64,000 nucleotides of DNA from Olivibacter domesticus (GTDB lineage: Bacteria > Bacteroidota > Bacteroidia > Sphingobacteriales > Sphingobacteriaceae). Below, piece after piece: positions 1 through 64,000 of the stretch; within the stretch, counting starts at the first letter, position 1; the number at the start of each line of letters is the position of its first letter. The position numbers and the translations under genes are program-made. The stretch lies in the NCBI RefSeq assembly GCF_900109575.1, contig NZ_FOAF01000007.1, positions 124,001 through 188,000 of the forward strand, given 5' to 3'. The notes under the pieces were generated by a model. The model was not told the origin of the DNA. It saw only the letters and a program-made list of their open reading frames with translations, and ran no database searches.

Positions 1-905
1 AGTTTTATGATGCTGATATAAACCCTGAAACAGAGGTGCTCCCGTTAATCGGGTCTAAAGAGGGTATCATGCACGTATGTATGACTTACTTACAAGAAGG
101 AGACGAAGTGCTTATTCCCAACCCAGGATATCCAACCTATAGCGCTGCTGTAAGGCTTACAGGTGCTGAAGGCGTATATTATAACTTAAAGGAAGAGAAT
201 AAATGGCTTCCAGATTTTGAGGAATTGGGGAAACAAGACCTAAGTAATGTTAAAATTATGTGGATAAACTATCCGCATATGCCCACTGGCGCACAAGCGA
301 GTCAAACATTTTTCCAAGAATTGGTTTCTTTTGCCAGGAAGCATAACATTTTAATCTGTCATGATAATCCATACAGTTTTATACTGACTGATCAACCTAG
401 TAGCCTTATGTCTGTTGATGGAGCGAAAGATGTCGCTATTGAATTAAATTCTTTCAGCAAATCCAGCAATATGGCCGGATGGCGGGTAGGCATGCTCATC
501 GGTAATCAAGAGCGCGTTAATGAGATTTTAAGGTTTAAGAGCAACATGGACTCGGGCATGTTTTTACCACTTCAGATGGCCGCTGTAAAAGCACTAGCAC
601 TTGATAAAGACTGGTATGCTGATCTGAACAACATATACAGGGCCCGAAGAGCTAAAGTTTATGTTTTACTTGATCTGCTCAATTGTACTTATGACATCAA
701 CCACGTGGGCATGTTCGTTTGGGCTAAAATACCGCAACAATATGAGGACGGCTATCAACTCAGTGATAAAATACTAAGTGAATCGACCGTATTCATAACT
801 CCTGGCGGAATCTTCGGAAGTGCTGGTAATTCTTACATACGTGTAAGCTTATGTACCTCTGAGGAAAAGCTTCAGGAAGCTATTGATAGAATAAAATTGA
901 TATAA
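1..905 (+). CDS. Class I/II pyridoxal-phosphate aminotransferase, 5'-truncated by the window edge
   Basis: The frame is open from base 3 and has no stop before the window edge, so the N-terminus lies upstream; the GTG at 36 is an internal valine codon. The visible part (about 300 residues) has the fold-type I aminotransferase layout: a GSKEGI segment, NPGYPTY (substrate loop), NYPHMPTG, and SFSKSSNMAGWRVG containing the PLP-binding lysine. It ends with a small domain carrying TPGGIFG and YIRVSL. The nearest recognisable group is the LL-diaminopimelate/aspartate aminotransferase-like family. tyrA starts 21 bp downstream on the same strand, so a role as aromatic (tyrosine/phenylalanine) aminotransferase after prephenate is likely. 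That role is inferred from context; substrate specificity cannot be read from the sequence. Confidence 0.88.
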   Translation, partial: FYDADINPETEVLPLIGSKEGIMHVCMTYLQEGDEVLIPNPGYPTYSAAVRLTGAEGVYYNLKEENKWLPDFEELGKQDLSNVKIMWINYPHMPTGAQASQTFFQELVSFARKHNILICHDNPYSFILTDQPSSLMSVDGAKDVAIELNSFSKSSNMAGWRVGMLIGNQERVNEILRFKSNMDSGMFLPLQMAAVKALALDKDWYADLNNIYRARRAKVYVLLDLLNCTYDINHVGMFVWAKIPQQYEDGYQLSDKILSESTVFITPGGIFGSAGNSYIRVSLCTSEEKLQEAIDRIKLI

Positions 906-926
906 TTTATTTAAATCCAATAAAAA

Positions 927-1769
927 ATGAATATTGCTATAGTAGGTGTTGGGCTTATAGGAGGTTCAATTGCGCTTGCTTTAAAAAATAAGGATTTCGT
1001 AACAAAGGTTATTGGCGTTGATAAGGACGAAACCAATCTTACAAAAGCGTTAAATATAGGTTTTATAGATGAGGTACAATCATTAAATGAAGCGATAAAA
1101 CATACAGATGTACTCATCCTGTCTACTCCCGTTGATGTGATTTGTAATATACTTCCAGATATACTAGATAAGATTAATGATCAACAAGTGGTGATGGACA
1201 TGGGATCTACTAAAGAGAAGTTGTTGGCAATTATTGATAAGCATCCTAAACGAGGACGGTTTGTGGCATGCCACCCCATGGCCGGTACAGAATATTCAGG
1301 GCCTGAGGCTGCCTTACCTAATCTATTTTCAGGAAAGACAATGATTTACTGCGACGCGACAAACAGTGACGAAGATGCATTCGATATTGCAGAAAGTATC
1401 ATAGATCAGTTGGAAATGAATACAGTTTTTATGAATGCTAAAGAGCATGATATCCATACTGCCTATGTTTCTCACATATCGCACATCACCTCATTTGCTT
1501 TAGCACTGACAGTGTTGGAAAAAGAAAAATCACAAGGACGGATTTTCGAGCTGGCAAGCTCAGGTTTTGAGTCTACCGTACGTTTAGCAAAAAGCTCGGC
1601 AGACATGTGGATTCCTATTTTTAAGCAAAATCGTAAAAACGTTATGGATGTACTGGCGGAGCACATTAGACAACTCCAGAATATGCAAAATCTATTGGAA
1701 AAAGAAGACTATCAGTCCTTTTATAAACTTATAAAGAAATCAAATAAAATCAAGAGAATACTTAAATAA
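927..1769 (+). CDS. tyrA: Prephenate dehydrogenase
   Basis: 280 residues. It oxidatively decarboxylates prephenate to 4-hydroxyphenylpyruvate with NAD(P)+, the committed step to tyrosine. The N-terminal Rossmann motif GVGLIGGSIALAL (about residues 7-19) is followed by an acidic residue (GVDKD) that favours NAD+. HPMAGTEYSGP (near residue 115) is the conserved substrate-binding stretch, and the helical C-terminal dimerisation domain holds the HISHITS segment. Length is normal for the stand-alone enzyme, with no fused ACT or chorismate mutase domain. It lies 21 bp behind the aminotransferase, which would act on its product. No DAHP synthase gene follows; the next gene is convergent. Confidence 0.93.
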   Translation: MNIAIVGVGLIGGSIALALKNKDFVTKVIGVDKDETNLTKALNIGFIDEVQSLNEAIKHTDVLILSTPVDVICNILPDILDKINDQQVVMDMGSTKEKLLAIIDKHPKRGRFVACHPMAGTEYSGPEAALPNLFSGKTMIYCDATNSDEDAFDIAESIIDQLEMNTVFMNAKEHDIHTAYVSHISHITSFALALTVLEKEKSQGRIFELASSGFESTVRLAKSSADMWIPIFKQNRKNVMDVLAEHIRQLQNMQNLLEKEDYQSFYKLIKKSNKIKRILK

Positions 1770-1801
1770 GAGAATTTAAATAACTGGCGGGTAAAATAGA
1801 G

Positions 1802-1822
1802 TGGCTAGCTATGAGCTAACCA
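1802..1822. terminator. Hairpin between convergent tyrA and rsmE
   Basis: A 9-position stem (one C/A mismatch) closes on the loop ATG: TGGCTAGCT at 1802-1810 pairs with AGCTAACCA at 1814-1822. It sits between two convergent genes, where a shared terminator is expected. There is no clear T-run on either side, so termination activity is an inference. Confidence 0.35.
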
Positions 1823-1844
1823 TTTATCATGAGCAAATGAAAAA

Positions 1845-2555
1845 CTAATTTCTGTTTAAAACATTAATTTCAAAACAAGCATAAAGCGCTGCAGTTTCTG
1901 TTCGAAGGCGAGTATTTCCTAAACTTATGGGCCTAAACCCTTGGGCTAAAGACAGGTCGACTTCATTTAGACTGAAGTCACCTTCGGGACCTATGAGTAT
2001 GCATACATTGCTATTTGGAACGACGACATCTGTGAGGTACTCTTTTTCCTGATCTAAACAATGTGCTATAAAGCCTTGGCCTAAATCCGTTCTTTTCAAA
2101 AACTCATTTAACTTTGTTGCTTCGTTAAGTTTCGGATGATAAGCTGTTAGTGATTGCTTTACCGCCGCGGTGATCACCTTCTGTAAACGTTCTGTTTTAA
2201 CTTCTCTTCGTTCGGAGTGCTCACAAATTAAGAGAGAGATTTCGTCTATACCTATTTCTGTTGCCTTTTCAAGGAACCACTCTAAACGATCAATATTTTT
2301 TGTAGGTGCAATTGCTATATGCAAATAATGATTTCGTTTCCCAAATTCGGGTAAGATAGACAAAATCTTAATTCTTGCGCGTTTTGGATGAGCTTCTTGC
2401 AGCAGGCCCTTATATAAATGTCCTTTCCCGTCGATTAAGGAGACCTCATCGCCTTCTTTCAGTCGTAGGACTCGTGTACAATGTTTACTTTCCTCTTCGC
2501 TGAGCGTATATTCAGCTTTATTAGGTACGATATCTGGTGTGTAAAAAAAATGCAC
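1845..2555 (-). CDS. rsmE: 16S rRNA (uracil-1498-N3)-methyltransferase RsmE
   Basis: 236 residues, normal length. This SPOUT-class enzyme methylates N3 of U1498 in 16S rRNA using SAM. An N-terminal PUA-like domain (YTLSEEESKHCTRVLRL, about residues 16-32) precedes the knotted SPOUT domain. The SAM-binding knot shows as LIGPEGDFS near residue 190 and ISLGNTRLRTETA near 210, both diagnostic for the family. The start is GTG at 2555, because an in-frame stop lies just upstream and no ATG is available. It starts 12 bp after the stop of the CorC-like gene and is probably co-transcribed with it. Confidence 0.93.
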   Translation of the reverse strand: MHFFYTPDIVPNKAEYTLSEEESKHCTRVLRLKEGDEVSLIDGKGHLYKGLLQEAHPKRARIKILSILPEFGKRNHYLHIAIAPTKNIDRLEWFLEKATEIGIDEISLLICEHSERREVKTERLQKVITAAVKQSLTAYHPKLNEATKLNEFLKRTDLGQGFIAHCLDQEKEYLTDVVVPNSNVCILIGPEGDFSLNEVDLSLAQGFRPISLGNTRLRTETAALYACFEINVLNRN

Positions 2556-2567
2556 TGCAATGTATTA

Positions 2568-3887
2568 TCAAGATTCTTCCTCTTCACTTCCATCCACACG
2601 AGGTAGTGATTCCAACTTGACATATTCAATGTTTTGTTGAGTCTTTTTTAGAATGGTAAAGACATATCCATGATATTCTTTCCGTTCTCCAACATCAGGG
2701 ATTTTATCAAAAACTGTTATCACTAAACCGGAAATAGTATCATACTCAGGGCTCACAGGAAGCTCATATGGCAAGAACTCGTTCACATCATGTACACTAG
2801 CGGCCGCTTCAACTATGTATTCCGTATCTGAGGCTTTCTCAACGATTGGCTTTTCCTCATCATATTCATCTTGAATCTCTCCAACGAGTTCTTCCACAAT
2901 ATCTTCTAGTGTAACCATGCCGGCTGTTCCACCAAACTCATCCAATACGATTGCTATTTGAATGCGTTTCAACTGAAACTCACTCATTAAATCGTTTATT
3001 TTTTTATTCTCGGCAATGAAATATGGCTTGCGAATAATTGTTTTTAGCACAAACTCCTTCTTATTCACCATAAGTGGCAAAATATCCTTCGCATGAACAA
3101 TACCTACAATTTTATCTATTGTTTCATCATAAACAGGAATCCTAGAGTACCCTTCGCTAATGATTGTCTCCAATAACTCTTCTCGAGGGCTGCTTAATTC
3201 AATCCCAACAATTTTAGTTCTCGGCACCATTATGTTCTTAACGACCCGTTCATTGAAATCAAAAACATTTTTTATAAGTTCATGTTCCACCATATTTAGC
3301 GCTCCGCTTTCTTTCCCCTGATCGAGTAAATACTGCAATTCCTCCGTAGAATGATGTGCTTCATGAACGGGCGAACCGAAACCTAATACTCTTAAAATAA
3401 AATTCGCAAAGCCGTTTAATATCCAGATAAAAGGACGGAAAATAATATAAAAAAACCGTAGGGGAACAGAGAGTGCCATCGTTGTTCCGATTGGACGTTG
3501 AATAGCTATTGACTTAGGTGCCAACTCTCCAAAAACAATGTGTAATACTGTGATGATGGAAAATGCCAGAACGTGGCCTAAATTAGTGGCAATAGAACCA
3601 GAAAGTTCCACATTGAAGAGCGCAAAAACCTTGTGGACGATTTCTGTCATTACCGACTCTCCCACCCAACCTAAACCCAAGGAAGCAAGCGTTATACCTA
3701 ATTGAGTTGCGGCAAGATATCCATCTAAGTGTTGCGTTATATGCTTGGCTATTTTTGCCACGCTATTACCTGATTTAGCCTTTACTTCTATTTGTGAAAT
3801 TCTAACTTTCACAATAGCAAATTCTGCTGCAACAAAGAAACCATTGAGCAGTACCAGAAATAACGTAACAAAAATTTGGAAGCCCAT
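2568..3887 (-). CDS. CNNM/CorC (HlyC) family transporter-like membrane protein
   Basis: 439 residues. Order of parts: an N-terminal CNNM (DUF21) membrane domain with about four hydrophobic helices (residues 1-170), an acidic linker, two CBS domains (about 210-330; IMVPRTKIVGIE and VHAKDILPL are typical), and a C-terminal CorC_HlyC domain (about 345-430). IVLDEFGGTAGMVTLEDI is the conserved second CBS signature. Relatives are linked to Mg2+/Co2+ efflux, although this family is often labelled hemolysin. It resembles the general YfjD/TlyC type; gliding-motility GldE belongs to the same superfamily but no gld gene is nearby. It starts 5 bp after the ppa stop, so the two are probably co-transcribed. 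Confidence 0.88.
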   Translation of the reverse strand: MGFQIFVTLFLVLLNGFFVAAEFAIVKVRISQIEVKAKSGNSVAKIAKHITQHLDGYLAATQLGITLASLGLGWVGESVMTEIVHKVFALFNVELSGSIATNLGHVLAFSIITVLHIVFGELAPKSIAIQRPIGTTMALSVPLRFFYIIFRPFIWILNGFANFILRVLGFGSPVHEAHHSTEELQYLLDQGKESGALNMVEHELIKNVFDFNERVVKNIMVPRTKIVGIELSSPREELLETIISEGYSRIPVYDETIDKIVGIVHAKDILPLMVNKKEFVLKTIIRKPYFIAENKKINDLMSEFQLKRIQIAIVLDEFGGTAGMVTLEDIVEELVGEIQDEYDEEKPIVEKASDTEYIVEAAASVHDVNEFLPYELPVSPEYDTISGLVITVFDKIPDVGERKEYHGYVFTILKKTQQNIEYVKLESLPRVDGSEEEES

Positions 3888-3892
3888 GGACC

Positions 3893-4435
3893 TTATTTGT
3901 TAATAAACGTATTCTGATAGAGTTCTAAACTCTCCTGTATACAGGTATAAGCAAACGATTTCCCCATCCATTTTTCAATTGTAACATTTTTCCCTTCCAG
4001 CGCTTTGTAATCCTGGAAAAACCTAACAATTTCTTTCATAGTGTGAGGAGGCAACTCCGATAAGTCATTTATATAATTTGCCGACATGTCATTTTTTGCC
4101 ACCGCAATAATTTTATCATCCTGCTCACCTCCATCAACCATATGCATAACGCCAATCACCTTTGCTTCTATAATAGACATTGGAATTACATCTACAGAAC
4201 AAATCACCAATATATCAAGCGGATCCTTATCATCACAATAGGTTTGCGGTATAAATCCATAATTTGCCGGATACATTACAGACGAAAACAGTACACGATC
4301 CAGCTTAAGCAGGCCGCTTTCTTTGTCTATTTCGTATTTCGCTTTTGATCCTTTAGGTATTTCAATAATTGCATTTACAGAAGAAGGGACGTCATCGCCA
4401 GGAGAAACGTCATGCCACGGATGTGCGTTGTTCAT
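3893..4435 (-). CDS. ppa: Inorganic pyrophosphatase (family I)
   Basis: 180 residues, the usual size of a bacterial family I soluble pyrophosphatase. It hydrolyses PPi to two phosphates and so drives biosynthetic reactions. Visible motifs are [15 protein letters not shown]-type substrate residues near the N-terminus (here [13 protein letters not shown]), [16 protein letters not shown] with the metal-binding aspartates (about residues 59-74), and [14 protein letters not shown] (about 98-111). The catalytic set looks intact. It lies between the DedA gene (30 bp upstream) and the CorC-like gene (5 bp downstream). Confidence 0.96.
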
Positions 4436-4465
4436 ATAATTTATTCTTTCTAAATTTTACTGTGT

Positions 4466-5110
4466 TTAATCCTCTTTATTAGAAGTTTTACTTAATTTTC
4501 TTTTTATGATGGTAATAATAATCGGGGCTGTTGCTAATACAACAAAACCGATCACAATGTACTCTATGTACTCAACTATTTGAGGAAACTTCTTTCCTAA
4601 ATAATATCCTGCCAATGTTAACACAAGGACCCATAAAAAACTTCCTATTATATTAAATAAAACGAATTTTTTGAAATCCAGACGCACTACACCAGCAAAT
4701 ATTGGAGCAAAGGTACGTATTATTGGCATAAATCTTCCCAAAATAAGGGCAGTACCTCCATATTTATTATAAAACTCCTCAGCCATTACAATATATTTTT
4801 GTTTAAACAGCCAGGTATCTTTTCTTTTAAAAAGCATTGGCCCCGTACGCCAGCCAAACCAGTACCCCACAAAATTACCTAAGATGCCAGCAATTATCAT
4901 TCCTAAACATAAAGAAAAAATAGACACTTCTAGAAGGCCCGAAGCAGTAAACAATCCTGCCAGGAATAACAAATAATCTCCCGGTAAAAAGAAACCAAAA
5001 AAGAGACCAGTTTCAGCAAAAATAACGAACAATATGAGGTAGAAGCCTCCTGACCTGATCATGGTCTCAGCATCTAAATATTGAAAAATGGATAACCAGA
5101 ATTCTTGCAT
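4466..5110 (-). CDS. DedA family (SNARE-associated) membrane protein
   Basis: 214 residues with several hydrophobic segments. DedA/VTT proteins recycle undecaprenyl phosphate and flip phospholipids in bacteria that have been studied. Typical motifs are ETGLFFGFFLPGDYLLF (about residues 33-49), GNFVGYWFGWRTGP (79-92) and GRFMPIIRTFAPIFAGV (about 126-142), the last carrying the conserved arginine and proline residues of the re-entrant loop. A TAnnTTTG box ends 10 bp before the ATG, so the gene seems to have its own promoter with an extremely short leader. The particular substrate here is unknown. Confidence 0.9.
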   Translation of the reverse strand: MQEFWLSIFQYLDAETMIRSGGFYLILFVIFAETGLFFGFFLPGDYLLFLAGLFTASGLLEVSIFSLCLGMIIAGILGNFVGYWFGWRTGPMLFKRKDTWLFKQKYIVMAEEFYNKYGGTALILGRFMPIIRTFAPIFAGVVRLDFKKFVLFNIIGSFLWVLVLTLAGYYLGKKFPQIVEYIEYIVIGFVVLATAPIIITIIKRKLSKTSNKED

Positions 5111-5119
5111 ATATAGCTA

Positions 5120-5148
5120 CAAAGCTACTAATTATAAATCCAAACCAA
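5120..5148 (-). promoter_or_regulatory. Bacteroidota-type promoter for the dedA-ppa-corC-rsmE unit
   Basis: On the minus strand TTG (5146-5148) and TAGCTTTG (5120-5127) are separated by 18 bp, fitting the TTG/TAnnTTTG pattern of the Bacteroidota housekeeping sigma factor. Taking transcription to begin about 4 nt after the G gives a start near 5116 and a leader of only about 6 nt before the ATG at 5110. Confidence 0.5.
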
Positions 5149-5192
5149 CGATAAATTTACTTCCTACCTACTTCGTTGGGTTTTTGATGTAC

Positions 5193-6575
5193 TTAGATAA
5201 GATGAGTGAGAAAATCGGGGTATATTCCTAATATGAGCGTTAAAGCTGCCGCAATGAAGAGCACAGTTTTATAATTCATGTCTATGGAAATTTGATCATT
5301 AATTTCGGCTTCTCTAAAGTACATATTAATAATAACATGGAAATAATAGAAGATGCCAATCGCCGCATTTATTGCCGCTAAAACAACCAAAGCTATATGA
5401 AGATTACTCAAGGCTTCTGAAAACATCATAAATTTACCTATGAATCCGGCCGTCAGGGGAATACCGGCTAATGAAAGCATAGATAGTGTTAGTACAAGCG
5501 CCATCAGCGGATTGGATTTTCCTAATCCATTGAAAGCTTCAAAATGCTCGCTTCCTCTATTTCTCTTTACCACAATCAATACGGCGAATGCAAGAACGGA
5601 AGCGACAGAATAAGCGGCAGCATAAACTAACATTGCTCCACTTGCTTGAACACCCATGTTAAGTATTGCAAACAGCATATAGCCTGCATGTGAAATACTC
5701 GAATACGCTAACATTCTTTTAAAGCTAAGTTGTACCAATGCGCTAATATTTCCTATAAATAAGGTAATGATAATCATCACTAGTAGTATAGGTACCCAAA
5801 AACTTTGCAGCTGATCAAAGCAAGTTATAAAGAGGCGTAGGAACCCAGCGAATGCCGCTGTTTTTACTACTGTACTCATGAAAGTAGTAACTAAAATTGG
5901 CGATCCGTCGTAAACATCAGGTGTCCAAAAATGAAACGGCGCCGCCCCCACCTTAAATGCAAGTCCAACAATTAGAAACAATATTCCGGCATAAAACATA
6001 GCTGGTAATTGTCCGGAATTGGTAGTAACGTAATTCTTGATTTCCGTAAGGTCAAAAGAGGCACTTGCGCCATAAAGCAACGCAATACCAAATAGTAAGA
6101 AGCCAGTAGAGAAAGCTCCCATCAAGAAATATTTTAAAGATGCTTCGTTAGACGCCAAATCTTTTTTCCTTATACCAGCTAATATATATAAAGCAACAGA
6201 CATGATTTCTATACCAATAAAAAGCATGGAAAGGTTATGAAAAGACACGACCAACAACGCACCCGTTAACGAAAAAATAATCAACGCGTAATATTCGGCA
6301 ATATTAGCGCTAATTTTATCAAAGTATCCTTTAGATAGTAGGAGAATAAGGCCTGTTATGAAAATAATTAATATTGAAAAAGCCAAAGAAAACTTATCAA
6401 ACAGCACCATACCGTTGAATATCGGTTCGGCCTCTTCGTTCCATAATCTCAATTCAAACACTAGGGCAGCCATCAATCCAATTAATGATACAGAAAGCAA
6501 GGCATTACGAAGTTTGAAAATCCCTAAGTATAAAACCAATATTGCTAATAAAGACAATGTAATAATTGCACTCAT
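5193..6575 (-). CDS. nuoN: NADH-quinone oxidoreductase subunit N
   Basis: 460 residues, about 14 predicted membrane helices. This is one of three antiporter-like proton-pumping subunits in the membrane arm of Complex I. The family signature appears as LIVGLAFKVGAAPFHFWTPD (about residues 200-219; the lysine and the HxW stretch belong to the proton path) and QLSFKRMLAYSSISHAGYM (283-301). The charge-bearing helix near residue 120 (IEIMSVALYILAG) holds the conserved glutamate. It is the last gene of the nuo operon, 45 bp after nuoM. Confidence 0.96.
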   Translation of the reverse strand: MSAIITLSLLAILVLYLGIFKLRNALLSVSLIGLMAALVFELRLWNEEAEPIFNGMVLFDKFSLAFSILIIFITGLILLLSKGYFDKISANIAEYYALIIFSLTGALLVVSFHNLSMLFIGIEIMSVALYILAGIRKKDLASNEASLKYFLMGAFSTGFLLFGIALLYGASASFDLTEIKNYVTTNSGQLPAMFYAGILFLIVGLAFKVGAAPFHFWTPDVYDGSPILVTTFMSTVVKTAAFAGFLRLFITCFDQLQSFWVPILLVMIIITLFIGNISALVQLSFKRMLAYSSISHAGYMLFAILNMGVQASGAMLVYAAAYSVASVLAFAVLIVVKRNRGSEHFEAFNGLGKSNPLMALVLTLSMLSLAGIPLTAGFIGKFMMFSEALSNLHIALVVLAAINAAIGIFYYFHVIINMYFREAEINDQISIDMNYKTVLFIAAALTLILGIYPDFLTHLI

Positions 6576-6620
6576 TTGTTTTCTTTTATTTCTTTACCAG
6601 ATTAACAACCCAGTATTTAA

Positions 6621-8072
6621 TTAATAACCAATTTTTACTTGTTCTACCAAATTTGACACGGCGGCCTCTGATAAATGCAATAGCGGTTTAGGATAAACGC
6701 CTATTCCTACTATCAAAGCGACAAGAATTGCAAACACCAACAGTTCACTTCCTGCTATATCTCGGAATATACCTGCTTTCTGATTCGTATCTCCCAACAT
6801 TACACCTTGGTACATACGTAACATATATACAGCTCCAAGTATAATGGTTAAACCAGCAAATATGGCTGTCCAGATACCCGCCTGATAAACGCCCATTAAC
6901 AATAAGAATTCTCCAATGAAACCATTTGTTAAAGGGAGTCCTATTGCGCCAAGTATAATGATCAGAAAGACAATTGCCAATCGAGGAGCCACTTTTGCAA
7001 TTCCTCCCATATGCTGCATCTCCCTGCTTCCAAACTGCCGTGACACAATTTCTACTACAAAGAATAATCCTATCACACTAATACCGTGATTAACCATTTG
7101 AATCATAGCCCCTTGGAGCCCTTGAACATTCCAAACGAATACACCAGCAGCGATTAAACCAACGTGTGCGATAGAAGAGTAAGCAATTAATCGTTTTAAG
7201 TCTTGTTGCTGAAAAGCTATGATAGAAGCATAGACAATACCAATGATCGCCAATATCATTGCTAGATGTCCATACTGGCTTACACCTAGAGGAGCGATTG
7301 GTATTAACCAACGTATTAAGCCATAAACACCCATCTTTAACATGATTCCCGAGAGCAACATAGTACCGGCCATTGGCGCTTCAACATAAGTATCAGGTTG
7401 CCAGGTATGAAAAGGAAATAATGGCATTTTAATTGCAAAAGCCACAAAAAATGCCCAGAAGATATATCGCTGGGTTTTTTCATCTAAATCCAATTCGTAA
7501 AATGAAGTTAATTCATAATTAGCTGTTGGCACCTGTGTATATAGATAAATAATAGCTATTAACATGAGTAAACTGCCAGAAAAGGTATAAATGAAAAATT
7601 TCAATGTTACACGAATCCTATTCACTCCTCCCCAAAGACCGCATATAAAATAGATAGGAATAAGCGCTATTTCCCAGCCTACATAGAACAAAAAAGCATC
7701 TAGGGCTGTAAATACCAGCAGCAAACCCGTCTGCATAAACAGCATTAGTGCATAAAATCCACCTTTTTGTTGTTGACCGAATGTGCTTAAAATAATTAAT
7801 GGGACAAGACCATTCGTTAAGATAACTAAAGGTAAACTAATACCATCCAAACCTATGTGAAAATGAATACCGAGACTTGGAATCCATGGTATATTCTGCT
7901 CAAATTGTTTACTTGCATCAGGTATAAAGGCGACCAGAAAAGGAACTGTCAAAGCAAGCGTAAGTACTGAGAAGATAAGAGCGATTGACTTTGCTGTGCC
8001 CGATTTTTTTACAAAGGCAAGCAAAAGGGCTCCAAAGACTGGTAATAAAAGAAGTAAAGCTAAGTTATTCAT
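6621..8072 (-). CDS. nuoM: NADH-quinone oxidoreductase subunit M
   Basis: 483 residues, about 14 membrane helices, an antiporter-like proton channel of Complex I. Diagnostic stretches are FYVGWEIALIPIYFICGLWG (about 130-149, with the conserved glutamate), FAIKMPLFPFHTWQPDTYVE (about 213-232) and LKRLIAYSSIAHVGL (about 293-307). GFIGEFLLL lies in the C-terminal part. It lies between nuoL and nuoN with short gaps, in the standard nuo order. Confidence 0.97.
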   Translation of the reverse strand: MNNLALLLLLPVFGALLLAFVKKSGTAKSIALIFSVLTLALTVPFLVAFIPDASKQFEQNIPWIPSLGIHFHIGLDGISLPLVILTNGLVPLIILSTFGQQQKGGFYALMLFMQTGLLLVFTALDAFLFYVGWEIALIPIYFICGLWGGVNRIRVTLKFFIYTFSGSLLMLIAIIYLYTQVPTANYELTSFYELDLDEKTQRYIFWAFFVAFAIKMPLFPFHTWQPDTYVEAPMAGTMLLSGIMLKMGVYGLIRWLIPIAPLGVSQYGHLAMILAIIGIVYASIIAFQQQDLKRLIAYSSIAHVGLIAAGVFVWNVQGLQGAMIQMVNHGISVIGLFFVVEIVSRQFGSREMQHMGGIAKVAPRLAIVFLIIILGAIGLPLTNGFIGEFLLLMGVYQAGIWTAIFAGLTIILGAVYMLRMYQGVMLGDTNQKAGIFRDIAGSELLVFAILVALIVGIGVYPKPLLHLSEAAVSNLVEQVKIGY

Positions 8073-8096
8073 GAAAATTCAGTTACCTTAATCTAA

Positions 8097-10013
8097 TTAA
8101 ATTATAAATAGTCCGTAAGCGAGCAGCACTATAACACCTATAACCATAAAAAAAATGTAATAGCCAACATTCCCTTGCTGCAAAAGCCTTATTAACTTAC
8201 CAGATTGAGAAGCTCCTTGCCCCAGCGCATTCACAAATCCGTCTATTGTCTTTTTGTCTATAATTTTGAAGAAAAAGCTCGATAAAATGTTCAATGGCTT
8301 TACAATGATCGCATCATAAAGCTCATCAATATACAATTTATGATAAGACAGCCTAGTCAAACCACCCCTATTTTCATGATCAGCAGCTGGAACTACACCT
8401 TTCGACACATAGGTTATATAGGCATATATAGCCATTCCTATTGCAGCAATAGCAGAAGCTCCCATTAAAATATATTCGGTAGAATGGGATAAGTGGGCAG
8501 CACTCAGCTTCGAAGCAGAGGCGTCAAACACGGGTTGAAGGAATGTGGCAAGCCCCATAGTTCCACCCAAAGCTTGAGGGACATTCAATATTCCTCCTAT
8601 GATAGACAACGCTGCCAAAACCATAAGTGGGAGTGTCATAGATATTGGAGACTCATGCACGTGTTTTTCTTGTTCATATGTTCCTCTAAAGTTACCGTAA
8701 AAAGTAAGGAATAACATTCTGAACATATAAAAGGCAGTGAATAGTGCACCGATAAATCCTAGCATCCAATATAATTGATTGTGACCAAAGGCATGTGCTA
8801 AAATCTCATCCTTTGAGAAAAAGCCAGCTAAAGGAGGAATCCCAGCAATTGCTACGGTTCCAATGAACATTGTTGCAAAAGTAATGGGTAGCTTCTTTTT
8901 AAGATTACCCATCATCCGCATATCCTGTTCGTTACTCATAGCATGGATCACTGAACCAGCTCCCAAAAATAGGAGGGCCTTAAAAAACGCATGTGTAATA
9001 ACATGAAAAAACGCACCAGTAAAAGCCCCTACTCCCAGACCGAGAAACATATATCCTAATTGAGATACCGTTGAATAAGCAAGTACTTTCTTAATATCAT
9101 TTTGCGTCAGCGCAATAAAAGCTGCAAGAAGAGCCGTTGCCAGGCCTACAATAGCGATGATCTCCATCGTTACAGGGGAGAGCACGAACATAATATTAGA
9201 ACGCACTATTAAGTAGATACCTGCAGTTACCATTGTTGCTGCGTGTATTAAAGCCGATACAGGTGTCGGCCCTGCCATCGCGTCAGGCAGCCATGTAAAT
9301 AATGGAATCTGAGCCGATTTACCCGTTGCGGCGATAAACAATAACAACGTGATTAAGAACAGAGTAGCATTACCCACTTCTAACTGCGCCGCTTTTGGCA
9401 AAACAGCTGAGAATTCGAGTGAACCAAACGTGTTAAAAATAAGAAATATGGCAAGCAAGAAGCCTAAATCGCCTATTCTGTTCATTACGAACGCTTTTTT
9501 TGCGGCACTGGCATAATCCACTCGGTGGTACCAAAAGCCAATCAATAAATAGGAGCATAATCCCACGCCTTCCCAGCCAATAAACATCACTACATAATTA
9601 GATCCTAATACGAGTAGGAGCATAAAGAAAATGAACAGATTGAGGTAAGAAAAGAATTTACCAAAACCAGCGTCATGTTTCATATAAGCAGTTGAATACA
9701 AATGAATAAGGAATCCAATTCCCGTTACAATAAGTAACATGATAGCGCTTAGTGGATCTACAAGAAACGAAAGTGAGATATGCAGGTTTCCCACATTGAT
9801 CCATTCAAAAACCGTCTGTGTAAAGGAAGCAATTTCTCCAGACTTTCTTGCAGCGTACACAGTACTAAAAGCTCCACAGCTCAATAGAAAAGATGCTAGA
9901 ATAGTTCCACACCCTACAATAGAGATAATGGGTTTTGACAATACATTTCTACCTATTCCATTAATTGCGAAACCTATTAAGGGAAAAAGCACTATCCAAA
10001 TTAAACTATTCAT
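8097..10013 (-). CDS. nuoL: NADH-quinone oxidoreductase subunit L
   Basis: 638 residues, about 15-16 membrane helices plus the long C-terminal amphipathic (lateral) helix that ties the antiporter subunits together. Signature segments are FIGWEGVGLCSYLLIGFWY (about 144-162), GKSAQIPLFTWLPDAMAGPT (about 231-250), ALIHAATMVTAGIYL (254-268) and DIKKVLAYSTVSQLGYM (about 305-321). The charged channel residues appear intact. It is the distal proton-pumping subunit. A repeat-bearing 160-bp gap separates it from nuoK, the largest gap in the operon. Confidence 0.97.
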   Translation of the reverse strand: MNSLIWIVLFPLIGFAINGIGRNVLSKPIISIVGCGTILASFLLSCGAFSTVYAARKSGEIASFTQTVFEWINVGNLHISLSFLVDPLSAIMLLIVTGIGFLIHLYSTAYMKHDAGFGKFFSYLNLFIFFMLLLVLGSNYVVMFIGWEGVGLCSYLLIGFWYHRVDYASAAKKAFVMNRIGDLGFLLAIFLIFNTFGSLEFSAVLPKAAQLEVGNATLFLITLLLFIAATGKSAQIPLFTWLPDAMAGPTPVSALIHAATMVTAGIYLIVRSNIMFVLSPVTMEIIAIVGLATALLAAFIALTQNDIKKVLAYSTVSQLGYMFLGLGVGAFTGAFFHVITHAFFKALLFLGAGSVIHAMSNEQDMRMMGNLKKKLPITFATMFIGTVAIAGIPPLAGFFSKDEILAHAFGHNQLYWMLGFIGALFTAFYMFRMLFLTFYGNFRGTYEQEKHVHESPISMTLPLMVLAALSIIGGILNVPQALGGTMGLATFLQPVFDASASKLSAAHLSHSTEYILMGASAIAAIGMAIYAYITYVSKGVVPAADHENRGGLTRLSYHKLYIDELYDAIIVKPLNILSSFFFKIIDKKTIDGFVNALGQGASQSGKLIRLLQQGNVGYYIFFMVIGVIVLLAYGLFII

Positions 10014-10023
10014 ACTTATGTTC

Positions 10024-10100
10024 GTTATTCGTTACTGGTTATTCGTTATTGGTTGTGTTATTAGTTCTTGGTATCAAGATGTAAGACAAAAGTATCAAGA
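10024..10100. repeat. Short direct repeats in the nuoL-nuoK gap
   Basis: Two adjoining 14-bp units, GTTATTCGTTACTG (10024-10037) and GTTATTCGTTATTG (10038-10051), differ by one base and are followed by the related GTTGTGTTATTAGTT. A second direct repeat, GTATCAAGA, occurs at 10071-10079 and 10092-10100. No gene is apparent in the 160-bp gap. The text looks like a dispersed intergenic repeat, but other copies cannot be seen in this window. Confidence 0.6.
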
Positions 10101-10173
10101 CAAATTCATTACTCCTTAATTTACAAATATGTTTCATCGTCACGACTCATAACAGCTAACATACTTAACCTAA

Positions 10174-10503
10174 TTACCATTTCAACTTATTTAGCAAGTT
10201 TATATCGATTGATTTTGTATTTCTATATACCATTACAATAATAGCTAAGCCCACAGCCACTTCTGCTGCTGCCAGTGCCATAATAAAAAAGACAAAAACC
10301 TGTCCTGAAGCATCTCCATGGTAGGCAGAGAAGGCCGCTAACAAGAGATTAACGGCATTTAACATGAGCTCGATAGACATCATGATAATAATGACATTTC
10401 TTCTTATTAAGACGCCTATTACGCCAATAGTAAAAATAATACTACTTAAAAGAATATAATGATTAAGGGGAATTCCCTGTATATCTTGTATAATAGCTTC
10501 CAT
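10174..10503 (-). CDS. nuoK: NADH-quinone oxidoreductase subunit K
   Basis: 109 residues with three membrane helices, as expected for this small Complex I subunit. The conserved glutamates of the proton path are in MMSIELMLNAVNL (about residues 41-53) and ALAAAEVAVGLAI (about 76-88). The start lies directly next to the nuoJ stop (no gap), consistent with translational coupling. Confidence 0.96.
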   Translation of the reverse strand: MEAIIQDIQGIPLNHYILLSSIIFTIGVIGVLIRRNVIIIMMSIELMLNAVNLLLAAFSAYHGDASGQVFVFFIMALAAAEVAVGLAIIVMVYRNTKSIDINLLNKLKW

Positions 10504-11001
10504 TTAAATATCTTTAGGTTCTTTTTTTGCTAATAAAACAGCTCCTACCATTGCCGTTAACAATAAGATAGATGAAATTTCGAACGGTAATAAAAATTCC
10601 TTGAATAAAACCTTGCCTAAGTTATCCACCAAACCTATCTCCGGATTTTTAAGAACTACGGGGTTAGAAACTTCCAAGACCTTAACGGACCCCGCTATAG
10701 TAACTAATAAGCACATACCTGCGATGGTACCGATTGCCTTAACCAATACCGATTTCATAGGTTCCGTTTCTTTATTTAGATTGAGCAGCATGAGTACAAA
10801 AAGGAATAAAACCATTATTGCTCCCATATAAACAATGAAATTCACCACCGCTAGGAATTGCGCATTTAACAGAATATAGTGTACAGTAAATGTAAAGAAG
10901 GTAATCACCAAATAAAGCACGCTATGTACTGGATTTTTGGTTGTAATTACCATTACTGCAAAAAATATAGAAAGAAAGGCTATAAAATAAAATAAGCTCA
11001 T
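10504..11001 (-). CDS. nuoJ: NADH-quinone oxidoreductase subunit J
   Basis: 165 residues, five membrane helices. It belongs to the Complex I membrane arm next to the quinone site; its third helix (VNFIVYMGAIMVLFLFVLML, about 54-73) carries the pi-bulge that changes between open and closed states. PVHSVLYLV (24-32) is the conserved N-terminal motif. The gene lies between nuoI (24-bp gap) and nuoK (directly adjacent). Confidence 0.96.
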   Translation of the reverse strand: MSLFYFIAFLSIFFAVMVITTKNPVHSVLYLVITFFTFTVHYILLNAQFLAVVNFIVYMGAIMVLFLFVLMLLNLNKETEPMKSVLVKAIGTIAGMCLLVTIAGSVKVLEVSNPVVLKNPEIGLVDNLGKVLFKEFLLPFEISSILLLTAMVGAVLLAKKEPKDI

Positions 11002-11025
11002 TTTAAGTTCACGTTGTTAATTTGA

Positions 11026-11562
11026 TTAGTTAATCTCTTGTTTAAGGTTTGCCATCTCTAACAAATTGACATCAAACCTTTCTTCCACTAATTTATTTTT
11101 CCCGTATATAAAATCCTTCCGTAAATAATCGGCCGGCACGTGCGGACCATCTAAGTAAATTGCTTCTTTAGGACAAGCTTCTTCACAAAGGCCACAAAAA
11201 ATACAACGCAACATATTTATTTCGTATACAGCGGCATATTTTTCCTCCCTATAAAGATGTTCTTCACCTTTTTTACGTTCAGCCGAAATCATGCTAATTG
11301 CCTCAGCGGGACAAGAAAGCGCACATAAACCACAGGCAGTACACCGCTCCCTTCCTTCTTCATCTCGCTTCAGCGAGTGCATACCCCGATAATTCTTGGA
11401 ATATGGTCGTTCTACTTCCGGATAAGACACTGTAGCTTTCTTTTTAAAGAAGTGCCGTATTGTAATGCGCATTCCTTTTATAATTGCCGGAAGATACATA
11501 CGCTCCCAGAAATTCATAGGTTTCTGCTCCAATACCTTTTTTCTATTACTTAAAGATTCCAT
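11026..11562 (-). CDS. nuoI: NADH-quinone oxidoreductase subunit I (two 4Fe-4S clusters)
   Basis: 178 residues. The two ferredoxin motifs CTACGLCALSCP (about residues 74-85) and CIFCGLCEEACP (about 118-129) bind clusters N6a and N6b, which carry electrons from the peripheral arm to N2. The N-terminal amphipathic part (FWERMYLPAIIKGMRITIRH) is the usual membrane-contact helix. The gene is 67 bp after nuoH. Confidence 0.97.
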   Translation of the reverse strand: MESLSNRKKVLEQKPMNFWERMYLPAIIKGMRITIRHFFKKKATVSYPEVERPYSKNYRGMHSLKRDEEGRERCTACGLCALSCPAEAISMISAERKKGEEHLYREEKYAAVYEINMLRCIFCGLCEEACPKEAIYLDGPHVPADYLRKDFIYGKNKLVEERFDVNLLEMANLKQEIN

Positions 11563-11629
11563 CTTTTATCCTTTCTCTTTATATTACGCTATACAAATGC
11601 ATATACCTGATCGGTTACCCCTGTTAGCG

Positions 11630-12667
11630 TTACCAGTAAGTATCTTTTATTAACGTTATTATACCTGTAAGCACAATATTTGCTATAGCTAAAGGTATGA
11701 GAATTTTCCAGCCAAGATTCATCAACTGATCATACCTAAAGCGCGGTAGTGTCCATCGAATCCACATAAAAAAGAATATGAATGCAAAAATTTTCAGAAA
11801 AAATGCGAGCACACCGATAATGGTTATCCAATTTTGAGATAATCCGAGGTCATTCATAAACGGGAAGTTATACCCCCCAAAATACAAGGCTGACATAACA
11901 GCAGAGGATACAAACATGTTGATATATTCTGAAAACATGTAGAGTCCTAATTTCATGGACGAATACTCTGTATGATACCCTCCTACCAATTCTGTTTCGC
12001 ATTCAGGTAAATCAAAAGGGACTCGATTACATTCGGCAAAAGCACACGTTACAAAGATGATAAAGCCAAGCGGTTGAACCCATATATTCCAATTTACAAA
12101 ACCGCTCTGTTGTGCAACGATATCTTTAATAGACAAAGTTTGCGTAACCATCAGAAGTGCGATGATGGATAAGCCCATTGCAATTTCATAGCTAATACTC
12201 TGTGAAGCTGCACGAATAGCACCCATTAAAGAAAATTTATTATTTGAAGCCCATCCGCCCAACATAATACCATACACACCTAACGCAATCACGCCAAAAA
12301 CATATAAGATCCCCACATTGATGTCTGCCACCTGTAAGTCAATCACCCGATCGCCAATTGTTAACTGCTGCCCCCAAGGAATGACCGCACTGCTAATACA
12401 AGCGGTAATAATGGCTATTGTTGGCCCCGCAATAAATAAGCTTTTATGCGCCCCTGCCGGAATAATTTCTTCTTTAAAGAAGAATTTACCACCATCCGCC
12501 AGCGGTTGTAAAATTCCGAATGGCCCCGCACGATCAGGACCATTTCTATCTTGCATAAACCCTGCTACCTTCCTCTCCGCAAGCGTAGAATACATGGCAA
12601 TTACCAAAGTAAGCACGAAAACAATTGTAATTAATACGAATTTTTCTATAATAAATGCTGTTTCCAT
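11630..12667 (-). CDS. nuoH: NADH-quinone oxidoreductase subunit H
   Basis: 345 residues, eight or nine membrane helices. NuoH forms the quinone chamber at the junction of the two arms. ERKVAGFMQDRNGPDRAGPFG (residues 30-50, described by its key residues E30, R31 and the GP pairs) is the family hallmark. AECNRVPFDLPECETELVGG (about 210-229) is the conserved loop with carboxylates lining the quinone path. Length is normal. Confidence 0.97.
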   Translation of the reverse strand: METAFIIEKFVLITIVFVLTLVIAMYSTLAERKVAGFMQDRNGPDRAGPFGILQPLADGGKFFFKEEIIPAGAHKSLFIAGPTIAIITACISSAVIPWGQQLTIGDRVIDLQVADINVGILYVFGVIALGVYGIMLGGWASNNKFSLMGAIRAASQSISYEIAMGLSIIALLMVTQTLSIKDIVAQQSGFVNWNIWVQPLGFIIFVTCAFAECNRVPFDLPECETELVGGYHTEYSSMKLGLYMFSEYINMFVSSAVMSALYFGGYNFPFMNDLGLSQNWITIIGVLAFFLKIFAFIFFFMWIRWTLPRFRYDQLMNLGWKILIPLAIANIVLTGIITLIKDTYW

Positions 12668-12711
12668 TGCACTGTTTTAATGATCAGTTTTTATTTAATT
12701 AGTCGGTTTAT

Positions 12712-13722
12712 TTATAATCGCACTGAACGTTCAAACTGATACTTATTTGCTTCTTTTAATGTTGGATTTTCTTTAATAACCTGTAGCGGCTTTAAGTTCT
12801 CATAATGGTTCGATGAAATAACCGACGTATGTGCTACGGCTCTTGGCCCTTCAATAGCCCAATCAGCTGTATGTTTTTTCTCAAACCTACAGGTATTACA
12901 AATAAATTCTTCCACCTCACCATACTGGTCTTTACGCGCTGTTACCCGCAGAACCTCTTCTCCCTTATACCATAAGGTAACTTTACCAGAACAAGTTGGA
13001 CAATCGCGATGTGCTTCTACCGGTTTTGTAAACCATACCCTGTTCTTAAAACGAAAGGTCCGATCGGTAAGTGCTCCTACCGGACATACGTCGATTACAT
13101 TACCGGAAAAGTCATTATCAATCGCCTTTTCGATATAAGTTGAAATTTCAGCGGCATCCCCTCTGCCCAAAATACCATGTACCCGTTGATTCGTCAATTG
13201 ATCAGCAGTAAATACGCATCGATAACAAAGAATACATCTTGTCATGTGTAGTTGTATTTTATCTCCTATATCAATTTTATCAAAAGTTCTTCTCTCGAAC
13301 TCGTAACGAGTAGAAACGGCCCCATGTTCAAAACCTAAATCTTGCAAATGACATTCACCCGCCTGATCGCATATCGGGCAATCTAAAGGATGATTGATAA
13401 GTAACATCTCCACCACCCCCTTTCGAGCTTCTATCACTTCATTCGAAGTGATATTCTGAACTTCCATACCATCCATCACAGTTGTACGGCAAGAAGCAAC
13501 TAACTTAGGCATGGGTCTCGGATCTTTTTCCGACCCCTTGCTTACCTTTACCAAACATGTACGGCATTTACCTCCACTACCCTCTAACTTCGAATAATAG
13601 CACATGGCTGGCGGGACAATGTCTCCACCAATCTTTCTTGCTGCATTTAGTATGGTTGTTCCTGGATCAACTTCAACAGGAATACCATCAATACTTACTT
13701 TTATCTTTTCGTTATCAGCCAT
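12712..13722 (-). CDS. nuoG: NADH-quinone oxidoreductase subunit G, short form without the molybdopterin-like domain
   Basis: 336 residues from ATG 13722; an upstream TTG at 13740 is possible but less likely. Parts in order: an N-terminal 2Fe-2S ferredoxin domain (CYYSKLEGSGGKCRTC with a later CRT, cluster N1b), HPLDCPICDQAGEC (histidine-ligated N5), and CILCYRCV with VCPVGAL (N4). A fourth cysteine group, CPTC and CNTC about 32 residues apart, follows. Usual NuoG proteins run to 700-900 residues with a molybdopterin-oxidoreductase-like domain; here that domain is absent. nuoH follows in normal order, with no decayed coding remnant in the 44-bp gap, so this looks like a natural short form. 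Confidence 0.93.
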   Translation of the reverse strand: MADNEKIKVSIDGIPVEVDPGTTILNAARKIGGDIVPPAMCYYSKLEGSGGKCRTCLVKVSKGSEKDPRPMPKLVASCRTTVMDGMEVQNITSNEVIEARKGVVEMLLINHPLDCPICDQAGECHLQDLGFEHGAVSTRYEFERRTFDKIDIGDKIQLHMTRCILCYRCVFTADQLTNQRVHGILGRGDAAEISTYIEKAIDNDFSGNVIDVCPVGALTDRTFRFKNRVWFTKPVEAHRDCPTCSGKVTLWYKGEEVLRVTARKDQYGEVEEFICNTCRFEKKHTADWAIEGPRAVAHTSVISSNHYENLKPLQVIKENPTLKEANKYQFERSVRL

Positions 13723-13786
13723 AATTTTAGCTTTTAGCAAATAGCTATTTAACTTAATTTATCCAAACAAGGACCCCGTAGTACAA

Positions 13787-15139
13787 TTAAATAACCGGTT
13801 CTAGAGGATCTGCATAATGTGCCAATCCGTAATTTCCGGTTTGGGATTCTTCGCCATGTGTAACATGCCATTCAAACTCATCTCTAAAATGTCTTATTGC
13901 ACTTGCTACCGGCCATGCGGCGGCATCTCCAAGCGGACAAATTGTATTCCCTTCTATCTTCTTTGAAACATCCACCAATAAGTCCATATCACTCAAGTTA
14001 CCATGACCATGCTCCAAGCGATGTAGGACTTTTTCCATCCAACCGGTCCCTTCCCTACACGGCGAACATTGTCCGCAACTTTCATGATGATAAAAACGTG
14101 TAAAATTCCAAGTATTCCGAACGATACATTGATCTTCATCAAATACTACAAACCCGCCAGAGCCAAGCATCGTTCCAGTGGCAAATCCACCATCTGCTAA
14201 CGATTCATAGGTCATTAAGCGGTTATCTCCTTTTGCTGTTTTTAAAATAAGATTTGCTGGAAGTATGGGAACAGATGATCCACCTGCAACAACAGCTTTC
14301 AATCTCTTGCCGTTTGCTATTCCTCCACAGTATTCGTCTGAATAAATAAATTCTTCAACGGGTACTCCCAACTCAATTTCATAAACACCAGGCTTGTTAA
14401 TATTGCCAGACGCTGAAATTAATTTCGTACCTGTACTCCTCTCAATACCAATTTTAGCATATTCTTCCGCGCCAATATTCAATATAGGTACAACGGCAGC
14501 AATAGATTCAACGTTATTAACTACCGTTGGACAGTTATATAATCCTGCAATAGCAGGAAAAGGCGGCTTTATGCGAGGGTTTCCCCGTTTCCCTTCTAAT
14601 GATTCTAATAATGCGGTTTCTTCTCCGCAGATATAAGCACCGCCACCTGGCTGCACATACAATTCAAGATCATAACCAGAGCCGAGGATATTTTTACCCA
14701 AAAACCCAGCGGCTTTTGCTTCTTCAATTGCTCTTTCTAAAATTCTAATTTGAGGCATCATTTCACCGCGCACATAAATATAGGACGTTTTTGCACCAAG
14801 CGCATAGCTCGAAACGATCATTCCCTCTATCAATGCATGTGGAATGTGGGTCATTAAATAACGATCTTTAAATGTCCCAGGTTCCGATTCGTCCGCATTA
14901 CAAACCAAATAACGCGGTACACCCTCTGGCTTAGCTAAAAAACTCCATTTCATGCCTGTGGGAAAGCCTGCTCCGCCTCTTCCACGCAAACCAGATTTTT
15001 TCACCTCCTCCACTACATCTTCCGGGCTCATGTTTTTTATTGCCTTTTCAACAGCACGATACCCCCCCTTCTCGCGATAAACGGCTAAAGTGTTTATCTG
15101 GGGTACATTTATATGTTCTAATAATAGTTTTCGAGCCAT
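13787..15139 (-). CDS. nuoF: NADH-quinone oxidoreductase subunit F (NADH- and FMN-binding)
   Basis: 450 residues. NuoF takes hydride from NADH to FMN and passes electrons to cluster N3. GLRGRGGAGFPTGMKW (about residues 51-66) binds NADH, CNADESEPGTFKDR (about 80-93) lines the FMN site, and GGGAYICGEETAL is the conserved FMN loop. N3 is held by SCGQCSPCREGT (near 355) plus NTICPLGDA (near 395). The gene lies 32 bp after nuoE. All key residues seem present. Confidence 0.97.
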   Translation of the reverse strand: MARKLLLEHINVPQINTLAVYREKGGYRAVEKAIKNMSPEDVVEEVKKSGLRGRGGAGFPTGMKWSFLAKPEGVPRYLVCNADESEPGTFKDRYLMTHIPHALIEGMIVSSYALGAKTSYIYVRGEMMPQIRILERAIEEAKAAGFLGKNILGSGYDLELYVQPGGGAYICGEETALLESLEGKRGNPRIKPPFPAIAGLYNCPTVVNNVESIAAVVPILNIGAEEYAKIGIERSTGTKLISASGNINKPGVYEIELGVPVEEFIYSDEYCGGIANGKRLKAVVAGGSSVPILPANLILKTAKGDNRLMTYESLADGGFATGTMLGSGGFVVFDEDQCIVRNTWNFTRFYHHESCGQCSPCREGTGWMEKVLHRLEHGHGNLSDMDLLVDVSKKIEGNTICPLGDAAAWPVASAIRHFRDEFEWHVTHGEESQTGNYGLAHYADPLEPVI

Positions 15140-15170
15140 TTTATTAATTACTATTATGTTAAAGCCTTGC

Positions 15171-15686
15171 TTAACCTTTGTTTCTTAAACTTTCAACTAA
15201 CTGATCAACACCTTCTTCTGTAAGATGTTCATGATAGGTGTACTCAGGTCCTATCTGGAGTACTGGTCCCATTCCACAAGCAGCAACGCATTCTATGCCA
15301 CGCCAGCTAAACAAGCCATCGGGCGTTACTTCATTCTCCTTAACACCTAATCGGTTTTCGATATGTTTCATAATACGTTCTGCTCCAACTAGGCAACAAG
15401 GACCTGTCCTACAGACTTCTAAAACATACTTCCCCCTTGGTTGAAGAAAAAACATAGTATAAAAAGTAGCTACCTCATAAACTTCTATCGGTTCAATTTT
15501 GAGGTAACTGGCAACCTTATCCATTGCGGTAACGCTTAACCAGCCAAATTGAGCCTGTACTAAATGTAACATCGGCAACAAGGCAGATTTCTGTCTACCT
15601 TCCGGATATCGTTTTACCAACTCATCAAATTTGCTGATCAGATCTTCCTGAAATTCGACGGGTTCGTTTTTCTTTACACTAAGCAT
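15171..15686 (-). CDS. nuoE: NADH-quinone oxidoreductase subunit E (2Fe-2S)
   Basis: 171 residues, a thioredoxin-like ferredoxin carrying cluster N1a. The four cysteine ligands are visible as CRTGPC (about residues 91-96) and CVAAC (about 132-136). ATFYTMFFLQPRGKYVLEVC is the typical stretch before the first pair. The start overlaps the nuoD stop by 8 bp, which points to coupled translation. Confidence 0.96.
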   Translation of the reverse strand: MLSVKKNEPVEFQEDLISKFDELVKRYPEGRQKSALLPMLHLVQAQFGWLSVTAMDKVASYLKIEPIEVYEVATFYTMFFLQPRGKYVLEVCRTGPCCLVGAERIMKHIENRLGVKENEVTPDGLFSWRGIECVAACGMGPVLQIGPEYTYHEHLTEEGVDQLVESLRNKG

Positions 15687-16914
15687 CTAATTCTCCTGCA
15701 ATAACGTTTAAACTACTCATGTTAATTATAGCATCTGAAAGTAACATCCCACTACTCATAGGGGCATACATCTGATAATTAATAAAAGAAGGTCTTCTAA
15801 AATGCAATCTATAAGGAGACCTTCCTCCGTCACTAATAAGATAAAAACCTAACTCACCATTTCCACCCTCTACAGCATGGTAAACTTCCGTTTTAGGTGT
15901 ATCTATTTCGCCCATTACAATTTTGAAGTGATAGATTAACGCTTCCATATTATTATAAACCTGTTCTTTTGGAGGTAAATAAAATGCTGGTACGTCTGCG
16001 TGGAATATACCTTTCGGCTCTTTTTCTATTTTTTCCAGGGCTTGTGCGATAATTCGAAGGCTCTGACGCATTTCTTCGTTCCGAACCATATATCGATCGT
16101 ATACATCTCCGTTTTCTCCAACTGGAATATCAAAGTCAAATTCTTCATAAGAAGAATAAGGTTCATTTGCTCTAACATCGTAATCAACTCCCGTTGCTCT
16201 CAATATCGGTCCGCTCCAGCTATAACTTAATGCCGTTTCGGGACTAACGCTTGCTACTCCTGCCGTACGTTCTATGAAAATCCGGTTTCTATTAAACAAA
16301 TCTTCAAATTCTGCCAATACAGGCGGATATCGTTTGATAAATTCCTTTATTTTCTGGAAGGCTACTTCATTAAAGTCACGTTCAAAACCTCCAATTCGAC
16401 CAATGTTAGTTGTCAGCCTAGCGCCGCATATCTCTTCAAATATTTCGTAGATGAACTCCCTTTCTTGCATTACATAGAGAAAACCCGAAAAGGCGCCCGT
16501 ATCCACTCCTAAAATTCCGTTGCAAATAATGTGATCGGCAATACGAGCAAGCTCCATAATGATAACACGCATATATTGAACACGCTTCGGAATCTCAATT
16601 CCCAGCAGTTTTTCCACGGTCATATGCCAACCCATATTATTGATCGGCGACGAACAGTAATTAAGTCTATCCGTTAACGGTGTTATCTGATAATAAGGCC
16701 TATGCTCCGCTATTTTTTCAAAAGCCCTATGTATATAACCGATAGTGGAAACCCCACTAACTATTCTTTCGCCATCTACCTGCAATACATTTTGAAACAC
16801 ACCATGTGTAGCAGGGTGCGTTGGTCCTAGATTAAGGGTAACCAATTCATCTTGCGGATCATTGTCTTCAAAAATCGGATGGTTTGGTTTAACAACAGGC
16901 TTAAACTCGCTCAT
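15679..16914 (-). CDS. nuoD: NADH-quinone oxidoreductase subunit D (49-kDa type)
   Basis: 411 residues. NuoD forms most of the quinone-binding pocket next to NuoB and descends from the hydrogenase large subunit. NLGPTHPATHGVFQN (about 29-43) contains the conserved histidine at the quinone site. GYIHRAFEKIAEHRPYYQ (about 59-76) and the R/D residues near the C-terminus are also typical. It is separate from nuoC here, unlike the nuoCD fusion of enterobacteria. Confidence 0.97.
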   Translation of the reverse strand: MSEFKPVVKPNHPIFEDNDPQDELVTLNLGPTHPATHGVFQNVLQVDGERIVSGVSTIGYIHRAFEKIAEHRPYYQITPLTDRLNYCSSPINNMGWHMTVEKLLGIEIPKRVQYMRVIIMELARIADHIICNGILGVDTGAFSGFLYVMQEREFIYEIFEEICGARLTTNIGRIGGFERDFNEVAFQKIKEFIKRYPPVLAEFEDLFNRNRIFIERTAGVASVSPETALSYSWSGPILRATGVDYDVRANEPYSSYEEFDFDIPVGENGDVYDRYMVRNEEMRQSLRIIAQALEKIEKEPKGIFHADVPAFYLPPKEQVYNNMEALIYHFKIVMGEIDTPKTEVYHAVEGGNGELGFYLISDGGRSPYRLHFRRPSFINYQMYAPMSSGMLLSDAIINMSSLNVIAGELDA

Positions 16915-16923
16915 AACATAAAC

Positions 16924-17427
16924 TTATCTTCCAAAGAAAAAATCTTTCTTATCTACTCTATTAGGATCTTCCAGCGGATATTCTTTCCGCATAGGAAAGA
17001 CTTCCATATCATCTACATTCAATATTCTCCTCAAATCGGGATGCCCTGTAAAGATTACACCGAAGAAATCATACGTTTCTCTTTCCATCCAATTTGCACC
17101 ATTCCACAAAACGGTAGCAGACGGAATTTCGGGTTTGCCTCCATCCAAAAACACCTTTACTCGAATACGGACATTATGCTTTAAGCTATGTAAATGATAA
17201 ACAACGGCAATACTCAATGATTGTGAAGGATAATGGACGGCCGTAATATCAGTTAGATAGATAAATTGAAGGTCCTTATGCGTTTTCAAAAACTCAAGTA
17301 CTTCAATAATTTTTTCTTTAGCTGTTTCTACCGCCAATAATCCAAACGCCTCGTCAATACTTTTAACATCGCCTCCAAATTCTTGAGACATCAATTCTAA
17401 GAGTGTCTTATTATCTAATCTAGCCAT
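16924..17427 (-). CDS. nuoC: NADH-quinone oxidoreductase subunit C (30-kDa type)
   Basis: 167 residues. It is a structural subunit of the connecting module. The family signature is the ERETYDFFGVIFTGHPDLRR block near residues 115-134, followed by LRKEYPLE-like sequence (here MRKEYPLED). The start overlaps the end of nuoB by 8 bp. Length is normal for an unfused NuoC. Confidence 0.95.
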   Translation of the reverse strand: MARLDNKTLLELMSQEFGGDVKSIDEAFGLLAVETAKEKIIEVLEFLKTHKDLQFIYLTDITAVHYPSQSLSIAVVYHLHSLKHNVRIRVKVFLDGGKPEIPSATVLWNGANWMERETYDFFGVIFTGHPDLRRILNVDDMEVFPMRKEYPLEDPNRVDKKDFFFGR

Positions 17428-17968
17428 TATGGATACCGTAACTTTCTAACAATGCTTTATATTCATCAGACTCCCTTCTTCTAACGGATTCAGTCCTTAC
17501 AATGTCCTGTAACCGCATTACACCATCTAGAATGGCTTCGGGTCTTGGTGGACAACCAGGGACATATACGTCCACAGGAATTACTTCGTCAATCCCCTGT
17601 AGCACTGAATAAGTATCGAAGATACCTCCACTCGAGGCACATGCCCCTACGGCTATCACCCATCTAGGCTCTGCCATTTGTATATAGACCTGTTTAAGCA
17701 CAGGGCCCATTTTTTTTGCAATTGTCCCCATGACTAACAACATGTCCGACTGACGAGGGGAGAAACTAGGTCTCTCTGCTCCAAATCTGGCCAGATCATA
17801 CGTTGACCCCATAGTGGCCATAAACTCAATACCGCAGCAAGAGGTTGCAAAAGGTAAAGGCCATAAGGAGTTTGCTCGGGCTAGCCCAACAGCTTTATCA
17901 AGAGTAGTGGCAAAAAAACCTGCCCCTGATACTCCCGGAGGAGCGGGGGCTAATTTTATATCACTCAT
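17420..17968 (-). CDS. nuoB: NADH-quinone oxidoreductase subunit B (cluster N2)
   Basis: 182 residues. NuoB carries cluster N2, the terminal 4Fe-4S donor to quinone. The tandem cysteines in ATSCCGIEFMA (about residues 41-51) plus GACASSGG (near 107) and VPGCPPRPEA (near 136) give the four ligands. A 155-bp gap separates it from nuoA. That gap holds a short hairpin (17983-18004) and a possible TAAATTTG box (minus strand, 18048-18055), so a weak second promoter is conceivable. Confidence 0.97.
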   Translation of the reverse strand: MSDIKLAPAPPGVSGAGFFATTLDKAVGLARANSLWPLPFATSCCGIEFMATMGSTYDLARFGAERPSFSPRQSDMLLVMGTIAKKMGPVLKQVYIQMAEPRWVIAVGACASSGGIFDTYSVLQGIDEVIPVDVYVPGCPPRPEAILDGVMRLQDIVRTESVRRRESDEYKALLESYGIHNG

Positions 17969-17982
17969 AATTCACGGTATTA

Positions 17983-18004
17983 AATGCCAACTGGTCATGG
18001 CATT
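17983..18004. other. Inverted repeat in the nuoA-nuoB gap
   Basis: AATGCCA (17983-17989) and TGGCATT (17998-18004) form a perfect 7-bp stem with an 8-nt loop, 14 bp upstream of the nuoB start. No T-run follows. It may affect nuoB translation or mRNA stability; the role is unknown. Confidence 0.4.
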
Positions 18005-18123
18005 GATATCACAAAAACAACCTACACTTCAAAGGCAGGTATGCTCTCAAATTTAATAATTTAGCACTCAGAAACGACAACTAATGGTTATTTAGAACTG
18101 TTCTACAGAAAAGAAAAAGGTTA

Positions 18124-18501
18124 TTAATCCCACTCTAATGCCCGTTTTTTGATAACGTAAATAAAGCCCAGCAATAGAAGCCCCATGAAGATGAACATTT
18201 CTATTAGTCCGTCCATTCCAAAGGATCTAAAGTTCACAGCCCAAGGGTACATGAAGATCACTTCAATATCAAATATGACAAAAAGTATAGCTACCATGAA
18301 ATATTTTATAGAAACAGCTTGCCTTGCATTTCCAATTACTTCTATACCGGATTCGAACGAGCTAAGCTTATTATCTGTACGAAGTTTGGGCCCTATTATA
18401 TGGGTAACAATGATGGTACCAACGCCAAACCCAGCGGCAACTATCATTTGAAAGAGAATTGGTAAGTAATCTATTGGAGTACTGGTTGTAGCGGCGTCCA
18501 T
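18124..18501 (-). CDS. nuoA: NADH-quinone oxidoreductase subunit A
   Basis: 125 residues with three membrane helices, first gene of the nuo operon. The ATG at 18501 is chosen over the upstream in-frame ATG at 18564 because a promoter-like pair of boxes (18527-18557) lies between them, and because the protein from 18501 (MDAATTST) has the usual NuoA length. FESGIEVIGNARQAVSIKYFMVAILF-type sequence contains the conserved FExG loop and FDIEVIFMYPWAV the conserved second helix; these are hallmarks of subunit A at the quinone-site loop. Confidence 0.94.
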   Translation of the reverse strand: MDAATTSTPIDYLPILFQMIVAAGFGVGTIIVTHIIGPKLRTDNKLSSFESGIEVIGNARQAVSIKYFMVAILFVIFDIEVIFMYPWAVNFRSFGMDGLIEMFIFMGLLLLGFIYVIKKRALEWD

Positions 18502-18526
18502 AATCTTGTCTTTTTTAATCTGATTA

Positions 18527-18557
18527 CAAACATAAACGATACTTCTGAAAATCACAA
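18527..18557 (-). promoter_or_regulatory. Promoter of the nuo operon
   Basis: On the minus strand TTG (18555-18557) and TATGTTTG (18527-18534) are 20 bp apart. Transcription would begin near 18523, giving a leader of about 22 nt before the nuoA ATG at 18501. No Shine-Dalgarno sequence is obvious, as is common in this phylum. Confidence 0.6.
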
Positions 18558-18579
18558 GTCTCACTACTAAATACTATCA

Positions 18580-18621
18580 AATAGCAGTGCCCAGATCTAG
18601 CTAGATCTGGGCACTGCTATT
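18580..18621. terminator. Perfect 42-bp palindrome between the TPR gene and nuoA
   Basis: Bases 18580-18600 are the exact reverse complement of 18601-18621 (half-site AATAGCAGTGCCCAGATCTAG, read with its centre at CTAG/CTAG). It begins 22 bp after the TPR gene stop and ends 23 bp before the nuo -33 box. It would fold into a very stable hairpin that could end or protect the upstream transcript; no long T-run follows on the minus strand. A protein-binding site is the alternative. Confidence 0.65.
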
Positions 18622-18642
18622 AAATGATATGTTATATAATAA

Positions 18643-20403
18643 CTATTTCTTTGGTGCTGCTGCATCTGCACCAGCAGCAGCTGGTTTTAATTGCTCTAAC
18701 GTTTGTGTAGCATAGGCATTACCAGGCTCAGCCTCTAAAGCTTGCTGTAATTGTTGGCGAGCTTCTTCATATTTTTCCTGGTTTACTAAGTTTGCTGCAA
18801 TCACGTTATGCGCTTCTGCTCTTGACCTGCCTGCCTTTTGAATAACATCTGGTTCTTTCGTTCCTATTACTTCTAGATATTTCTGATAATGAGGCACCGC
18901 CAATCCTTTAGGATTTTGAGGGTCATCATCCAACAATGAGTATGATTTGGCTTTAAACAAATAAGCTTCAGCCATATCAGGCGCTACTTCATTCACTTTA
19001 TCAAAAGCAACGATGGCGTCATTCAAAATAGCTTTACTTGGTTTTGGTTCTTTACTCAGACCCAACGCATAGTTATAGTACTGCGAGAATCCCCAATAGA
19101 ATAGGTCATAGTTGTACGTTTTTGATTTCGGCGCCTGAGCGGCAGCTTTAAATAAAGCGCCAGCAAGTGCGAAATTTTTTGCGTCAAACGTTTTCTTTGC
19201 TTCGCCGCTTAATTGTTCCGCTAGTTTCCAAGTAGTATCCTTTGCAACCGCTTTACTTAGATTCGCAACTCCTTGTGCCAGCAAAGTCGTATCGGTCGTA
19301 CTTGAAGCAGAATCTGCAGCTACACGAATCTCCGATAAACCTAAGAAATAGTAGTCATCTGGAATAATTCTGGCTTCCTCTACTTTGGAAAGAAAATCTG
19401 TCAAGGCTTTCTGACTAGAAGGGTAGTTACCATTTTCGTAAGCAGCATAACCTAAATAGCGCAAAATACGCGGATTAACTTTATCTACCTTAGCCATCTC
19501 GTTCGCTTGTTCTTCCAGGTTCTTATAATCCTTTGCCTTAATCATGAAATCGGCGTAACGCATACGAGAATCTAATGAATAATCGGTCAGATCCATATAT
19601 TGCTTATAGAACTTCATGCCTTCTTGAATACGGCTGTTATAATCTTCCGTTTTTGTAGCAAATTGTGCGTAAGCGTTATAAGTTTCTGCCAACTCACGAT
19701 AAGCAGGTGCATATTCAGGATGTTCTTGTGTAATTTTAGTCAAATCTTGCACTGCTTCTGGAAAGGCTCTTGCTTGTTTGGAGATAATGGCCATTTGTAC
19801 ACGTGCACGTGTAAACGTATTATCCAAATCATAAGCATCCCGGAAATTTGTGTAAGCGTTACTTGCATCGCCTAGCCCGAAATAAGCATCCCCTAAAGAG
19901 GAAGGAATTAAGGCATCCTTTTGGTTAGCAGCTTTCGCTTTTTCCAAATACGTCAAGGCTTTCTTATAATCAGGCTTCTCCAAATTTGAATTCATGTAGG
20001 CCCTACCCACATATAAATTTTCTAAATAGTCTTTCTTTTTAGCTTTTTCTGTTGCTTCTGTAAACAACTTTTCTGCTTCGGCAGTATTATTTTGGGCAAG
20101 TGCCACTGCACCTAGGCCCACTTTATTTAGATTCAATTTTGGATCTGCCTCTAAGCCTTGTTGAAAAAAGGTTTTGGCAGAATCAGGATAATCAGTGACC
20201 AAATAGATGTCGCCTAGATAAAAATAGTTCTCCGCATCTTTTGGTTTATTCTGAACCAAATTCTTTAAAATGGATTTAGCTTTAGCATACTGCTCGGCGT
20301 CTATGGCAACTTGTGCATCTTTAAGACTTTGTGCATAAGAAGCCCCCGATGCTATAAAAGCAATCGCAAGACCTAAACCTGCTGCTCTTCTTATCATTTT
20401 CAT
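18643..20403 (-). CDS. Tetratricopeptide-repeat protein, secreted
   Basis: 586 residues. A signal peptide (charged MKMIRRAAGLG, hydrophobic stretch, ASYAQ) is followed by repeated helical TPR units across most of the protein. Clear copies include AENYFYLGDIYLVTDYPDSA, AYTNFRDAYDLDNTFTRARV and EARQQLQQALEAEPGNAYA. The alanine-rich C-terminus ends AAAPKK. Such proteins usually act as periplasmic scaffolds. It is the last gene of the exbBD-tonB operon, 30 bp after the PstS-like gene, suggesting a partner of the TonB energising complex or the PstS-like protein. The exact role is unknown. Confidence 0.85.
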   Translation of the reverse strand: MKMIRRAAGLGLAIAFIASGASYAQSLKDAQVAIDAEQYAKAKSILKNLVQNKPKDAENYFYLGDIYLVTDYPDSAKTFFQQGLEADPKLNLNKVGLGAVALAQNNTAEAEKLFTEATEKAKKKDYLENLYVGRAYMNSNLEKPDYKKALTYLEKAKAANQKDALIPSSLGDAYFGLGDASNAYTNFRDAYDLDNTFTRARVQMAIISKQARAFPEAVQDLTKITQEHPEYAPAYRELAETYNAYAQFATKTEDYNSRIQEGMKFYKQYMDLTDYSLDSRMRYADFMIKAKDYKNLEEQANEMAKVDKVNPRILRYLGYAAYENGNYPSSQKALTDFLSKVEEARIIPDDYYFLGLSEIRVAADSASSTTDTTLLAQGVANLSKAVAKDTTWKLAEQLSGEAKKTFDAKNFALAGALFKAAAQAPKSKTYNYDLFYWGFSQYYNYALGLSKEPKPSKAILNDAIVAFDKVNEVAPDMAEAYLFKAKSYSLLDDDPQNPKGLAVPHYQKYLEVIGTKEPDVIQKAGRSRAEAHNVIAANLVNQEKYEEARQQLQQALEAEPGNAYATQTLEQLKPAAAGADAAAPKK

Positions 20404-20433
20404 TGTTCTTTTGTTTTTTAAAAGTCTAATTTA

Positions 20434-21348
20434 CTATTTTCTAATAATTATTTCCCTTGGAGGAATGCTGTCTGGCAATAATCCGGATTTCAAAATCAAT
20501 CGTTGCCCTCTTTCTCCATATAAAAAAGCTGAAAAGCCGATTCCAATCGCTTCTTTACCCTGCACATTAATGCTATACAACGCACGGGTAAAGGGATACA
20601 AATTTAAAGCCAAGTTTGATTGAGTAGGTTTATAGAAGCCATCATCACCAGGTTTTCCCTGCTGGTTTTTAACCCCTAGGGTCTTAATATTCTTGACATA
20701 GCCAAGCAAATTCATAGGTGGCCCGGCAATCCAACTAATCCCAACAACTCCCACGCTTTGTGGATTTTCATTCACATATTTTAAAATATCGGCATTGCTT
20801 TTTAGCGCGTATACACCCCTTTCAGGTAGCTTATCAACTTTGGCGAGTTTTCTAAAATAGGCAACCGTACTTGAGTTCGCATTATCAAATACCAGGGATT
20901 TAACCCCCTCCACGCTTTTACCTTGCATAATTTTAATAATATCATCCACTAAAATAGTAGAGTCACTATTGTTTTTATGTGTAATTACGGCGATCGCATC
21001 TGTAGCAAAACGTACAGTTCTCGGATAAATTGTTTTTGCTTTAAAAAAATTCACCTCCTTCTCAGTAAGCTCCCGTGTCATAACTGCTAGTTGCGCCGAG
21101 TCTTTTAATAAAGCATTGACCACTTCATTCTCAGATTTTGCAACCATTGTTAGCGCTGCATTTGTATAACTACTTTCAAATACACTTATCTGATCTTCAA
21201 TCAGAGGAGCAATTGTTTCATCCACAAATATATTTGCTCTACCTGTAAGTATCCCTACGCTATCTTTTGATGGCGTATTATTACAAGACATCAGTAGGAA
21301 GCTTGTAACAGCTATACTTGTTAAAATAAGAGCACGTATATTGAACAT
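20434..21348 (-). CDS. PstS-like phosphate-binding-domain lipoprotein
   Basis: 304 residues. The N-terminus is a lipoprotein signal with lipobox LLMSC (cysteine about residue 22). The rest resembles the PBP-like (PstS family) type II solute-binding fold: VDETIAPLIEDQISVFESSY, then AVMTRELTEKEVNFF, and GVVGISWIAGP. Classical PstS delivers phosphate to PstCAB, but no pstC, pstA or pstB is present here; the gene sits between TonB-system genes and a TPR gene. Whether it binds phosphate is not shown: the usual TGSG phosphate loop is not evident. Confidence 0.82.
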   Translation of the reverse strand: MFNIRALILTSIAVTSFLLMSCNNTPSKDSVGILTGRANIFVDETIAPLIEDQISVFESSYTNAALTMVAKSENEVVNALLKDSAQLAVMTRELTEKEVNFFKAKTIYPRTVRFATDAIAVITHKNNSDSTILVDDIIKIMQGKSVEGVKSLVFDNANSSTVAYFRKLAKVDKLPERGVYALKSNADILKYVNENPQSVGVVGISWIAGPPMNLLGYVKNIKTLGVKNQQGKPGDDGFYKPTQSNLALNLYPFTRALYSINVQGKEAIGIGFSAFLYGERGQRLILKSGLLPDSIPPREIIIRK

Positions 21349-21446
21349 TCTTAATTAGGCATGTAATGTAAAGCTAACAAAAAATTAAATATCTCCTGTA
21401 GTTATCGTGTAAAAAGCGTTCTACTTTTGTATAAAACTGTCGCTTA

Positions 21447-21698
21447 TTACCTGTATCTCTTTCGTTCCAAGCGTTGATTTTGCCATAATCTAGCAAAGCG
21501 TAAAAAAGAATAAACGATTAGTAAGATTCCAAATAAAATACGGTATGTACGGTCTAAGCTTAAAGGAAAATCCTCCCAAAAGATGATGATTAATCCCAAT
21601 ACAAAATAAAAGCCGAACATGAAAAGGCCCAAAATGGACAGAAATCGCTTTGAGGGCGATTTCTGCTTATTCGTATTGTTATTTCTACTTTCAAGCAT
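21447..21698 (-). CDS. Small membrane protein, unknown function
   Basis: 83 residues with two hydrophobic segments (about 23-43 and 55-70) and positively charged ends (KRFLS near 18, RLERKRYR at the C-terminus), so both ends are probably cytoplasmic. I do not recognise a family. It starts 4 bp after the tonB stop and precedes the PstS-like gene by 98 bp, so it is most likely co-transcribed with the TonB energising genes. It is short but has strong coding context and no overlapping competitor. Confidence 0.75.
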   Translation of the reverse strand: MLESRNNNTNKQKSPSKRFLSILGLFMFGFYFVLGLIIIFWEDFPLSLDRTYRILFGILLIVYSFLRFARLWQNQRLERKRYR

Positions 21699-21702
21699 TT
21701 AA

Positions 21703-22530
21703 TTACATTCCTTGAAGGTTCAATTTAATAGGAAGTGAATACGATACACGTACCGGACGTCCATTCTGTATTCCTGGTTTCCATTTAGGTGACGACTTTA
21801 GCATACGTACGGCTTCTTCACCTGTACCATACTTAAGATCACGTAAAACCTTGATATCTGTTAAAGAACCATCGCGTTCTACCACAAAGGAAACGTGTAT
21901 TGAACCGTTCACACCTTGCTCTTTCGCCATTTGCGGATAGTTATAATTTTTACCTACCCATTTGTAGAACTCTTGCATACCACCAGGAAAGGTTGGCTGT
22001 ACCTCCACAGCATTAAAATCCATCACACCTGAACCCTCCTCTGTTACCTGCGCATCTTTTGGTCCTTCACCTACAGGCATATCGATACGAATATCTGCTG
22101 TTGGATCACCTGCAATAGTTTTTGGACCTGGATCCGCTTTTTTCAACTGCTCAACAGTTGGCGGTTCTTCATCTCTCACCTGTTCAGCAGGAACCACCTT
22201 CGGTGGAGGCATACGCACCTGATCCACACGTGGAGGTGGAGGTTCCACTGGTGGAGGTGGGGGTGGAGCTTCCTCATTTACAGGAGGAGGCTCAGACAGC
22301 ACCACTTCTGTTTCTATAACTTTTTCCGCCTCATCAACTTGATCGCCTCGAATCGCCTTTATAATCATAGGAGAGGTAATCAAGCCTACGAAAATTAATA
22401 CACCTATAAGCAAAGCCCGTGCGGTATATTTAGGAGATATGATACGCAAGTCATAAGCACCGTAGGCCTTATTTCGCCCTGCGAAGACTACATCAAGCCA
22501 CTGCCGTTTAAATATATCTAATTTAGACAT
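21703..22530 (-). CDS. tonB: TonB family energy transducer
   Basis: 275 residues. A cytoplasmic N-terminus (FKRQWLDVVFAGRNKAYGAYDLR, typical of Bacteroidota TonB) leads to one membrane helix (about residues 35-57). A proline-rich periplasmic spacer follows (about 75-125), then the TonB C-terminal domain (about 180-275, with PTFPGGMQEFYKWVGKNYNYP and VNGSIHVSFVVERDGSL). It transmits proton-motive force to outer-membrane TonB-dependent receptors. It follows two exbD genes and exbB, an arrangement that gives a complete motor in one operon. Confidence 0.95.
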   Translation of the reverse strand: MSKLDIFKRQWLDVVFAGRNKAYGAYDLRIISPKYTARALLIGVLIFVGLITSPMIIKAIRGDQVDEAEKVIETEVVLSEPPPVNEEAPPPPPPVEPPPPRVDQVRMPPPKVVPAEQVRDEEPPTVEQLKKADPGPKTIAGDPTADIRIDMPVGEGPKDAQVTEEGSGVMDFNAVEVQPTFPGGMQEFYKWVGKNYNYPQMAKEQGVNGSIHVSFVVERDGSLTDIKVLRDLKYGTGEEAVRMLKSSPKWKPGIQNGRPVRVSYSLPIKLNLQGM

Positions 22531-22561
22531 TCTTATTTCAATTTTGGGATTTTAGCCCTTG

Positions 22562-23068
22562 TTAATAAATTCCCTCGCGCTTTAACAACTCAACTTCCGG
22601 ATTACTAATATCGCCAATCATATATTGTGTTGCGTTAACAATCTTCATTTCGTCGAGAATATCGACCAAATTACGATAGTTGGAATGATCGCTTGGTCTA
22701 ATAATAACAATTAGACCCTTTCCAGTAGCGGCCTGCACGTCCTTCATTTTCGTCAACAACACAGGTCTGATTCCATTCTTACCATGGTCTACTACCGTAG
22801 GGCCATCCAAGGGCTTTTCCAATTGCCCCATGTAATATTCTATTTTGTTATTAGCTCCTAATAGTATGGTCATACTCCTATTATCGGCAACTTCCAGGTT
22901 ATCCTCTTTATTCTCTTTATCCTTATCAGGCATGTTGATATCCATTGCATGAGGTTTGTTTAAGGAAGTAGTGAGCATAAAGAAAGTAATCAAAAGGAAA
23001 GCCAAGTCTACCATCGCTGTTAAATCAACCCTAGGTTGCTGTTTACCACCGGTATTTAATTCTGCCAT
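22562..23068 (-). CDS. exbD: ExbD/TolR family biopolymer transport protein (second copy)
   Basis: 168 residues. A short N-terminus carries a single membrane helix with the key aspartate in RVDLTAMVDLAFLLITFFML (about residues 13-32), the proton-relay residue of ExbD/TolR. A periplasmic domain follows, with VIIRPSDHSNYRNLVDILDEM near residues 120-140. It lies 32 bp upstream of tonB and 33 bp after the other exbD. Two different ExbD proteins for one ExbB are usual in Bacteroidota TonB operons and may form a heterodimeric plug. Confidence 0.94.
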   Translation of the reverse strand: MAELNTGGKQQPRVDLTAMVDLAFLLITFFMLTTSLNKPHAMDINMPDKDKENKEDNLEVADNRSMTILLGANNKIEYYMGQLEKPLDGPTVVDHGKNGIRPVLLTKMKDVQAATGKGLIVIIRPSDHSNYRNLVDILDEMKIVNATQYMIGDISNPEVELLKREGIY

Positions 23069-23101
23069 TTCTTAATTCTCTTTAATGATTAGTTATGATA
23101 A

Positions 23102-23731
23102 TCAATTCTTCTCTTCTCCTTTAAGGTTAGTCACCAGACTAAACTTATTAACCTTTTGCCCCTGTAGAATGTCTATCACTTTTTTAATAGCAGGATATTG
23201 TTCTTTGGCATCTCCTTTTATAGCAACGCGCATTTCTGCGTTGTTTATTTCTTTGGTTGCATAGCGCGCCGCCAAAATCCACTCGTTCAACTCCGACGGG
23301 GTGTTCCCTACGGAATCAGCAGGGATACCTGGCTGTAAGCCTGTTTTGTTACGCTCAGCATTATCCATCGCGATAATTTGCTTCAAGTTTCCGAATGGTA
23401 CACCAAAGCCTTCCATAAGAGAAAATCGCTCCTTTTCTTGTTGTGAGAACCCTACACTATATTTTTCCGACATCCTTTCGAGCATACGCATCCTTACATT
23501 TGGCCCAGTAACACCAAAAAACACTTTCCCATCTCCTCCCACTGTGATCGTACCTAAATTTGTATCAGGCACTTTAATTTGGACAGTTGAGGCAGGAGTA
23601 TCTACCGGAAGAGGTTCTGGTTGACGAGCCGTTGCTGTAAGAATAAAGAACGTAAGCAATAGGAATGATACATCACACATCGCTGTCATATCGATGGTCG
23701 TGCTCGCTCTTTTAACTTTAATCTTTGGCAT
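23102..23731 (-). CDS. exbD: ExbD/TolR family biopolymer transport protein (first copy)
   Basis: 209 residues, longer than its neighbour because of an extra periplasmic stretch (about residues 70-150). The membrane helix has the conserved aspartate in TIDMTAMCDVSFLLLTFFIL (about 12-31). The end resembles the ExbD fold (YPAIKKVIDILQGQKVNKFS). It lies 98 bp after exbB, with a stem-loop in that gap. Confidence 0.93.
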   Translation of the reverse strand: MPKIKVKRASTTIDMTAMCDVSFLLLTFFILTATARQPEPLPVDTPASTVQIKVPDTNLGTITVGGDGKVFFGVTGPNVRMRMLERMSEKYSVGFSQQEKERFSLMEGFGVPFGNLKQIIAMDNAERNKTGLQPGIPADSVGNTPSELNEWILAARYATKEINNAEMRVAIKGDAKEQYPAIKKVIDILQGQKVNKFSLVTNLKGEEKN

Positions 23732-23781
23732 CTCTTTACGTTTATAAATAAATAAAAATCTTGTTTCTGATATAGTGATGC

Positions 23782-23817
23782 AAATTCCATTCTATTTCCA
23801 TAAAGATTATGGAATTT
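23782..23817. other. Stem-loop with alternative pairing between exbB and exbD
   Basis: AAATTCCAT (23782-23790) pairs perfectly with ATGGAATTT (23809-23817). A second copy, TTCCAT (23796-23801), can instead pair with ATGGAA (23809-23814) to give a tighter hairpin. The element lies in the 98-bp gap just after exbB. No T-run follows on the minus strand, so it is more likely an mRNA-stabilising or processing element than a terminator. Confidence 0.5.
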
Positions 23818-23829
23818 TTTTCACCTTTT

Positions 23830-24660
23830 TTATTTATGCTTAGAAGCGTAAGTCTGAACAATTGAGAAACCAGCTTCATCAATAGAATAGGTCAACTTAT
23901 CTATTTTAGAAGTAAATACATTATACATAATAATTGCTAAGGTAGAGGTAAAGATACCAGTAGCTGTATTGATAAGTGCTTCCGAGATACCGTTCGCTAA
24001 CTGCGCTTGGTCAGGAGCACCACCAGTACCCAATGCGGAGAACGCCTTGATCATACCTGTTACTGTACCTAATAGACCTGTTAATGTACCAATAGAAACT
24101 AACGTAGCAATTACAGTTAAGTTCTTTTCTAACATAGGCATTTCAAGTGCCGTTGCCTCTTCGATTTCTTTCTGAATGGCCAATACCGAATGCTCCGTAT
24201 CTAATGTACTATCAACCGACGCTTCTTTGTATTTGAAAAGGCCAGATTTAATTACGTTAGCTACAGATCCTTGTTGTTTATCACATTCACTAATAGCCGC
24301 ATCAATGTTTCCAGAAGAAAGATATCCTTGTACTTTTGAAACAAAAGCATCAACATTACCTTTACCAGATGCTCTACTGATCACGAAGAAACGTTCGAAC
24401 GAGAATACCACTACCATCAGAAGAAGGCCTAAGAGTACAGGAACGATGTACCCAGCTTTGTAAACCATTGCAAAATAGTTTCCCGGTATCGGTTCGCCTT
24501 CTGGGTCTCCTCCTTGGAAGTTCGCTGGATCACCCATAACGAATTTCCATACCAGTGCTCCAATAATGAAGCAAATAATAATTGCCAGACTTGCAAATAC
24601 GTTTGAACCTTTTGAGCTGCTCTCTTTTTTAGCCGGGGTTGGTTTTGGTGCGTTTGCCAT
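23830..24660 (-). CDS. exbB: ExbB/TolQ/MotA family proton channel
   Basis: 276 residues. After a charged, proline- and lysine-rich N-terminus come a membrane helix (about 22-41), a second (about 74-96) and two long helices near 170-195 and 215-255. TVIATLVSIGTLTGLLGTVTGMIKAF (residues about 180-205; the T and G positions line the pore) and GISEALINTATGIFTS are the MotA/TolQ/ExbB signatures. It forms the pentameric stator that powers TonB. It is the first gene of the operon with a well-formed promoter about 90 nt upstream. Confidence 0.96.
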   Translation of the reverse strand: MANAPKPTPAKKESSSKGSNVFASLAIIICFIIGALVWKFVMGDPANFQGGDPEGEPIPGNYFAMVYKAGYIVPVLLGLLLMVVVFSFERFFVISRASGKGNVDAFVSKVQGYLSSGNIDAAISECDKQQGSVANVIKSGLFKYKEASVDSTLDTEHSVLAIQKEIEEATALEMPMLEKNLTVIATLVSIGTLTGLLGTVTGMIKAFSALGTGGAPDQAQLANGISEALINTATGIFTSTLAIIMYNVFTSKIDKLTYSIDEAGFSIVQTYASKHK

Positions 24661-25215
24661 TTTTTTGATTTTTTAGTTTTTAGTTTTTATGGATTAATTT
24701 TAATTGTACAATAAATACTTTGCCTCAAGTGTTTATTTTTAAAAAGGCAAAAGCAAATTTATAATTTTAGATTTAAAAACAAATTTATGTAATATTAACT
24801 TTAAAATATGCTTTTCTTACAAACGTGCAACAGCGGCATCAACGCTAAAAAAAGCCTTTTTATTACAGCCATTCCCTATTTAATAGCCGCAATATTTTAC
24901 AATAAAAACCATTTTTTTTTGCAATTGCAAATAAATGACACAAAAAAACAGTGATTTTACTATCTATTTCGTAAATAGACCGCGTTAAAAATGTCGTTTT
25001 AACATATTTAAAATTATTCATAATTTATTATTAGTCAACAAAGTACATATAGTGTAAAACAAACACTATGTATGCTCCAAAATTCACTATATCTTACTGC
25101 TCGAATACTTTTAGTTTAGCTTTTATCCGTCTTCGATGCATTTTTAACGGCTAGTCTTTATATATATTGTATGTATGTGAATTTAATTCATCAAATAGTG
25201 GCATAAAGCACATAA
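24661..25215. other. 555-bp AT-rich non-coding region with several hairpins
   Basis: No credible ORF was found. Apart from the exbB promoter and leader, it holds three perfect short inverted repeats within about 110 bp. TCTATTT/AAATAGA (24963-24969 and 24973-24979, 3-nt loop) comes first. Next is GTTAAAA/TTTTAAC (24984-24990 and 24997-25003), then ATAGTGT/ACACTAT (25049-25055 and 25063-25069). They could form a small RNA or the 3' end of the YciH-like transcript; no promoter for an independent RNA is clear. In AT-rich sequence some of these may be chance. Confidence 0.5.
24754..24783 (-). promoter_or_regulatory. Promoter of the exbB-exbD-exbD-tonB operon
   Basis: On the minus strand TTTG (24780-24783) and TAAATTTG (24754-24761) are separated by 18 bp. 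Transcription would start near 24750, giving an A/T-rich leader of about 90 nt before the exbB ATG at 24660. Confidence 0.6.
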
Positions 25216-25563
25216 TTACCCACCTATTTGCTTCACTTTATAGCCTTCTTTTAGGAGAAAATCAAAGATTTTCGCTCGAAAATCCCCCTGAATAAGGATT
25301 TCATTATCTTTTACAGTACCGCCACCCCCACAACGCTGTTTAAGCGTTTTACCCAACTTCTCTAAGTCGGCCGATCGGCCAATGAATCCGGAAACAAGTG
25401 TAACAGCCTTCCCTGCTCTCTGTCTTTTATCTAATGCTACACGCAACTGTTGTTTTTGAGGCACAAGTGTTTCCACATCGGTTTTTTCGGTTTCTTCGTA
25501 CTCAAAATGCTGGTTTGTGGAATAAACTATTCCATCAAACTGATTTTTCTTTTGCTTAGACAT
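25216..25563 (-). CDS. YciH/SUI1 (eIF1-like) translation factor family protein
   Basis: 115 residues. The C-terminal half is a SUI1 domain: RAGKAVTLVSGFIGRSADLE, KQRCGGGGTVKDNEILIQGD (about residues 77-96) and the end VKQIGG. The glycine-rich CGGGGT segment is a family hallmark. Bacterial members (E. coli YciH) resemble eukaryotic eIF1 and can influence start-site fidelity, but the physiological role is unsettled. The N-terminal 30 residues are variable and charged. It lies 38 bp after the lipid-kinase gene and probably shares its transcript. Confidence 0.9.
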   Translation of the reverse strand: MSKQKKNQFDGIVYSTNQHFEYEETEKTDVETLVPQKQQLRVALDKRQRAGKAVTLVSGFIGRSADLEKLGKTLKQRCGGGGTVKDNEILIQGDFRAKIFDFLLKEGYKVKQIGG

Positions 25564-25601
25564 GCCTAATACTTATTTCTTTCGCAAATGTTATTATAAG
25601 A

Positions 25602-26477
25602 CTAACATACAACTTTTAAAGAAGAAGGCAAAACTTCAATGGTTAATTTTTGACTAAGTTCTACAGGTTCTCCATCGAGATGGATCGGTCCTTTTTCTGG
25701 TCTTTCTATCGTAATTTGTTTCCCTTTTATAATTTCCACATAATCTGATTGATGTGCGGTGCGACTAAATAAATGATAAATCATGACGGGGAATTGAATG
25801 AGTGGAAATGGTTTAATAATACATACGTCCAATATACCATCATCTGCTGAAGCACCCGGAGCAATATATGCATTGTTTCCATATTGAGGTGAATTAGCAA
25901 TACTTATCATAAAGGCTTTTCGCTCCAGAGAATTTCCATCGATATTCAGTTTATAGGTTTGAGCTTTGTATTTACTAATTTCCCCCAACACTATTTTTAA
26001 ATAACCGACAGGACCTCTTGTTATATTTTCCGCAAAACGATCGCTAATTAGGGCATCAAATCCCATTCCTGCAACGTTAAAAAAAGCGCGTCCGTTTATC
26101 AAGCCGCTATCAATCGTAATCGTCTTGAAAGTATTAATTTTCTTAATCGCCTGTGCAATATCAGTTGATATACCCAAGTAACGAGCCAAGCCATTACCAG
26201 AACCTTCAGGTACAATAGCAAGCGGAATAGTACTATTTAACAGTTCTTTTGCTATTTCGTTAATGGTACCATCTCCACCTACAGCTACTAATAAATCAAT
26301 TTCATCTGCCAGTGCTCTCTTTGCGAGCTCCGATGCGTGATTAGCACGTTCGGTTACTATAAACTCGGCTTCAAACAAATTGAAGTCCAAATGTTTTCGC
26401 GCAAGCTTTTCGAACATTTTCTTATTTTTCCCACCAGAAATTGGATTAATTAGAAATTGTATACGCTTCTTTACCAT
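25602..26477 (-). CDS. Diacylglycerol kinase / YegS-BmrU family lipid kinase
   Basis: 291 residues from ATG 26477. An upstream TTG at 26504 would fall inside the -7 promoter box, so it is rejected. The catalytic domain shows FLINPISGGKNKK (about 7-19), VAVGGDGTINEIAKELL (near 58-74; GGDGT is the nucleotide-binding motif) and PEGSGNGLARYLG (near 85-97), followed by a beta-sandwich C-terminal part with HLDGEPVE. Members phosphorylate diacylglycerol or related lipids, or sphingoid bases. Sphingobacteria make sphingolipids, so that substrate is possible but not shown. It is divergent from metK. Confidence 0.88.
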   Translation of the reverse strand: MVKKRIQFLINPISGGKNKKMFEKLARKHLDFNLFEAEFIVTERANHASELAKRALADEIDLLVAVGGDGTINEIAKELLNSTIPLAIVPEGSGNGLARYLGISTDIAQAIKKINTFKTITIDSGLINGRAFFNVAGMGFDALISDRFAENITRGPVGYLKIVLGEISKYKAQTYKLNIDGNSLERKAFMISIANSPQYGNNAYIAPGASADDGILDVCIIKPFPLIQFPVMIYHLFSRTAHQSDYVEIIKGKQITIERPEKGPIHLDGEPVELSQKLTIEVLPSSLKVVC

Positions 26478-26501
26478 GTTAATGTCCACTCCTTCGAGGA
26501 G

Positions 26502-26530
26502 CAAACTTAGATAAAATCCTTTATATACAA
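26502..26530 (-). promoter_or_regulatory. Promoter of the lipid kinase gene
   Basis: On the minus strand TTG (26528-26530) and TAAGTTTG (26502-26509) lie 18 bp apart. Transcription would start near 26498, leaving about 21 nt before the ATG at 26477. A GAAGGAG stretch just upstream of the start may act as ribosome-binding site. Confidence 0.55.
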
Positions 26531-26625
26531 TTCAGAATTAAGGAAAAAGCTTAACATTGAGAACCAATGCTCAAGTAAAATGAAAATTCTTGGCCCATAA
26601 CATTCATTATTATCAAAATGAATTG

Positions 26626-26633
26626 TACTTTTG
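26626..26633 (+). promoter_or_regulatory. -7 box of the metK promoter
   Basis: TACTTTTG matches the Bacteroidota -7 consensus TAnnTTTG. Transcription would start near 26637, only about 7 nt before the first stem of the riboswitch, which is strong positional support. A matching -33 TTG at the ideal spacing is not present, so the upstream box is weak. Confidence 0.5.
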
Positions 26634-26643
26634 TAAGGTAAAA

Positions 26644-26709
26644 TGTGGAATGATTTGCGTGCCAATTATATGGCTGGATTGCAACCACAGTAAAAAAGTG
26701 CTAAAAAGC
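26644..26709 (+). promoter_or_regulatory. SAM-II-type riboswitch upstream of metK
   Basis: The pattern agrees with the SAM-II (metA-type) aptamer. P1 is TGTGG (26644-26648) with CCACA (26685-26689). Loop L1 holds TGATTTG (26651-26657) and TTGCAACC (26679-26686). A linker TAAAAAA and the 3' pseudoknot strand GCTAAAAAGC (26700-26709) follow. A small extra hairpin GCCA/TGGC (26661-26664 and 26671-26674) sits inside L1. The position before the SAM synthetase gene is biologically consistent. The 87 nt from its end to the metK ATG contain no clear terminator, so how it controls expression is not visible. SAM-I and SAM-III features are absent. Confidence 0.85.
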
Positions 26710-26795
26710 TTCTATCTGTTTTAACACTCCTCCGCATTACCTATCACAACATTTTACGACTAATAACATAATATTTATACTGAAAAACTAGTTTT

Positions 26796-28049
26796 ATGCC
26801 ATATTTATTCACTTCAGAGTCAGTTTCAGAAGGACACCCAGACAAAATTGCTGATCAGATTTCCGATGCCCTAATCGATAATTTTCTTGCTTGGGATCCT
26901 GATTCCAGAGTAGCCATTGAAACGCTCGTTACAACTGGTCAAGTAGTACTAGCAGGCGAAGTTAAATCAAATACGTATTTAGATGTTCAGAAGATAACAC
27001 GTTCCGTTATCGAAAGGATAGGATATACGAAGTCTGCCTATATGTTTGAAGCTAATTCATGTGGTATTTTATCAGCTATTCATGAGCAATCTGCAGATAT
27101 AAACCAGGGAGTTGATCGTAAAGAAAAGCAAGATCAAGGGGCAGGAGATCAAGGTATAATGTTCGGCTATGCAAATAAAGAGACCGATAATTTAATGCCC
27201 CTTGCACTCGATCTTTCTCATAAATTGCTATATGAACTGGCATTACTAAGACGAGAAAATAAGGAAATCTCTTATCTTCGACCTGATGCTAAGGCGCAAG
27301 TTACCATTGCTTACAACGATGATCATACCCCGTTGCATATCGATACTATCGTTATTTCTACGCAGCATGATGATTTTGACACAGAGACGGCAATGTTAGC
27401 TCAAATAAAAAAGGATATTATAGAAATCCTAATACCGAGGATAAAGTCCCAATTGAAACCTGCCCTTCAGGATCTATTTAACAATGACATAACTTATCAT
27501 ATTAATCCCACGGGTAAGTTCGTAATCGGTGGCCCGCATGGAGATACCGGCTTGACCGGTCGCAAAATTATCGTAGATACCTATGGAGGTAAGGGGGGGC
27601 ATGGCGGAGGTGCTTTTTCCGGCAAGGATCCTTCGAAGGTAGACCGATCAGCAGCGTACGCAGCACGTCATATTGCTAAAAACTTAGTGGCAGCAGGTGT
27701 AGCAGACGAAATTCTAGTACAATTATCATATGCCATTGGCGTAAAAGACCCCATGGGAATATATGTAAATACTTATGGTAAAAGCAATGTAGGTATTACG
27801 GATGGAGAAATAGCAAATAAGATCAAATCGCTATTTGATCTTACGCCCTACGGTATAGAGACAAGATTAAAACTCCGCAATCCTATATATACAGAAACAG
27901 CTGCTTATGGACATATGGGACGGGATCCAAGAATAGTAACCAAAACATTTGAAAATACTATTGGTGAGACAAAATCTATTGAAGTTGAACTCTTTACGTG
28001 GGAAAAGCTTGATTATATTGAGCAGGTACAAGAAGCCTTCGAGATTTAA
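26796..28049 (+). CDS. metK: S-adenosylmethionine synthetase
   Basis: 417 residues, standard family length plus some loop residues. It makes SAM from methionine and ATP. The start [17 protein letters not shown] matches the family N-terminus with the catalytic histidine and the ATP-binding residues. [12 protein letters not shown] (about 117-128) and the glycine-rich P-loop-like [20 protein letters not shown] (about 265-284) are the two PROSITE signatures. Expression is probably under the SAM-II-type riboswitch upstream, giving feedback by the product. A terminator follows at 28068-28098. Confidence 0.98.
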
Positions 28050-28067
28050 GCGGATTTAAAATATATC

Positions 28068-28098
28068 AAGAGCTCATTTATACAAATGGGCTCTTTTT
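28068..28098 (+). terminator. Intrinsic terminator after metK
   Basis: A stem of 11 pairs (one G/T), AGAGCTCATTT at 28069-28079 with AAATGGGCTCT at 28084-28094, closes on the loop ATAC and is followed directly by a T-run (28094-28098). It lies 19 bp after the metK stop. Confidence 0.88.
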
Positions 28099-28122
28099 AT
28101 GCTATTTATTTAGTAAAAACCT

Positions 28123-28130
28123 TATTTTTG
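28123..28130 (+). promoter_or_regulatory. Possible -7 box for the acyltransferase gene
   Basis: TATTTTTG fits TAnnTTTG, lies just after the metK terminator and 33 bp before the ATG at 28163. No good -33 partner is seen. Confidence 0.35.
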
Positions 28131-28162
28131 ACTGATCTATCGCGCATAAGTACAGGTATTCA

Positions 28163-28897
28163 ATGAAGAAATTTTTTGGCTATATATTAACCCCCATACA
28201 CTATCTTTATTTTGGATTAATCTTAGTGGTATTTCACCCCATCCAATGGCTTTCTTTAAAATGGGGAGGCTATACAAGCCACAAACGTTCAGTTGATATA
28301 TTAAATTTGTTTCTTACGAGTAGTTGTTATATTCTAGGTAATACAGTCAAATTTATTAATAACCAACACCTCCCAGCCAATCGCTCTATTATATTTATAG
28401 CCAATCACCAAAGTATGTACGATATTCCACCGCTTATTTATTTCCTGCGAAAATATCATGCTAAATTCATTTCCAAAATAGAGCTTGCTAGCGGAATACC
28501 CAGCATATCCTTTAATTTAAAACATGGCGGCGCGGCGAATATAGACAGAAAAGATCCGAAACAGTCCGTTGCGGAAATTCTTAAACTAGCCAATAACATG
28601 AAGGAGAAAACATGGTCAACTATTATCTTCCCTGAAGGTACTCGCTCCAAAACGGGTATTATGAAGCCTTTCGCAGTAGGCGGAATCGCTACGATATTAA
28701 AGAAAGTTCCTGATGCATTAATTGTTCCCATCGTTATTAATAACTCGTGGAAAATGGTTCAATATGGTTTTTTCCCCTTGCATACTTTCTCTCCTATGAG
28801 CTGGGAAGTTTTAACACCAATAGAGCCCGAAGGATTAACGGCAGAAGAAGTGGTGAAATTAGCCGAAGAAGCAATCAAAGCAGGCATTAAGCAATAA
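28163..28897 (+). CDS. plsC: 1-acyl-sn-glycerol-3-phosphate acyltransferase (PlsC family)
   Basis: 244 residues. It transfers an acyl chain to lysophosphatidic acid to form phosphatidic acid. The HX4D catalytic motif is in IANHQSMYDIPPL (about residues 79-91), and the substrate-binding motif is FPEGTRSKTG (about 155-164). A hydrophobic N-terminus (two segments, about 8-30 and 48-65) anchors it to the inner membrane. It is a single-gene unit, convergent with the glycosyltransferase gene. Related acyltransferases with other acceptors exist, so the exact acceptor is likely but not certain. Confidence 0.9.
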   Translation: MKKFFGYILTPIHYLYFGLILVVFHPIQWLSLKWGGYTSHKRSVDILNLFLTSSCYILGNTVKFINNQHLPANRSIIFIANHQSMYDIPPLIYFLRKYHAKFISKIELASGIPSISFNLKHGGAANIDRKDPKQSVAEILKLANNMKEKTWSTIIFPEGTRSKTGIMKPFAVGGIATILKKVPDALIVPIVINNSWKMVQYGFFPLHTFSPMSWEVLTPIEPEGLTAEEVVKLAEEAIKAGIKQ

Positions 28898-28905
28898 TGC
28901 TTCTC

Positions 28906-30063
28906 TTATTTGACCATCCGCCCCTTCCAATAATACTTACCAGTATTTCCAGCTATGCCAATATAGATAATATAGAGCACATGCAGCATACTTAATAAAG
29001 GCAAGTTGAAAAGCAATTTCTTTCTATTGACAAAACCCGTGAGTGGAAGTAGAAATAAAAGTTCTACGCCTATCTTGGCGAATAAAGAAAATAGCAAGAT
29101 GTATCCAAATTCATGGAAAAAGAGACTCAAGATAGCATTCAGCAAAATCATTACATTAAAAAGCCAAATACTGACTCCCAGTACTACAATCGCTTTATTC
29201 TTATATCTAGTACTTTTTGAAGCCCATCTTTTACGCTGTCTGATAAATGCTCGCAAATTCTCTTTCGCTTCGGTAAATACAACCGCTTCTCTCGCTTTGC
29301 AAAAACCAATACCTGCCGGATATTTTTCGGCGACCTTGTGCAGAAACAATTCATCATCACCGCTGGCTAAGTCATCAATACCTTGAAACCCTCCTAGCTC
29401 ATAAAACACATCTCTCCTATATGCCAGATTGGCACCATTACAGGTAGACGGTTTATTAATACCTATTGATGCAGCGCCGAGGCCAATTAAATAAAGAAAC
29501 TCTAATGCCTGCAAACGTTCAAAGTAATTTTTTTCTTGATAGTATAATACCGGCGAAGAAATAAGCTTATACCCTTTTTGCTCGTATAGTGTTACGATTG
29601 ATCGTAGCCAATTATCTCCCATGTAACAATCGGCATCTGTGGCTACCATAAGCTCCCCTTTAGCTACAGCAATTGCTTTGCTAATAGCTTTCTTCTTATA
29701 AGAATTTAATTTCTCACGTTCATTTAATTGAATAAGTCGAACTCCTCTATCTGCATAAGAAGCGATAATAAGGCTGGTATTATCCGTTGAGTGATCATCA
29801 ACAACTATTAGTTCAAACAGCTCTTTTGGGTAATTTTGGGCTATAACGGCTTCAATGGTTTTGGAAATGTTATCCGCTTCATTTCTTGCAGCAATCAAGA
29901 CGCTAACCTTTGTTTTAACATCTTTTGAAGTATAAGGGGTATGAATAGGAATCTTTTGCCACCCCTTACGTAAGTAAAGCAATATATATATATAATATAT
30001 ACTTAATACGGCTGTTATCCAGCTAATTATTTGAGCGACCAAAGAAGTTAATTTTAAAGACAA
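28906..30063 (-). CDS. Membrane glycosyltransferase, family 2
   Basis: 385 residues. One N-terminal membrane helix (about 7-28) precedes the GT-A domain: VSVLIAARNEADNI (about 54-67), VVDDHSTDN (near 89), DADCYMGDN (near 140; DxD metal site) and a QRKRW motif (about 268; QxxRW of processive enzymes). Three or four helices follow (about 290-375). It probably polymerises or transfers a sugar at the cytoplasmic face. The start TTG at 30063 overlaps the preceding flippase-like gene by 41 bp; no ATG lies nearby, so the start is uncertain. The substrate is unknown. Confidence 0.85.
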   Translation of the reverse strand: MSLKLTSLVAQIISWITAVLSIYYIYILLYLRKGWQKIPIHTPYTSKDVKTKVSVLIAARNEADNISKTIEAVIAQNYPKELFELIVVDDHSTDNTSLIIASYADRGVRLIQLNEREKLNSYKKKAISKAIAVAKGELMVATDADCYMGDNWLRSIVTLYEQKGYKLISSPVLYYQEKNYFERLQALEFLYLIGLGAASIGINKPSTCNGANLAYRRDVFYELGGFQGIDDLASGDDELFLHKVAEKYPAGIGFCKAREAVVFTEAKENLRAFIRQRKRWASKSTRYKNKAIVVLGVSIWLFNVMILLNAILSLFFHEFGYILLFSLFAKIGVELLFLLPLTGFVNRKKLLFNLPLLSMLHVLYIIYIGIAGNTGKYYWKGRMVK

Positions 30064-31054
30064 ATACCGAACCGATTATGGCCGGAATTATTAGATTAAT
30101 AAACCAAATAGATGCTGCAGAAGCCATCACAGCCAACTCTTGCTTTGTAATGAATGCAAAAAGATATCCAGCAGTAACACTGCGGACGCCAACATCAAGC
30201 AAATCTAAAGATGGGATTGCCGATTGGACGAAAAACAAAATAAAAACCATCATCACCATCGGAAATAACGGTAAATCAGCAATTAAAACTTGCATAACAA
30301 GACAATATTGCGAAGTAAACACTATAAATCGCGCAAGTGACAAAATAAAGACATATTGAAGCTGTTTTGTTTTATATCTAGCCAACAAAGAGAAAAAACG
30401 TTGTACCTTCGATAATATCTTTATTTTATTAATAACCTTGCTGAGTAAGCCCACTTTAAAATATAATACCAGCATTGTTCCACAAAAAGCAACTGCCAAT
30501 ATGCAGCACCCTATAAACACAAAAAAAGGCAGTTGTTGATAATTATATAAAAACCATATGATAGCGATTGCTCCTATTATATTAGTGATCACCATTTGGG
30601 CAAAAGCCCCAACGGCCATAGCCACCACTCCAAAAATGCGTTTTCTTGGTTTTAAAAAGAATACGCGCCCACCGTATTCGCCTATTCTATTGGGTGTAAA
30701 AATGGCCCAACTAAGGCCACAAAATACAGATTCAAAAGCCTTGGCAAAGCTTATTTGTTGAATAGGCCTACACAAGTATTTCCACTTTACACATTCTAGT
30801 AGCCAATTTGCCAACATCAGCGTAAACAAAGCAGCAATAGTAATACCTATTATAGATGGTTCGAGTTCCGCTATTAGAATGTTAAACTCCCGAAGATTTT
30901 GATTATCATTAAGTTTTTTATAAACAAACCAAGCGACCAATATCAGCACACTTATCTTTATACCAATGCTTATTATTTTCTTCAGTTGAGCGTTCAATGG
31001 CAATATAGTTTTTGCAATGTTACTAAAACTTAAAGGAATTACATTTACTGCCAA
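30023..31054 (-). CDS. Lysylphosphatidylglycerol synthase/UPF0104-type membrane protein (flippase-like)
   Basis: 343 residues, about seven or eight membrane helices, matching the integral membrane domain of MprF/UPF0104 (AglD-like) proteins. AFESVFCGLSWAIFTPNRIGEYGGR (residues about 105-129, with the conserved PxRxGE core) is the family signature. Many members flip glycolipids or aminoacyl lipids. The overlapping glycosyltransferase gene suggests a glycolipid made on one face and moved by this protein. The only upstream in-frame start candidate is TTG at 31054, so the N-terminus is uncertain. Confidence 0.8.
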   Translation of the reverse strand: MAVNVIPLSFSNIAKTILPLNAQLKKIISIGIKISVLILVAWFVYKKLNDNQNLREFNILIAELEPSIIGITIAALFTLMLANWLLECVKWKYLCRPIQQISFAKAFESVFCGLSWAIFTPNRIGEYGGRVFFLKPRKRIFGVVAMAVGAFAQMVITNIIGAIAIIWFLYNYQQLPFFVFIGCCILAVAFCGTMLVLYFKVGLLSKVINKIKILSKVQRFFSLLARYKTKQLQYVFILSLARFIVFTSQYCLVMQVLIADLPLFPMVMMVFILFFVQSAIPSLDLLDVGVRSVTAGYLFAFITKQELAVMASAASIWFINLIIPAIIGSVFVFKINFFGRSNN

Positions 31055-31151
31055 TGCAAAAAAGACATTTTATTACAATCTCGACATTTGATCATGTTTT
31101 ATTCTTTAGTTACTTCAACCAATTTTTTTAAAAACTTCGTAATATTGCAAC

Positions 31152-31715
31152 ATGCTGCAGCGAGATGTAAAAGAGCGAATCATTCTGGGGATAGATCCGG
31201 GGACAAAAGTGATGGGATATGGCCTTATAAAAGAAACAGGAAAGCAATTATCGCTAATAAGCTTAGGAATCATCAAGCTAGGCCATTTGGATAATCATGC
31301 CCTGAAATTAAAACAGATTTTCGATAAAACCAGTGCTTTGATAGCACAATATATGCCTGACTGTATGGCATTGGAAGACCCCTTTTACGGAAAAAATATA
31401 CAAGTAATTCTAAAATTAGGAAGGGCGCAAGGAGTAGCGATGGCTGCAGCATTGTCGAAAAACATAGAAATAGCAGAATACTCACCAAGAAAAATAAAGC
31501 AAGCCGTTACCGGAAACGGTAATGCATCTAAAGAACAAGTTGCTTCTATGCTGAAGAGCCTCTTGAAATTTGAGGAAGGCCCGCAGTTTTTAGATGCCAC
31601 TGATGGACTAGCTGTAGCTGTTTGCCATGCTTTTCAAGGAAATAACACAATACAGAAAAAAAACTATTCCGGTTGGGAATCTTTTGTTAAGGACAATTCG
31701 CATCGCCTAAAATAG
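31152..31715 (+). CDS. ruvC: Crossover junction endodeoxyribonuclease RuvC
   Basis: 187 residues. RuvC cuts Holliday junctions resolved by RuvAB. The RNase H-like fold carries the first catalytic aspartate in LGIDPGTKVMGYG (about residues 12-24), the glutamate in ALEDPFYGKNI (near 72), and the paired aspartates in LDATDGLAVAVCHA (near 150-163). It is a lone gene, convergent with the HIT gene 25 bp downstream; ruvAB are not in the window. The catalytic set seems complete. Confidence 0.96.
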   Translation: MLQRDVKERIILGIDPGTKVMGYGLIKETGKQLSLISLGIIKLGHLDNHALKLKQIFDKTSALIAQYMPDCMALEDPFYGKNIQVILKLGRAQGVAMAAALSKNIEIAEYSPRKIKQAVTGNGNASKEQVASMLKSLLKFEEGPQFLDATDGLAVAVCHAFQGNNTIQKKNYSGWESFVKDNSHRLK

Positions 31716-31740
31716 CTTTGCACTAAAAAAATGTTAAGGC

Positions 31741-32154
31741 CTATTCAGCGTTCGTTAATTTAGCAAGTTCATGTCTAATTTTTTCCGCGTGAACACTTAA
31801 CTGTTCATCACTCAATTTTAATTTTTCTTTCGAGAAATTAATATCGCCAATATGGTTAATAGGAACCAAATGAATATGTGCATGGGGAACTTCCAATCCA
31901 ACTACTGCTATGCCGACCTTTTCACAGGGAAATGCTGTTTTGATACCCGCTGCTACAATCTTTGCAAACATCCATATTCCCATATAATCTGCGTCCCCAA
32001 TATCAAAGATATAATCGGTTTCCTTTTTAGGAATTACTAATACGTGGCCTTCCGCTAATGGGCTGATATCAAGAAAAGCTAAATAGTCGTTAGATTCTGC
32101 CACCTTATGTGCTGGTATCTCTCCTGATACAATTTTTGAAAAAATAGTTGACAT
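31741..32154 (-). CDS. HIT family (histidine-triad) nucleotide-binding protein
   Basis: 137 residues. The histidine triad HAHIHL is seen in GLEVPHAHIHLVPI (about residues 96-109). The N-terminal FSKIVSGEIPAHKVAE (about 5-20) and the GHVLVIPKKE stretch (about 37-46) are typical of HinT-like phosphoramidases and hydrolases of AMP-linked substrates. The C-terminal 25 residues are charged and helical. It follows greA after a 60-bp gap holding an 11-bp hairpin. Confidence 0.93.
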   Translation of the reverse strand: MSTIFSKIVSGEIPAHKVAESNDYLAFLDISPLAEGHVLVIPKKETDYIFDIGDADYMGIWMFAKIVAAGIKTAFPCEKVGIAVVGLEVPHAHIHLVPINHIGDINFSKEKLKLSDEQLSVHAEKIRHELAKLTNAE

Positions 32155-32176
32155 TTTAAATTGACATTTTATCTAT

Positions 32177-32210
32177 ATGCGGTTATGGCAGGAACCGCAC
32201 ATAACCGCAT
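32177..32210. other. Inverted repeat between greA and the HIT gene
   Basis: ATGCGGTTATG (32177-32187) and CATAACCGCAT (32200-32210) form a perfect 11-bp stem with a 12-nt loop. The loop holds another AACCGC (32193-32198) that can instead pair with GCGGTT (32179-32184), so two exclusive hairpins are possible. It lies 4 bp after the greA stop and has no T-run on the minus strand, so terminator function is doubtful. Confidence 0.5.
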
Positions 32211-32214
32211 TAAT

Positions 32215-32688
32215 TTATCGTGATATTTCTAATACTTCGAGCTCTATCTTACCCGCGGGGACCTCAATCTCCACCTTATCTCCCACAGATTTTCCTAAAA
32301 GCCCTTGTGCTATTGGTGACTTTACTGATATCTTACCAGATTTAAGATCGGCCTCCGTTTCTGAGACCAGTTGATAAGTCATAACTGCCCCGTTTTTGGT
32401 GTTTTTAAGTTTGACAATAGACAATGCTAACACTTTTGAACTGTCTAGTTTTGATTCATCAATTAAGCGTGCGTTGGATAATACTTCTTCAAGTTTAGCG
32501 ATTTTTGCTTCATGCAATCCTTGCGCTTCTTTCGCCGCATCATATTCTGCATTCTCAGACAGATCGCCTTTATCTCTCGCTTCTGCTATCGCTCTAGCGA
32601 TGGAAGCTCTTCCCTCCGTTTTCAGATATTGAAGTTCTTCTTTAAGCTTCTCCAGTCCTTCCTTACTATAATATGTTATATCTGCCAT
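32215..32688 (-). CDS. greA: Transcription elongation factor GreA
   Basis: 157 residues, standard length. GreA rescues backtracked RNA polymerase by stimulating transcript cleavage. The N-terminal coiled coil carries the acidic tip in ARDKGDLSENAEYDAAKEAQ (about residues 37-56; D and E at the tip coordinate Mg2+ in the polymerase active site). The C-terminal FKBP-like domain includes SPIAQGLLGKSVGDKVEIEVP (about 123-143; key residues G, L, G). It is separated from the upstream two-component operon by a strong terminator. Confidence 0.97.
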   Translation of the reverse strand: MADITYYSKEGLEKLKEELQYLKTEGRASIARAIAEARDKGDLSENAEYDAAKEAQGLHEAKIAKLEEVLSNARLIDESKLDSSKVLALSIVKLKNTKNGAVMTYQLVSETEADLKSGKISVKSPIAQGLLGKSVGDKVEIEVPAGKIELEVLEISR

Positions 32689-32720
32689 AAAAATAATATA
32701 TTAAAAAGTTATAGTATAAA

Positions 32721-32762
32721 AAATAAGCAAGACCATACTTTTTCGCTTAGTATGGTCTTGCT
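32721..32762 (-). terminator. Intrinsic terminator of the peptidase-kinase-regulator operon
   Basis: A perfect 14-bp stem, AGCAAGACCATACT (32726-32739) with AGTATGGTCTTGCT (32749-32762), has a 9-nt loop. On the minus strand it is followed by TATTTTTT. It lies about 80 bp after the response-regulator stop and about 30 bp before greA. Confidence 0.88.
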
Positions 32763-32844
32763 GTTTATCTACGAAGATAAAGCTTTTTTCTTTAAAAATC
32801 AAATTTTGCTACGCCTTTAACAGACGTTAACATATATGCTTTTG

Positions 32845-33534
32845 TTACGTTTCTGCCACAAATTTATACCCCATTCCTCTAACTGTTTGAAGATGTAAAG
32901 GTTTATCTGGATTATGCTCAATTTTTTTCCGAAGCCTCACAATATGCATATCGAGTGTACGCGTGTTTACGTTTGAGCTGTAACCCCAAACCACTTGCAT
33001 TAATTCATCTCTACTGATCACCCTATCAATATTTTGTAAAAAATAAAGTAGTATTCTGTTTTCAAGAATTGTAAGTTCAATTTTTTTGCCATCGCGAATA
33101 AGGGAGTGAGTATTTGGATGATGTTCCGTATTTCCAAAATGTAAGCTATCATTGGCATTATTTACAAAAAACTTCACCTTATTCTCGATCATGGCAATTA
33201 AAACGTCCATGTTGAATGGTTTAGTTATGTAATCTGAAACGCCAAAGCTATAAGCATCTATCTTATCGACATCTTGCGATTTGGCTGTCATCATAATAAT
33301 TAGGTTATTAAAACCTGCTTTTCTCAAGTTGGCACAAACCTCTGACCCTTGCCGTTCAGGTAGCATCCAGTCTAACAAAACAATATCAGGCTTCTGTTCC
33401 AATATCAAGGTCTCAGCGTCTTTGCCGTTAGCAGCTTGAATTACCTGATAGTGTTCAGACTCTAAGCGGTGGACAACTAGAAAACGAAGATTCTCATCAT
33501 CTTCAATTACAGCAATTTTCGTGTTTTTTTGCAT
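32845..33534 (-). CDS. Two-component response regulator, OmpR/PhoB type
   Basis: 229 residues. The receiver domain has the acidic pocket EDDEN (about 11-15), the phospho-acceptor Asp55 in LLDWMLPE, the MTAKS switch near residue 83 and TKPFN near 105. The C-terminal winged-helix DNA-binding domain spans about 130-229, with TLDMHIVRLRKKI. It follows the histidine kinase by 30 bp and is its partner. The arrangement resembles the Bacteroides RprXY system, but identity is not established. Confidence 0.93.
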   Translation of the reverse strand: MQKNTKIAVIEDDENLRFLVVHRLESEHYQVIQAANGKDAETLILEQKPDIVLLDWMLPERQGSEVCANLRKAGFNNLIIMMTAKSQDVDKIDAYSFGVSDYITKPFNMDVLIAMIENKVKFFVNNANDSLHFGNTEHHPNTHSLIRDGKKIELTILENRILLYFLQNIDRVISRDELMQVVWGYSSNVNTRTLDMHIVRLRKKIEHNPDKPLHLQTVRGMGYKFVAET

Positions 33535-33564
33535 GGTTTTACTCTGTGCTGTTATATCAAAAAA

Positions 33565-35208
33565 TTATCCTAAATAAGGAAGTGTTACAATAAAAGTTGA
33601 TCCTTTTCCTTCTGTACTCTTCACGTGGATATTACCGTCCATAAAATTTAATAATTCTTTACAAAAAGCCAAACCTAATCCAACGCTTCCTTGCTGGTTA
33701 TATTGGCTCTGCACTCTGTAAAATTTCTTAAAAATATTTACCAGCTCCTTTTTTGGAATTCCTATTCCTTTATCAACAAACTTAAACATAATTTGCTTTT
33801 TTTGCTTGAAAATTGTAATTTTTAAAGATTTCTTTCCAATTTCAGAATATTTATATGCATTGTCAATCAAATTTTGAAAAACACTCCCGAGTAGCACCCT
33901 ATCAGTAAAGAATACCGATACAGCTGTTATTTGATACTGTAAGTCAAAATCTGGGTATTTTAGCTTATAACTATTAATAATTTTATCGCAAAATTCATCT
34001 AGCTCCACTTCTTCGTATTTCAATTTAATGGACTTATTCTCAATTTGGGTGAACGACAATAATGTATTCAACAAATTGTTCAACTTATCAGCTTCCTCAT
34101 CCAATATTTTGCCATAATGCTTTCTAGCATCCTCTTTTAGCTCTTTCGCGCTATAAATATTATTGCCTGCAATCTTGATAACACTCACAGGGGTTTTAAA
34201 TTCATGCGTTAAATTATTTACAAAATCATATTGCAGCTTAAACATTCGATTATTAAAACTGATGTTTCTGTATATTAAATAACCAATTACAAACAAGGTA
34301 AGATAACCTAAAGAAATCATCAAAGCTATCGGTAAAAAGCGCTTGTTAACCTCTTTCGTTAAATAATTTCTATGCGAGCTAAAGTATATTTTATAAGTTG
34401 CCAAGGCTCCGGGAAGTGGACTCTCTGTAGTAAGTAAGTCGGGATCGGTATCCAAGGAAGCATAAAATAATGGCTTTATTTCAATATTCTCGTATAGTTC
34501 CGGACGACTATTTGTCAATTTTAGCTCATTCGCATCTATATGATAGGTAAAAATGTCGTGTTCATAAGTAGACGTATTATACATCTCTCCTTTCACGAAT
34601 TTCTTGTATGCTTTAATATCCTCTTTACGAGGAATACTCATATACGTAATTTTTTCAGGAATAACGGTATAAAAGAATTTGTTAATCTCGTCGTTATTTA
34701 TGCTTCGCGAGGTATCAGTAATATCCAAAAAATTAGCTAATTTACTGGCCATACCATTAAAATCGTCAGCTATACGTAGATTCAATTTTTTGTGTTTAGC
34801 ATATCTATACAAGACCTCTCCCTTTAGATTTTGCTTATTAAATTGATACACAGTCTTTGGTATTACCTTTAAACCGGTTTCGGTTGATCCTACATAAATA
34901 TCATAAAAAAGAATGCTCCTAACAAACTCAAATTTCGTTAGTATTGAATCTGCGTAAACAGCTGCGGCTGTTGAATCTAAATATCCTTGATAAAAGGAAA
35001 CCTCAGGGATCTTATTAAAAAAAAGATCATTATACGCAGCGATATTTTGCTCTAAGACATCCACCTTCTTACCTACAAATTCATTCTCCACTATCTTTTG
35101 CATATACTTCTTTGTTAGCGCAAGCGCGATAATAAAGATAATTGAAGCAAGGACAACAAATGACATGATTAGCCAATAATTTTTCCGGTAGTAGTATGAC
35201 CTCGCCAT
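33565..35208 (-). CDS. Membrane sensor histidine kinase
   Basis: 547 residues. An N-terminal membrane helix (about 14-35), a large extracytoplasmic domain (about 36-290, no recognised sensor fold) and a second helix (about 293-313) come first. A HisKA domain follows, with the phospho-accepting histidine in NLTHEFKTPVSVIK (His about 335), then a HATPase_c domain with NLIDNAYKYS (N box, about 440), DKGIGIP (G1) and GSVGLGLAFCKELL (G2, about 505). It lies 18 bp after an S9 peptidase gene and 30 bp before the regulator, so all three are one operon. The signal it senses is unknown. Confidence 0.92.
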   Translation of the reverse strand: MARSYYYRKNYWLIMSFVVLASIIFIIALALTKKYMQKIVENEFVGKKVDVLEQNIAAYNDLFFNKIPEVSFYQGYLDSTAAAVYADSILTKFEFVRSILFYDIYVGSTETGLKVIPKTVYQFNKQNLKGEVLYRYAKHKKLNLRIADDFNGMASKLANFLDITDTSRSINNDEINKFFYTVIPEKITYMSIPRKEDIKAYKKFVKGEMYNTSTYEHDIFTYHIDANELKLTNSRPELYENIEIKPLFYASLDTDPDLLTTESPLPGALATYKIYFSSHRNYLTKEVNKRFLPIALMISLGYLTLFVIGYLIYRNISFNNRMFKLQYDFVNNLTHEFKTPVSVIKIAGNNIYSAKELKEDARKHYGKILDEEADKLNNLLNTLLSFTQIENKSIKLKYEEVELDEFCDKIINSYKLKYPDFDLQYQITAVSVFFTDRVLLGSVFQNLIDNAYKYSEIGKKSLKITIFKQKKQIMFKFVDKGIGIPKKELVNIFKKFYRVQSQYNQQGSVGLGLAFCKELLNFMDGNIHVKSTEGKGSTFIVTLPYLG

Positions 35209-35226
35209 ATTAAAATACTATAAAGG

Positions 35227-37116
35227 CTAATTATCGCTCAAATTATTTTCAAAAAATGCCTCCAGTTGACGGTATAATTCCAACCTTGATTGCTCATCTT
35301 TAAAGTAATGCCCTTCTTTTTCTTTTAAAAAGTAATTGATAGCAATATTTTTACTTTTTAACTCTCTTACCATCTGATTAGTTTCATTCACATTTCCTCT
35401 ATCATCTTTTCCTCCCTGAGCGATAAAAATAGGGCCCTTGATCTTGTCTGTATGAAATACAGGGGATACTGCTCTAAAATACTCAGATCGTTTTTCAGGA
35501 TTACCTATCATTTCATAATACATTTGCAGATGAGGTTTATAATAAGGGGGGACTTCCTTTAAATAAGTAAAGAGGTTCGTGATACCAGAATAAGATGCTG
35601 CACATTTGTAAATATCGCTATGGAAACAAGCGCCGTATAAGGCGCAATATCCGCCAAAACTATAACCAAAGATACCTACACGATTAGCGTTTACTATTCC
35701 TTTTTTTATGAGGTAATCAACACCATCTGTAATATCGTCTTGAATTTTTCCGCCCCATTCGCCAAACCCCGCAGACCAAAACTCTTTTCCATAACCTGTA
35801 GAGCCTCTATAATTTGGCTGTAGTACAGCATAACCTCGGTTTGCCAAAAACTGAACCTCACTGTTATACTCCCAAACATTACGCAGAGATGGCCCATTGT
35901 GAGGCATCACGATGAGTGGCAAATTTGTTTTCGACCTCCCTATTGGTAACGTTAAATACCCATTAATTGTCTTTCCATCATTTGCACGATAGCTAATTGC
36001 CTCCATTTTACTCAATTTTACACCATTTAAAGCGCTGTTTATATCGGCCAATTTGACAAGATTATCCTCTTTAAGGCTAAACCAATACACCTCGCCGGGA
36101 CTATCATCTCTGTAGGTTCTAATGACAAATCGTGTCTCTTTTTCATCCTTATCAATAATCCTTATCCAATCTCCGTTTAACCTTTTCCTTAAATCGGCAT
36201 GAACTTTTTCTATGTATCTGTTAAAGTAATGCCGCTCGGGCTTCCAGGTATCGTAATCGACATAAGCGATCTCGCCGGCAACTTCAGAAAACCTTATGTT
36301 ATCTAAATCTACGTCAGGATGGACATAAATTGTTTTTACTTCTTCTCCCTTATCGAGATCCATCTCCACAAGTGCCAATTTATCACGGTTAATGTTAGAT
36401 AGCGCATAGATATGACTTTTTTTCCCTTTAATAAATCGTAAAGGTTTCACGGTTGTTTTAAAATTATTGTACAAAACCCGTTTAAAAGGGTCTTCTTCAT
36501 TAGCACGATATAAAAGTGTTTCATTGACTCCATCGCTAGCAATCGCCAGTCTTATTTTTCCGTCAAGGTCGGCGAACCAGTTACTGATATTGCCCGGGTT
36601 CTGTGCAACCATTCTTAAATTACAATCATGGATATTTAATCTATAAACATCAAAGACAGATGAGTCCCTTCTATTTAATGAAATTAAGATTTCATCATTA
36701 TTGACCAGCTCCTGATTTATCCATCTAAAACGCATTTTTGCAGGAACAATCAGGTTGCGAACGGACTTTGAACTTTTATTCACGGCATAGATACCCAGAT
36801 TTTCGTCCCATGTTTTTTCTTTCCAAAAAATCAGCTCATTATTATCTGCCCAAAAATAATTTATAATATTTCGATCAGTTTCGGTAGTAATACGAGTTGC
36901 TTCCTTACTGTTTATAGACGTTATATAAATATTTTGAACCCCTTTAAAAGATTGTAAGAAGGAGATATTTTGGCCATTTGGGGAAATTTGAAAGTTATTT
37001 TTAGCAGACTTACTAAAAAAACTCTCAACAGGAACCTTCTTATCTGATTCTATGTATCGACATCCCATAAAATTCAGAAGAGACCAAACTCCTATAACAA
37101 GGGTAAAAATTCTCAT
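35227..37116 (-). CDS. S9 family (prolyl oligopeptidase-like) serine peptidase, lipoprotein
   Basis: 629 residues. The lipobox is LLNFMGC (cysteine about residue 19), so the protein is likely a membrane-anchored lipoprotein. The N-terminal part (about 40-360) reads as a beta-propeller with repeated strands. The C-terminal alpha/beta hydrolase domain shows GYSFGGY (serine near 500), GGKDDR (aspartate near 583) and EGHYFKDE (histidine near 613), an intact catalytic triad. It is the first gene of an operon with a histidine kinase and response regulator, so it may release peptides the kinase senses, or be controlled with them. The substrate is unknown. Confidence 0.88.
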   Translation of the reverse strand: MRIFTLVIGVWSLLNFMGCRYIESDKKVPVESFFSKSAKNNFQISPNGQNISFLQSFKGVQNIYITSINSKEATRITTETDRNIINYFWADNNELIFWKEKTWDENLGIYAVNKSSKSVRNLIVPAKMRFRWINQELVNNDEILISLNRRDSSVFDVYRLNIHDCNLRMVAQNPGNISNWFADLDGKIRLAIASDGVNETLLYRANEEDPFKRVLYNNFKTTVKPLRFIKGKKSHIYALSNINRDKLALVEMDLDKGEEVKTIYVHPDVDLDNIRFSEVAGEIAYVDYDTWKPERHYFNRYIEKVHADLRKRLNGDWIRIIDKDEKETRFVIRTYRDDSPGEVYWFSLKEDNLVKLADINSALNGVKLSKMEAISYRANDGKTINGYLTLPIGRSKTNLPLIVMPHNGPSLRNVWEYNSEVQFLANRGYAVLQPNYRGSTGYGKEFWSAGFGEWGGKIQDDITDGVDYLIKKGIVNANRVGIFGYSFGGYCALYGACFHSDIYKCAASYSGITNLFTYLKEVPPYYKPHLQMYYEMIGNPEKRSEYFRAVSPVFHTDKIKGPIFIAQGGKDDRGNVNETNQMVRELKSKNIAINYFLKEKEGHYFKDEQSRLELYRQLEAFFENNLSDN

Positions 37117-37299
37117 GTATTAATCTTATAATATAAATCTTTCAACACCATCCTCATCAATTCTTAAAAAAAAGAAGAAGGTTAAGTTAGCAAAAGAAGA
37201 AAATTTATTCAAACCTAGCTCGTAACATTTAAAGTACACTTTGCTTCTTCGCTCGTTTCAATCAATAGAGATATTCGACAAGATTCTTATCTTAGCCGA

Positions 37300-37605
37300 A
37301 TGGTTTTATTGAATATTACAAATATAGTATCTGATCAAAGGGTAGATCAATATATGTCCTGGTTGCAAAGGGAATATATCCCACTTATCCAGGAAACAAA
37401 ACATTTCAATGAAATAAAGCTACTCAAAATATTAGATTCACCAAACGAAGGGCATTCTTTTAGTCTGCAATTAGTTACTGCTGATTTAAAATATATAACA
37501 ACATTTAAACAAACATTATACATCTTATTACAACAAAAAATGCAACAGGAGCTGCAAGGACATCTTTTCTTGTTTGACAGCACAATGCAATATCTTGATT
37601 ATTAA
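37300..37605 (+). CDS. DUF4286 family protein
   Basis: 101 residues, resembling the Bacteroidota DUF4286 family: an N-terminal MVLLNITNIV strand, a helix around VDQYMSWLQREYIPLI (about 16-31) and an LLQQKMQQELQGHLFLFDSTMQYLDY-like end described by its QMQxEL helix and final LDY. The fold is probably ferredoxin-like (dimeric alpha-beta barrel type), but no function is known to me. It is followed after only 3 bp by rfbC and is likely co-transcribed. It is encoded divergently from the S9 peptidase operon across a 183-bp gap in which I see no clear promoter box. Confidence 0.8.
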   Translation: MVLLNITNIVSDQRVDQYMSWLQREYIPLIQETKHFNEIKLLKILDSPNEGHSFSLQLVTADLKYITTFKQTLYILLQQKMQQELQGHLFLFDSTMQYLDY

Positions 37606-37608
37606 TTT

Positions 37609-38157
37609 ATGGAATTTATAAAAACACCGATAGAAGGTCTTATTGTGATTGAACCGAAGATTTGGAAAGATAGTAGAGGACACTTCTTTGAAACTTATAA
37701 TGAAGAAATATTCAAAAGAAATGGTATAAATGAACACTTCGTTCAAGACAATCAATCACTCTCCAGCAGGGGAAGTTTGCGTGGTTTACATGCACAGGGC
37801 GGACTAAATGCACAAGGCAAGCTTGTGAGAGTCATAAAAGGAAGTGTGTTAGATGTTGCGGTAGACATACGGACAAACTCTGCTACTTTCGGTCAGTCTT
37901 TTCAATTAGAGCTAAGCGAATCCAATGCCAAAATGCTTTGGATTCCTGTAGGCTTTTTACATGGCTTCGTTTCGCTCGAAAATGATACGATCTTCACCTA
38001 TAAAGTAACTGGAAGATATGATAAAGATAATGAATACGGAGTACGTTATGACGATCCCACCTTTCGTATCACATGGCCTTTAGAGGGCAAAGAACTCATC
38101 GTATCAGAAAAAGACTTACAATTACCCTTGTTTCAAGATACGGAAAATCCATTTTAA
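37609..38157 (+). CDS. rfbC: dTDP-4-dehydrorhamnose 3,5-epimerase
   Basis: 182 residues, normal length. It epimerises dTDP-4-keto-6-deoxyglucose at C3 and C5 in dTDP-L-rhamnose synthesis. The RmlC cupin has SLRGLHAQGG (catalytic histidine near residue 64) and AQGKLVRVIKGSVLDVAVD (about 69-87), with PVGFLHGFVSLE near 118. The TYKVTGRY segment contains the usual tyrosine region. The other rhamnose genes (rfbA, rfbB, rfbD) are not in the window. Confidence 0.93.
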   Translation: MEFIKTPIEGLIVIEPKIWKDSRGHFFETYNEEIFKRNGINEHFVQDNQSLSSRGSLRGLHAQGGLNAQGKLVRVIKGSVLDVAVDIRTNSATFGQSFQLELSESNAKMLWIPVGFLHGFVSLENDTIFTYKVTGRYDKDNEYGVRYDDPTFRITWPLEGKELIVSEKDLQLPLFQDTENPF

Positions 38158-38170
38158 CTAAAGTAAGGCG

Positions 38171-38203
38171 ACGCTACCTGCATTTTTCAAGCTCGGGTAG
38201 CGT
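38171..38203. terminator. Hairpin between convergent rfbC and the OmpA-like gene
   Basis: ACGCTACC (38171-38178) and GGTAGCGT (38196-38203) form a perfect 8-bp stem, with a 17-nt loop, in the 46-bp gap between convergent genes. Its right arm abuts the stop region of the OmpA-like gene (38204). T-runs are poor, so it is a possible bidirectional terminator. Confidence 0.4.
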
Positions 38204-39013
38204 TCACTTAATTAACTGATATAATTCGTCCAGTTTTGGAGATAGCACCACTTCGATTCGCCTGTTCATACTTCTGGCCTCAGGATTACCTGCTGTATCA
38301 ATAGGTGTGAATTCACCTTTTCCAGTAGCTATTAATCTGGCAGGATCAATCTGTTGTTCTTGAGTTAGAAACCGGACTACTGAGGTAGAACGCAACACAC
38401 TTAAATCCCAATTGTCTTTTATATGCCCGAGGCTTCTTACCTTCTGATCGTCAGTATGTCCCTCTACAGCTATATTTATTTCAGGTTGTGTGTTTAAAAC
38501 CTTTGCAAGCTCAATAAGCGCTTGTTTACCTTTTTCATCAATAACTATGCTACCTGAAGGAAAAAGAAGTTTATCTGTTAATGAAACATACACCTTCCCG
38601 TCCCTCATATCTACACTTAGTCCACTTTCTTCAAAACCTAGCAAAGCCTTCTGTAATTTATTTTTTAAGGCATTACTTGCTTCTTCTCTTTTCTTTAAAA
38701 TTTCTTCCACCTCTCTTAATCGCTCTTCCCTTTCAGCAAGATCAGAGGCCAATTGCTTGGCTTGACTGGCTCTTGATGTTAAATTTTCACTAAGCGCTGT
38801 TAACTTTCTGCCAAGTGAAGCTGTATCTGCTTTTAGTCTTGCCAGTTCATCCTCCAAATTAACATTTTTAATCTGCTCAGCTTTCCATCCCTGATTTAGA
38901 GAATCTTTTGTATTTATAAGCGTTTGATATGCCTTCGGAGACATTACTTTACAAGAACTTACTACTAAAACAAAAAATAAAATAGCATAGAAATTTCTGC
39001 TGACGAATATCAT
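38204..39013 (-). CDS. OmpA-family peptidoglycan-binding lipoprotein
   Basis: 269 residues. The lipobox VVSSC places the mature cysteine near residue 21. A long coiled-coil (about 45-125, leucine and glutamate/lysine repeats such as LREVEEILKKREEA) precedes the OmpA C-terminal domain (about 135-260). That domain carries VEGHTDDQKV and NRRIEVVLSP, the conserved diaminopimelate-contact D and R residues. It probably links the outer membrane or a periplasmic partner to peptidoglycan. It is followed after 21 bp by nothing in this direction, and preceded by the DUF983 gene. Confidence 0.9.
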   Translation of the reverse strand: MIFVSRNFYAILFFVLVVSSCKVMSPKAYQTLINTKDSLNQGWKAEQIKNVNLEDELARLKADTASLGRKLTALSENLTSRASQAKQLASDLAEREERLREVEEILKKREEASNALKNKLQKALLGFEESGLSVDMRDGKVYVSLTDKLLFPSGSIVIDEKGKQALIELAKVLNTQPEINIAVEGHTDDQKVRSLGHIKDNWDLSVLRSTSVVRFLTQEQQIDPARLIATGKGEFTPIDTAGNPEARSMNRRIEVVLSPKLDELYQLIK

Positions 39014-39034
39014 GGACTGTAATAATTAATAATT

Positions 39035-39430
39035 TTATAAGCGCTCATCTTCTTGGTACTTTGGATTATATTTAATCTTAGGTGTTAAGTAAAACAGCAA
39101 AATAAGTCTTGAGTACCTGTAATTAAACGGAGCTAAAAGAATAATAGCTAAAAATAAAATGCCAGAATAGACCCAAGGAGATTCGCTATTCGTTATGAAA
39201 TAAGTTAAAAATCCAATTAACACAACCTCTACAACTGACATTGCATAACTTATATACATAGCAGCATAGAAATATCCAGGTTCAATTTCAAACTCTAATC
39301 CGCAGTATGGGCAGATTTCATTCGTACGTTGTCGTTTGAAACCATAAGTTCCTCCTAAGAACATCTTCCCTGTTCTACATTGAGGACAACGAGCCTCTAT
39401 AAGGGCTTGTACCTTACTTTTACGGGCCAT
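39035..39430 (-). CDS. DUF983 family membrane protein with zinc-ribbon motif
   Basis: 131 residues. Two cysteine pairs, CPQC (about residues 14-17) and CPYC (about 40-43), look like a zinc ribbon. They are followed by two membrane helices (about 60-79 and 87-108) and EIEPGYFYAAMYISYAMS, the typical DUF983 junction. Family members are found near cytochrome oxidase genes, which fits the adjacent cox cluster, but no function is established here. It lies 15 bp after the small hypothetical gene. Confidence 0.85.
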   Translation of the reverse strand: MARKSKVQALIEARCPQCRTGKMFLGGTYGFKRQRTNEICPYCGLEFEIEPGYFYAAMYISYAMSVVEVVLIGFLTYFITNSESPWVYSGILFLAIILLAPFNYRYSRLILLFYLTPKIKYNPKYQEDERL

Positions 39431-39445
39431 GGCATTATGAAAGCC

Positions 39446-39739
39446 CTAATTAAGATTGACAGGATCATGCGTAAGGCCAATATGAGCTTGTTTCTTCCGA
39501 TATTTTTTATACCATAAATATCCGATAGTTCCAACTGCAATATAAGGCATTGCTAACAGAAACAAAATCCCTTTATTTAAGCCCTTTCCTTGTGTGTTAC
39601 CATCTTTTACAGACTGCTCGGCATTTAATGTGCACATAGCACATTGCGCTTTACTGGTATTGACGTTAACAGTTAATATTGTCAAAGAAAGTAAAAATGC
39701 AAAGCCACATAATCTAATAACTCTATTCATAACATTCAT
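39446..39739 (-). CDS. Small membrane protein with CAMC motif
   Basis: 97 residues. A signal-like hydrophobic N-terminus (about 8-30) is followed by CAMC (about 33-36), a glycine-rich linker and a membrane helix (about 57-77) with a basic end (YKKYRKKQAH). I do not recognise a named family. The position between DUF420/cox genes and the DUF983 gene, and the two cysteines just after the first helix, hint at a link with respiratory assembly, but this is only an inference. A TAAATTTG box lies 26 bp upstream. Confidence 0.7.
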   Translation of the reverse strand: MNVMNRVIRLCGFAFLLSLTILTVNVNTSKAQCAMCTLNAEQSVKDGNTQGKGLNKGILFLLAMPYIAVGTIGYLWYKKYRKKQAHIGLTHDPVNLN

Positions 39740-39764
39740 CTAAACTCTCGTCTCTTAAATAAAA

Positions 39765-39772
39765 CAAATTTA
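39765..39772 (-). promoter_or_regulatory. Possible -7 box for the DUF983 operon
   Basis: On the minus strand TAAATTTG matches TAnnTTTG and would start transcription about 22 nt before the ATG at 39739. It lies in the 92-bp gap after the DUF420 gene. No -33 partner is at the right spacing. Confidence 0.35.
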
Positions 39773-39831
39773 ACTATTAAAAATTACAATCTGTATGTTG
39801 TTAATAAAAACATTCGGGTGGCTTCACAGAA

Positions 39832-40353
39832 CTAATAATAAGGAGCCATCATTAAATACACAATTACACCCGTTATAGTAACATACAACCAAATCGGGAA
39901 GCTCCAGCGCACTAATTTTTTGTGTTTCTCCACTTGCATTTTCATCCCCCGATAAAAACTAAACAGCACAAGTGGTAAAACAACAGCCGCCAAAATAATA
40001 TGTGTAATAAGAATAAAAAAGTAGATGGGTCGTATAAATCCTTGTCCGCCAAATTTAGCCTCGTTACCCGTAGAATGATAAATGATATAAGAAACTAAGA
40101 ATAATGCAGACAGTATAAACGTCGCTATATTCAGCTTTTTATGCGTCTGGATATCTTTTCTTTTTATATAGTACAAAGAGGTTAATAGCAAAAATGTACA
40201 AGTTCCATTAATAATAGCATTCAACTTTGGAAGGAAGAAAACCCAATCCGGAATAACTTTCCAAGTAATTAATTTACTTTGCAGCAGCACCACCACCACA
40301 AAAACAAATATTGACACCCCCCAAACTAATCTGAATATGGCCTTATCACTCAT
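39832..40353 (-). CDS. DUF420 family membrane protein, cytochrome-oxidase associated
   Basis: 173 residues with about five membrane helices. It resembles DUF420 (CtaM-like), a membrane protein that in Firmicutes is needed for heme A-type oxidase assembly. RKDIQTHKKLNIATF (about 64-78) and the KHKKLVRWSFPIWLYVTITG segment (near 145-164) are typical. It overlaps the SCO-like gene by 8 bp and is the last gene of the act-cox block. A role in oxidase maturation is likely but unproven. Confidence 0.83.
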   Translation of the reverse strand: MSDKAIFRLVWGVSIFVFVVVVLLQSKLITWKVIPDWVFFLPKLNAIINGTCTFLLLTSLYYIKRKDIQTHKKLNIATFILSALFLVSYIIYHSTGNEAKFGGQGFIRPIYFFILITHIILAAVVLPLVLFSFYRGMKMQVEKHKKLVRWSFPIWLYVTITGVIVYLMMAPYY

Positions 40354-41065
40354 TTTTATTTACACTTATATTTCTAAATTCTTCCGTTAGCAATAATTTA
40401 ACTTCGTCTATAACCTTATCAACATCGTCTTTCATAAGCGCATCATAATATCCACGTATTCGTCTATGAGAATCAAGTAGAACGATGGAAGAACTATGGC
40501 TAAAAGATGTAGTATCTTTCGGATCATATATGACATCAAGTAAAAAATCTTGCTGCGCTATTTTGGCTATATTTTCCCTGTTATCACCGATAAGAAAATT
40601 CCAGTAGGCGTATTTACCAAATTTCTGCTCTTTATAATTAGAGAGCAGCTTAACAGCATCTCCCTTCGGGTTAACCGTTATGGAGTATAGTTTAACCATT
40701 CCGTTCTTCTTGAAACGTTCGGCGACACGATGCATAGATTGATTAATAGGGCCTTCCAAAAGTTTATTGTCTAAATAAAAAAAACTGACCAATGCCACTC
40801 CCGAATCAGGTTTAAAAGTAATGGAATCATGATCACTATTTAACATAGTGAAAGGTTTCACTGAATGGTAAGTGGTATCTGGAATCTTTTTTCCCCTCTT
40901 AGTATGATAGGTGCCCGACAATTGCTTATCACCATAAAAAGGCAGTGATTTATAACGGTTTTCACCTTTTTCCTGGAGTAGATAATAACAAAATCCTGGC
41001 AACGCTAATATGGTTACCAGGATCAGTATCTTCTTTACCGAGAATGATTTTGGTTGGTTTTTCAT
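40346..41065 (-). CDS. SCO1/SenC-like protein lacking the CxxxC copper motif
   Basis: 239 residues, one N-terminal membrane helix (about 12-30) and a thioredoxin-like domain. Family context and the conserved histidine (SHSSSIVLLD near 190) identify it as SCO-like, and its place in the cox cluster fits. Where a canonical SCO has FTxCPxxCP, the sequence reads FFYLDNKLLEGPINQ (about 95-109), so neither cysteine is present. The only cysteine is Cys26 in the membrane segment. It therefore cannot hold copper in the usual way; it could act as a structural or redox-free assembly factor. No stop or frameshift is seen. Confidence 0.8.
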   Translation of the reverse strand: MKNQPKSFSVKKILILVTILALPGFCYYLLQEKGENRYKSLPFYGDKQLSGTYHTKRGKKIPDTTYHSVKPFTMLNSDHDSITFKPDSGVALVSFFYLDNKLLEGPINQSMHRVAERFKKNGMVKLYSITVNPKGDAVKLLSNYKEQKFGKYAYWNFLIGDNRENIAKIAQQDFLLDVIYDPKDTTSFSHSSSIVLLDSHRRIRGYYDALMKDDVDKVIDEVKLLLTEEFRNISVNKNE

Positions 41066-41113
41066 TCAACGATTGTAATTGCCAAAAACTGCACGTGTCT
41101 AAGACAACACATG

Positions 41114-41476
41114 TTAACCAAATACGTGGTTTAAATGTATGCCTAAATACGACCCCTCTGTCAACATAAGTATAATGAAATAAATAATAAAGACAAAAAC
41201 GATAAGCGTCGATATTATAAAACCCATTTTTTCAAACTTCAAGTGCATAAAATATGCTACGATATAATAGGCTTTTACTAAAGTCAATGCAATATATACA
41301 AAGTTAACTAATGGCCCTTTCTCAAGAGGACCGTTATAAACCAATACTAAAGCAATAAAGAACTCTAAACAGGTGATAGCCAAAAGGTAAAAAAACACCT
41401 TCCAGATTTGCTTTTTGGTCATATCAGCATGGTGCTCTTCCTGTCCGTGCTCTATATGTGAATTTTCTGCGCTCAT
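41114..41476 (-). CDS. Cytochrome c oxidase subunit IV-type small subunit
   Basis: 120 residues with three membrane helices (about 26-46, 55-75, 83-103) and a histidine-rich N-terminus (HIEHGQEEHH). The pattern and the position just after subunit III match the bacterial oxidase subunit IV (CyoD/CtaF/COX4_pro) family, a structural subunit of heme-copper oxidases. It lies 26 bp after the 229-residue subunit III gene. Confidence 0.85.
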   Translation of the reverse strand: MSAENSHIEHGQEEHHADMTKKQIWKVFFYLLAITCLEFFIALVLVYNGPLEKGPLVNFVYIALTLVKAYYIVAYFMHLKFEKMGFIISTLIVFVFIIYFIILMLTEGSYLGIHLNHVFG

Positions 41477-41501
41477 TATCTGTTATAATAAATATGAAAG
41501 A

Positions 41502-42191
41502 TTAAACCAAATAGAAAAATGTAAAAACAAATACCCAAACTAAATCCACAAAGTGCCAGTAAAGCCCTACCTTTTCAATCATCAAATAGGTGCCGCGCTT
41601 TTCAAAAACATTGGCAAGTGTCATGAATAATATGATAATATTGATTATAACACCAGTAGTTACGTGAAATCCATGAAATCCTGTTATTGTAAAGAATAAA
41701 TTCGCGAATTGCTGGGCGCCCAATTTATCTATACCTTCATAATGCGATGGGATACTTGCCCACCAATAACCTTCATGGTGTAAGTGAGACCATTCCAATC
41801 CCTGACATCCTAAGAACATTAATCCCCCAATAATGGTAGCAATCATCCATCCAACAACCTCCTTCTTTGAATTGCGATGACCAGCTTCAACCGCTAATAC
41901 CATTGTTACCGAACTCATAATTAAAATGAAAGTCATTATTCCAACAAATACAAGCGGAAAACCATGATCGGCTATGAAAGGTATCGATTGGAAAACGTCA
42001 TCCGGGTTTGGCCAAGTTACCTGCGCGAAACGTTGTGCTCCATAATAAATTAAAAATGCAGAAAAAGTAAAAGCGTCTGACACTAAGAAAAACCACATCA
42101 TAATTTTGCCGTATTCCAAGGCAAAAGGAGATCTACCACCATTCCATGGTCCAGATTTCACTTGATCTAATTGCGATACAGTAGTACTCAT
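41502..42191 (-). CDS. coxC: Cytochrome c oxidase subunit III
   Basis: 229 residues. Heme-copper oxidase subunit III with several membrane helices; GFHGFHVTTG (about 172-181) is diagnostic and GLYWHFVDLVWVFVFTFFY (about 210-228) is the characteristic C-terminus. The protein stabilises subunit I and the proton path. A second, shorter subunit III-like gene lies immediately upstream (10-bp gap), so the cluster has two such genes. Confidence 0.93.
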   Translation of the reverse strand: MSTTVSQLDQVKSGPWNGGRSPFALEYGKIMMWFFLVSDAFTFSAFLIYYGAQRFAQVTWPNPDDVFQSIPFIADHGFPLVFVGIMTFILIMSSVTMVLAVEAGHRNSKKEVVGWMIATIIGGLMFLGCQGLEWSHLHHEGYWWASIPSHYEGIDKLGAQQFANLFFTITGFHGFHVTTGVIINIIILFMTLANVFEKRGTYLMIEKVGLYWHFVDLVWVFVFTFFYLV

Positions 42192-42201
42192 TTAATTAGT
42201 T

Positions 42202-42789
42202 TTATTGATTCAAAAGTAAGAAAACATATATATATATCCATAGAATATCGAGAAAATGCCAAAAAACGCTAGCAAGTTCCATTCTAAAACGATTCTTTAT
42301 TAATGGCTGTTTATTATTAGCTTTAAACAGCGCATTTAACAACACAATGACACCAGCAAATATATGCGCCTGGTGCGCCCACACGAAAACGTAGATAAAA
42401 GATTGCGACGCATTATTATTGATAAACATAACGCCGCTTCTTGCCAATTCCATCCAAGCATTGTATTGCAGGACGAAAAACAAAGCCCCTAATAAAATGG
42501 TCATAACTAACCATAATTTCTGCTTTGCCAAATTCCCGATTTTAGCTGCGCTATAGCTTAAGTGAATAGTGGCACTACTCAATAAAATACTAAGCGTACT
42601 AAATATAAACGTATGAGGAAGAAGTGTTTTCAACCCTTTATCCTCTCCACCAGCAGTATATACAATGAAACCGCTAGACCATGCTGCAAAAAGCATAAAT
42701 GACACCACCAAAAAAACATATAAAGAAAATTTCTTCGCTTTCAAGGTTGCTAAATAGTCATAACTATCCTTTGGCTGAACCATTATCAT
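42202..42789 (-). CDS. Cytochrome c oxidase subunit III-like protein (second gene)
   Basis: 195 residues with about five membrane helices. The C-terminus SVFWHFLDILWIYIYVFLLL (about 172-191) contains the WHFxDxxW motif of subunit III, and AHQAHIFAGVIVLLNA (about 136-151) aligns with the histidine-rich region. It overlaps ctaB by 4 bp (ATGA), indicating coupled translation. With coxC directly behind it, the oxidase has two subunit III-type polypeptides, a pattern seen in Bacteroidota act-cox clusters; whether both enter the enzyme is not shown. Confidence 0.88.
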   Translation of the reverse strand: MIMVQPKDSYDYLATLKAKKFSLYVFLVVSFMLFAAWSSGFIVYTAGGEDKGLKTLLPHTFIFSTLSILLSSATIHLSYSAAKIGNLAKQKLWLVMTILLGALFFVLQYNAWMELARSGVMFINNNASQSFIYVFVWAHQAHIFAGVIVLLNALFKANNKQPLIKNRFRMELASVFWHFLDILWIYIYVFLLLNQ

Positions 42790-43664
42790 ATCTTAATAAA
42801 ATCAAACAACAATATTAATTGCATCAAAGGCAATATAAAAAAAGACGTAAACATAACTTTCCTTGCAGAAGCAAGATCCCTTTTCAAAAATAGCTGCACT
42901 GCAAAATAGGTAAATAATAATCCCATAACGAGTGAAGCAGCCGCTAATGAATAACCGGCAAAACCATACCACGTAGGTAGCAGCGAAACAGGTATGAGCA
43001 ACGCCGCAGAAAGTAGTACCATAAATGCGCTAATACCATCTTTCTTAGTTGTTGGTAATAGTCTGAAACCCGCTCGCTTATAATCCTCATCTAATACCCA
43101 AGCAATGCTCCAAAAATGAGGGAATTGCCATACAAATTGTATTCCAAACAATATTAAGGGAATTTCATCAATAAAAGGCTCCTTAAATGCTGCAAAATAA
43201 CCGATGAGAGGAGGTAATGCTCCCGGAAATGCGCCCACAAAAACCGCTATCGGCGACTTTTGCTTTAACGGTGTATAGATAAAAGCGTATAGTAAAATAG
43301 AAAAGACCGAAAGTACACCCGTAAGAAAATTCAGCTGTACAAGAAGCAATGTACCAACCAATCCCATTAATAAACTTAACACTAATGCCTGTCCGGATGT
43401 CATCCGGCCTGCCGGTAGCGGTCTATCTGCTGTCCGTTTCATTAATTTATCGAGATCACGCTCAATAATTTCGTTGAAACCATTGGCCGACCCTGTAACC
43501 AACAAACCACCAATGGTTAATATTACCCAGTTGATCCAGTTAATGTCTCCCTGGGCCTTACTGCCAACTAAAAAAGCAATTGAAGCCGAAAAAACCACTG
43601 TAAACGACAGTCGAATCTTTACCAATTGCTTCAAATCATTTATAAAACCCTTCACTTTAATCAA
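42786..43664 (-). CDS. ctaB: Protoheme IX farnesyltransferase (heme O synthase)
   Basis: 292 residues, about nine membrane helices, a UbiA-family prenyltransferase that converts heme B to heme O. The prenyl-diphosphate motif is NGFNEIIERDLDKLMKRT (about residues 61-78; N-x4-D-x3-D pattern), followed by ADRPLPAGR. The second aspartate-rich region is DEDYKRAGFRLLP (about 192-204). The start is TTG at 43664, 1 bp after the ctaA stop. It works with ctaA to supply heme A to the adjacent oxidase. Confidence 0.95.
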   Translation of the reverse strand: MIKVKGFINDLKQLVKIRLSFTVVFSASIAFLVGSKAQGDINWINWVILTIGGLLVTGSANGFNEIIERDLDKLMKRTADRPLPAGRMTSGQALVLSLLMGLVGTLLLVQLNFLTGVLSVFSILLYAFIYTPLKQKSPIAVFVGAFPGALPPLIGYFAAFKEPFIDEIPLILFGIQFVWQFPHFWSIAWVLDEDYKRAGFRLLPTTKKDGISAFMVLLSAALLIPVSLLPTWYGFAGYSLAAASLVMGLLFTYFAVQLFLKRDLASARKVMFTSFFILPLMQLILLFDFIKI

Positions 43665-43665
43665 T

Positions 43666-44727
43666 TTACTGCCCTACGTATTCACTGGTTTTGCCCAGCA
43701 AAAGCATTAGATAAAATTGCGAACCAAAAACTAAACTAGCGAGTACTAAGTGGACTGTTTGCGCATAAGCAGGAAAACCCATATATGCAAGCACAAATCC
43801 CGAAGCTAGCTGTAGGAGCACCAAAAATAGCATAACATTAGCTAATCTACTCTGTTCGCTTCTGTGCGCATACCTCGCTCTAACTAGAAAAAATAAAATC
43901 AAACTCAGTATAACAACCCCAATAGCCAAATCTCTGTGCCAATTAAAATAAGCTGACAATTGATTTACCCAGCCGGTTCTATCTAAAGAGTTCCCTGCTA
44001 TAAGATCAATTTCCTCTCTTACAGTCGTTCCCAATGTTACTTGTATAACCGTTAAAAGAAGAACGAGACAAGCGAGAATTTTGAACCATCGGCTTCCTCG
44101 GTTAATCAATAAATTGTTATCTCGCAAAACCTTTGCCTGGAAATAAGTATAAATACTAATTGCCAGGATTACGAGCGCCAGTAACATATGAACGGTAATG
44201 ATCCAAGCGAGTAAGTTGGTAGAAACGACGATGGACCCGAGCCACGCCTGTATAAATACAACTACCAAATTAAGTAAGCTAAAAAAAAAGATTCTTTTCT
44301 TACTTTTCAAGAATGACGTAGAGTATATAACGCATAATAATAAGAATACGCCCGTAAGAGCTCCCACTAGTCTATTGATATACTCTGTCCATGTTTTTGC
44401 CGCATTAAACTCCTCATGCTGCAAAATACTTTTATCATTCCTTATGTCATTAGCTAATTTGCCAAAGCCAAACACATCTAATGTTTTTGCAAAGCGTTCA
44501 TTCTTTTTTGCCCGATTGTCAATGTACTTTTGCTCATAGCCTTCAGGCAACTGAGACTTATTTGTTGGGGGAACATATTGATCAAAACATTTTGGCCAAT
44601 CAGGACACCCCATCCCTGAGCCAGTGCTTCGTACGACACCACCGGCTAGTATCAACAAAAAGAGGGATAGGATAGTAACTCTATTTACTATAACAAATCT
44701 CTTTTCACCAGGTAGATAGACACTCAA
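43666..44727 (-). CDS. ctaA: Heme A synthase (COX15/CtaA family)
   Basis: 353 residues with eight predicted membrane helices in two four-helix halves. It oxidises the C8 methyl of heme O to the formyl of heme A. GGVVRSTGSGMGCPDWPKCF (about 29-48) is the family N-terminal signature with its conserved cysteines; heme-ligand histidines fall in EYINRLVG (with the preceding WTEY), WIITVHMLL, WHRDLA and QTVHLVLA. The start is TTG at 44727. A hairpin with T-run lies between coxA and this gene. Confidence 0.94.
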   Translation of the reverse strand: MSVYLPGEKRFVIVNRVTILSLFLLILAGGVVRSTGSGMGCPDWPKCFDQYVPPTNKSQLPEGYEQKYIDNRAKKNERFAKTLDVFGFGKLANDIRNDKSILQHEEFNAAKTWTEYINRLVGALTGVFLLLCVIYSTSFLKSKKRIFFFSLLNLVVVFIQAWLGSIVVSTNLLAWIITVHMLLALVILAISIYTYFQAKVLRDNNLLINRGSRWFKILACLVLLLTVIQVTLGTTVREEIDLIAGNSLDRTGWVNQLSAYFNWHRDLAIGVVILSLILFFLVRARYAHRSEQSRLANVMLFLVLLQLASGFVLAYMGFPAYAQTVHLVLASLVFGSQFYLMLLLGKTSEYVGQ

Positions 44728-44743
44728 TTTATTTAGCAGAAAA

Positions 44744-44781
44744 TGGGATACCTGTTAGCAAAAGCCTAGGCAGATACCCCA
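44744..44781 (-). terminator. Hairpin between coxA and ctaA
   Basis: TGGGATACCTG (44744-44754) pairs with CAGATACCCCA (44771-44781) at 9 of 11 positions. Its 16-nt loop includes a GCCTAGGC palindrome (44764-44771). On the minus strand it is followed by TTTTC. It could partially terminate the act-cox transcript, lowering ctaA and downstream expression relative to the structural genes. Confidence 0.45.
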
Positions 44782-44805
44782 AGGTTATTTTATCAAAAAA
44801 ATCTT

Positions 44806-46695
44806 TTAATGATGAACCACACGTTCAATTCCGTGCTCCTTATCCCATTCACGTTGAATCTGTTCAGCAACGGCATCTCCCTCAAAATCATGCGGTAAAT
44901 TAGACGTCATTGTTTCTGAAAAAGGAGTCGTCTGAGGAATAAAATCTTCATCATGACCAGGTTTACTGTAATCATAAGGCCAACGATAAACCGTTGGTAT
45001 CTCACCTGGCCAGTTTCCATGTAGATGCTCTACCGGTGTAGTCCATTCCAGTGTATTAGAGTTCCACGGATTCTGCGTTGCTTTTTTACCAAACCAAATA
45101 GAATAAAAGAAGTTAAACAGAAATGCTATTTGTCCGAATCCAGCTATGATAGCAGCCCAGGTAATAAATACGTTTACCGTTAACCATTCTTGCATAAAAG
45201 GGAAATTCGTGAAAGAATAGTAACGACGAGGCACGCCATCTATTCCCATAAAGTGCATCGGGAAGAATACTAAATAGGCACCAATAAATGTCATCCAAAA
45301 ATGCAAATATCCTAATTTGTCATTCATCATTCTACCAAACATTTTAGGGTACCAATGGTATACACCACAAAGCATTCCGCAGATAGATGCAGAACCCATA
45401 ACCAAATGGAAGTGAGCCACAACAAAATAGGTATCATGCAGGTTAATATCCAAAGCAGAATTTCCCAAAAATATACCGGTTAAACCGCCCGAAATAAAGA
45501 AGGACACAAGGCCGATAGCGAAAAGCATGGCCGGTGTAAATTTTAAATTACCGCGCCATAGTGTCGCCAGATAATTAAATGTTTTCACCGCAGAAGGCAC
45601 AGCAATTATCAACGTAGTGATCATAAATACCCCACCTAAGAATGGGTTCATACCGGTGACAAACATGTGGTGTCCCCATACGATAAAGGACAATACCGTA
45701 ATACCAATCAAGGAATATACCATCGCATGGTACCCAAATATCGGCTTACGAGAATTTGTTGCTATTACTTCTGAAGTCAGACCTAAAGCCGGCATTAATA
45801 CAATGTAAACCTCAGGGTGACCTAGGAACCAGAATAAATGTTGGAATAGAATAGGACTTCCACCCTCATTAGGAAGAATTTTACCTCCAATAATAATGTC
45901 AGACAAGTAAAAACTTGTTCCCATGCTTCGATCGAAAATAAGCAATACTACCGCCGAAACTAATACTGGGAAGGACAATAGTCCTACGATCGCTGTTAAG
46001 AATACAGCCCAAATAGTAAGTGGCATTCTCCAAAGGCTCATTCCTTTTGTACGCATGTTTAATACCGTACTGATATAGTTAATACCGCCCATCACCTGTG
46101 AAGCAATAAATAATACCATACTGGCAAGCCAAAGAGACATACCCGTACCAGAACCTGGTATAGCTTGCGGCAGGGCAGACAAAGGAGGATAGATTGTCCA
46201 ACCAGCACTAGCAGGACCACTCTCCACAAAGAAAGAACTGATCATTACTACGCAAGCAGAGAAGAAAAACCAGTAAGACAACATGTTCATAAAAGGCGAG
46301 GCCATATCTCTGGCGCCTAATTGCAATGGAATGAGCAAGTTACTGAATGTCCCGCTTAAGCCTGCTGTTAATACGAAGAACACCATAATGGTTCCGTGTA
46401 TCGTTACCAAAGACAAAAAGAAATCAGGCCTTATTCTACCGCCTTCAGCCCATTTACCTAAGAAAACTTCCAAAATAGGAAAATCTTTTTCCGGCCATGC
46501 TAATTGAATCCGAAATAAAATGGATAAGAACATGGCGAAAAAAGCCATGATAATACCTGTAATTAAGAATTGCTTGGCAATCATCTTATGGTCCTGGCTA
46601 AAGATGTATTTAGTCAGAAACGTTTCATGATGATGTCCATGAGCATCATGACCGTGATCGCCTGCACCTGCATATGGAATTGCTGTACTTGACAT
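44806..46695 (-). CDS. ctaD: Cytochrome c oxidase subunit I
   Basis: 629 residues, twelve core membrane helices plus ends. It carries low-spin heme a and the heme a3-CuB centre where O2 is reduced. The cross-linked His-Tyr pair is in WFLGHPEVYIVLMP (about residues 289-302), the CuB histidines in WGHHMFVTG (about 342-350), and the heme ligands in HFHLVMGSA (near 425). The first heme a histidine region is VTIHGTIMVFFVL. The N-terminus is histidine-rich (GDHGHDAHGHHHE). All core ligands are visible. It follows coxB by 20 bp. Confidence 0.97.
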   Translation of the reverse strand: MSSTAIPYAGAGDHGHDAHGHHHETFLTKYIFSQDHKMIAKQFLITGIIMAFFAMFLSILFRIQLAWPEKDFPILEVFLGKWAEGGRIRPDFFLSLVTIHGTIMVFFVLTAGLSGTFSNLLIPLQLGARDMASPFMNMLSYWFFFSACVVMISSFFVESGPASAGWTIYPPLSALPQAIPGSGTGMSLWLASMVLFIASQVMGGINYISTVLNMRTKGMSLWRMPLTIWAVFLTAIVGLLSFPVLVSAVVLLIFDRSMGTSFYLSDIIIGGKILPNEGGSPILFQHLFWFLGHPEVYIVLMPALGLTSEVIATNSRKPIFGYHAMVYSLIGITVLSFIVWGHHMFVTGMNPFLGGVFMITTLIIAVPSAVKTFNYLATLWRGNLKFTPAMLFAIGLVSFFISGGLTGIFLGNSALDINLHDTYFVVAHFHLVMGSASICGMLCGVYHWYPKMFGRMMNDKLGYLHFWMTFIGAYLVFFPMHFMGIDGVPRRYYSFTNFPFMQEWLTVNVFITWAAIIAGFGQIAFLFNFFYSIWFGKKATQNPWNSNTLEWTTPVEHLHGNWPGEIPTVYRWPYDYSKPGHDEDFIPQTTPFSETMTSNLPHDFEGDAVAEQIQREWDKEHGIERVVHH

Positions 46696-46715
46696 AAGCT
46701 CTTGTTATATATATA

Positions 46716-48071
46716 TTAATTATTTAACGCCAATTGTTTATTATCCTCTTTCTTCTCCACAGTTTTAGCCGCCTGATTAGCTTTAAACTCTTTCTTGGCC
46801 TCTTCATCAAAGAAATAAGTTTGAGTAGATAACCATTCTTTATATTCGGCTTCCGTCACAATTCTAACAGTTTTCTGCATGTTGTAATGTCCTTGCCCAC
46901 ATATTTTAGCGCAGAGCATAACAAAATCGAATTCCGGGTTATTCAATTTCTCACGCATTTCCTGCGTAGTAAACCGCGGAGTCATTTGAAAATGTGTAGC
47001 CATACCCGGAACAGCATTCATCTGTACCCTGAAGTCAGGCATGTAAAAACTATGCAAAATGTCTTTCGAATTGATGGTGAAACGAACAGGCTTTCCTACC
47101 GGAAGTACAATATCAGATCCTCTTACATCATCCCAAGCACTTTTATCGTTAAAATCGATTCCTAAGCCATTCATAGGAGTTGTAAGCTTGATACTGCGTT
47201 TACCAATTTTATTATCCCTTCCCGCATAACGAACGTTCCAAGCAAATTGTTCACCCGTTATTTCTACCTGTAGCGCATTTGCAGCAACATCATCTGGAAC
47301 GTTTGTAATACTACGCCATGTAAAGAATCCAAAAAGCACTAAGATCGTTAGCACGATTGCCGGAACAATAGTCCAGATTTTCTCCACCAAATTATTGTGT
47401 GGATAAAAATACGCCTTTCTCTTACCTGTACTCTTATATACAAATGAAAAACCAAATAATAAGATGTGAGTAAGTACAAAAACGATCGTGGTGATGACGG
47501 TAGTAATTATAAACATGCTATCAATCTTTGCGCCATGCTCTGATGCCGCATCGCGCCACGCAATACTTCCGTGATGTACATAAGACCAATAAGAGCCGTA
47601 TAGTCCAAGAAAGAGCATAATCAGGAAAAGAATACCATTAAACTTATTCCAGTTAACTCTCTTTCCCTTACCTTGCATCTCTTTAGTAAGTTCGTATACC
47701 TGTATAATTTTACCAATTATACCCACTACAATACAAACCAAAAAGAATAACAAGACATAGTAAAAGAAATTCTTGTATACCTGCGGATCTATACTTTTTT
47801 CCTCTTGTTGAGCAGCCTCTACGGCATTACTACTTGCACTTGTACCTGCCGGAGTTTGTGCGGCAACAGCATTTCCGGTAGTATCGGAAACAGTTTTTCC
47901 TGTAGAATCAGCTTTTGCTTGTAACTCCGAACTTGAGACAACCTGGCTTGTATCGTTAGTCGTAGCGGCACTATCTTCAGCTTGTGCAAAAGCAGGCGTT
48001 TGCAGCGACAACAAGGCACATATTACCAAGCTGAAAATCGTTTTAAAATTGATGTACTTTTTATATCTCAT
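46716..48071 (-). CDS. coxB: Cytochrome c oxidase subunit II with extended N-terminus
   Basis: 451 residues, long for subunit II. A signal peptide (about 1-30, ending AFAQA) is followed by a Ser/Thr/Ala-rich stretch (about 31-90), then four hydrophobic helices (about 103-125, 145-165, 185-210, 235-256); the last two correspond to the usual pair. The periplasmic cupredoxin domain has LHSFYMPDFRVQMNAVPG (about 345-362) and the CuA site CAKICGQGHYNM (about 394-405). No CxxCH heme motif is present, so this is not a fused caa3 subunit II. Confidence 0.94.
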   Translation of the reverse strand: MRYKKYINFKTIFSLVICALLSLQTPAFAQAEDSAATTNDTSQVVSSSELQAKADSTGKTVSDTTGNAVAAQTPAGTSASSNAVEAAQQEEKSIDPQVYKNFFYYVLLFFLVCIVVGIIGKIIQVYELTKEMQGKGKRVNWNKFNGILFLIMLFLGLYGSYWSYVHHGSIAWRDAASEHGAKIDSMFIITTVITTIVFVLTHILLFGFSFVYKSTGKRKAYFYPHNNLVEKIWTIVPAIVLTILVLFGFFTWRSITNVPDDVAANALQVEITGEQFAWNVRYAGRDNKIGKRSIKLTTPMNGLGIDFNDKSAWDDVRGSDIVLPVGKPVRFTINSKDILHSFYMPDFRVQMNAVPGMATHFQMTPRFTTQEMREKLNNPEFDFVMLCAKICGQGHYNMQKTVRIVTEAEYKEWLSTQTYFFDEEAKKEFKANQAAKTVEKKEDNKQLALNN

Positions 48072-48128
48072 TTCAATATTAACGGTTATTCGTATTTATT
48101 CTACTGAATCATTCAACTTATAAGCAGA

Positions 48129-49352
48129 TTATATCTGATGATGTAAGCTCTCTTCCAAAAATGGATGGTTCTTTGGTGCTAAAGAGTGTTTACTTAATTT
48201 ATTAAGCATCAAGAAAGTAAATACCCCACCGAAACCCAATGCAGCGCCAATTTCACTTAATCCGAAGCCACGGTGTTCTTCTACGGTACCTGGCATAATC
48301 ATGATATAATAGTCTAGCCAATGGCCCAACAATAATAGAATACATACAAAAAGCATGATATTTTCTTTACGCTTTGCATCTCTATCCATCAATATTAATA
48401 CCGGTGCTACAAAGTTAATTATAATTGATAACCAAAACCAAGGTTTATACTCTGGCTCCCATCTTTTATAAAAATAAACAGTTTCCTCAGGTATGTTAGC
48501 ATACCAGATGAGCATGAATTGAGCGAACCAAACATAGGTCCAGAAAATAGAGAAACCAAAAATTAGTTTTCCAAGGTCATGCAGGTGGTTTTCATTCACC
48601 CAAGATAGATGACCCGCGCGCTTCAATAAGATAATGGTTACTGTAATTACACATAGACCGCTTACCCACATCGCTGCGAAATTATACCATCCGAACATCG
48701 TTGAAAACCAATGCGCTTCCAATGACATAACCGTATCGAAAGACCAAATTGGCGTAGTAAAGCCAAAAATAACTAAAAAGATTGCCGAATATTTAAAGCT
48801 CTTTTTATAAGAATTTAAACTGCCTTCTAAGTCTTCCTTATAAGAAAGCTTAGCCAGTGCCATAGCAAATATGCTATAAGCACCAAGAAATATAATCTGT
48901 CTTGCGAAAAAACCCGGTACATTTAAGAAGGCGGATTTTCCTGCAACTAAAGCATCATAATGCGGGCTATTAGGATCAGTAATGCCCTCAGCGTGCCAAT
49001 GATGATAAAGATTATGTGACGACAATCCCAAGCCGGTAATGATTATTAAAACTATGGAGGCGATAGGTAGCGCACTTGCCATGGCTTGCGGTATTCTCAA
49101 GAGCCCTGTTGGCCAGCCTGCCTGAGAAACATATTGCAAAGCAAGGAAACATGCCGCCGCTGCGCATACACAAGTAAAATAATACCCCATTAGTAGTAAA
49201 TTGGCGAACATGCGATGACTACCTTCTACAAAAAAACCAGCAACAATGGCTATAATGCCAATCACTATAGCAGCTAAGCTCAAGGTTCTGGCCTTCCCGG
49301 CAAATTCAAAACGCTCGTCAAAATTATATGTAGTGTGACTATGAGTTCCCAT
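48129..49352 (-). CDS. actF: Alternative complex III subunit ActF (NrfD-like)
   Basis: 407 residues with about ten membrane helices. In ACIII, ActF resembles ActC and forms part of the quinone/proton module of the membrane domain. Characteristic segments are AGWPTGLLRIPQAMASALP, FGWYNFAAMWVSGLC and FWTYVWFAQFMLIWYANIPEE (described by YANIPEE near 292). The gene lies 23 bp after actE and just before coxB, an arrangement known from ACIII-oxidase supercomplex clusters. Confidence 0.93.
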   Translation of the reverse strand: MGTHSHTTYNFDERFEFAGKARTLSLAAIVIGIIAIVAGFFVEGSHRMFANLLLMGYYFTCVCAAAACFLALQYVSQAGWPTGLLRIPQAMASALPIASIVLIIITGLGLSSHNLYHHWHAEGITDPNSPHYDALVAGKSAFLNVPGFFARQIIFLGAYSIFAMALAKLSYKEDLEGSLNSYKKSFKYSAIFLVIFGFTTPIWSFDTVMSLEAHWFSTMFGWYNFAAMWVSGLCVITVTIILLKRAGHLSWVNENHLHDLGKLIFGFSIFWTYVWFAQFMLIWYANIPEETVYFYKRWEPEYKPWFWLSIIINFVAPVLILMDRDAKRKENIMLFVCILLLLGHWLDYYIMIMPGTVEEHRGFGLSEIGAALGFGGVFTFLMLNKLSKHSLAPKNHPFLEESLHHQI

Positions 49353-49375
49353 TTGATCTTTAACTATTTATAATA

Positions 49376-49963
49376 TTATTTTTTTTGCAATTCATGAACA
49401 TACATCACCACTTTCCATCGTTCATCGGGTGACAACTGAGAAGCATGTGAACCCATTAAGTTCAATCCGTAAGTGATGGTATGATAAATTTTACCATCAG
49501 TAAGATCTTTCATTTGCCCTCCGCGCGATGAAGTTCCTGTAGAGTAAGATGGTGGTGGTGGAAATTTCTCCATATTAACAATTGTTCCATCACCTTTTCC
49601 TTCAGGGCCATGGCATGGTGAACAGAAAGAATGATACAGCATAGCGCCATCTTTAAGATTCTTTTCTGTCCGTTCCAAAGTACTATGGAAATTAAGGCTT
49701 GCTGCCTCATATCCTTCTAACGTATTTGGATAATCAAAACGCTCAAAGCCAACCGGCGTAGTACCCTCAGGTGGTGTTTGCGCTGTTTGCCCATTAGCAA
49801 AATTTGTGTTTGGCTGGTCTGGATTATTATTTCCTATCGGATCGTACATATTTCTTGAGAATTCCCAACCAGTGCTTCGTGTAGTGTTATCTCCACAAGA
49901 AGATACCAGTGCTGCGAAAGCAACTGCAAAACATGCGGTTCCGAACAGTTTAGTCTTATTCAT
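49376..49963 (-). CDS. actE: Alternative complex III subunit ActE (mono-heme cytochrome c lipoprotein)
   Basis: 195 residues from ATG 49963; upstream in-frame ATGs at 49972 and 49984 are possible, and all overlap actD. The start chosen gives a typical lipoprotein signal, MNKTKLFG followed by a hydrophobic stretch and lipobox LVSSC (cysteine about 23). The heme-binding motif is CSPCHGP (about residues 116-122), and the axial methionine may be in NLMGSHASQL near 175. In ACIII it passes electrons to a cytochrome c or directly to the oxidase. Confidence 0.9.
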   Translation of the reverse strand: MNKTKLFGTACFAVAFAALVSSCGDNTTRSTGWEFSRNMYDPIGNNNPDQPNTNFANGQTAQTPPEGTTPVGFERFDYPNTLEGYEAASLNFHSTLERTEKNLKDGAMLYHSFCSPCHGPEGKGDGTIVNMEKFPPPPSYSTGTSSRGGQMKDLTDGKIYHTITYGLNLMGSHASQLSPDERWKVVMYVHELQKK

Positions 49964-50492
49964 AGCTAACATATTTCCTTTCATTGTACAGTACTTCCAC
50001 TGCACCTGCATCTTTTAATAAGCTGTCAATTTTTTCGTGGTCTGTATTATTCTTTGCATCAATTGCAATAACAAAACGATCATCTGTTGCACGAAGGTCC
50101 ATTACTCGTGGTGCTCTTCCAGGAAACAAATGGCTCCTGAAATAAAATGCAGCTACCATACCTAAAGCACAAAATAAAATGGTAAGCTCGAATGTTATAG
50201 GCACATAATTCGGCATTGGTATAGTAGGTTTTCCACCTATATTCATTGGCCAATCTTTATGCAATGTATAATACAATAAACTTATCCCCGCGAAGGTTCC
50301 GGTAATTCCACAAATAAATGCCACAATAGGTAAGCGTGACGGTGGTACTCCTAATTTGGCTTCAATTCCATGAATTGGCATTGGAGTATACACGTCATAG
50401 ATAGAAATGTTACTCTTCTGTAACTTATCTATTCCATCCATCAAATCATCAGGATGATCAAAATGTCCTAAAATATATTTTGTGTCGCTCAT
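49956..50492 (-). CDS. actD: Alternative complex III subunit ActD (DUF3341)
   Basis: 178 residues. A cytoplasmic N-terminal part (DTKYILGHFDHPDDLMDGIDKL) is followed by two membrane helices (about 56-77 and 98-118) and a C-terminal domain, the DUF3341 pattern of ActD. GIEAKLGVPPSRLP lies just before the first helix. It overlaps the end of actC-side context by 4-bp spacing and the actE start on the other end, consistent with tight coupling. Confidence 0.92.
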   Translation of the reverse strand: MSDTKYILGHFDHPDDLMDGIDKLQKSNISIYDVYTPMPIHGIEAKLGVPPSRLPIVAFICGITGTFAGISLLYYTLHKDWPMNIGGKPTIPMPNYVPITFELTILFCALGMVAAFYFRSHLFPGRAPRVMDLRATDDRFVIAIDAKNNTDHEKIDSLLKDAGAVEVLYNERKYVSYE

Positions 50493-50496
50493 CTTT

Positions 50497-51975
50497 TTAT
50501 TTTGCTAATTCTTTAATTTCTTCCTCACTAACACTATCGTATTTGTCTAATGAATCTTTATAGAATTGAACTTGTTCCGGATCCAAATGTCCTTCTTTAA
50601 TTAGTTTCAGTTTTTGCTGATGACTAGCAGTGTGTACTAATAATTTCACCTCCGCCATTGCAATACCTGGAAGAACCCGTAAGAATAGTAGAAATAAAGT
50701 AAAAAACAATCCGACAGAACCAACGAAAACACCCACATCTGTCCAAGTTGGATAGAACATGGCCCAGCTTGAAGGGAGATAATCACGGTGTAACGATGTT
50801 ACAATGATTACAAAACGTTCAAACCACATTCCGATATTTACTACGATAGAGAGCACCCATGAAATAGGAATACTTGTACGAATTCGTTTAAACCAAAATA
50901 GCTGTGGCGAGATCACATTACAGGTCATCATCGTCCAATATGCCCACCAATAAGGCCCTGCTACACGATTTGCAAAAGCATACATCTCATATTCAGAACC
51001 TGAATACCAAGCAATAAATAATTCGGTTAAATAGGCTACCCCCACAATAGAGCCTGTCGTCATGATAATCTTATTCATAGACTCGATGTGGAACATCGTA
51101 ATGTAATCTTCAAAATTCATTACTTTACGCGTTATCAATAGCAGTGTTTGCACCATTGCAAAGCCAGAGAAAATCGCTCCAGCCACAAAGTAAGGTGGAA
51201 ATATAGTGGTGTGCCATCCCGGTATTACCGATGTAGCAAAGTCCATAGATACAATCGTGTGTACAGATAATACCAGCGGTGTTGATATACCTGCTAGGAT
51301 TAGCGATACAATTTCAAAACGCTGCCAAGTCTTCACATTTCCCGTCCATCCAAAAGATAATATAGAGTATATTCTTTTCGTCAAGCCTGTTGCACGGTCA
51401 CGAACTGTTGCGATGTCGGGCAAAAGACCTGTATACCAAAACACTAAGGATACTGTGAAATAAGTGGAGATTGCAAAGGCGTCCCAAACCAATGGTGAAT
51501 TAAAGTTTACCCATAAGGAACCGAATTGATTTGGCAGTGGAAAAATCCAGTACGCTAGCCAAGGCCGACCCATGTGCGCTACAACATATGTTGCGGCACA
51601 GATCACGGCGAAAATTGTCATTGCTTCTGCCGATCGGTTAATGGAGTTACGCCAATTTTGACGGAAGATCAATAGTACAGCCGAAATTAGTGTTCCGGCG
51701 TGACCGATACCCACCCACCATACGAAGTCGGTAATATCCCAAGCCCAACCAACAGTCTTATTAAGACCCCAAGCCCCAATGCCCGTCCAAAAAGTATAGC
51801 TTACACTAAACACCCATAGCATTGCTCCCAAAGCAGCAACAGTGAAGCCCATCCACCAAGCTTTATTTGGTTTATTTTCTACGGGCACGAGAATATCATT
51901 CGTTACCTTTGCGTAGGTAATATTTTTACCCGTAACTAGTGGTTCTCTAAGTATTGATTCATTATGCGATGACAT
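50497..51975 (-). CDS. actC: Alternative complex III subunit ActC (NrfD/PsrC-like)
   Basis: 492 residues with about ten membrane helices. ActC belongs to the polysulfide-reductase/NrfD family and binds menaquinol near the periplasmic iron-sulfur module ActB. Segments typical of the family are [20 protein letters not shown] (about 90-109), [20 protein letters not shown] (about 131-150) and [19 protein letters not shown] (about 255-273). It lies 30 bp after actB. Confidence 0.95.
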
Positions 51976-52005
51976 ATTCTTATTTTTTCAGATCAATTAA
52001 ACTGA

Positions 52006-55000
52006 TTAAGCTCCAAAAGTATTTCTAACCTTAGTCATGTAACCAATGTTAGGTTGTACGTTAATTTCTTCCAGTACATAGTAAACACGCTCATTTTTCA
52101 AGGCCTTTGATACTTCTGAATTTGGATCATTAAGGTCTCCAAAAATTATAGCATTCGCAGAGCATGCAGCAGCACAAGCAACATTTACATCTCCATCCTT
52201 CAACTTACGCTTTTCAATTTTAGCCTTCAATTTACCTGCTTGGATACGTTGTATACACATAGAACATTTTTCCATTACACCGCGTGATCGCGAAGTAACA
52301 TCTGGATTTAATACCAATTGTGTAAACTCGTTATTTAAGTAATTATCAAAACGAGAATCATTCCAATAGTTAAACCAATTGAAACGACGCACTTTATAAG
52401 GACAGTTATTTGCACAGTAACGTGTACCGAAGCATCTATTGTAAGCCATATGGTTTAACCCTTCGGAAGAGTGTACCGTGGCCAGTACCGGACATACTGT
52501 TTCACAAGGAGCATGGTCACAGTGTTGGCATAACATCGGTTGGAAAACAACTGATACATTATCCAAGTTAGCATCTTCCTTGCTTAGTCTAGCTAATTCT
52601 TTCTCCTCAGTAACCTGTTCACCATCGTGCTCGAAACTGTAATAACGATCAATGCGCAACCAATGCATCTCGCGACGACGGCGGACCTCATCACGACCTA
52701 CTACAGGAACATTATTTTCAACATTACAAGCAACTATACAAGCACCACAACCTGTACAAGCATTCAAATCGATGGCCATTACCCATTTATGACCTGGCGA
52801 CTCAAATTTATTCCAAAGATCGTAGGTTTTGTGTTTTTCTCCATGATTACCACTACCGTGAGCGGGATCATGTAAGTAATCTTTGAACGAAGTTTCACGT
52901 ATTACGTTTCTTCCTTCAATGGTATGGTGTGTTTGTGTTTGTGCTAATTCGTAAATACCTGAAACTTTTTCAAGTTTAGCGGTGCTGCTAAATTGAAGTG
53001 TCCCATTTACCAGTTTGGCAAAAGGATAAGCATTTTTTCCAACTTCATTACCAGCCTTCCCTGCTTTCGTTCTACCATATCCAACAGCAATAGACGCGGT
53101 ACCTTGCGCTTGCCCCGGTTGTAAAAGTACAGGCAGCTCAATTGTATAACCATTTTCACCAGTAACTTTTACCAAACTATTTTCACCAAGCCCTAAACTT
53201 TCTGCGAATTTAGGTGCGATGGCTACATAGTTATCCCAAGTGACTTTAGAAACAGGATCTGGCAATTCATGTAAGTAGGCGTTATTTCCTTGCTTTCCAT
53301 CGCGTATTGCAACGCTTTGGTACAACTGCACCTCCACATCTTTCGCCAACGCTTTGTTAGTATTTACAATCGAGGTGGCCGCTGCATTCACATCACCTGT
53401 AAAAGTATATGCTTGCGCTGGTTTATCTCCTTTATATTCAAAACCAGCCTGTAAAACATCTTTCCATGTTTTAGCTGTTCCTGCTAATATATTCTTTTCC
53501 CAATTATCTTTTACAAAATCATGGTAGGCAACGGTATTACCTGACCAGATGAGCAAGCTTTGTTCTGCCTGACGTGTATTGAATACTGGATTTATAGTAG
53601 GCTGTACAATCGTATAATAACCGTCGCGAACACTACTATCACCCCATGATTCTAAATAATTATGATTAGGCGTTATTAAATCAACTAATTCCGCTGTTTC
53701 ATCTTCACGATCTGCAAACGAAACTTTAAGTTTTATTTTACCGAGCGCTGCTTTTACTTTTTCAGTATCGAAGTAATCATAAACAGGGTTCACATTAAGG
53801 AAAAAAGCAACGTCAACTTGTCCCGCTGAAGCGTCATTTAAGAAAGCAGTAAAATCAGTATCATTTCCTTTATACTGATAGGAAACATTATCTAAGTCGA
53901 TCGTACTTCCATAACTTCCTAATGCCGCATTGATTGCATTTGTAAGTGCCTGCATAGCCACATCATTGCTACCCGTTACTACCAATGCCCTTCCACGTGC
54001 ATTTACAAGTTCCTTAGCAGCAAGTCCTATTACCTTTTGCGCTTTATCATTAGTAGACAAACCGCCAGCTAATGAAGCTCCGGTAACGGCATTATATAAT
54101 GAAATCAATACAGCGCCTTCTTCAGAAGGTTTTACCGCTACACGCGCATCTGCATTGGCGCCCGTCATGCTTAAGCCAGTTTCAAACTGCACATGACGCG
54201 ACATTTTTTTATTTTCTAAAGATTTATAGCCCCGATTGTCGGCATATTGTTGCGTATGCTCTTCCCCTGCTAGCCAAGTTCCCAAAAAGTCAGCACCTAC
54301 ACTTACAATCACATCAGCCTTATCAAAACGATAATGAGGAATAGCGGCTTTACCAAAACTTGCTTGGTTCGCTTTTATAATACCTGCATAAGAAACAGCA
54401 TCTACTTCCACCAACTTCGCCGTTGGGTATTTTGCGATAAAACCCGCAATAACGGCTAGTGATGAAGGGCTATTGATGCTAGAAGCCACTAAGCGGATTT
54501 GCTTACCACTACTATTGGCAGCGTTCAATGCACTTATAATTTGTGCATCAGCAGTTTCCCAGTCAATGTCAGATCCTTTTGCCTTTGGCCCTTTTAATTT
54601 TGACATGTCATATAAATCGAGCACTGAGGCCTGCGTACCCGCGTCTGTTCCACGATTTATACCAATAGATTTTGGATTGGGTTCTATTAATATAGGTCTT
54701 CCTTCGCGCGTTTTAACCAATATACTCTGTCCATTATAACTAGAGGCATAATAGTTTGCAATACCCGGAGTTACTTCCTCTGGCTTTATTAAATAAGGTA
54801 TCGATTTATGTACCGGTGTACTTTGACAGGCAGCTAACGAAACTGCACCTAAACCAAACCCCAATGCTTTTAAAAAGTCGCGACGAGGAGTTTTTGTACT
54901 TAAACCAGCTTCGGTTAATACGTTCTCTATAGGAAGGGATTCTGCAAACTCACTTTTGCTGTTTTTAACGAAAGCAGGTGTTTGTTCCAGTTCTTCTAAG

Positions 55001-55029
55001 CCTTTCCAATATTTCTTGTTGCTATCCAT
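52006..55029 (-). CDS. actB: Alternative complex III subunit ActB (molybdopterin-oxidoreductase-like iron-sulfur protein)
   Basis: 1007 residues. An N-terminal twin-arginine region (RR at 49-50, RRDFLKALGFGLGAVS) leads to LAAC at 65-68, which looks like a Tat lipoprotein signal with Cys68 as lipid attachment site. The middle (about 100-700) is the molybdopterin-oxidoreductase-like domain, which in ACIII has lost the cofactor. The C-terminal ferredoxin-like domain has several cysteine groups: CTGCGACIVACN (near 758), CQHCDHAPCETVCP (near 830), RYCANNCP (near 875) and CSMCIQR (near 928). These hold four clusters leading to the ActA hemes. Confidence 0.95.
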   Translation of the reverse strand: MDSNKKYWKGLEELEQTPAFVKNSKSEFAESLPIENVLTEAGLSTKTPRRDFLKALGFGLGAVSLAACQSTPVHKSIPYLIKPEEVTPGIANYYASSYNGQSILVKTREGRPILIEPNPKSIGINRGTDAGTQASVLDLYDMSKLKGPKAKGSDIDWETADAQIISALNAANSSGKQIRLVASSINSPSSLAVIAGFIAKYPTAKLVEVDAVSYAGIIKANQASFGKAAIPHYRFDKADVIVSVGADFLGTWLAGEEHTQQYADNRGYKSLENKKMSRHVQFETGLSMTGANADARVAVKPSEEGAVLISLYNAVTGASLAGGLSTNDKAQKVIGLAAKELVNARGRALVVTGSNDVAMQALTNAINAALGSYGSTIDLDNVSYQYKGNDTDFTAFLNDASAGQVDVAFFLNVNPVYDYFDTEKVKAALGKIKLKVSFADREDETAELVDLITPNHNYLESWGDSSVRDGYYTIVQPTINPVFNTRQAEQSLLIWSGNTVAYHDFVKDNWEKNILAGTAKTWKDVLQAGFEYKGDKPAQAYTFTGDVNAAATSIVNTNKALAKDVEVQLYQSVAIRDGKQGNNAYLHELPDPVSKVTWDNYVAIAPKFAESLGLGENSLVKVTGENGYTIELPVLLQPGQAQGTASIAVGYGRTKAGKAGNEVGKNAYPFAKLVNGTLQFSSTAKLEKVSGIYELAQTQTHHTIEGRNVIRETSFKDYLHDPAHGSGNHGEKHKTYDLWNKFESPGHKWVMAIDLNACTGCGACIVACNVENNVPVVGRDEVRRRREMHWLRIDRYYSFEHDGEQVTEEKELARLSKEDANLDNVSVVFQPMLCQHCDHAPCETVCPVLATVHSSEGLNHMAYNRCFGTRYCANNCPYKVRRFNWFNYWNDSRFDNYLNNEFTQLVLNPDVTSRSRGVMEKCSMCIQRIQAGKLKAKIEKRKLKDGDVNVACAAACSANAIIFGDLNDPNSEVSKALKNERVYYVLEEINVQPNIGYMTKVRNTFGA

Positions 55030-55070
55030 TTAAGCTATATATATTAAGATGCGTATCTCAAATTTTAATA

Positions 55071-56345
55071 TTAATAATGACATTTACCACATTCCAAACC
55101 ACCCAATGACGCTGCAGTGATTTTATCACCTTCTTTCAACTTCTCATGTGCAGCAATTAGCTGATCGTAATAAGCATTGTCTTTGTGATTTACTTCTGTT
55201 TCGCGGTGACAATTAACGCACCATTTCATCGTAAGTGGAGAGTATTGATAAACTTCGTCCATTGTTTCAATAGGTCCATGGCATTTCTGACATTCAACAC
55301 CTGCTACCACCACGTGTTGTGAGTGATTGAAATAAGCGAAATCTGGCAAATTATGAATTCTAACCCACTGTATTGGCCGCTGGTTAGGACCATATTTCTG
55401 TCCATCCCAATCCAATGCATTATAAATTTTCTGAATTTCAGGGGATGTTTCACCATTGTACTTTTCACTGGCAGTAACGTATTTATGGCAATTCATACAA
55501 ACGTTAGCCGAAGGGATAGAGGCATTTTTAGATTTAAATGCACCCGAATGGCAATATTGACATTCGATTTGGTTTACACCGGCATGTAGTTGGTGAGAGA
55601 ATTTAATAGGTTGCACTGGTTTATATCCTTCATGCACACCAACGTTCCATAAAGTTTTCCAGCCTGCAGAACCTAAGAAAGCTACCAAGCCCAACACGAA
55701 GAAGAATACGAGTTTCTTATTTTTCGCTAGTTTCTTTATCGTTTCAAAATAGTTCTTTCCTTCACCTTCTTCTTCATCTTCTTCCTCAATTACAATATTC
55801 TTGTTAAGAATAATACGTTCTAAGGTTTTTATAACACGATTTAGAACAATGATAACAACAAAGGCAATTACAATAACCGCAAGCAGACCAAACAACATAA
55901 AATTGCTTACATTACCGCTGTCGGCAGCCGCAGCGCCTGGAGCACCTTGTTCAGTTCCTCCACCAGCTGGTGCTTGCGAAGACTCATCAATAAATGTAAG
56001 TATGTTTTTGATTTGATCATCAGACAAATCAGGAAAAGCAGTCATCACAAGATTGTTATGACCTTCAAAAAGCGCAACCGCTTGCTCATCGCCAGCTGCA
56101 ACCATTGCTTGTGAATTGCGAATCCACTTAATCAACCACTCCTCTTCATGTCTTTTGCTAACGTCCTTCAATGCTGGACCAACAACCACTTTATCAATAG
56201 CGTGACACGAAGTACATTTCTGCTGAAAAAGAGTCTTCCCTTCTTTAGCGTCCTGTGCATGGGCAGACACAGCTGCCATACTTAGTACAGAGACTAAGAT
56301 CAAGGACTTTACAACACTTCTAAAAAGTAACGAGATGTTTCTCAT
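55071..56345 (-). CDS. actA: Alternative complex III subunit ActA (multiheme cytochrome c with fused mono-heme domain)
   Basis: 424 residues. A signal peptide (cut after VSAHAQ, about residue 30) is followed by a mono-heme cytochrome c domain with CTSCH (about 43-47). A Gly/Ala-rich linker, two membrane helices (about 149-171 and 213-230) and a pentaheme-type domain with CQYCH, CMNCH, CQKCH, CVNCH and CGKCH come next. That makes six CxxCH motifs, one more than the pentaheme ActA described for Rhodothermus marinus. It is the first gene of the act-cox operon, with a promoter about 80 nt upstream. Confidence 0.94.
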   Translation of the reverse strand: MRNISLLFRSVVKSLILVSVLSMAAVSAHAQDAKEGKTLFQQKCTSCHAIDKVVVGPALKDVSKRHEEEWLIKWIRNSQAMVAAGDEQAVALFEGHNNLVMTAFPDLSDDQIKNILTFIDESSQAPAGGGTEQGAPGAAAADSGNVSNFMLFGLLAVIVIAFVVIIVLNRVIKTLERIILNKNIVIEEEDEEEGEGKNYFETIKKLAKNKKLVFFFVLGLVAFLGSAGWKTLWNVGVHEGYKPVQPIKFSHQLHAGVNQIECQYCHSGAFKSKNASIPSANVCMNCHKYVTASEKYNGETSPEIQKIYNALDWDGQKYGPNQRPIQWVRIHNLPDFAYFNHSQHVVVAGVECQKCHGPIETMDEVYQYSPLTMKWCVNCHRETEVNHKDNAYYDQLIAAHEKLKEGDKITAASLGGLECGKCHY

Positions 56346-56401
56346 ATTGAGAGCTTTATACTATTTTATTTGAATGTAACCTAACAGGCTTAAAGATGCA
56401 C

Positions 56402-56413
56402 GGGGCATACCCC
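56402..56413 (-). other. GC hairpin in the actA leader
   Basis: GGGG (56402-56405) and CCCC (56410-56413) form a short stem with the loop CATA, inside the inferred 80-nt leader of actA. It stands out in AT-rich sequence; a role in mRNA stability or start access is possible. Confidence 0.3.
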
Positions 56414-56428
56414 TTCAAAACCTGAGCA

Positions 56429-56461
56429 CAAAAGTATAACTAATTAAGATATCAGTGACAA
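56429..56461 (-). promoter_or_regulatory. Promoter of the act-cox operon
   Basis: On the minus strand TTG (56459-56461) and TACTTTTG (56429-56436) are 22 bp apart, at the long end of the Bacteroidota range. Transcription would start near 56425, about 80 nt before the actA ATG at 56345. Confidence 0.5.
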
Positions 56462-56476
56462 TTTCGTGACTTTAAT

Positions 56477-56505
56477 TATCAATTTATAATGATTCTAAAT
56501 TGATA
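56477..56505. other. Inverted repeat upstream of the act promoter
   Basis: TATCAATTT (56477-56485) and AAATTGATA (56497-56505) form a perfect 9-bp stem with an 11-nt loop, just upstream of the act promoter boxes. It may be an operator or a second hairpin of the terminator region next to it. Confidence 0.4.
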
Positions 56506-56511
56506 GAAAAT

Positions 56512-56540
56512 CCCTTTATCTTTTTATAAAGGGGGTTTTT
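56512..56540. terminator. Bidirectional terminator-like hairpin between the DHS-like gene and actA
   Basis: CCCTTTAT (56512-56519) and ATAAAGGG (56526-56533) form an 8-bp stem with a T-rich loop. A T-run follows on the plus strand (56536-56540), and a short one on the minus strand (AAAA at 56507-56510 on plus). It would end transcription coming from the DHS-like gene before the act promoter. Confidence 0.65.
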
Positions 56541-56718
56541 ATCAAAAATCACCAGGAGTAGATTTCAGCAACTTTATGAAAAAATTTTGGAATATTTAAA
56601 ATTATTTATATTATAAGTTTACGCTACTAGACGAGTGCTACCAAAATTTTAAAACGGGAACTAAAAGTGGAACAACCCTAGCCGTTTTATCCCGCCTTTA
56701 GTTAAAATGAGCCTGTTT

Positions 56719-57699
56719 TTACTGCTTTAATATCCAAGCGAAGATCAAAGGAGCAACTATTGTAGCATCCGATTCTACGATATATTTAGGCGTGTTAATA
56801 TCTAGCTTTCCCCAAGTAATTTTTTCGTTTGGCACTGCCCCTGAATAGGAACCGTAAGATGTTGTGGAATCTGAAATCTGGCAGAAATAACTCCAGAATG
56901 GTATCTTTTCCATTTCCATATCCTGGTAAAGCATTGGAACAACGCATATCGGAAAATCTCCTGCAATTCCACCCCCAATTTGGAAGAACCCAATTCCTTT
57001 TCCCGCGCTATTTTTTACATACCAATCAGCCAAGTAAGCCATATATTCTATACCGCTTTTCATCGTCGATGCCTTCAACTCTTCTTTAATTACATAAGAT
57101 GCGAAAATATTACCCATGGTGCTATCTTCCCATCCTGGTACAACAATCGGCAAATTTTTTTCTGCTGCCGCAAGCATCCATGAATTTTTGGGGTCAATTT
57201 CATAATACTGCTCCAGCACCTTGCTATTTAGCATCTTATACATAAATTCATGTGGAAAATAGCGTTCTCCTGCTTCTTCGGCATCTTTCCATATTTTATG
57301 AATATGCTGTTGAATTCTCCTAAAAGCTTCTTCTTCGGGGATACAAGTATCTGTTACCCGATTATAATGATTCTCGAGTAAGTCCCATTCATCCTGGGGG
57401 CTTAGGTCTCTGTAATTAGGCACCCTCTTATAATGAGAATGTGCCACCAAATTCATAATATCTTCCTCCAAATTGGCACCAGTACAGCTAATAATCGAAA
57501 CTTTATCTTGACGGATCATCTCAGCTAAAGAGATACCGAGTTCTGCAGTACTCATCGCTCCTGCAAGGGTGATCATCATTTTTCCACCCTCGTCTAAATG
57601 TACTTCATAACCCTTTGCTGCATCTACTAAGGATGCAGCGTTGAAATGCAAATAATTTTTTTCAATAAATTGGGAGATCGGACCTCTTTCAACACTCAT
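56719..57699 (-). CDS. Deoxyhypusine synthase-like protein lacking the catalytic lysine
   Basis: 326 residues, a full-length member of the deoxyhypusine synthase family. It shows NAD/spermidine-fold segments such as MMITLAGAMSTAELGISLAE (about 41-60), ISCTGANLEEDIMNLVAHSHY (described by SCTGAN near 71) and FFQIGGGIAGDFPICVVPML. In characterised enzymes the last motif is GGGVVKHH, whose lysine forms the enzyme-spermidine imine. Here the lysine position is Gly247 and the histidines are D and F. Deoxyhypusine transfer as known is therefore unlikely; it belongs to the bacterial DHS-like branch of unknown function. Polyamine-related activity is possible. efp lies 1.6 kb away. Confidence 0.85.
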   Translation of the reverse strand: MSVERGPISQFIEKNYLHFNAASLVDAAKGYEVHLDEGGKMMITLAGAMSTAELGISLAEMIRQDKVSIISCTGANLEEDIMNLVAHSHYKRVPNYRDLSPQDEWDLLENHYNRVTDTCIPEEEAFRRIQQHIHKIWKDAEEAGERYFPHEFMYKMLNSKVLEQYYEIDPKNSWMLAAAEKNLPIVVPGWEDSTMGNIFASYVIKEELKASTMKSGIEYMAYLADWYVKNSAGKGIGFFQIGGGIAGDFPICVVPMLYQDMEMEKIPFWSYFCQISDSTTSYGSYSGAVPNEKITWGKLDINTPKYIVESDATIVAPLIFAWILKQ

Positions 57700-57725
57700 T
57701 ATTTTAAAGTTTTAGTTTCAAAAAA

Positions 57726-57733
57726 CAAAGATA
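57726..57733 (-). promoter_or_regulatory. Possible -7 box for the DHS-like gene
   Basis: On the minus strand TATCTTTG fits TAnnTTTG and would start transcription near 57722, about 23 nt before the ATG at 57699. The -33 region is not clear. Confidence 0.4.
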
Positions 57734-57791
57734 GCTATAAAGTGTAAAGCGAAAAGAAATTAAAAAGATATATCGAAGAGTAAAATTGTCC

Positions 57792-57799
57792 TAACTTTG
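57792..57799 (+). promoter_or_regulatory. Possible -7 box for the S1/P1 nuclease gene
   Basis: TAACTTTG matches TAnnTTTG and would place the transcription start at about 57803, the A of the ATG itself, so the mRNA would be leaderless. No -33 TTG is found at the right distance. Confidence 0.35.
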
Positions 57800-57802
57800 T
57801 AT

Positions 57803-58600
57803 ATGGGAAAAAAAGTATCTTTCGTCATCTTATATATCATTGTTTGTTCTTTCTCTTATTCACATAGCTACGCTTGGGGGTTAACCGGACACAGAGTGGT
57901 AGCAGAGATTGCAGATTCTTATTTAACAAAAAAAGCACGAAAAAATCTCAAGAAAATTTTGGGCAATGAATCTTTAGCCATGAGCGCAAATTGGCCAGAC
58001 TTTATTAAATCAGATCCAAATTTCCGCTACTTAAATAGCTGGCATTATATAAATTTTAAGGGCGGACAAAAGATTGATGTGTTAAAGCAACAACTTACTA
58101 CAGATACTACAGCCAACGCCTATAATAAATTACTTATGCTCATTAATGAGCTCAAGCACAATCCTTCTATAGATAAAGGAACCGCACTTATGTATGTAAG
58201 ACTTCTAGTACATATTGTTGGCGACTTGCATCAGCCTATGCACACGGGTAGGTTAGAAGATCTTGGGGGGAATAAGATTAATCTATATTGGTTCGGGACA
58301 CCGACTAATCTGCATAGAGTTTGGGACGAACAATTAATAGACTATCAACAACTCAGTTATACAGAGTATGCAAAAGCCATTAATTTCGTTGATAAACAGC
58401 AGCGCCAATTCTGGACGAGCAATCCAATTGAGCAATGGTTGTTTGAATCATATGCCCTAACAGAATCACTTTATGCAAAAGTTAAGGAGGGAGATAAACT
58501 TAGTTATCGCTATAATTTTGACAACGTAGAAATATTAAATAATCAACTTTTAAAGGGTGGTGTACGATTAGCGGGATTGCTAAATGATATTTTTGGCTAG
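57803..58600 (+). CDS. S1/P1-type zinc-dependent nuclease, secreted
   Basis: 265 residues from ATG 57803; a TTG two codons upstream lies in the -7 box and is rejected. The signal peptide (about 1-24, ending SYA) exposes Trp25 as mature N-terminus, whose amino group is a zinc ligand in this family: WGLTGHRVVAEIA. Further ligands lie in SWHYINF (near 80) and HIVGDLHQPMHTGRLEDLGGNK (described by HxxGDxHQPxH near 135). The usual trinuclear zinc set looks complete. Such enzymes degrade single-stranded nucleic acids in the periplasm or outside, probably for nutrient use. Confidence 0.9.
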   Translation: MGKKVSFVILYIIVCSFSYSHSYAWGLTGHRVVAEIADSYLTKKARKNLKKILGNESLAMSANWPDFIKSDPNFRYLNSWHYINFKGGQKIDVLKQQLTTDTTANAYNKLLMLINELKHNPSIDKGTALMYVRLLVHIVGDLHQPMHTGRLEDLGGNKINLYWFGTPTNLHRVWDEQLIDYQQLSYTEYAKAINFVDKQQRQFWTSNPIEQWLFESYALTESLYAKVKEGDKLSYRYNFDNVEILNNQLLKGGVRLAGLLNDIFG

Positions 58601-58626
58601 CAATATTTCTCTAAACAAGAGCGTGC

Positions 58627-59217
58627 TTATTCTTTATAACCAAAATCCCATATCTTATTGGGTGTTATACAGAAATCTAGCGGTATGTCATGACTTTCAC
58701 CATCTATAATCTTATCTACCGGATCGAATAATGACAAACCTATTTTTTGCACATCTGGCTTACAATTTACAAGAAATCTATCATAGTAGCCTTTTCCGTA
58801 TCCAACTCTTGTCCCGCTCATATCAAATGCCAATAGAGGAAGCAACACCATATCGATAAGTTGTTCTTTAATTAATTTTCCTGCAACAGGCTCTCTAATT
58901 CCCCATTTATTATTAATAAGCTCTTGCTTGCTATCTAACAAATGGTGCGTCATCAGGTTGTTAGTTAAATCACTTTTGGGTACAACTATACCTACGTCGG
59001 GCCAATTCTCTTTTAAATATTCAATAATCAATAAGGTATTAGGTTCTTTATTTTTAACAATCGGCAAATAGGTATGTAAGTACCGAACATCTTTCAATAT
59101 AAGTGATAGCTTTTTAAAATTTTCTAACAGCTGAAGGTTCAATCGAGCATATTCAACCTCTGCCAGTTGATCACGCATGAATTTAAACCTTACTCTACAT
59201 TCCTGTTTAGTAAACAT
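58627..59217 (-). CDS. 5-formyltetrahydrofolate cyclo-ligase
   Basis: 196 residues from ATG 59217; a GTG at 59229 is an alternative. The enzyme converts 5-formyl-THF to 5,10-methenyl-THF with ATP. The family signature region LLPLLAFDMSGTRVGYGKGYYDRFL (key residues G, R, GYGKGYYD near 138-150) is present, as is the N-terminal basic ATP-site residue context (TKQECRVRFKFMRDQL). It follows efp but is separated from it by a strong terminator, so it may depend on read-through or its own weak promoter. Confidence 0.92.
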   Translation of the reverse strand: MFTKQECRVRFKFMRDQLAEVEYARLNLQLLENFKKLSLILKDVRYLHTYLPIVKNKEPNTLLIIEYLKENWPDVGIVVPKSDLTNNLMTHHLLDSKQELINNKWGIREPVAGKLIKEQLIDMVLLPLLAFDMSGTRVGYGKGYYDRFLVNCKPDVQKIGLSLFDPVDKIIDGESHDIPLDFCITPNKIWDFGYKE

Positions 59218-59243
59218 AACCTTAAACACTTACGAATATTTGC

Positions 59244-59277
59244 AAAAACGGCCTTAGAGTTTTCTCCAAGACCGTTT
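59244..59277 (-). terminator. Intrinsic terminator after efp
   Basis: A long stem with two single mismatches joins 59246-59259 and 59264-59277 through the loop TTTT; core pairs are AAACGG/CCGTTT, CTT/AAG and GAG/CTC. On the minus strand it runs directly into TTTTT (59244-59248 as A on plus). It lies 29 bp after the efp stop. Confidence 0.8.
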
Positions 59278-59305
59278 CATCAATCTAAAAACTTAATCAA
59301 TAAAA

Positions 59306-59866
59306 TTATTTAACCCGCTCGATATAATCTCCAGAGCGTGTGTCCACTTTTACTTTATCGCCTTGATTAATAAACAACGGAACACGAATTTCAACGCCAG
59401 TCTCTACCGTTGCACTTTTTAAGGCATTGGTTGAAGTGTCTCCCTTTACTGCCGGTTCACTATATGTAATTTCAAGTTCAACAGTTGCTGGTGCTTGCGC
59501 CATAATTGGTTCATCACTTTCAAAAGCAACCAAGACATTCATGCCCTCTTTTAGGAATCGTGCTGTACTGCCGAATAAGGATTTGGGAATATTAAACTGT
59601 TCGAAAGAAACATTATCCATTACGACAAAGAAATCACCTTCATCATACAAGTACTGATAATCGTTTGTTTCCACACGGGCAATCTCTACTTCCTCGTCTG
59701 TACGAAAACGGTATTCAACCAATTTCCCTGTTTTCACGTTACGCATTTTAGCCTGATAAAAAGCGCGTAAATTTCCAGGAGTACGATGGATATACTCATC
59801 AACAGATACCAATTCACCATTAAACCTCAAGATATTACCTGTTTTTACATCAGAAGCTTTTGCCAT
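59306..59866 (-). CDS. efp: Elongation factor P with non-lysine tip
   Basis: 186 residues, normal length, three beta-barrel domains. EF-P helps ribosomes through polyproline stretches by placing its domain I loop near the peptidyl-transferase centre. Here the loop reads HRTPGNLRAF (about residues 27-36), so Asn32 stands where E. coli has Lys34 (PGKG). The end DTRSGDYIERV is the conserved EF-P C-terminus. Lysine-directed modification (EpmA, hypusine) cannot occur at this position. The gene is in a run of minus-strand genes with the ABC ATPase and lpx genes and ends in a clear terminator. Confidence 0.95.
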   Translation of the reverse strand: MAKASDVKTGNILRFNGELVSVDEYIHRTPGNLRAFYQAKMRNVKTGKLVEYRFRTDEEVEIARVETNDYQYLYDEGDFFVVMDNVSFEQFNIPKSLFGSTARFLKEGMNVLVAFESDEPIMAQAPATVELEITYSEPAVKGDTSTNALKSATVETGVEIRVPLFINQGDKVKVDTRSGDYIERVK

Positions 59867-59968
59867 ATGTTTATTATTTTTAAAAGAAAAAAAGACTCTT
59901 TATTTGGAGCAGCAAAGGTAGACTTAAATTTTGTATTCGCAAAACAGCGTATAGATTTACTATAAAGT

Positions 59969-60586
59969 TTATTTATAAGTCTCCATTTGCAAATGAAAAT
60001 TGCAAAATTCGTATTCATGCAACTGATTGGAACAAATAACTAATAATCTATTCGCTCCAAAACGTTCAACAAGTTGATGGTACCAAGCAATTCCTTTTGT
60101 ATCTAAATTGGAAGTTGGTTCATCTAAAAATAAAGTAGGAGTATCTGCACAACATGCAAGAGCCAACTTTGTCCTCTGTTTCATGCCTGAAGAAAAATAA
60201 CGTATTTCTTTATTTGCAGCTTGTTGCAATTCCAACAAGTCAATTACTCCTTGCGTATCTAAGCCTGTTGCTAGCTTCTTAAATGAGAAATGAAAATCGA
60301 TAAGTTCCGTTAAGGTGAATTCTTCAACTAACTCTACGTAGGGTGCAGCGAGGGAAACATAAGAAAAAAAGTGGTCTACGTCAATTTCTTTGTTTTCATT
60401 TTGATAAAGGATATGACCTCTGGAAGGGCTAAGGCTGGAAATAATAATCTGCAATAAGGTCGACTTACCGGAACCATTTGCGCCTAAAATAGCATAACTC
60501 TTATTACGAATAAATTGGTAATCTATCCCTTTAAAAATCCAGTCCTGATTAAACCGCCGACCTATATTTTCAAGTATTATTTCCAA
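59969..60586 (-). CDS. Orphan ABC-type ATPase
   Basis: 205 residues, a single nucleotide-binding domain with no membrane part. Walker A is GANGSGKST (about 35-43), the ABC signature is SSGMKQR (near 133), and Walker B is TLFLDEPTSN (near 150). The H-loop histidine is replaced by Asn in VICSNQ (near 183). No permease gene is adjacent; lpxA is upstream and efp downstream. It could serve a distant permease or a non-transport role. The start is TTG at 60586, since the frame has no ATG before an upstream stop. Confidence 0.85.
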   Translation of the reverse strand: MEIILENIGRRFNQDWIFKGIDYQFIRNKSYAILGANGSGKSTLLQIIISSLSPSRGHILYQNENKEIDVDHFFSYVSLAAPYVELVEEFTLTELIDFHFSFKKLATGLDTQGVIDLLELQQAANKEIRYFSSGMKQRTKLALACCADTPTLFLDEPTSNLDTKGIAWYHQLVERFGANRLLVICSNQLHEYEFCNFHLQMETYK

Positions 60587-60641
60587 GTATTGAAGCTAAT
60601 GGTAAACACTAATAGTTGAGCGGCACAGAACGACATTAACA

Positions 60642-61436
60642 TTACAGGCCTACTTTTCCCTGTCCAAATCCTTTCATAACGCCCCGGTTAGAATTTCGGA
60701 CGAAGTCCAAAATCTCATCTCTTATTTCTGTTGGTTGACATTCGGTTTCAATGATGTCCAATGCTTTAGTTAAATTGTTGTTTTTAACAAACATAGTACG
60801 ATAAATGTCTTGAATTTCATTTATCTGCTCTGACGAAAAACCTCTTCTTCTCAAACCAACAGAATTAATACCGACATAAGACAGCGGTTCCCTTGCCGCC
60901 TTTACAAAAGGAGGAACATCTTTTCTAACTAAGGAGCCGCCTGCCACAAACGCATGTGAACCGATATGGCAAAACTGATGTACTGCCACCATTCCGGCAA
61001 GCACCACATAATCGCCAACCGTTATATGCCCTGCCAGTGTGCTGCTATTTGAAAAAATACAATTATCTCCAACGAAACAATCATGTGCTATATGGCTATA
61101 TGCCTGAATGAGACAGTTATTTCCTACTACCGTTCTCCAGCGATCTTTTGTCCCTCTGTTTATGGTTACACACTCCCTTATAGTAGTATTATTACCGATT
61201 TCAGCGGTTGTCTCCTCCCCCGCAAATTTTAAATCTTGCGGAATACCACTTATAACAGCCCCAGGAAATATACGGCAGTTTTTACCAATACGGGCTCCAT
61301 CCATAATTACTACATTAGAGCCAATCCATGTACCTTCTCCAATCTCAACGTTCTTATGTATTGTTACAAACGGTTCAATGACTACATTTTCTGCTATCTT
61401 AGCCTGAGGATGTATATATGCTAATGGTTGAATCAT
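60642..61436 (-). CDS. lpxA: UDP-N-acetylglucosamine acyltransferase
   Basis: 264 residues. LpxA adds a 3-hydroxyacyl chain to UDP-GlcNAc, the first step of lipid A synthesis. The left-handed beta-helix of hexapeptide repeats covers about 1-190; the catalytic histidine lies in SHIAHDCFVGDNC (near 120) and GHITVGDYVVLAG follows. The C-terminal helical part (about 195-264) is normal. It is 5 bp after lpxC-fabZ in the usual Bacteroidota order lpxD, lpxC-fabZ, lpxA. Confidence 0.97.
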   Translation of the reverse strand: MIQPLAYIHPQAKIAENVVIEPFVTIHKNVEIGEGTWIGSNVVIMDGARIGKNCRIFPGAVISGIPQDLKFAGEETTAEIGNNTTIRECVTINRGTKDRWRTVVGNNCLIQAYSHIAHDCFVGDNCIFSNSSTLAGHITVGDYVVLAGMVAVHQFCHIGSHAFVAGGSLVRKDVPPFVKAAREPLSYVGINSVGLRRRGFSSEQINEIQDIYRTMFVKNNNLTKALDIIETECQPTEIRDEILDFVRNSNRGVMKGFGQGKVGL

Positions 61437-61441
61437 TTTAT

Positions 61442-62863
61442 CTAACCTTGTTTCGATTCCGTGTCTGTTTCTTTTACTTTAACTATTTGTGCCATTAATT
61501 CGGCCTCTACTACGGTCTTTTCACCTACCATCCCAACACCTTTCATTTGTGCAATGCCTCGTCTAATTGGCTGCAATAGACTACATTGGAAAATAATAGT
61601 ATCACCTGGTTTCACCTGTGCTTTAAATCGAGCATTTTCAATCTTCAGAAAAAGTGTGATATAATTTTCAGGATCCGGCACCGTGTTTAAAACCAAAATA
61701 CCTCCTGTTTGTGCCATTGCTTCAATTTGAAGCACACCGGGAAATAGAGGTTCATTAGGAAAATGTCCCATGAATAGATCTTCATTCATCGTTACATTTT
61801 TCAATCCAACAACATGTGTTTTTGTGAGCTCAAGAATCTTATCTATCATAAGCATTGGTTGCCTATGTGGTAAAATCTTCATTATTTGAGCCGTATCATA
61901 CACAGGAGCTGTATTTGGATCATAGACCTTGATGTACTTCTTATTTTTTTCCCTGCTTATCTGCGCTTTTATCTTTTTTGCAAAGGCAACATTGGCAGCA
62001 TGTCCGGGCCGAGCGGCCATGATATGTCCCTTTAAGGGTCTTCCAACCAAGGCTAAATCACCAATCATGTCAAGCAACTTATGACGAGCAGGTTCGTTTT
62101 GATGACGTAATTTGATATTATTTAAAATGCCTTCGCGCGCTACATCAATATCTTCTCTATTAAAAAGTTTCGCTAGGTGCTTCAATTCGTCCTTACTTAC
62201 ATCTTTATCTACTACCACAATTGCATTGTTCAGATCTCCACCTTTAATCAAATTATGTTCCAATAACATTTCAAGCTCATGTAGAAAACAAAATGTCCTT
62301 GAAGAAGCTACTTCCTTTTTAAATTCACTAATACTAGTGATTGCAGAGTGCTGGCTTCCCAAAACCGGAGAATTATAATCAATCATACAAGTAAATCGGT
62401 AACCATCTAAGGGCATAGCAACCATTTCGACTTTTCGTTCTGTTTCGGTATAATGTATATTGTGGGGTATTTCATAATATTCCCTATCGGCTTCTTGATC
62501 TTTATATCCTGCTTTCTCAATTGCTTCCACATAAACCAACGCACTTCCATCCATAATAGGCACTTCCGGCCCATCAATCTCCACCAATACATTGTCAATT
62601 TCCATGCCTACCAATGACGCTAGCAAATGCTCTACCGTGCTAACGCTAGCGCCATTTTGAGAGATGGTAGTCCCTCTAGAAGTATCCGTCACATTATCAA
62701 CATCAGCATCAATGATAGGTTGCCCTTCCATATCAACCCGCTTGAATTTATATCCATGATTTACAGGGGCCGGTTTGAAAACCAATGTAGCTGGTTTACC
62801 TGTATGAAGCCCAACTCCTGAAATAGTAATTTCTGAATTTAATGTTCTTTGTTTAACATTCAT
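61442..62863 (-). CDS. lpxC-fabZ: Bifunctional LpxC deacetylase / FabZ dehydratase
   Basis: 473 residues, a natural fusion. The LpxC part (about 1-305) has STVEHLLASLVG with the zinc histidine, and RHKLLDMIGD plus LKGHIMAARPGHA with the other ligands; it deacetylates UDP-3-O-acyl-GlcNAc, the committed lipid A step. The FabZ part (about 325-465) has the hot-dog motif MGHFPNEPLFPGVLQIEAMA (about 360-379, catalytic His and Glu) and dehydrates 3-hydroxyacyl-ACP. The fusion couples lipid A and fatty-acid pathways, which compete for 3-hydroxyacyl-ACP. It is well known in Bacteroidota. Confidence 0.97.
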   Translation of the reverse strand: MNVKQRTLNSEITISGVGLHTGKPATLVFKPAPVNHGYKFKRVDMEGQPIIDADVDNVTDTSRGTTISQNGASVSTVEHLLASLVGMEIDNVLVEIDGPEVPIMDGSALVYVEAIEKAGYKDQEADREYYEIPHNIHYTETERKVEMVAMPLDGYRFTCMIDYNSPVLGSQHSAITSISEFKKEVASSRTFCFLHELEMLLEHNLIKGGDLNNAIVVVDKDVSKDELKHLAKLFNREDIDVAREGILNNIKLRHQNEPARHKLLDMIGDLALVGRPLKGHIMAARPGHAANVAFAKKIKAQISREKNKKYIKVYDPNTAPVYDTAQIMKILPHRQPMLMIDKILELTKTHVVGLKNVTMNEDLFMGHFPNEPLFPGVLQIEAMAQTGGILVLNTVPDPENYITLFLKIENARFKAQVKPGDTIIFQCSLLQPIRRGIAQMKGVGMVGEKTVVEAELMAQIVKVKETDTESKQG

Positions 62864-62914
62864 TTTCTTGCATAATTTTTCACTGATGTCTCTTTTATTT
62901 CCATCATCAGCCTA

Positions 62915-63961
62915 TTATTTATTTTTTTCTTCTTTAAATTCCTTTAAGATCTTTTCCAGCTGATCAATACGCCGTTCTAAATCGGGTAGCCTTTGCAATA
63001 CAACCTGCGCACGCATCTGGGTTTGGAATTGGCTTGCCGGCGTACCTGCCCATTTTAATCCGGGATCCTCAATGGATCGGTTAATACCGGATTGCGCCTG
63101 CACCTGTGTTCCATCTGCTATAGTTATATGTCCTACTGCTCCTACCTGACCACCAAGGATGACCTGCTTACCTACCTTTGTACTGCCAGAAATACCCGTT
63201 TGAGCTGCTATTACTGAATTTTCACCGACTTCTACATTATGAGCCAATTGGATTAGATTATCTAATTTAACACCCTTCCGCACTATAGTGTGCCCCATTG
63301 TGGCTCGATCTATCGTCGTATTAGCACCTATCTCTACTTGGTCTTCAATCACAACATTTCCAATCTGACTAATCTTGCGATAAGTACCATCTTCTTGCGG
63401 AGCAAAACCAAATCCATCACTGCCAATGACAGCGCCTGAATGGATTGTTACTTGTTCACCAAGGACACAATCATGGTAAATTTTAACTCCAGGAAATAAG
63501 ATCGCTCCATTCCCTATTTGTACATTATCTCCAATATAAACTTGTGGATAAACACTCACATTATCTCCCAGAACTACCTCAGCGCCGATATAGGAAAAAG
63601 CGCCGATATATACGTCGTTGCCAATCTTTGCTGTGGGGTGAATAAATGAAGGTTCTTCAATTCCAGTCTTATGGAATCGAATATTGTTATATTGATCTAA
63701 TAATAATGTGATGGCCGTATAGGCATTTTTCACCCGGATTAAAGTAGCATTTATAGCTGCTTCAATTTCCAAATCATTATTCACTATAACAACTGATGCT
63801 CCAGTAGTATATAGATAGTTTTCATATTTAGGGTTTGCAAGAAAAGTGAGCCCTCCTTCAGTAGCTTCCTCAATTTTTTCCACCCGCGATACCACAACAT
63901 CTCCATTTCCTTCAATAGAACCGTTAACGATTTCGCTAATTTGTTTCGCAGTAAATTGCAT
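62915..63961 (-). CDS. lpxD: UDP-3-O-acylglucosamine N-acyltransferase
   Basis: 348 residues. LpxD adds the second 3-hydroxyacyl chain in lipid A synthesis. The N-terminal uridine-binding domain (about 1-100, with [14 protein letters not shown]) precedes a long left-handed beta-helix; the catalytic histidine lies in [14 protein letters not shown] (near 237). It ends with a helical tail (about 325-348, [15 protein letters not shown]). It is the first gene of the lpx operon. A textbook promoter ends 4 bp before the ATG, so the mRNA is essentially leaderless. Confidence 0.97.
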
Positions 63962-63965
63962 CGCG

Positions 63966-63996
63966 CAAATTTATATGTTAAATTATTATGAACAAA
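63966..63996 (-). promoter_or_regulatory. Promoter of the lpx operon
   Basis: On the minus strand TTTG (63993-63996), a 19-bp spacer and TAAATTTG (63966-63973) form an ideal Bacteroidota promoter. The -7 box ends 4 bp before the lpxD ATG (63961), so transcription starts at or next to the start codon. Confidence 0.7.
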
Positions 63997-64000
63997 TTTA

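Follow-up and report, generated by a model that had tools for sequence, protein, structure and literature searches.

A long-loop SAM-II riboswitch upstream of metK in Olivibacter domesticus and a C-rich leader that may act through Rho

The closest described systems are the SAM-II riboswitches. These were reported from Bacteroidetes already in 2007 (PMC2258182), and RF01726 appeared in 2010 under the name 'SAM-II long loops', a cis-regulatory element with 'Bacteroidetes, marine' given as its taxa (Weinberg et al. 2010, PMC2864571). The cited passages of PMC2258182 and PMC6061858 describe most proteobacterial SAM-II riboswitches as transcriptional, often with terminators. A first-pass annotation of the present locus, made from the letters alone, had placed SAM-II elements usually close to the ribosome-binding site, a view at odds with the cited passage of PMC6061858, where most SAM-II elements are transcriptional. 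The element described here adds one more member to the already known RF01726 family and is routine as a single instance; the comparison across relatives is the useful part.

We performed an Rfam scan on the window, by which we mean the whole 64,000-nucleotide stretch of Olivibacter domesticus DNA that was analysed. The sole match at the curated threshold was RF01726 at 26639-26714, which covers the model in full (1-60) and scores 54.9 bits against a gathering score of 44 (E 8.9e-08). The O. domesticus genome contains one RF01726 match at E <= 0.001. The features of the locus are as follows.

26626-26633, forward strand: -7 promoter box TACTTTTG (TAnnTTTG), from the sequence, ending 10 nt before P1
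26639-26714, forward strand: SAM-II (long loop) aptamer, RF01726, from the covariance model
26644-26648, forward strand: P1 5' strand TGTGG, from the sequence, pairing with CCACA at 26685-26689
26652-26657, forward strand: third-strand segment of L1, GATTTG; ATTTG is invariant and the G at least 90% conserved in alignment A3
26661-26674, forward strand: long-loop hairpin GCCA-ATTATA-TGGC, from the sequence, with GCCA at 26661-26664 facing TGGC at 26671-26674
26677-26686, forward strand: core strand GATTGCAACC, from the sequence
26677-26689, forward strand: GATTGCAACCACA, P2 5' strand plus P1 3' strand, from core-word counts among relatives
26698-26705, forward strand: GTGCTAAA, pseudoknot P2 3' strand; TGCTAAA does not vary among the 25 aptamers aligned in A3
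26710-26795, forward strand: C-rich, G-poor, unstructured spacer and proposed expression platform, from composition and folding
26719-26728, forward strand: TTTTAACACT, weak candidate anti-aptamer, of which 9 of 10 positions could, by eye, pair with AGTGCTAAAA at 26697-26706
26796-28049, forward strand: metK, methionine adenosyltransferase, TIGR01034 equivalog, 499.6 bits against a cut-off of 309.4

The third-strand role of the L1 segment is taken from the SAM-II class (PMC6061858). Elsewhere in the window, at 25216-25563 on the reverse strand, there is a homologue of SUI1/YciH-type translation initiation factors that scores below the NCBIfam cut-offs.

The first-pass annotation had assigned the element to SAM-II, had named P1, GATTTG, GATTGCAACC, GTGCTAAA and the GCCA/TGGC hairpin as its parts and metK as the gene downstream, and had proposed a covariance-model search, a look at P1 covariation and a comparison of metK leaders. 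The class is borne out by the RF01726 score, the parts are all present in the sequence, and metK is confirmed by the TIGR01034 match. In P1, 3 of 25 Bacteroidota aptamers have A-U in place of U-A at one pair, which is a compensatory change; the three G-C pairs are invariant, and the outermost pair is formed in only 12 of the 25. With P1 slid by +2 the covariation score is similar (0.147, against 0.117 in the true register) and the share of paired cells is lower (71.4% against 89.6%). Both P2 strands, the GATTGC side and GCTAAA, are present and near-invariant in alignment A3, leaving hardly any change by which their covariation could be judged. We consider its identity as a SAM-II long-loop riboswitch near certain, and by analogy with its class it would bind SAM and act as an OFF switch.

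For the comparison, leaders were taken from those of about 190 matches in a genome scan of the taxonomic family that were listed or recovered by a further search. The aptamer and metK occur together at 263 of 284 loci, which give 213 distinct leaders; the other 21 loci comprise three with a variant core before metK, two at contig edges and 16 in which metK lacks the aptamer or is truncated. Removing leaders with a 6-mer Jaccard similarity above 0.25, and those with gaps under 40 nt, left 154 non-redundant leaders. Seven of these have no recognised P1 and were excluded from the promoter and loop counts, which therefore refer to 147. The core word is GATTGC in 136 of the 154 and GCTTGC in 14, and a GCTAAT variant of the pseudoknot 3' strand occurs elsewhere, for example in genus g14.

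Within the family, Sphingobacteriaceae, 189 of 201 genomes have an RF01726 match, as do 34 of 247 genomes at class level (7 of the 34 from the same family), both scans using strict filters by which weak matches can be lost. The element is present in all five Olivibacter genomes examined. The loop between GATTT and the core exceeds 12 nt in 92 of the 147 non-redundant relatives and is at most 6 nt in 55, and the GCCA/TGGC loop pairing recurs in two Olivibacter relatives (L034 and L035), with GCC/GGC in a third (L032). The loop hairpin, which had been annotated as an extra oddity, is thus a common trait of a family listed under the name of long loops; that the 'long loops' of the name are this aptamer loop is our own reading. 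In one leader, L121, the loop hairpin contains a short tandem duplication in which AATGAGAATAT is repeated, as seen by comparison with L112 and L113.

The box at 26626-26633 matches TAnnTTTG, which we take to be a -7 promoter box of the Bacteroidota type, and its distance of 10 nt from the riboswitch agrees with the first-pass annotation. Of the 147 non-redundant loci, 131 have a TAnnTTYG box in the 40 nt upstream of P1, at a median of 11 nt before it; chance would give 5.4 in 154, and a control stretch further upstream gave 2 in 154. Given this position of the box, transcription most likely begins only a few nucleotides upstream of P1. Two other promoter candidates were considered. No second promoter of this type was found between aptamer and metK, the sole TAnnTTYG in 26561-26800 being the one that precedes the aptamer, and two sigma-70-type spacer matches on the forward strand were discarded, since they belong to a set of 5 where shuffles give 3.0 (sd 1.8). 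Shine-Dalgarno sequences are little used in Bacteroidota, and, as had been annotated, none is seen by eye before the metK ATG. In the minimum-free-energy fold of the window leader, 26641-26648, including the P1 5' strand, is paired with 26799-26806, metK codons 2-4. We set this fold aside: the start codon would become free once SAM forms P1, contrary to what an OFF switch should do, and the pairing is probably due to chance.

The metK ATG at 26796 is separated by 86 nt from 26709, or by 90 nt from the end of GCTAAA. The first-pass annotation had given a gap of 87 nt and regarded it as unusually long. The gap is indeed long, at 86 or 90 nt depending on the end point, and it is not unusual: over the 213 distinct leaders the ATG follows the end of GCTAA(A) at a median distance of 79 nt, with a 5-95% range of 62-105 and extremes of 17 and 211, so that the 90 nt of the window fall inside the range of the relatives and are normal for the family.

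Loss of the aptamer provides a second view of the gap. Among the 12 family genomes without a match, 10 have a metK match, 9 of these with a readable metK 5' end, and no aptamer was found in the 240 nt upstream of metK at any of the 9. Here the distance from promoter box to ATG is 21-23 nt in six cases (L246-L250 and L252, from Parapedobacter, g19 and Sphingobacterium G016) and 42, 44 and 66 nt in the other three. Judged by the box, the same promoter type drives metK through a short leader when the aptamer is absent. In Sphingobacterium G089 the leader (L251), compared with L129, has lost both the aptamer and the anti-aptamer part and keeps the promoter, the 5' strand of P1 and some 35 nt at its end. 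The same natural internal deletion upstream of metK is seen in L193, from Sphingobacterium haloxyli. It seems that the riboswitch leader was lost as one block in several genera. Since loss of the aptamer goes with loss of most of the gap, the gap is suggested to be part of the switch; its narrow length range together with the co-loss suggests that the spacer belongs to it.

The absence of a terminator, already annotated from the letters, was confirmed. No terminator-like site was found in the window between 26500 and 27100, and none in the 154 leaders, against 3-10 in each of five shuffle sets. The same rule does find such sites among the TPP-riboswitch leaders of relatives, in 6 of 18 (19 of 39 TPP matches were used, and one, L286, was left out of the terminator count), and intrinsic termination was therefore rejected as the mode of action. 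The TPP leaders of relatives with hairpins resembling intrinsic terminators include L290, L307, L308, L310 and L311, and the genome of the window itself has four TPP riboswitch matches. An alternative in which the main effect of the switch is on the stability of the mRNA, or in which it uses an intrinsic terminator whose form escapes our simple rule, has some precedent: in the cited passages, SAM-II sRNAs and mRNAs of Sinorhizobium meliloti are stabilised at high SAM (PMC9373788), and terminators without a canonical U-tail exist (PMC2258182). We consider this alternative unlikely, the terminator variant having to escape in every one of the 154 leaders a rule that does detect terminators in 6 of 18 TPP leaders.

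The spacer is rich in C and poor in G. At -80 to -25 from the ATG the window spacer has C 0.29 and G 0.05, the largest C minus G among 24 upstream regions in the window, and folded alone it gives 0.0 kcal/mol. The spacers of relatives average C 0.251 and G 0.113, with C above G in 143 of 153 (one of the 154 was too short to be counted). C exceeds G in 9 of the 23 other upstream regions of the window, and in the TPP leaders in 10 of 19, counted over the 50 nt after the aptamer and so over a different stretch from that of the metK count. Across the leaders, predicted structure in the spacers does not fall below that of composition-matched shuffles (mean z 0.05). Rho sites have been described as unstructured and cytidine-rich (PMC10907184). 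The spacer composition thus resembles that of a Rho loading site, and a rho gene is present in the genome, from which we infer that Rho may be involved. In the open-licence literature, judged mostly by title and abstract, we found no paper on Rho with a SAM-II riboswitch and none on the RF01726 expression platform.

The reading that we favour, and hold tentatively at somewhat less than an even chance, is a SAM-II switch with its own promoter that lowers metK expression at high SAM via Rho and uses an anti-aptamer in the spacer. The RNA would be transcribed from the promoter about 10 nt upstream of the aptamer. At high SAM the pseudoknot would close and the C-rich, G-poor spacer would remain single-stranded, so that the free spacer could serve as a Rho loading site and transcription would end before metK or early in it. 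At low SAM part of the spacer would pair with the 3' half of the aptamer, at GATTGC, GTAAAA or GTGCTAA according to lineage, and this pairing would both block the pseudoknot and hide the Rho loading site.

Words complementary to the aptamer are enriched in the spacers. GCAATC, the reverse complement of the core word GATTGC, occurs in 26 of 154 spacers against 2.3 expected (shuffle maximum 8), a count that serves as a control and is no independent sample, the word having been chosen as the top 6-mer in 99 spacers that lie mostly within the 154. TGCAATC occurs in 17 of 154 against 0.8 expected from dinucleotide-preserving shuffles, and TTTTTAC, the complement of GTAAAAA, in 38 of 154 against 11.6. 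Control DNA upstream of the promoter, available in sufficient length for 153 of the 154, has GCAATC in 3 (3.9 expected), TGCAATC in 1 (1.3) and TTTTTAC in 7 (4.5), and the sense word GATTGC is found in 1 of 154 spacers, which is chance level. A degenerate second copy of the aptamer in the spacer was rejected, as GCAACC occurs in only 1 of 154.

Predicted pairing energies point the same way. Each aptamer with its own spacer gives a mean of -10.58 kcal/mol, against -9.62 (sd 0.13) with swapped spacers, and none of 5000 permutations was as low, in a test that leaves relatedness among the leaders in. It also counts against the pairing that a spacer rich in U and C readily pairs with an A-rich aptamer. 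Reversed spacers give -7.57 kcal/mol and reverse-complemented spacers -9.36. When the leaders were assembled by hand, from their genus labels, into 11 groups, own pairing was stronger than in shuffles in 9 of them (z -2.7 to -9.0, one group with n=2); it was not significant in Olivibacter (z -0.8, n=5) or in Parapedobacter (z +0.3, n=6).

In genus g14 the aptamer strand around GCTAA and an element of the spacer some 35-50 nt further downstream can form 10 pairs, an interaction that is 96.5% paired in 20 sequences and at most 54.1% paired when slid. At one of its pairs, 4 of the 20 sequences have G-C in place of U-A, a double change. The double-change cells together with the covariation score were matched by 1 of 500 shuffles, and the number of double-change pairs does not stand above that of shuffles, 352 of 500 of which reach it. 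For the g14 spacer a local hairpin (alignment A1, columns 40-44 with 52-56) was tried and rejected, being 59.6% paired with 0 compensatory changes.

Other measures of the pairing are weaker, and they bear on the possibility that the complementarity is a by-product of a pyrimidine-rich leader beside an A-rich aptamer, the aptamer no longer switching or switching by other means. The longest unbroken helix averages 15.76 against 14.79 in shuffles (sd of the mean 0.23), a modest excess that suits a by-product, and when helices at cut-offs of 16, 18 and 20 are counted some shuffles equal the observed number. A first duplex test gave p<=0.05 in only 24 of 126 leaders. GCAATC is found in 26 of 136 leaders with the GATTGC core and in 0 of 14 with GCTTGC, a difference short of significance (p 0.13). 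None of the 14 leaders with the GCTTGC core has the compensating GCAAGC, so that covariation at this site is unsupported; this too, like the missing pairing signal of Olivibacter and Parapedobacter, would fit a by-product. However, GCAATC is a word of mixed bases that far exceeds its frequency in shuffles keeping the dinucleotides, own pairing beats that with swapped spacers, and g14 has one compensatory change. We regard the by-product explanation as quite improbable.

For the window itself the composition of the spacer is observed directly, and pairing in Olivibacter is a supposition. The aptamer-spacer pairing of the window is not significant in either test: the duplex z is +0.69, with a best site different from TTTTAACACT, and 0.625 of shuffles do as well in the longest-run test, again at a site other than TTTTAACACT.

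The main rival to the Rho model is translational control at a distance, in which SAM-dependent folding would alter ribosome access to the distant start codon. It is encouraged by the metA riboswitch of S. meliloti, which according to the cited passage acts over 74 nt (PMC9373788), and by the last 20 nt or so before the metK ATG, which are A/T-rich and would suit initiation without a Shine-Dalgarno sequence. However, the S. meliloti system as described there needs a Shine-Dalgarno sequence inside the riboswitch, and none was seen by eye here. Where unbroken pairing is strongest (68 of 154 leaders), moreover, the pairing element lies at a median of 21.5 nt after the aptamer, away from the ATG, and where the aptamer is missing most of the spacer is usually missing too, which makes the spacer dispensable for translation. 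We judge translational control rather unlikely, and prefer the Rho reading.

The comparison shows that a long gap accompanies the switch in a phylum where Shine-Dalgarno sequences are little used. It is possible, if doubtful, that the SAM-II metK switches of Bacteroidota share one platform, consisting of a C-rich leader of 60-105 nt without terminator or Shine-Dalgarno sequence, in which a short anti-aptamer of the GCAATC, UUUUAC or GCACUU type, exchanged between lineages, would switch the access of Rho. For the working of SAM-II in this phylum, this yields a concrete prediction: Rho dependence together with a named anti-aptamer.

Among known systems, the FMN riboswitch of Escherichia coli ribB is reportedly Rho-controlled, a finding ascribed to Hollands et al. 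2012. The logic proposed here would be shared with it, the state of the ligand governing exposure of a Rho site, with Rho acting by inference at the present locus; its aptamer and ligand differ from those of the SAM-II element in the window. SAM_alpha (RF00521), the alphaproteobacterial SAM-II family, has the core words TTGCA and GCTAAA in common with the window aptamer, which scores only 16.9 bits against its gathering score of 36 and falls outside that family. Whereas proteobacterial SAM-II riboswitches often have terminators in the cited passages (PMC2258182, PMC6061858), none was found at the present locus. The S. meliloti metA riboswitch likewise has a long gap, acting on a start codon 74 nt away, but as described in the cited passage it has its own Shine-Dalgarno sequence inside the riboswitch and a Rho-independent terminator, neither of which is seen at the present locus (PMC9373788). 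The described RF01726 family (PMC2864571) is matched over the whole model, in a Bacteroidota host and with a long loop containing a hairpin, and the window aptamer shows no difference from what the cited passage gives for it.
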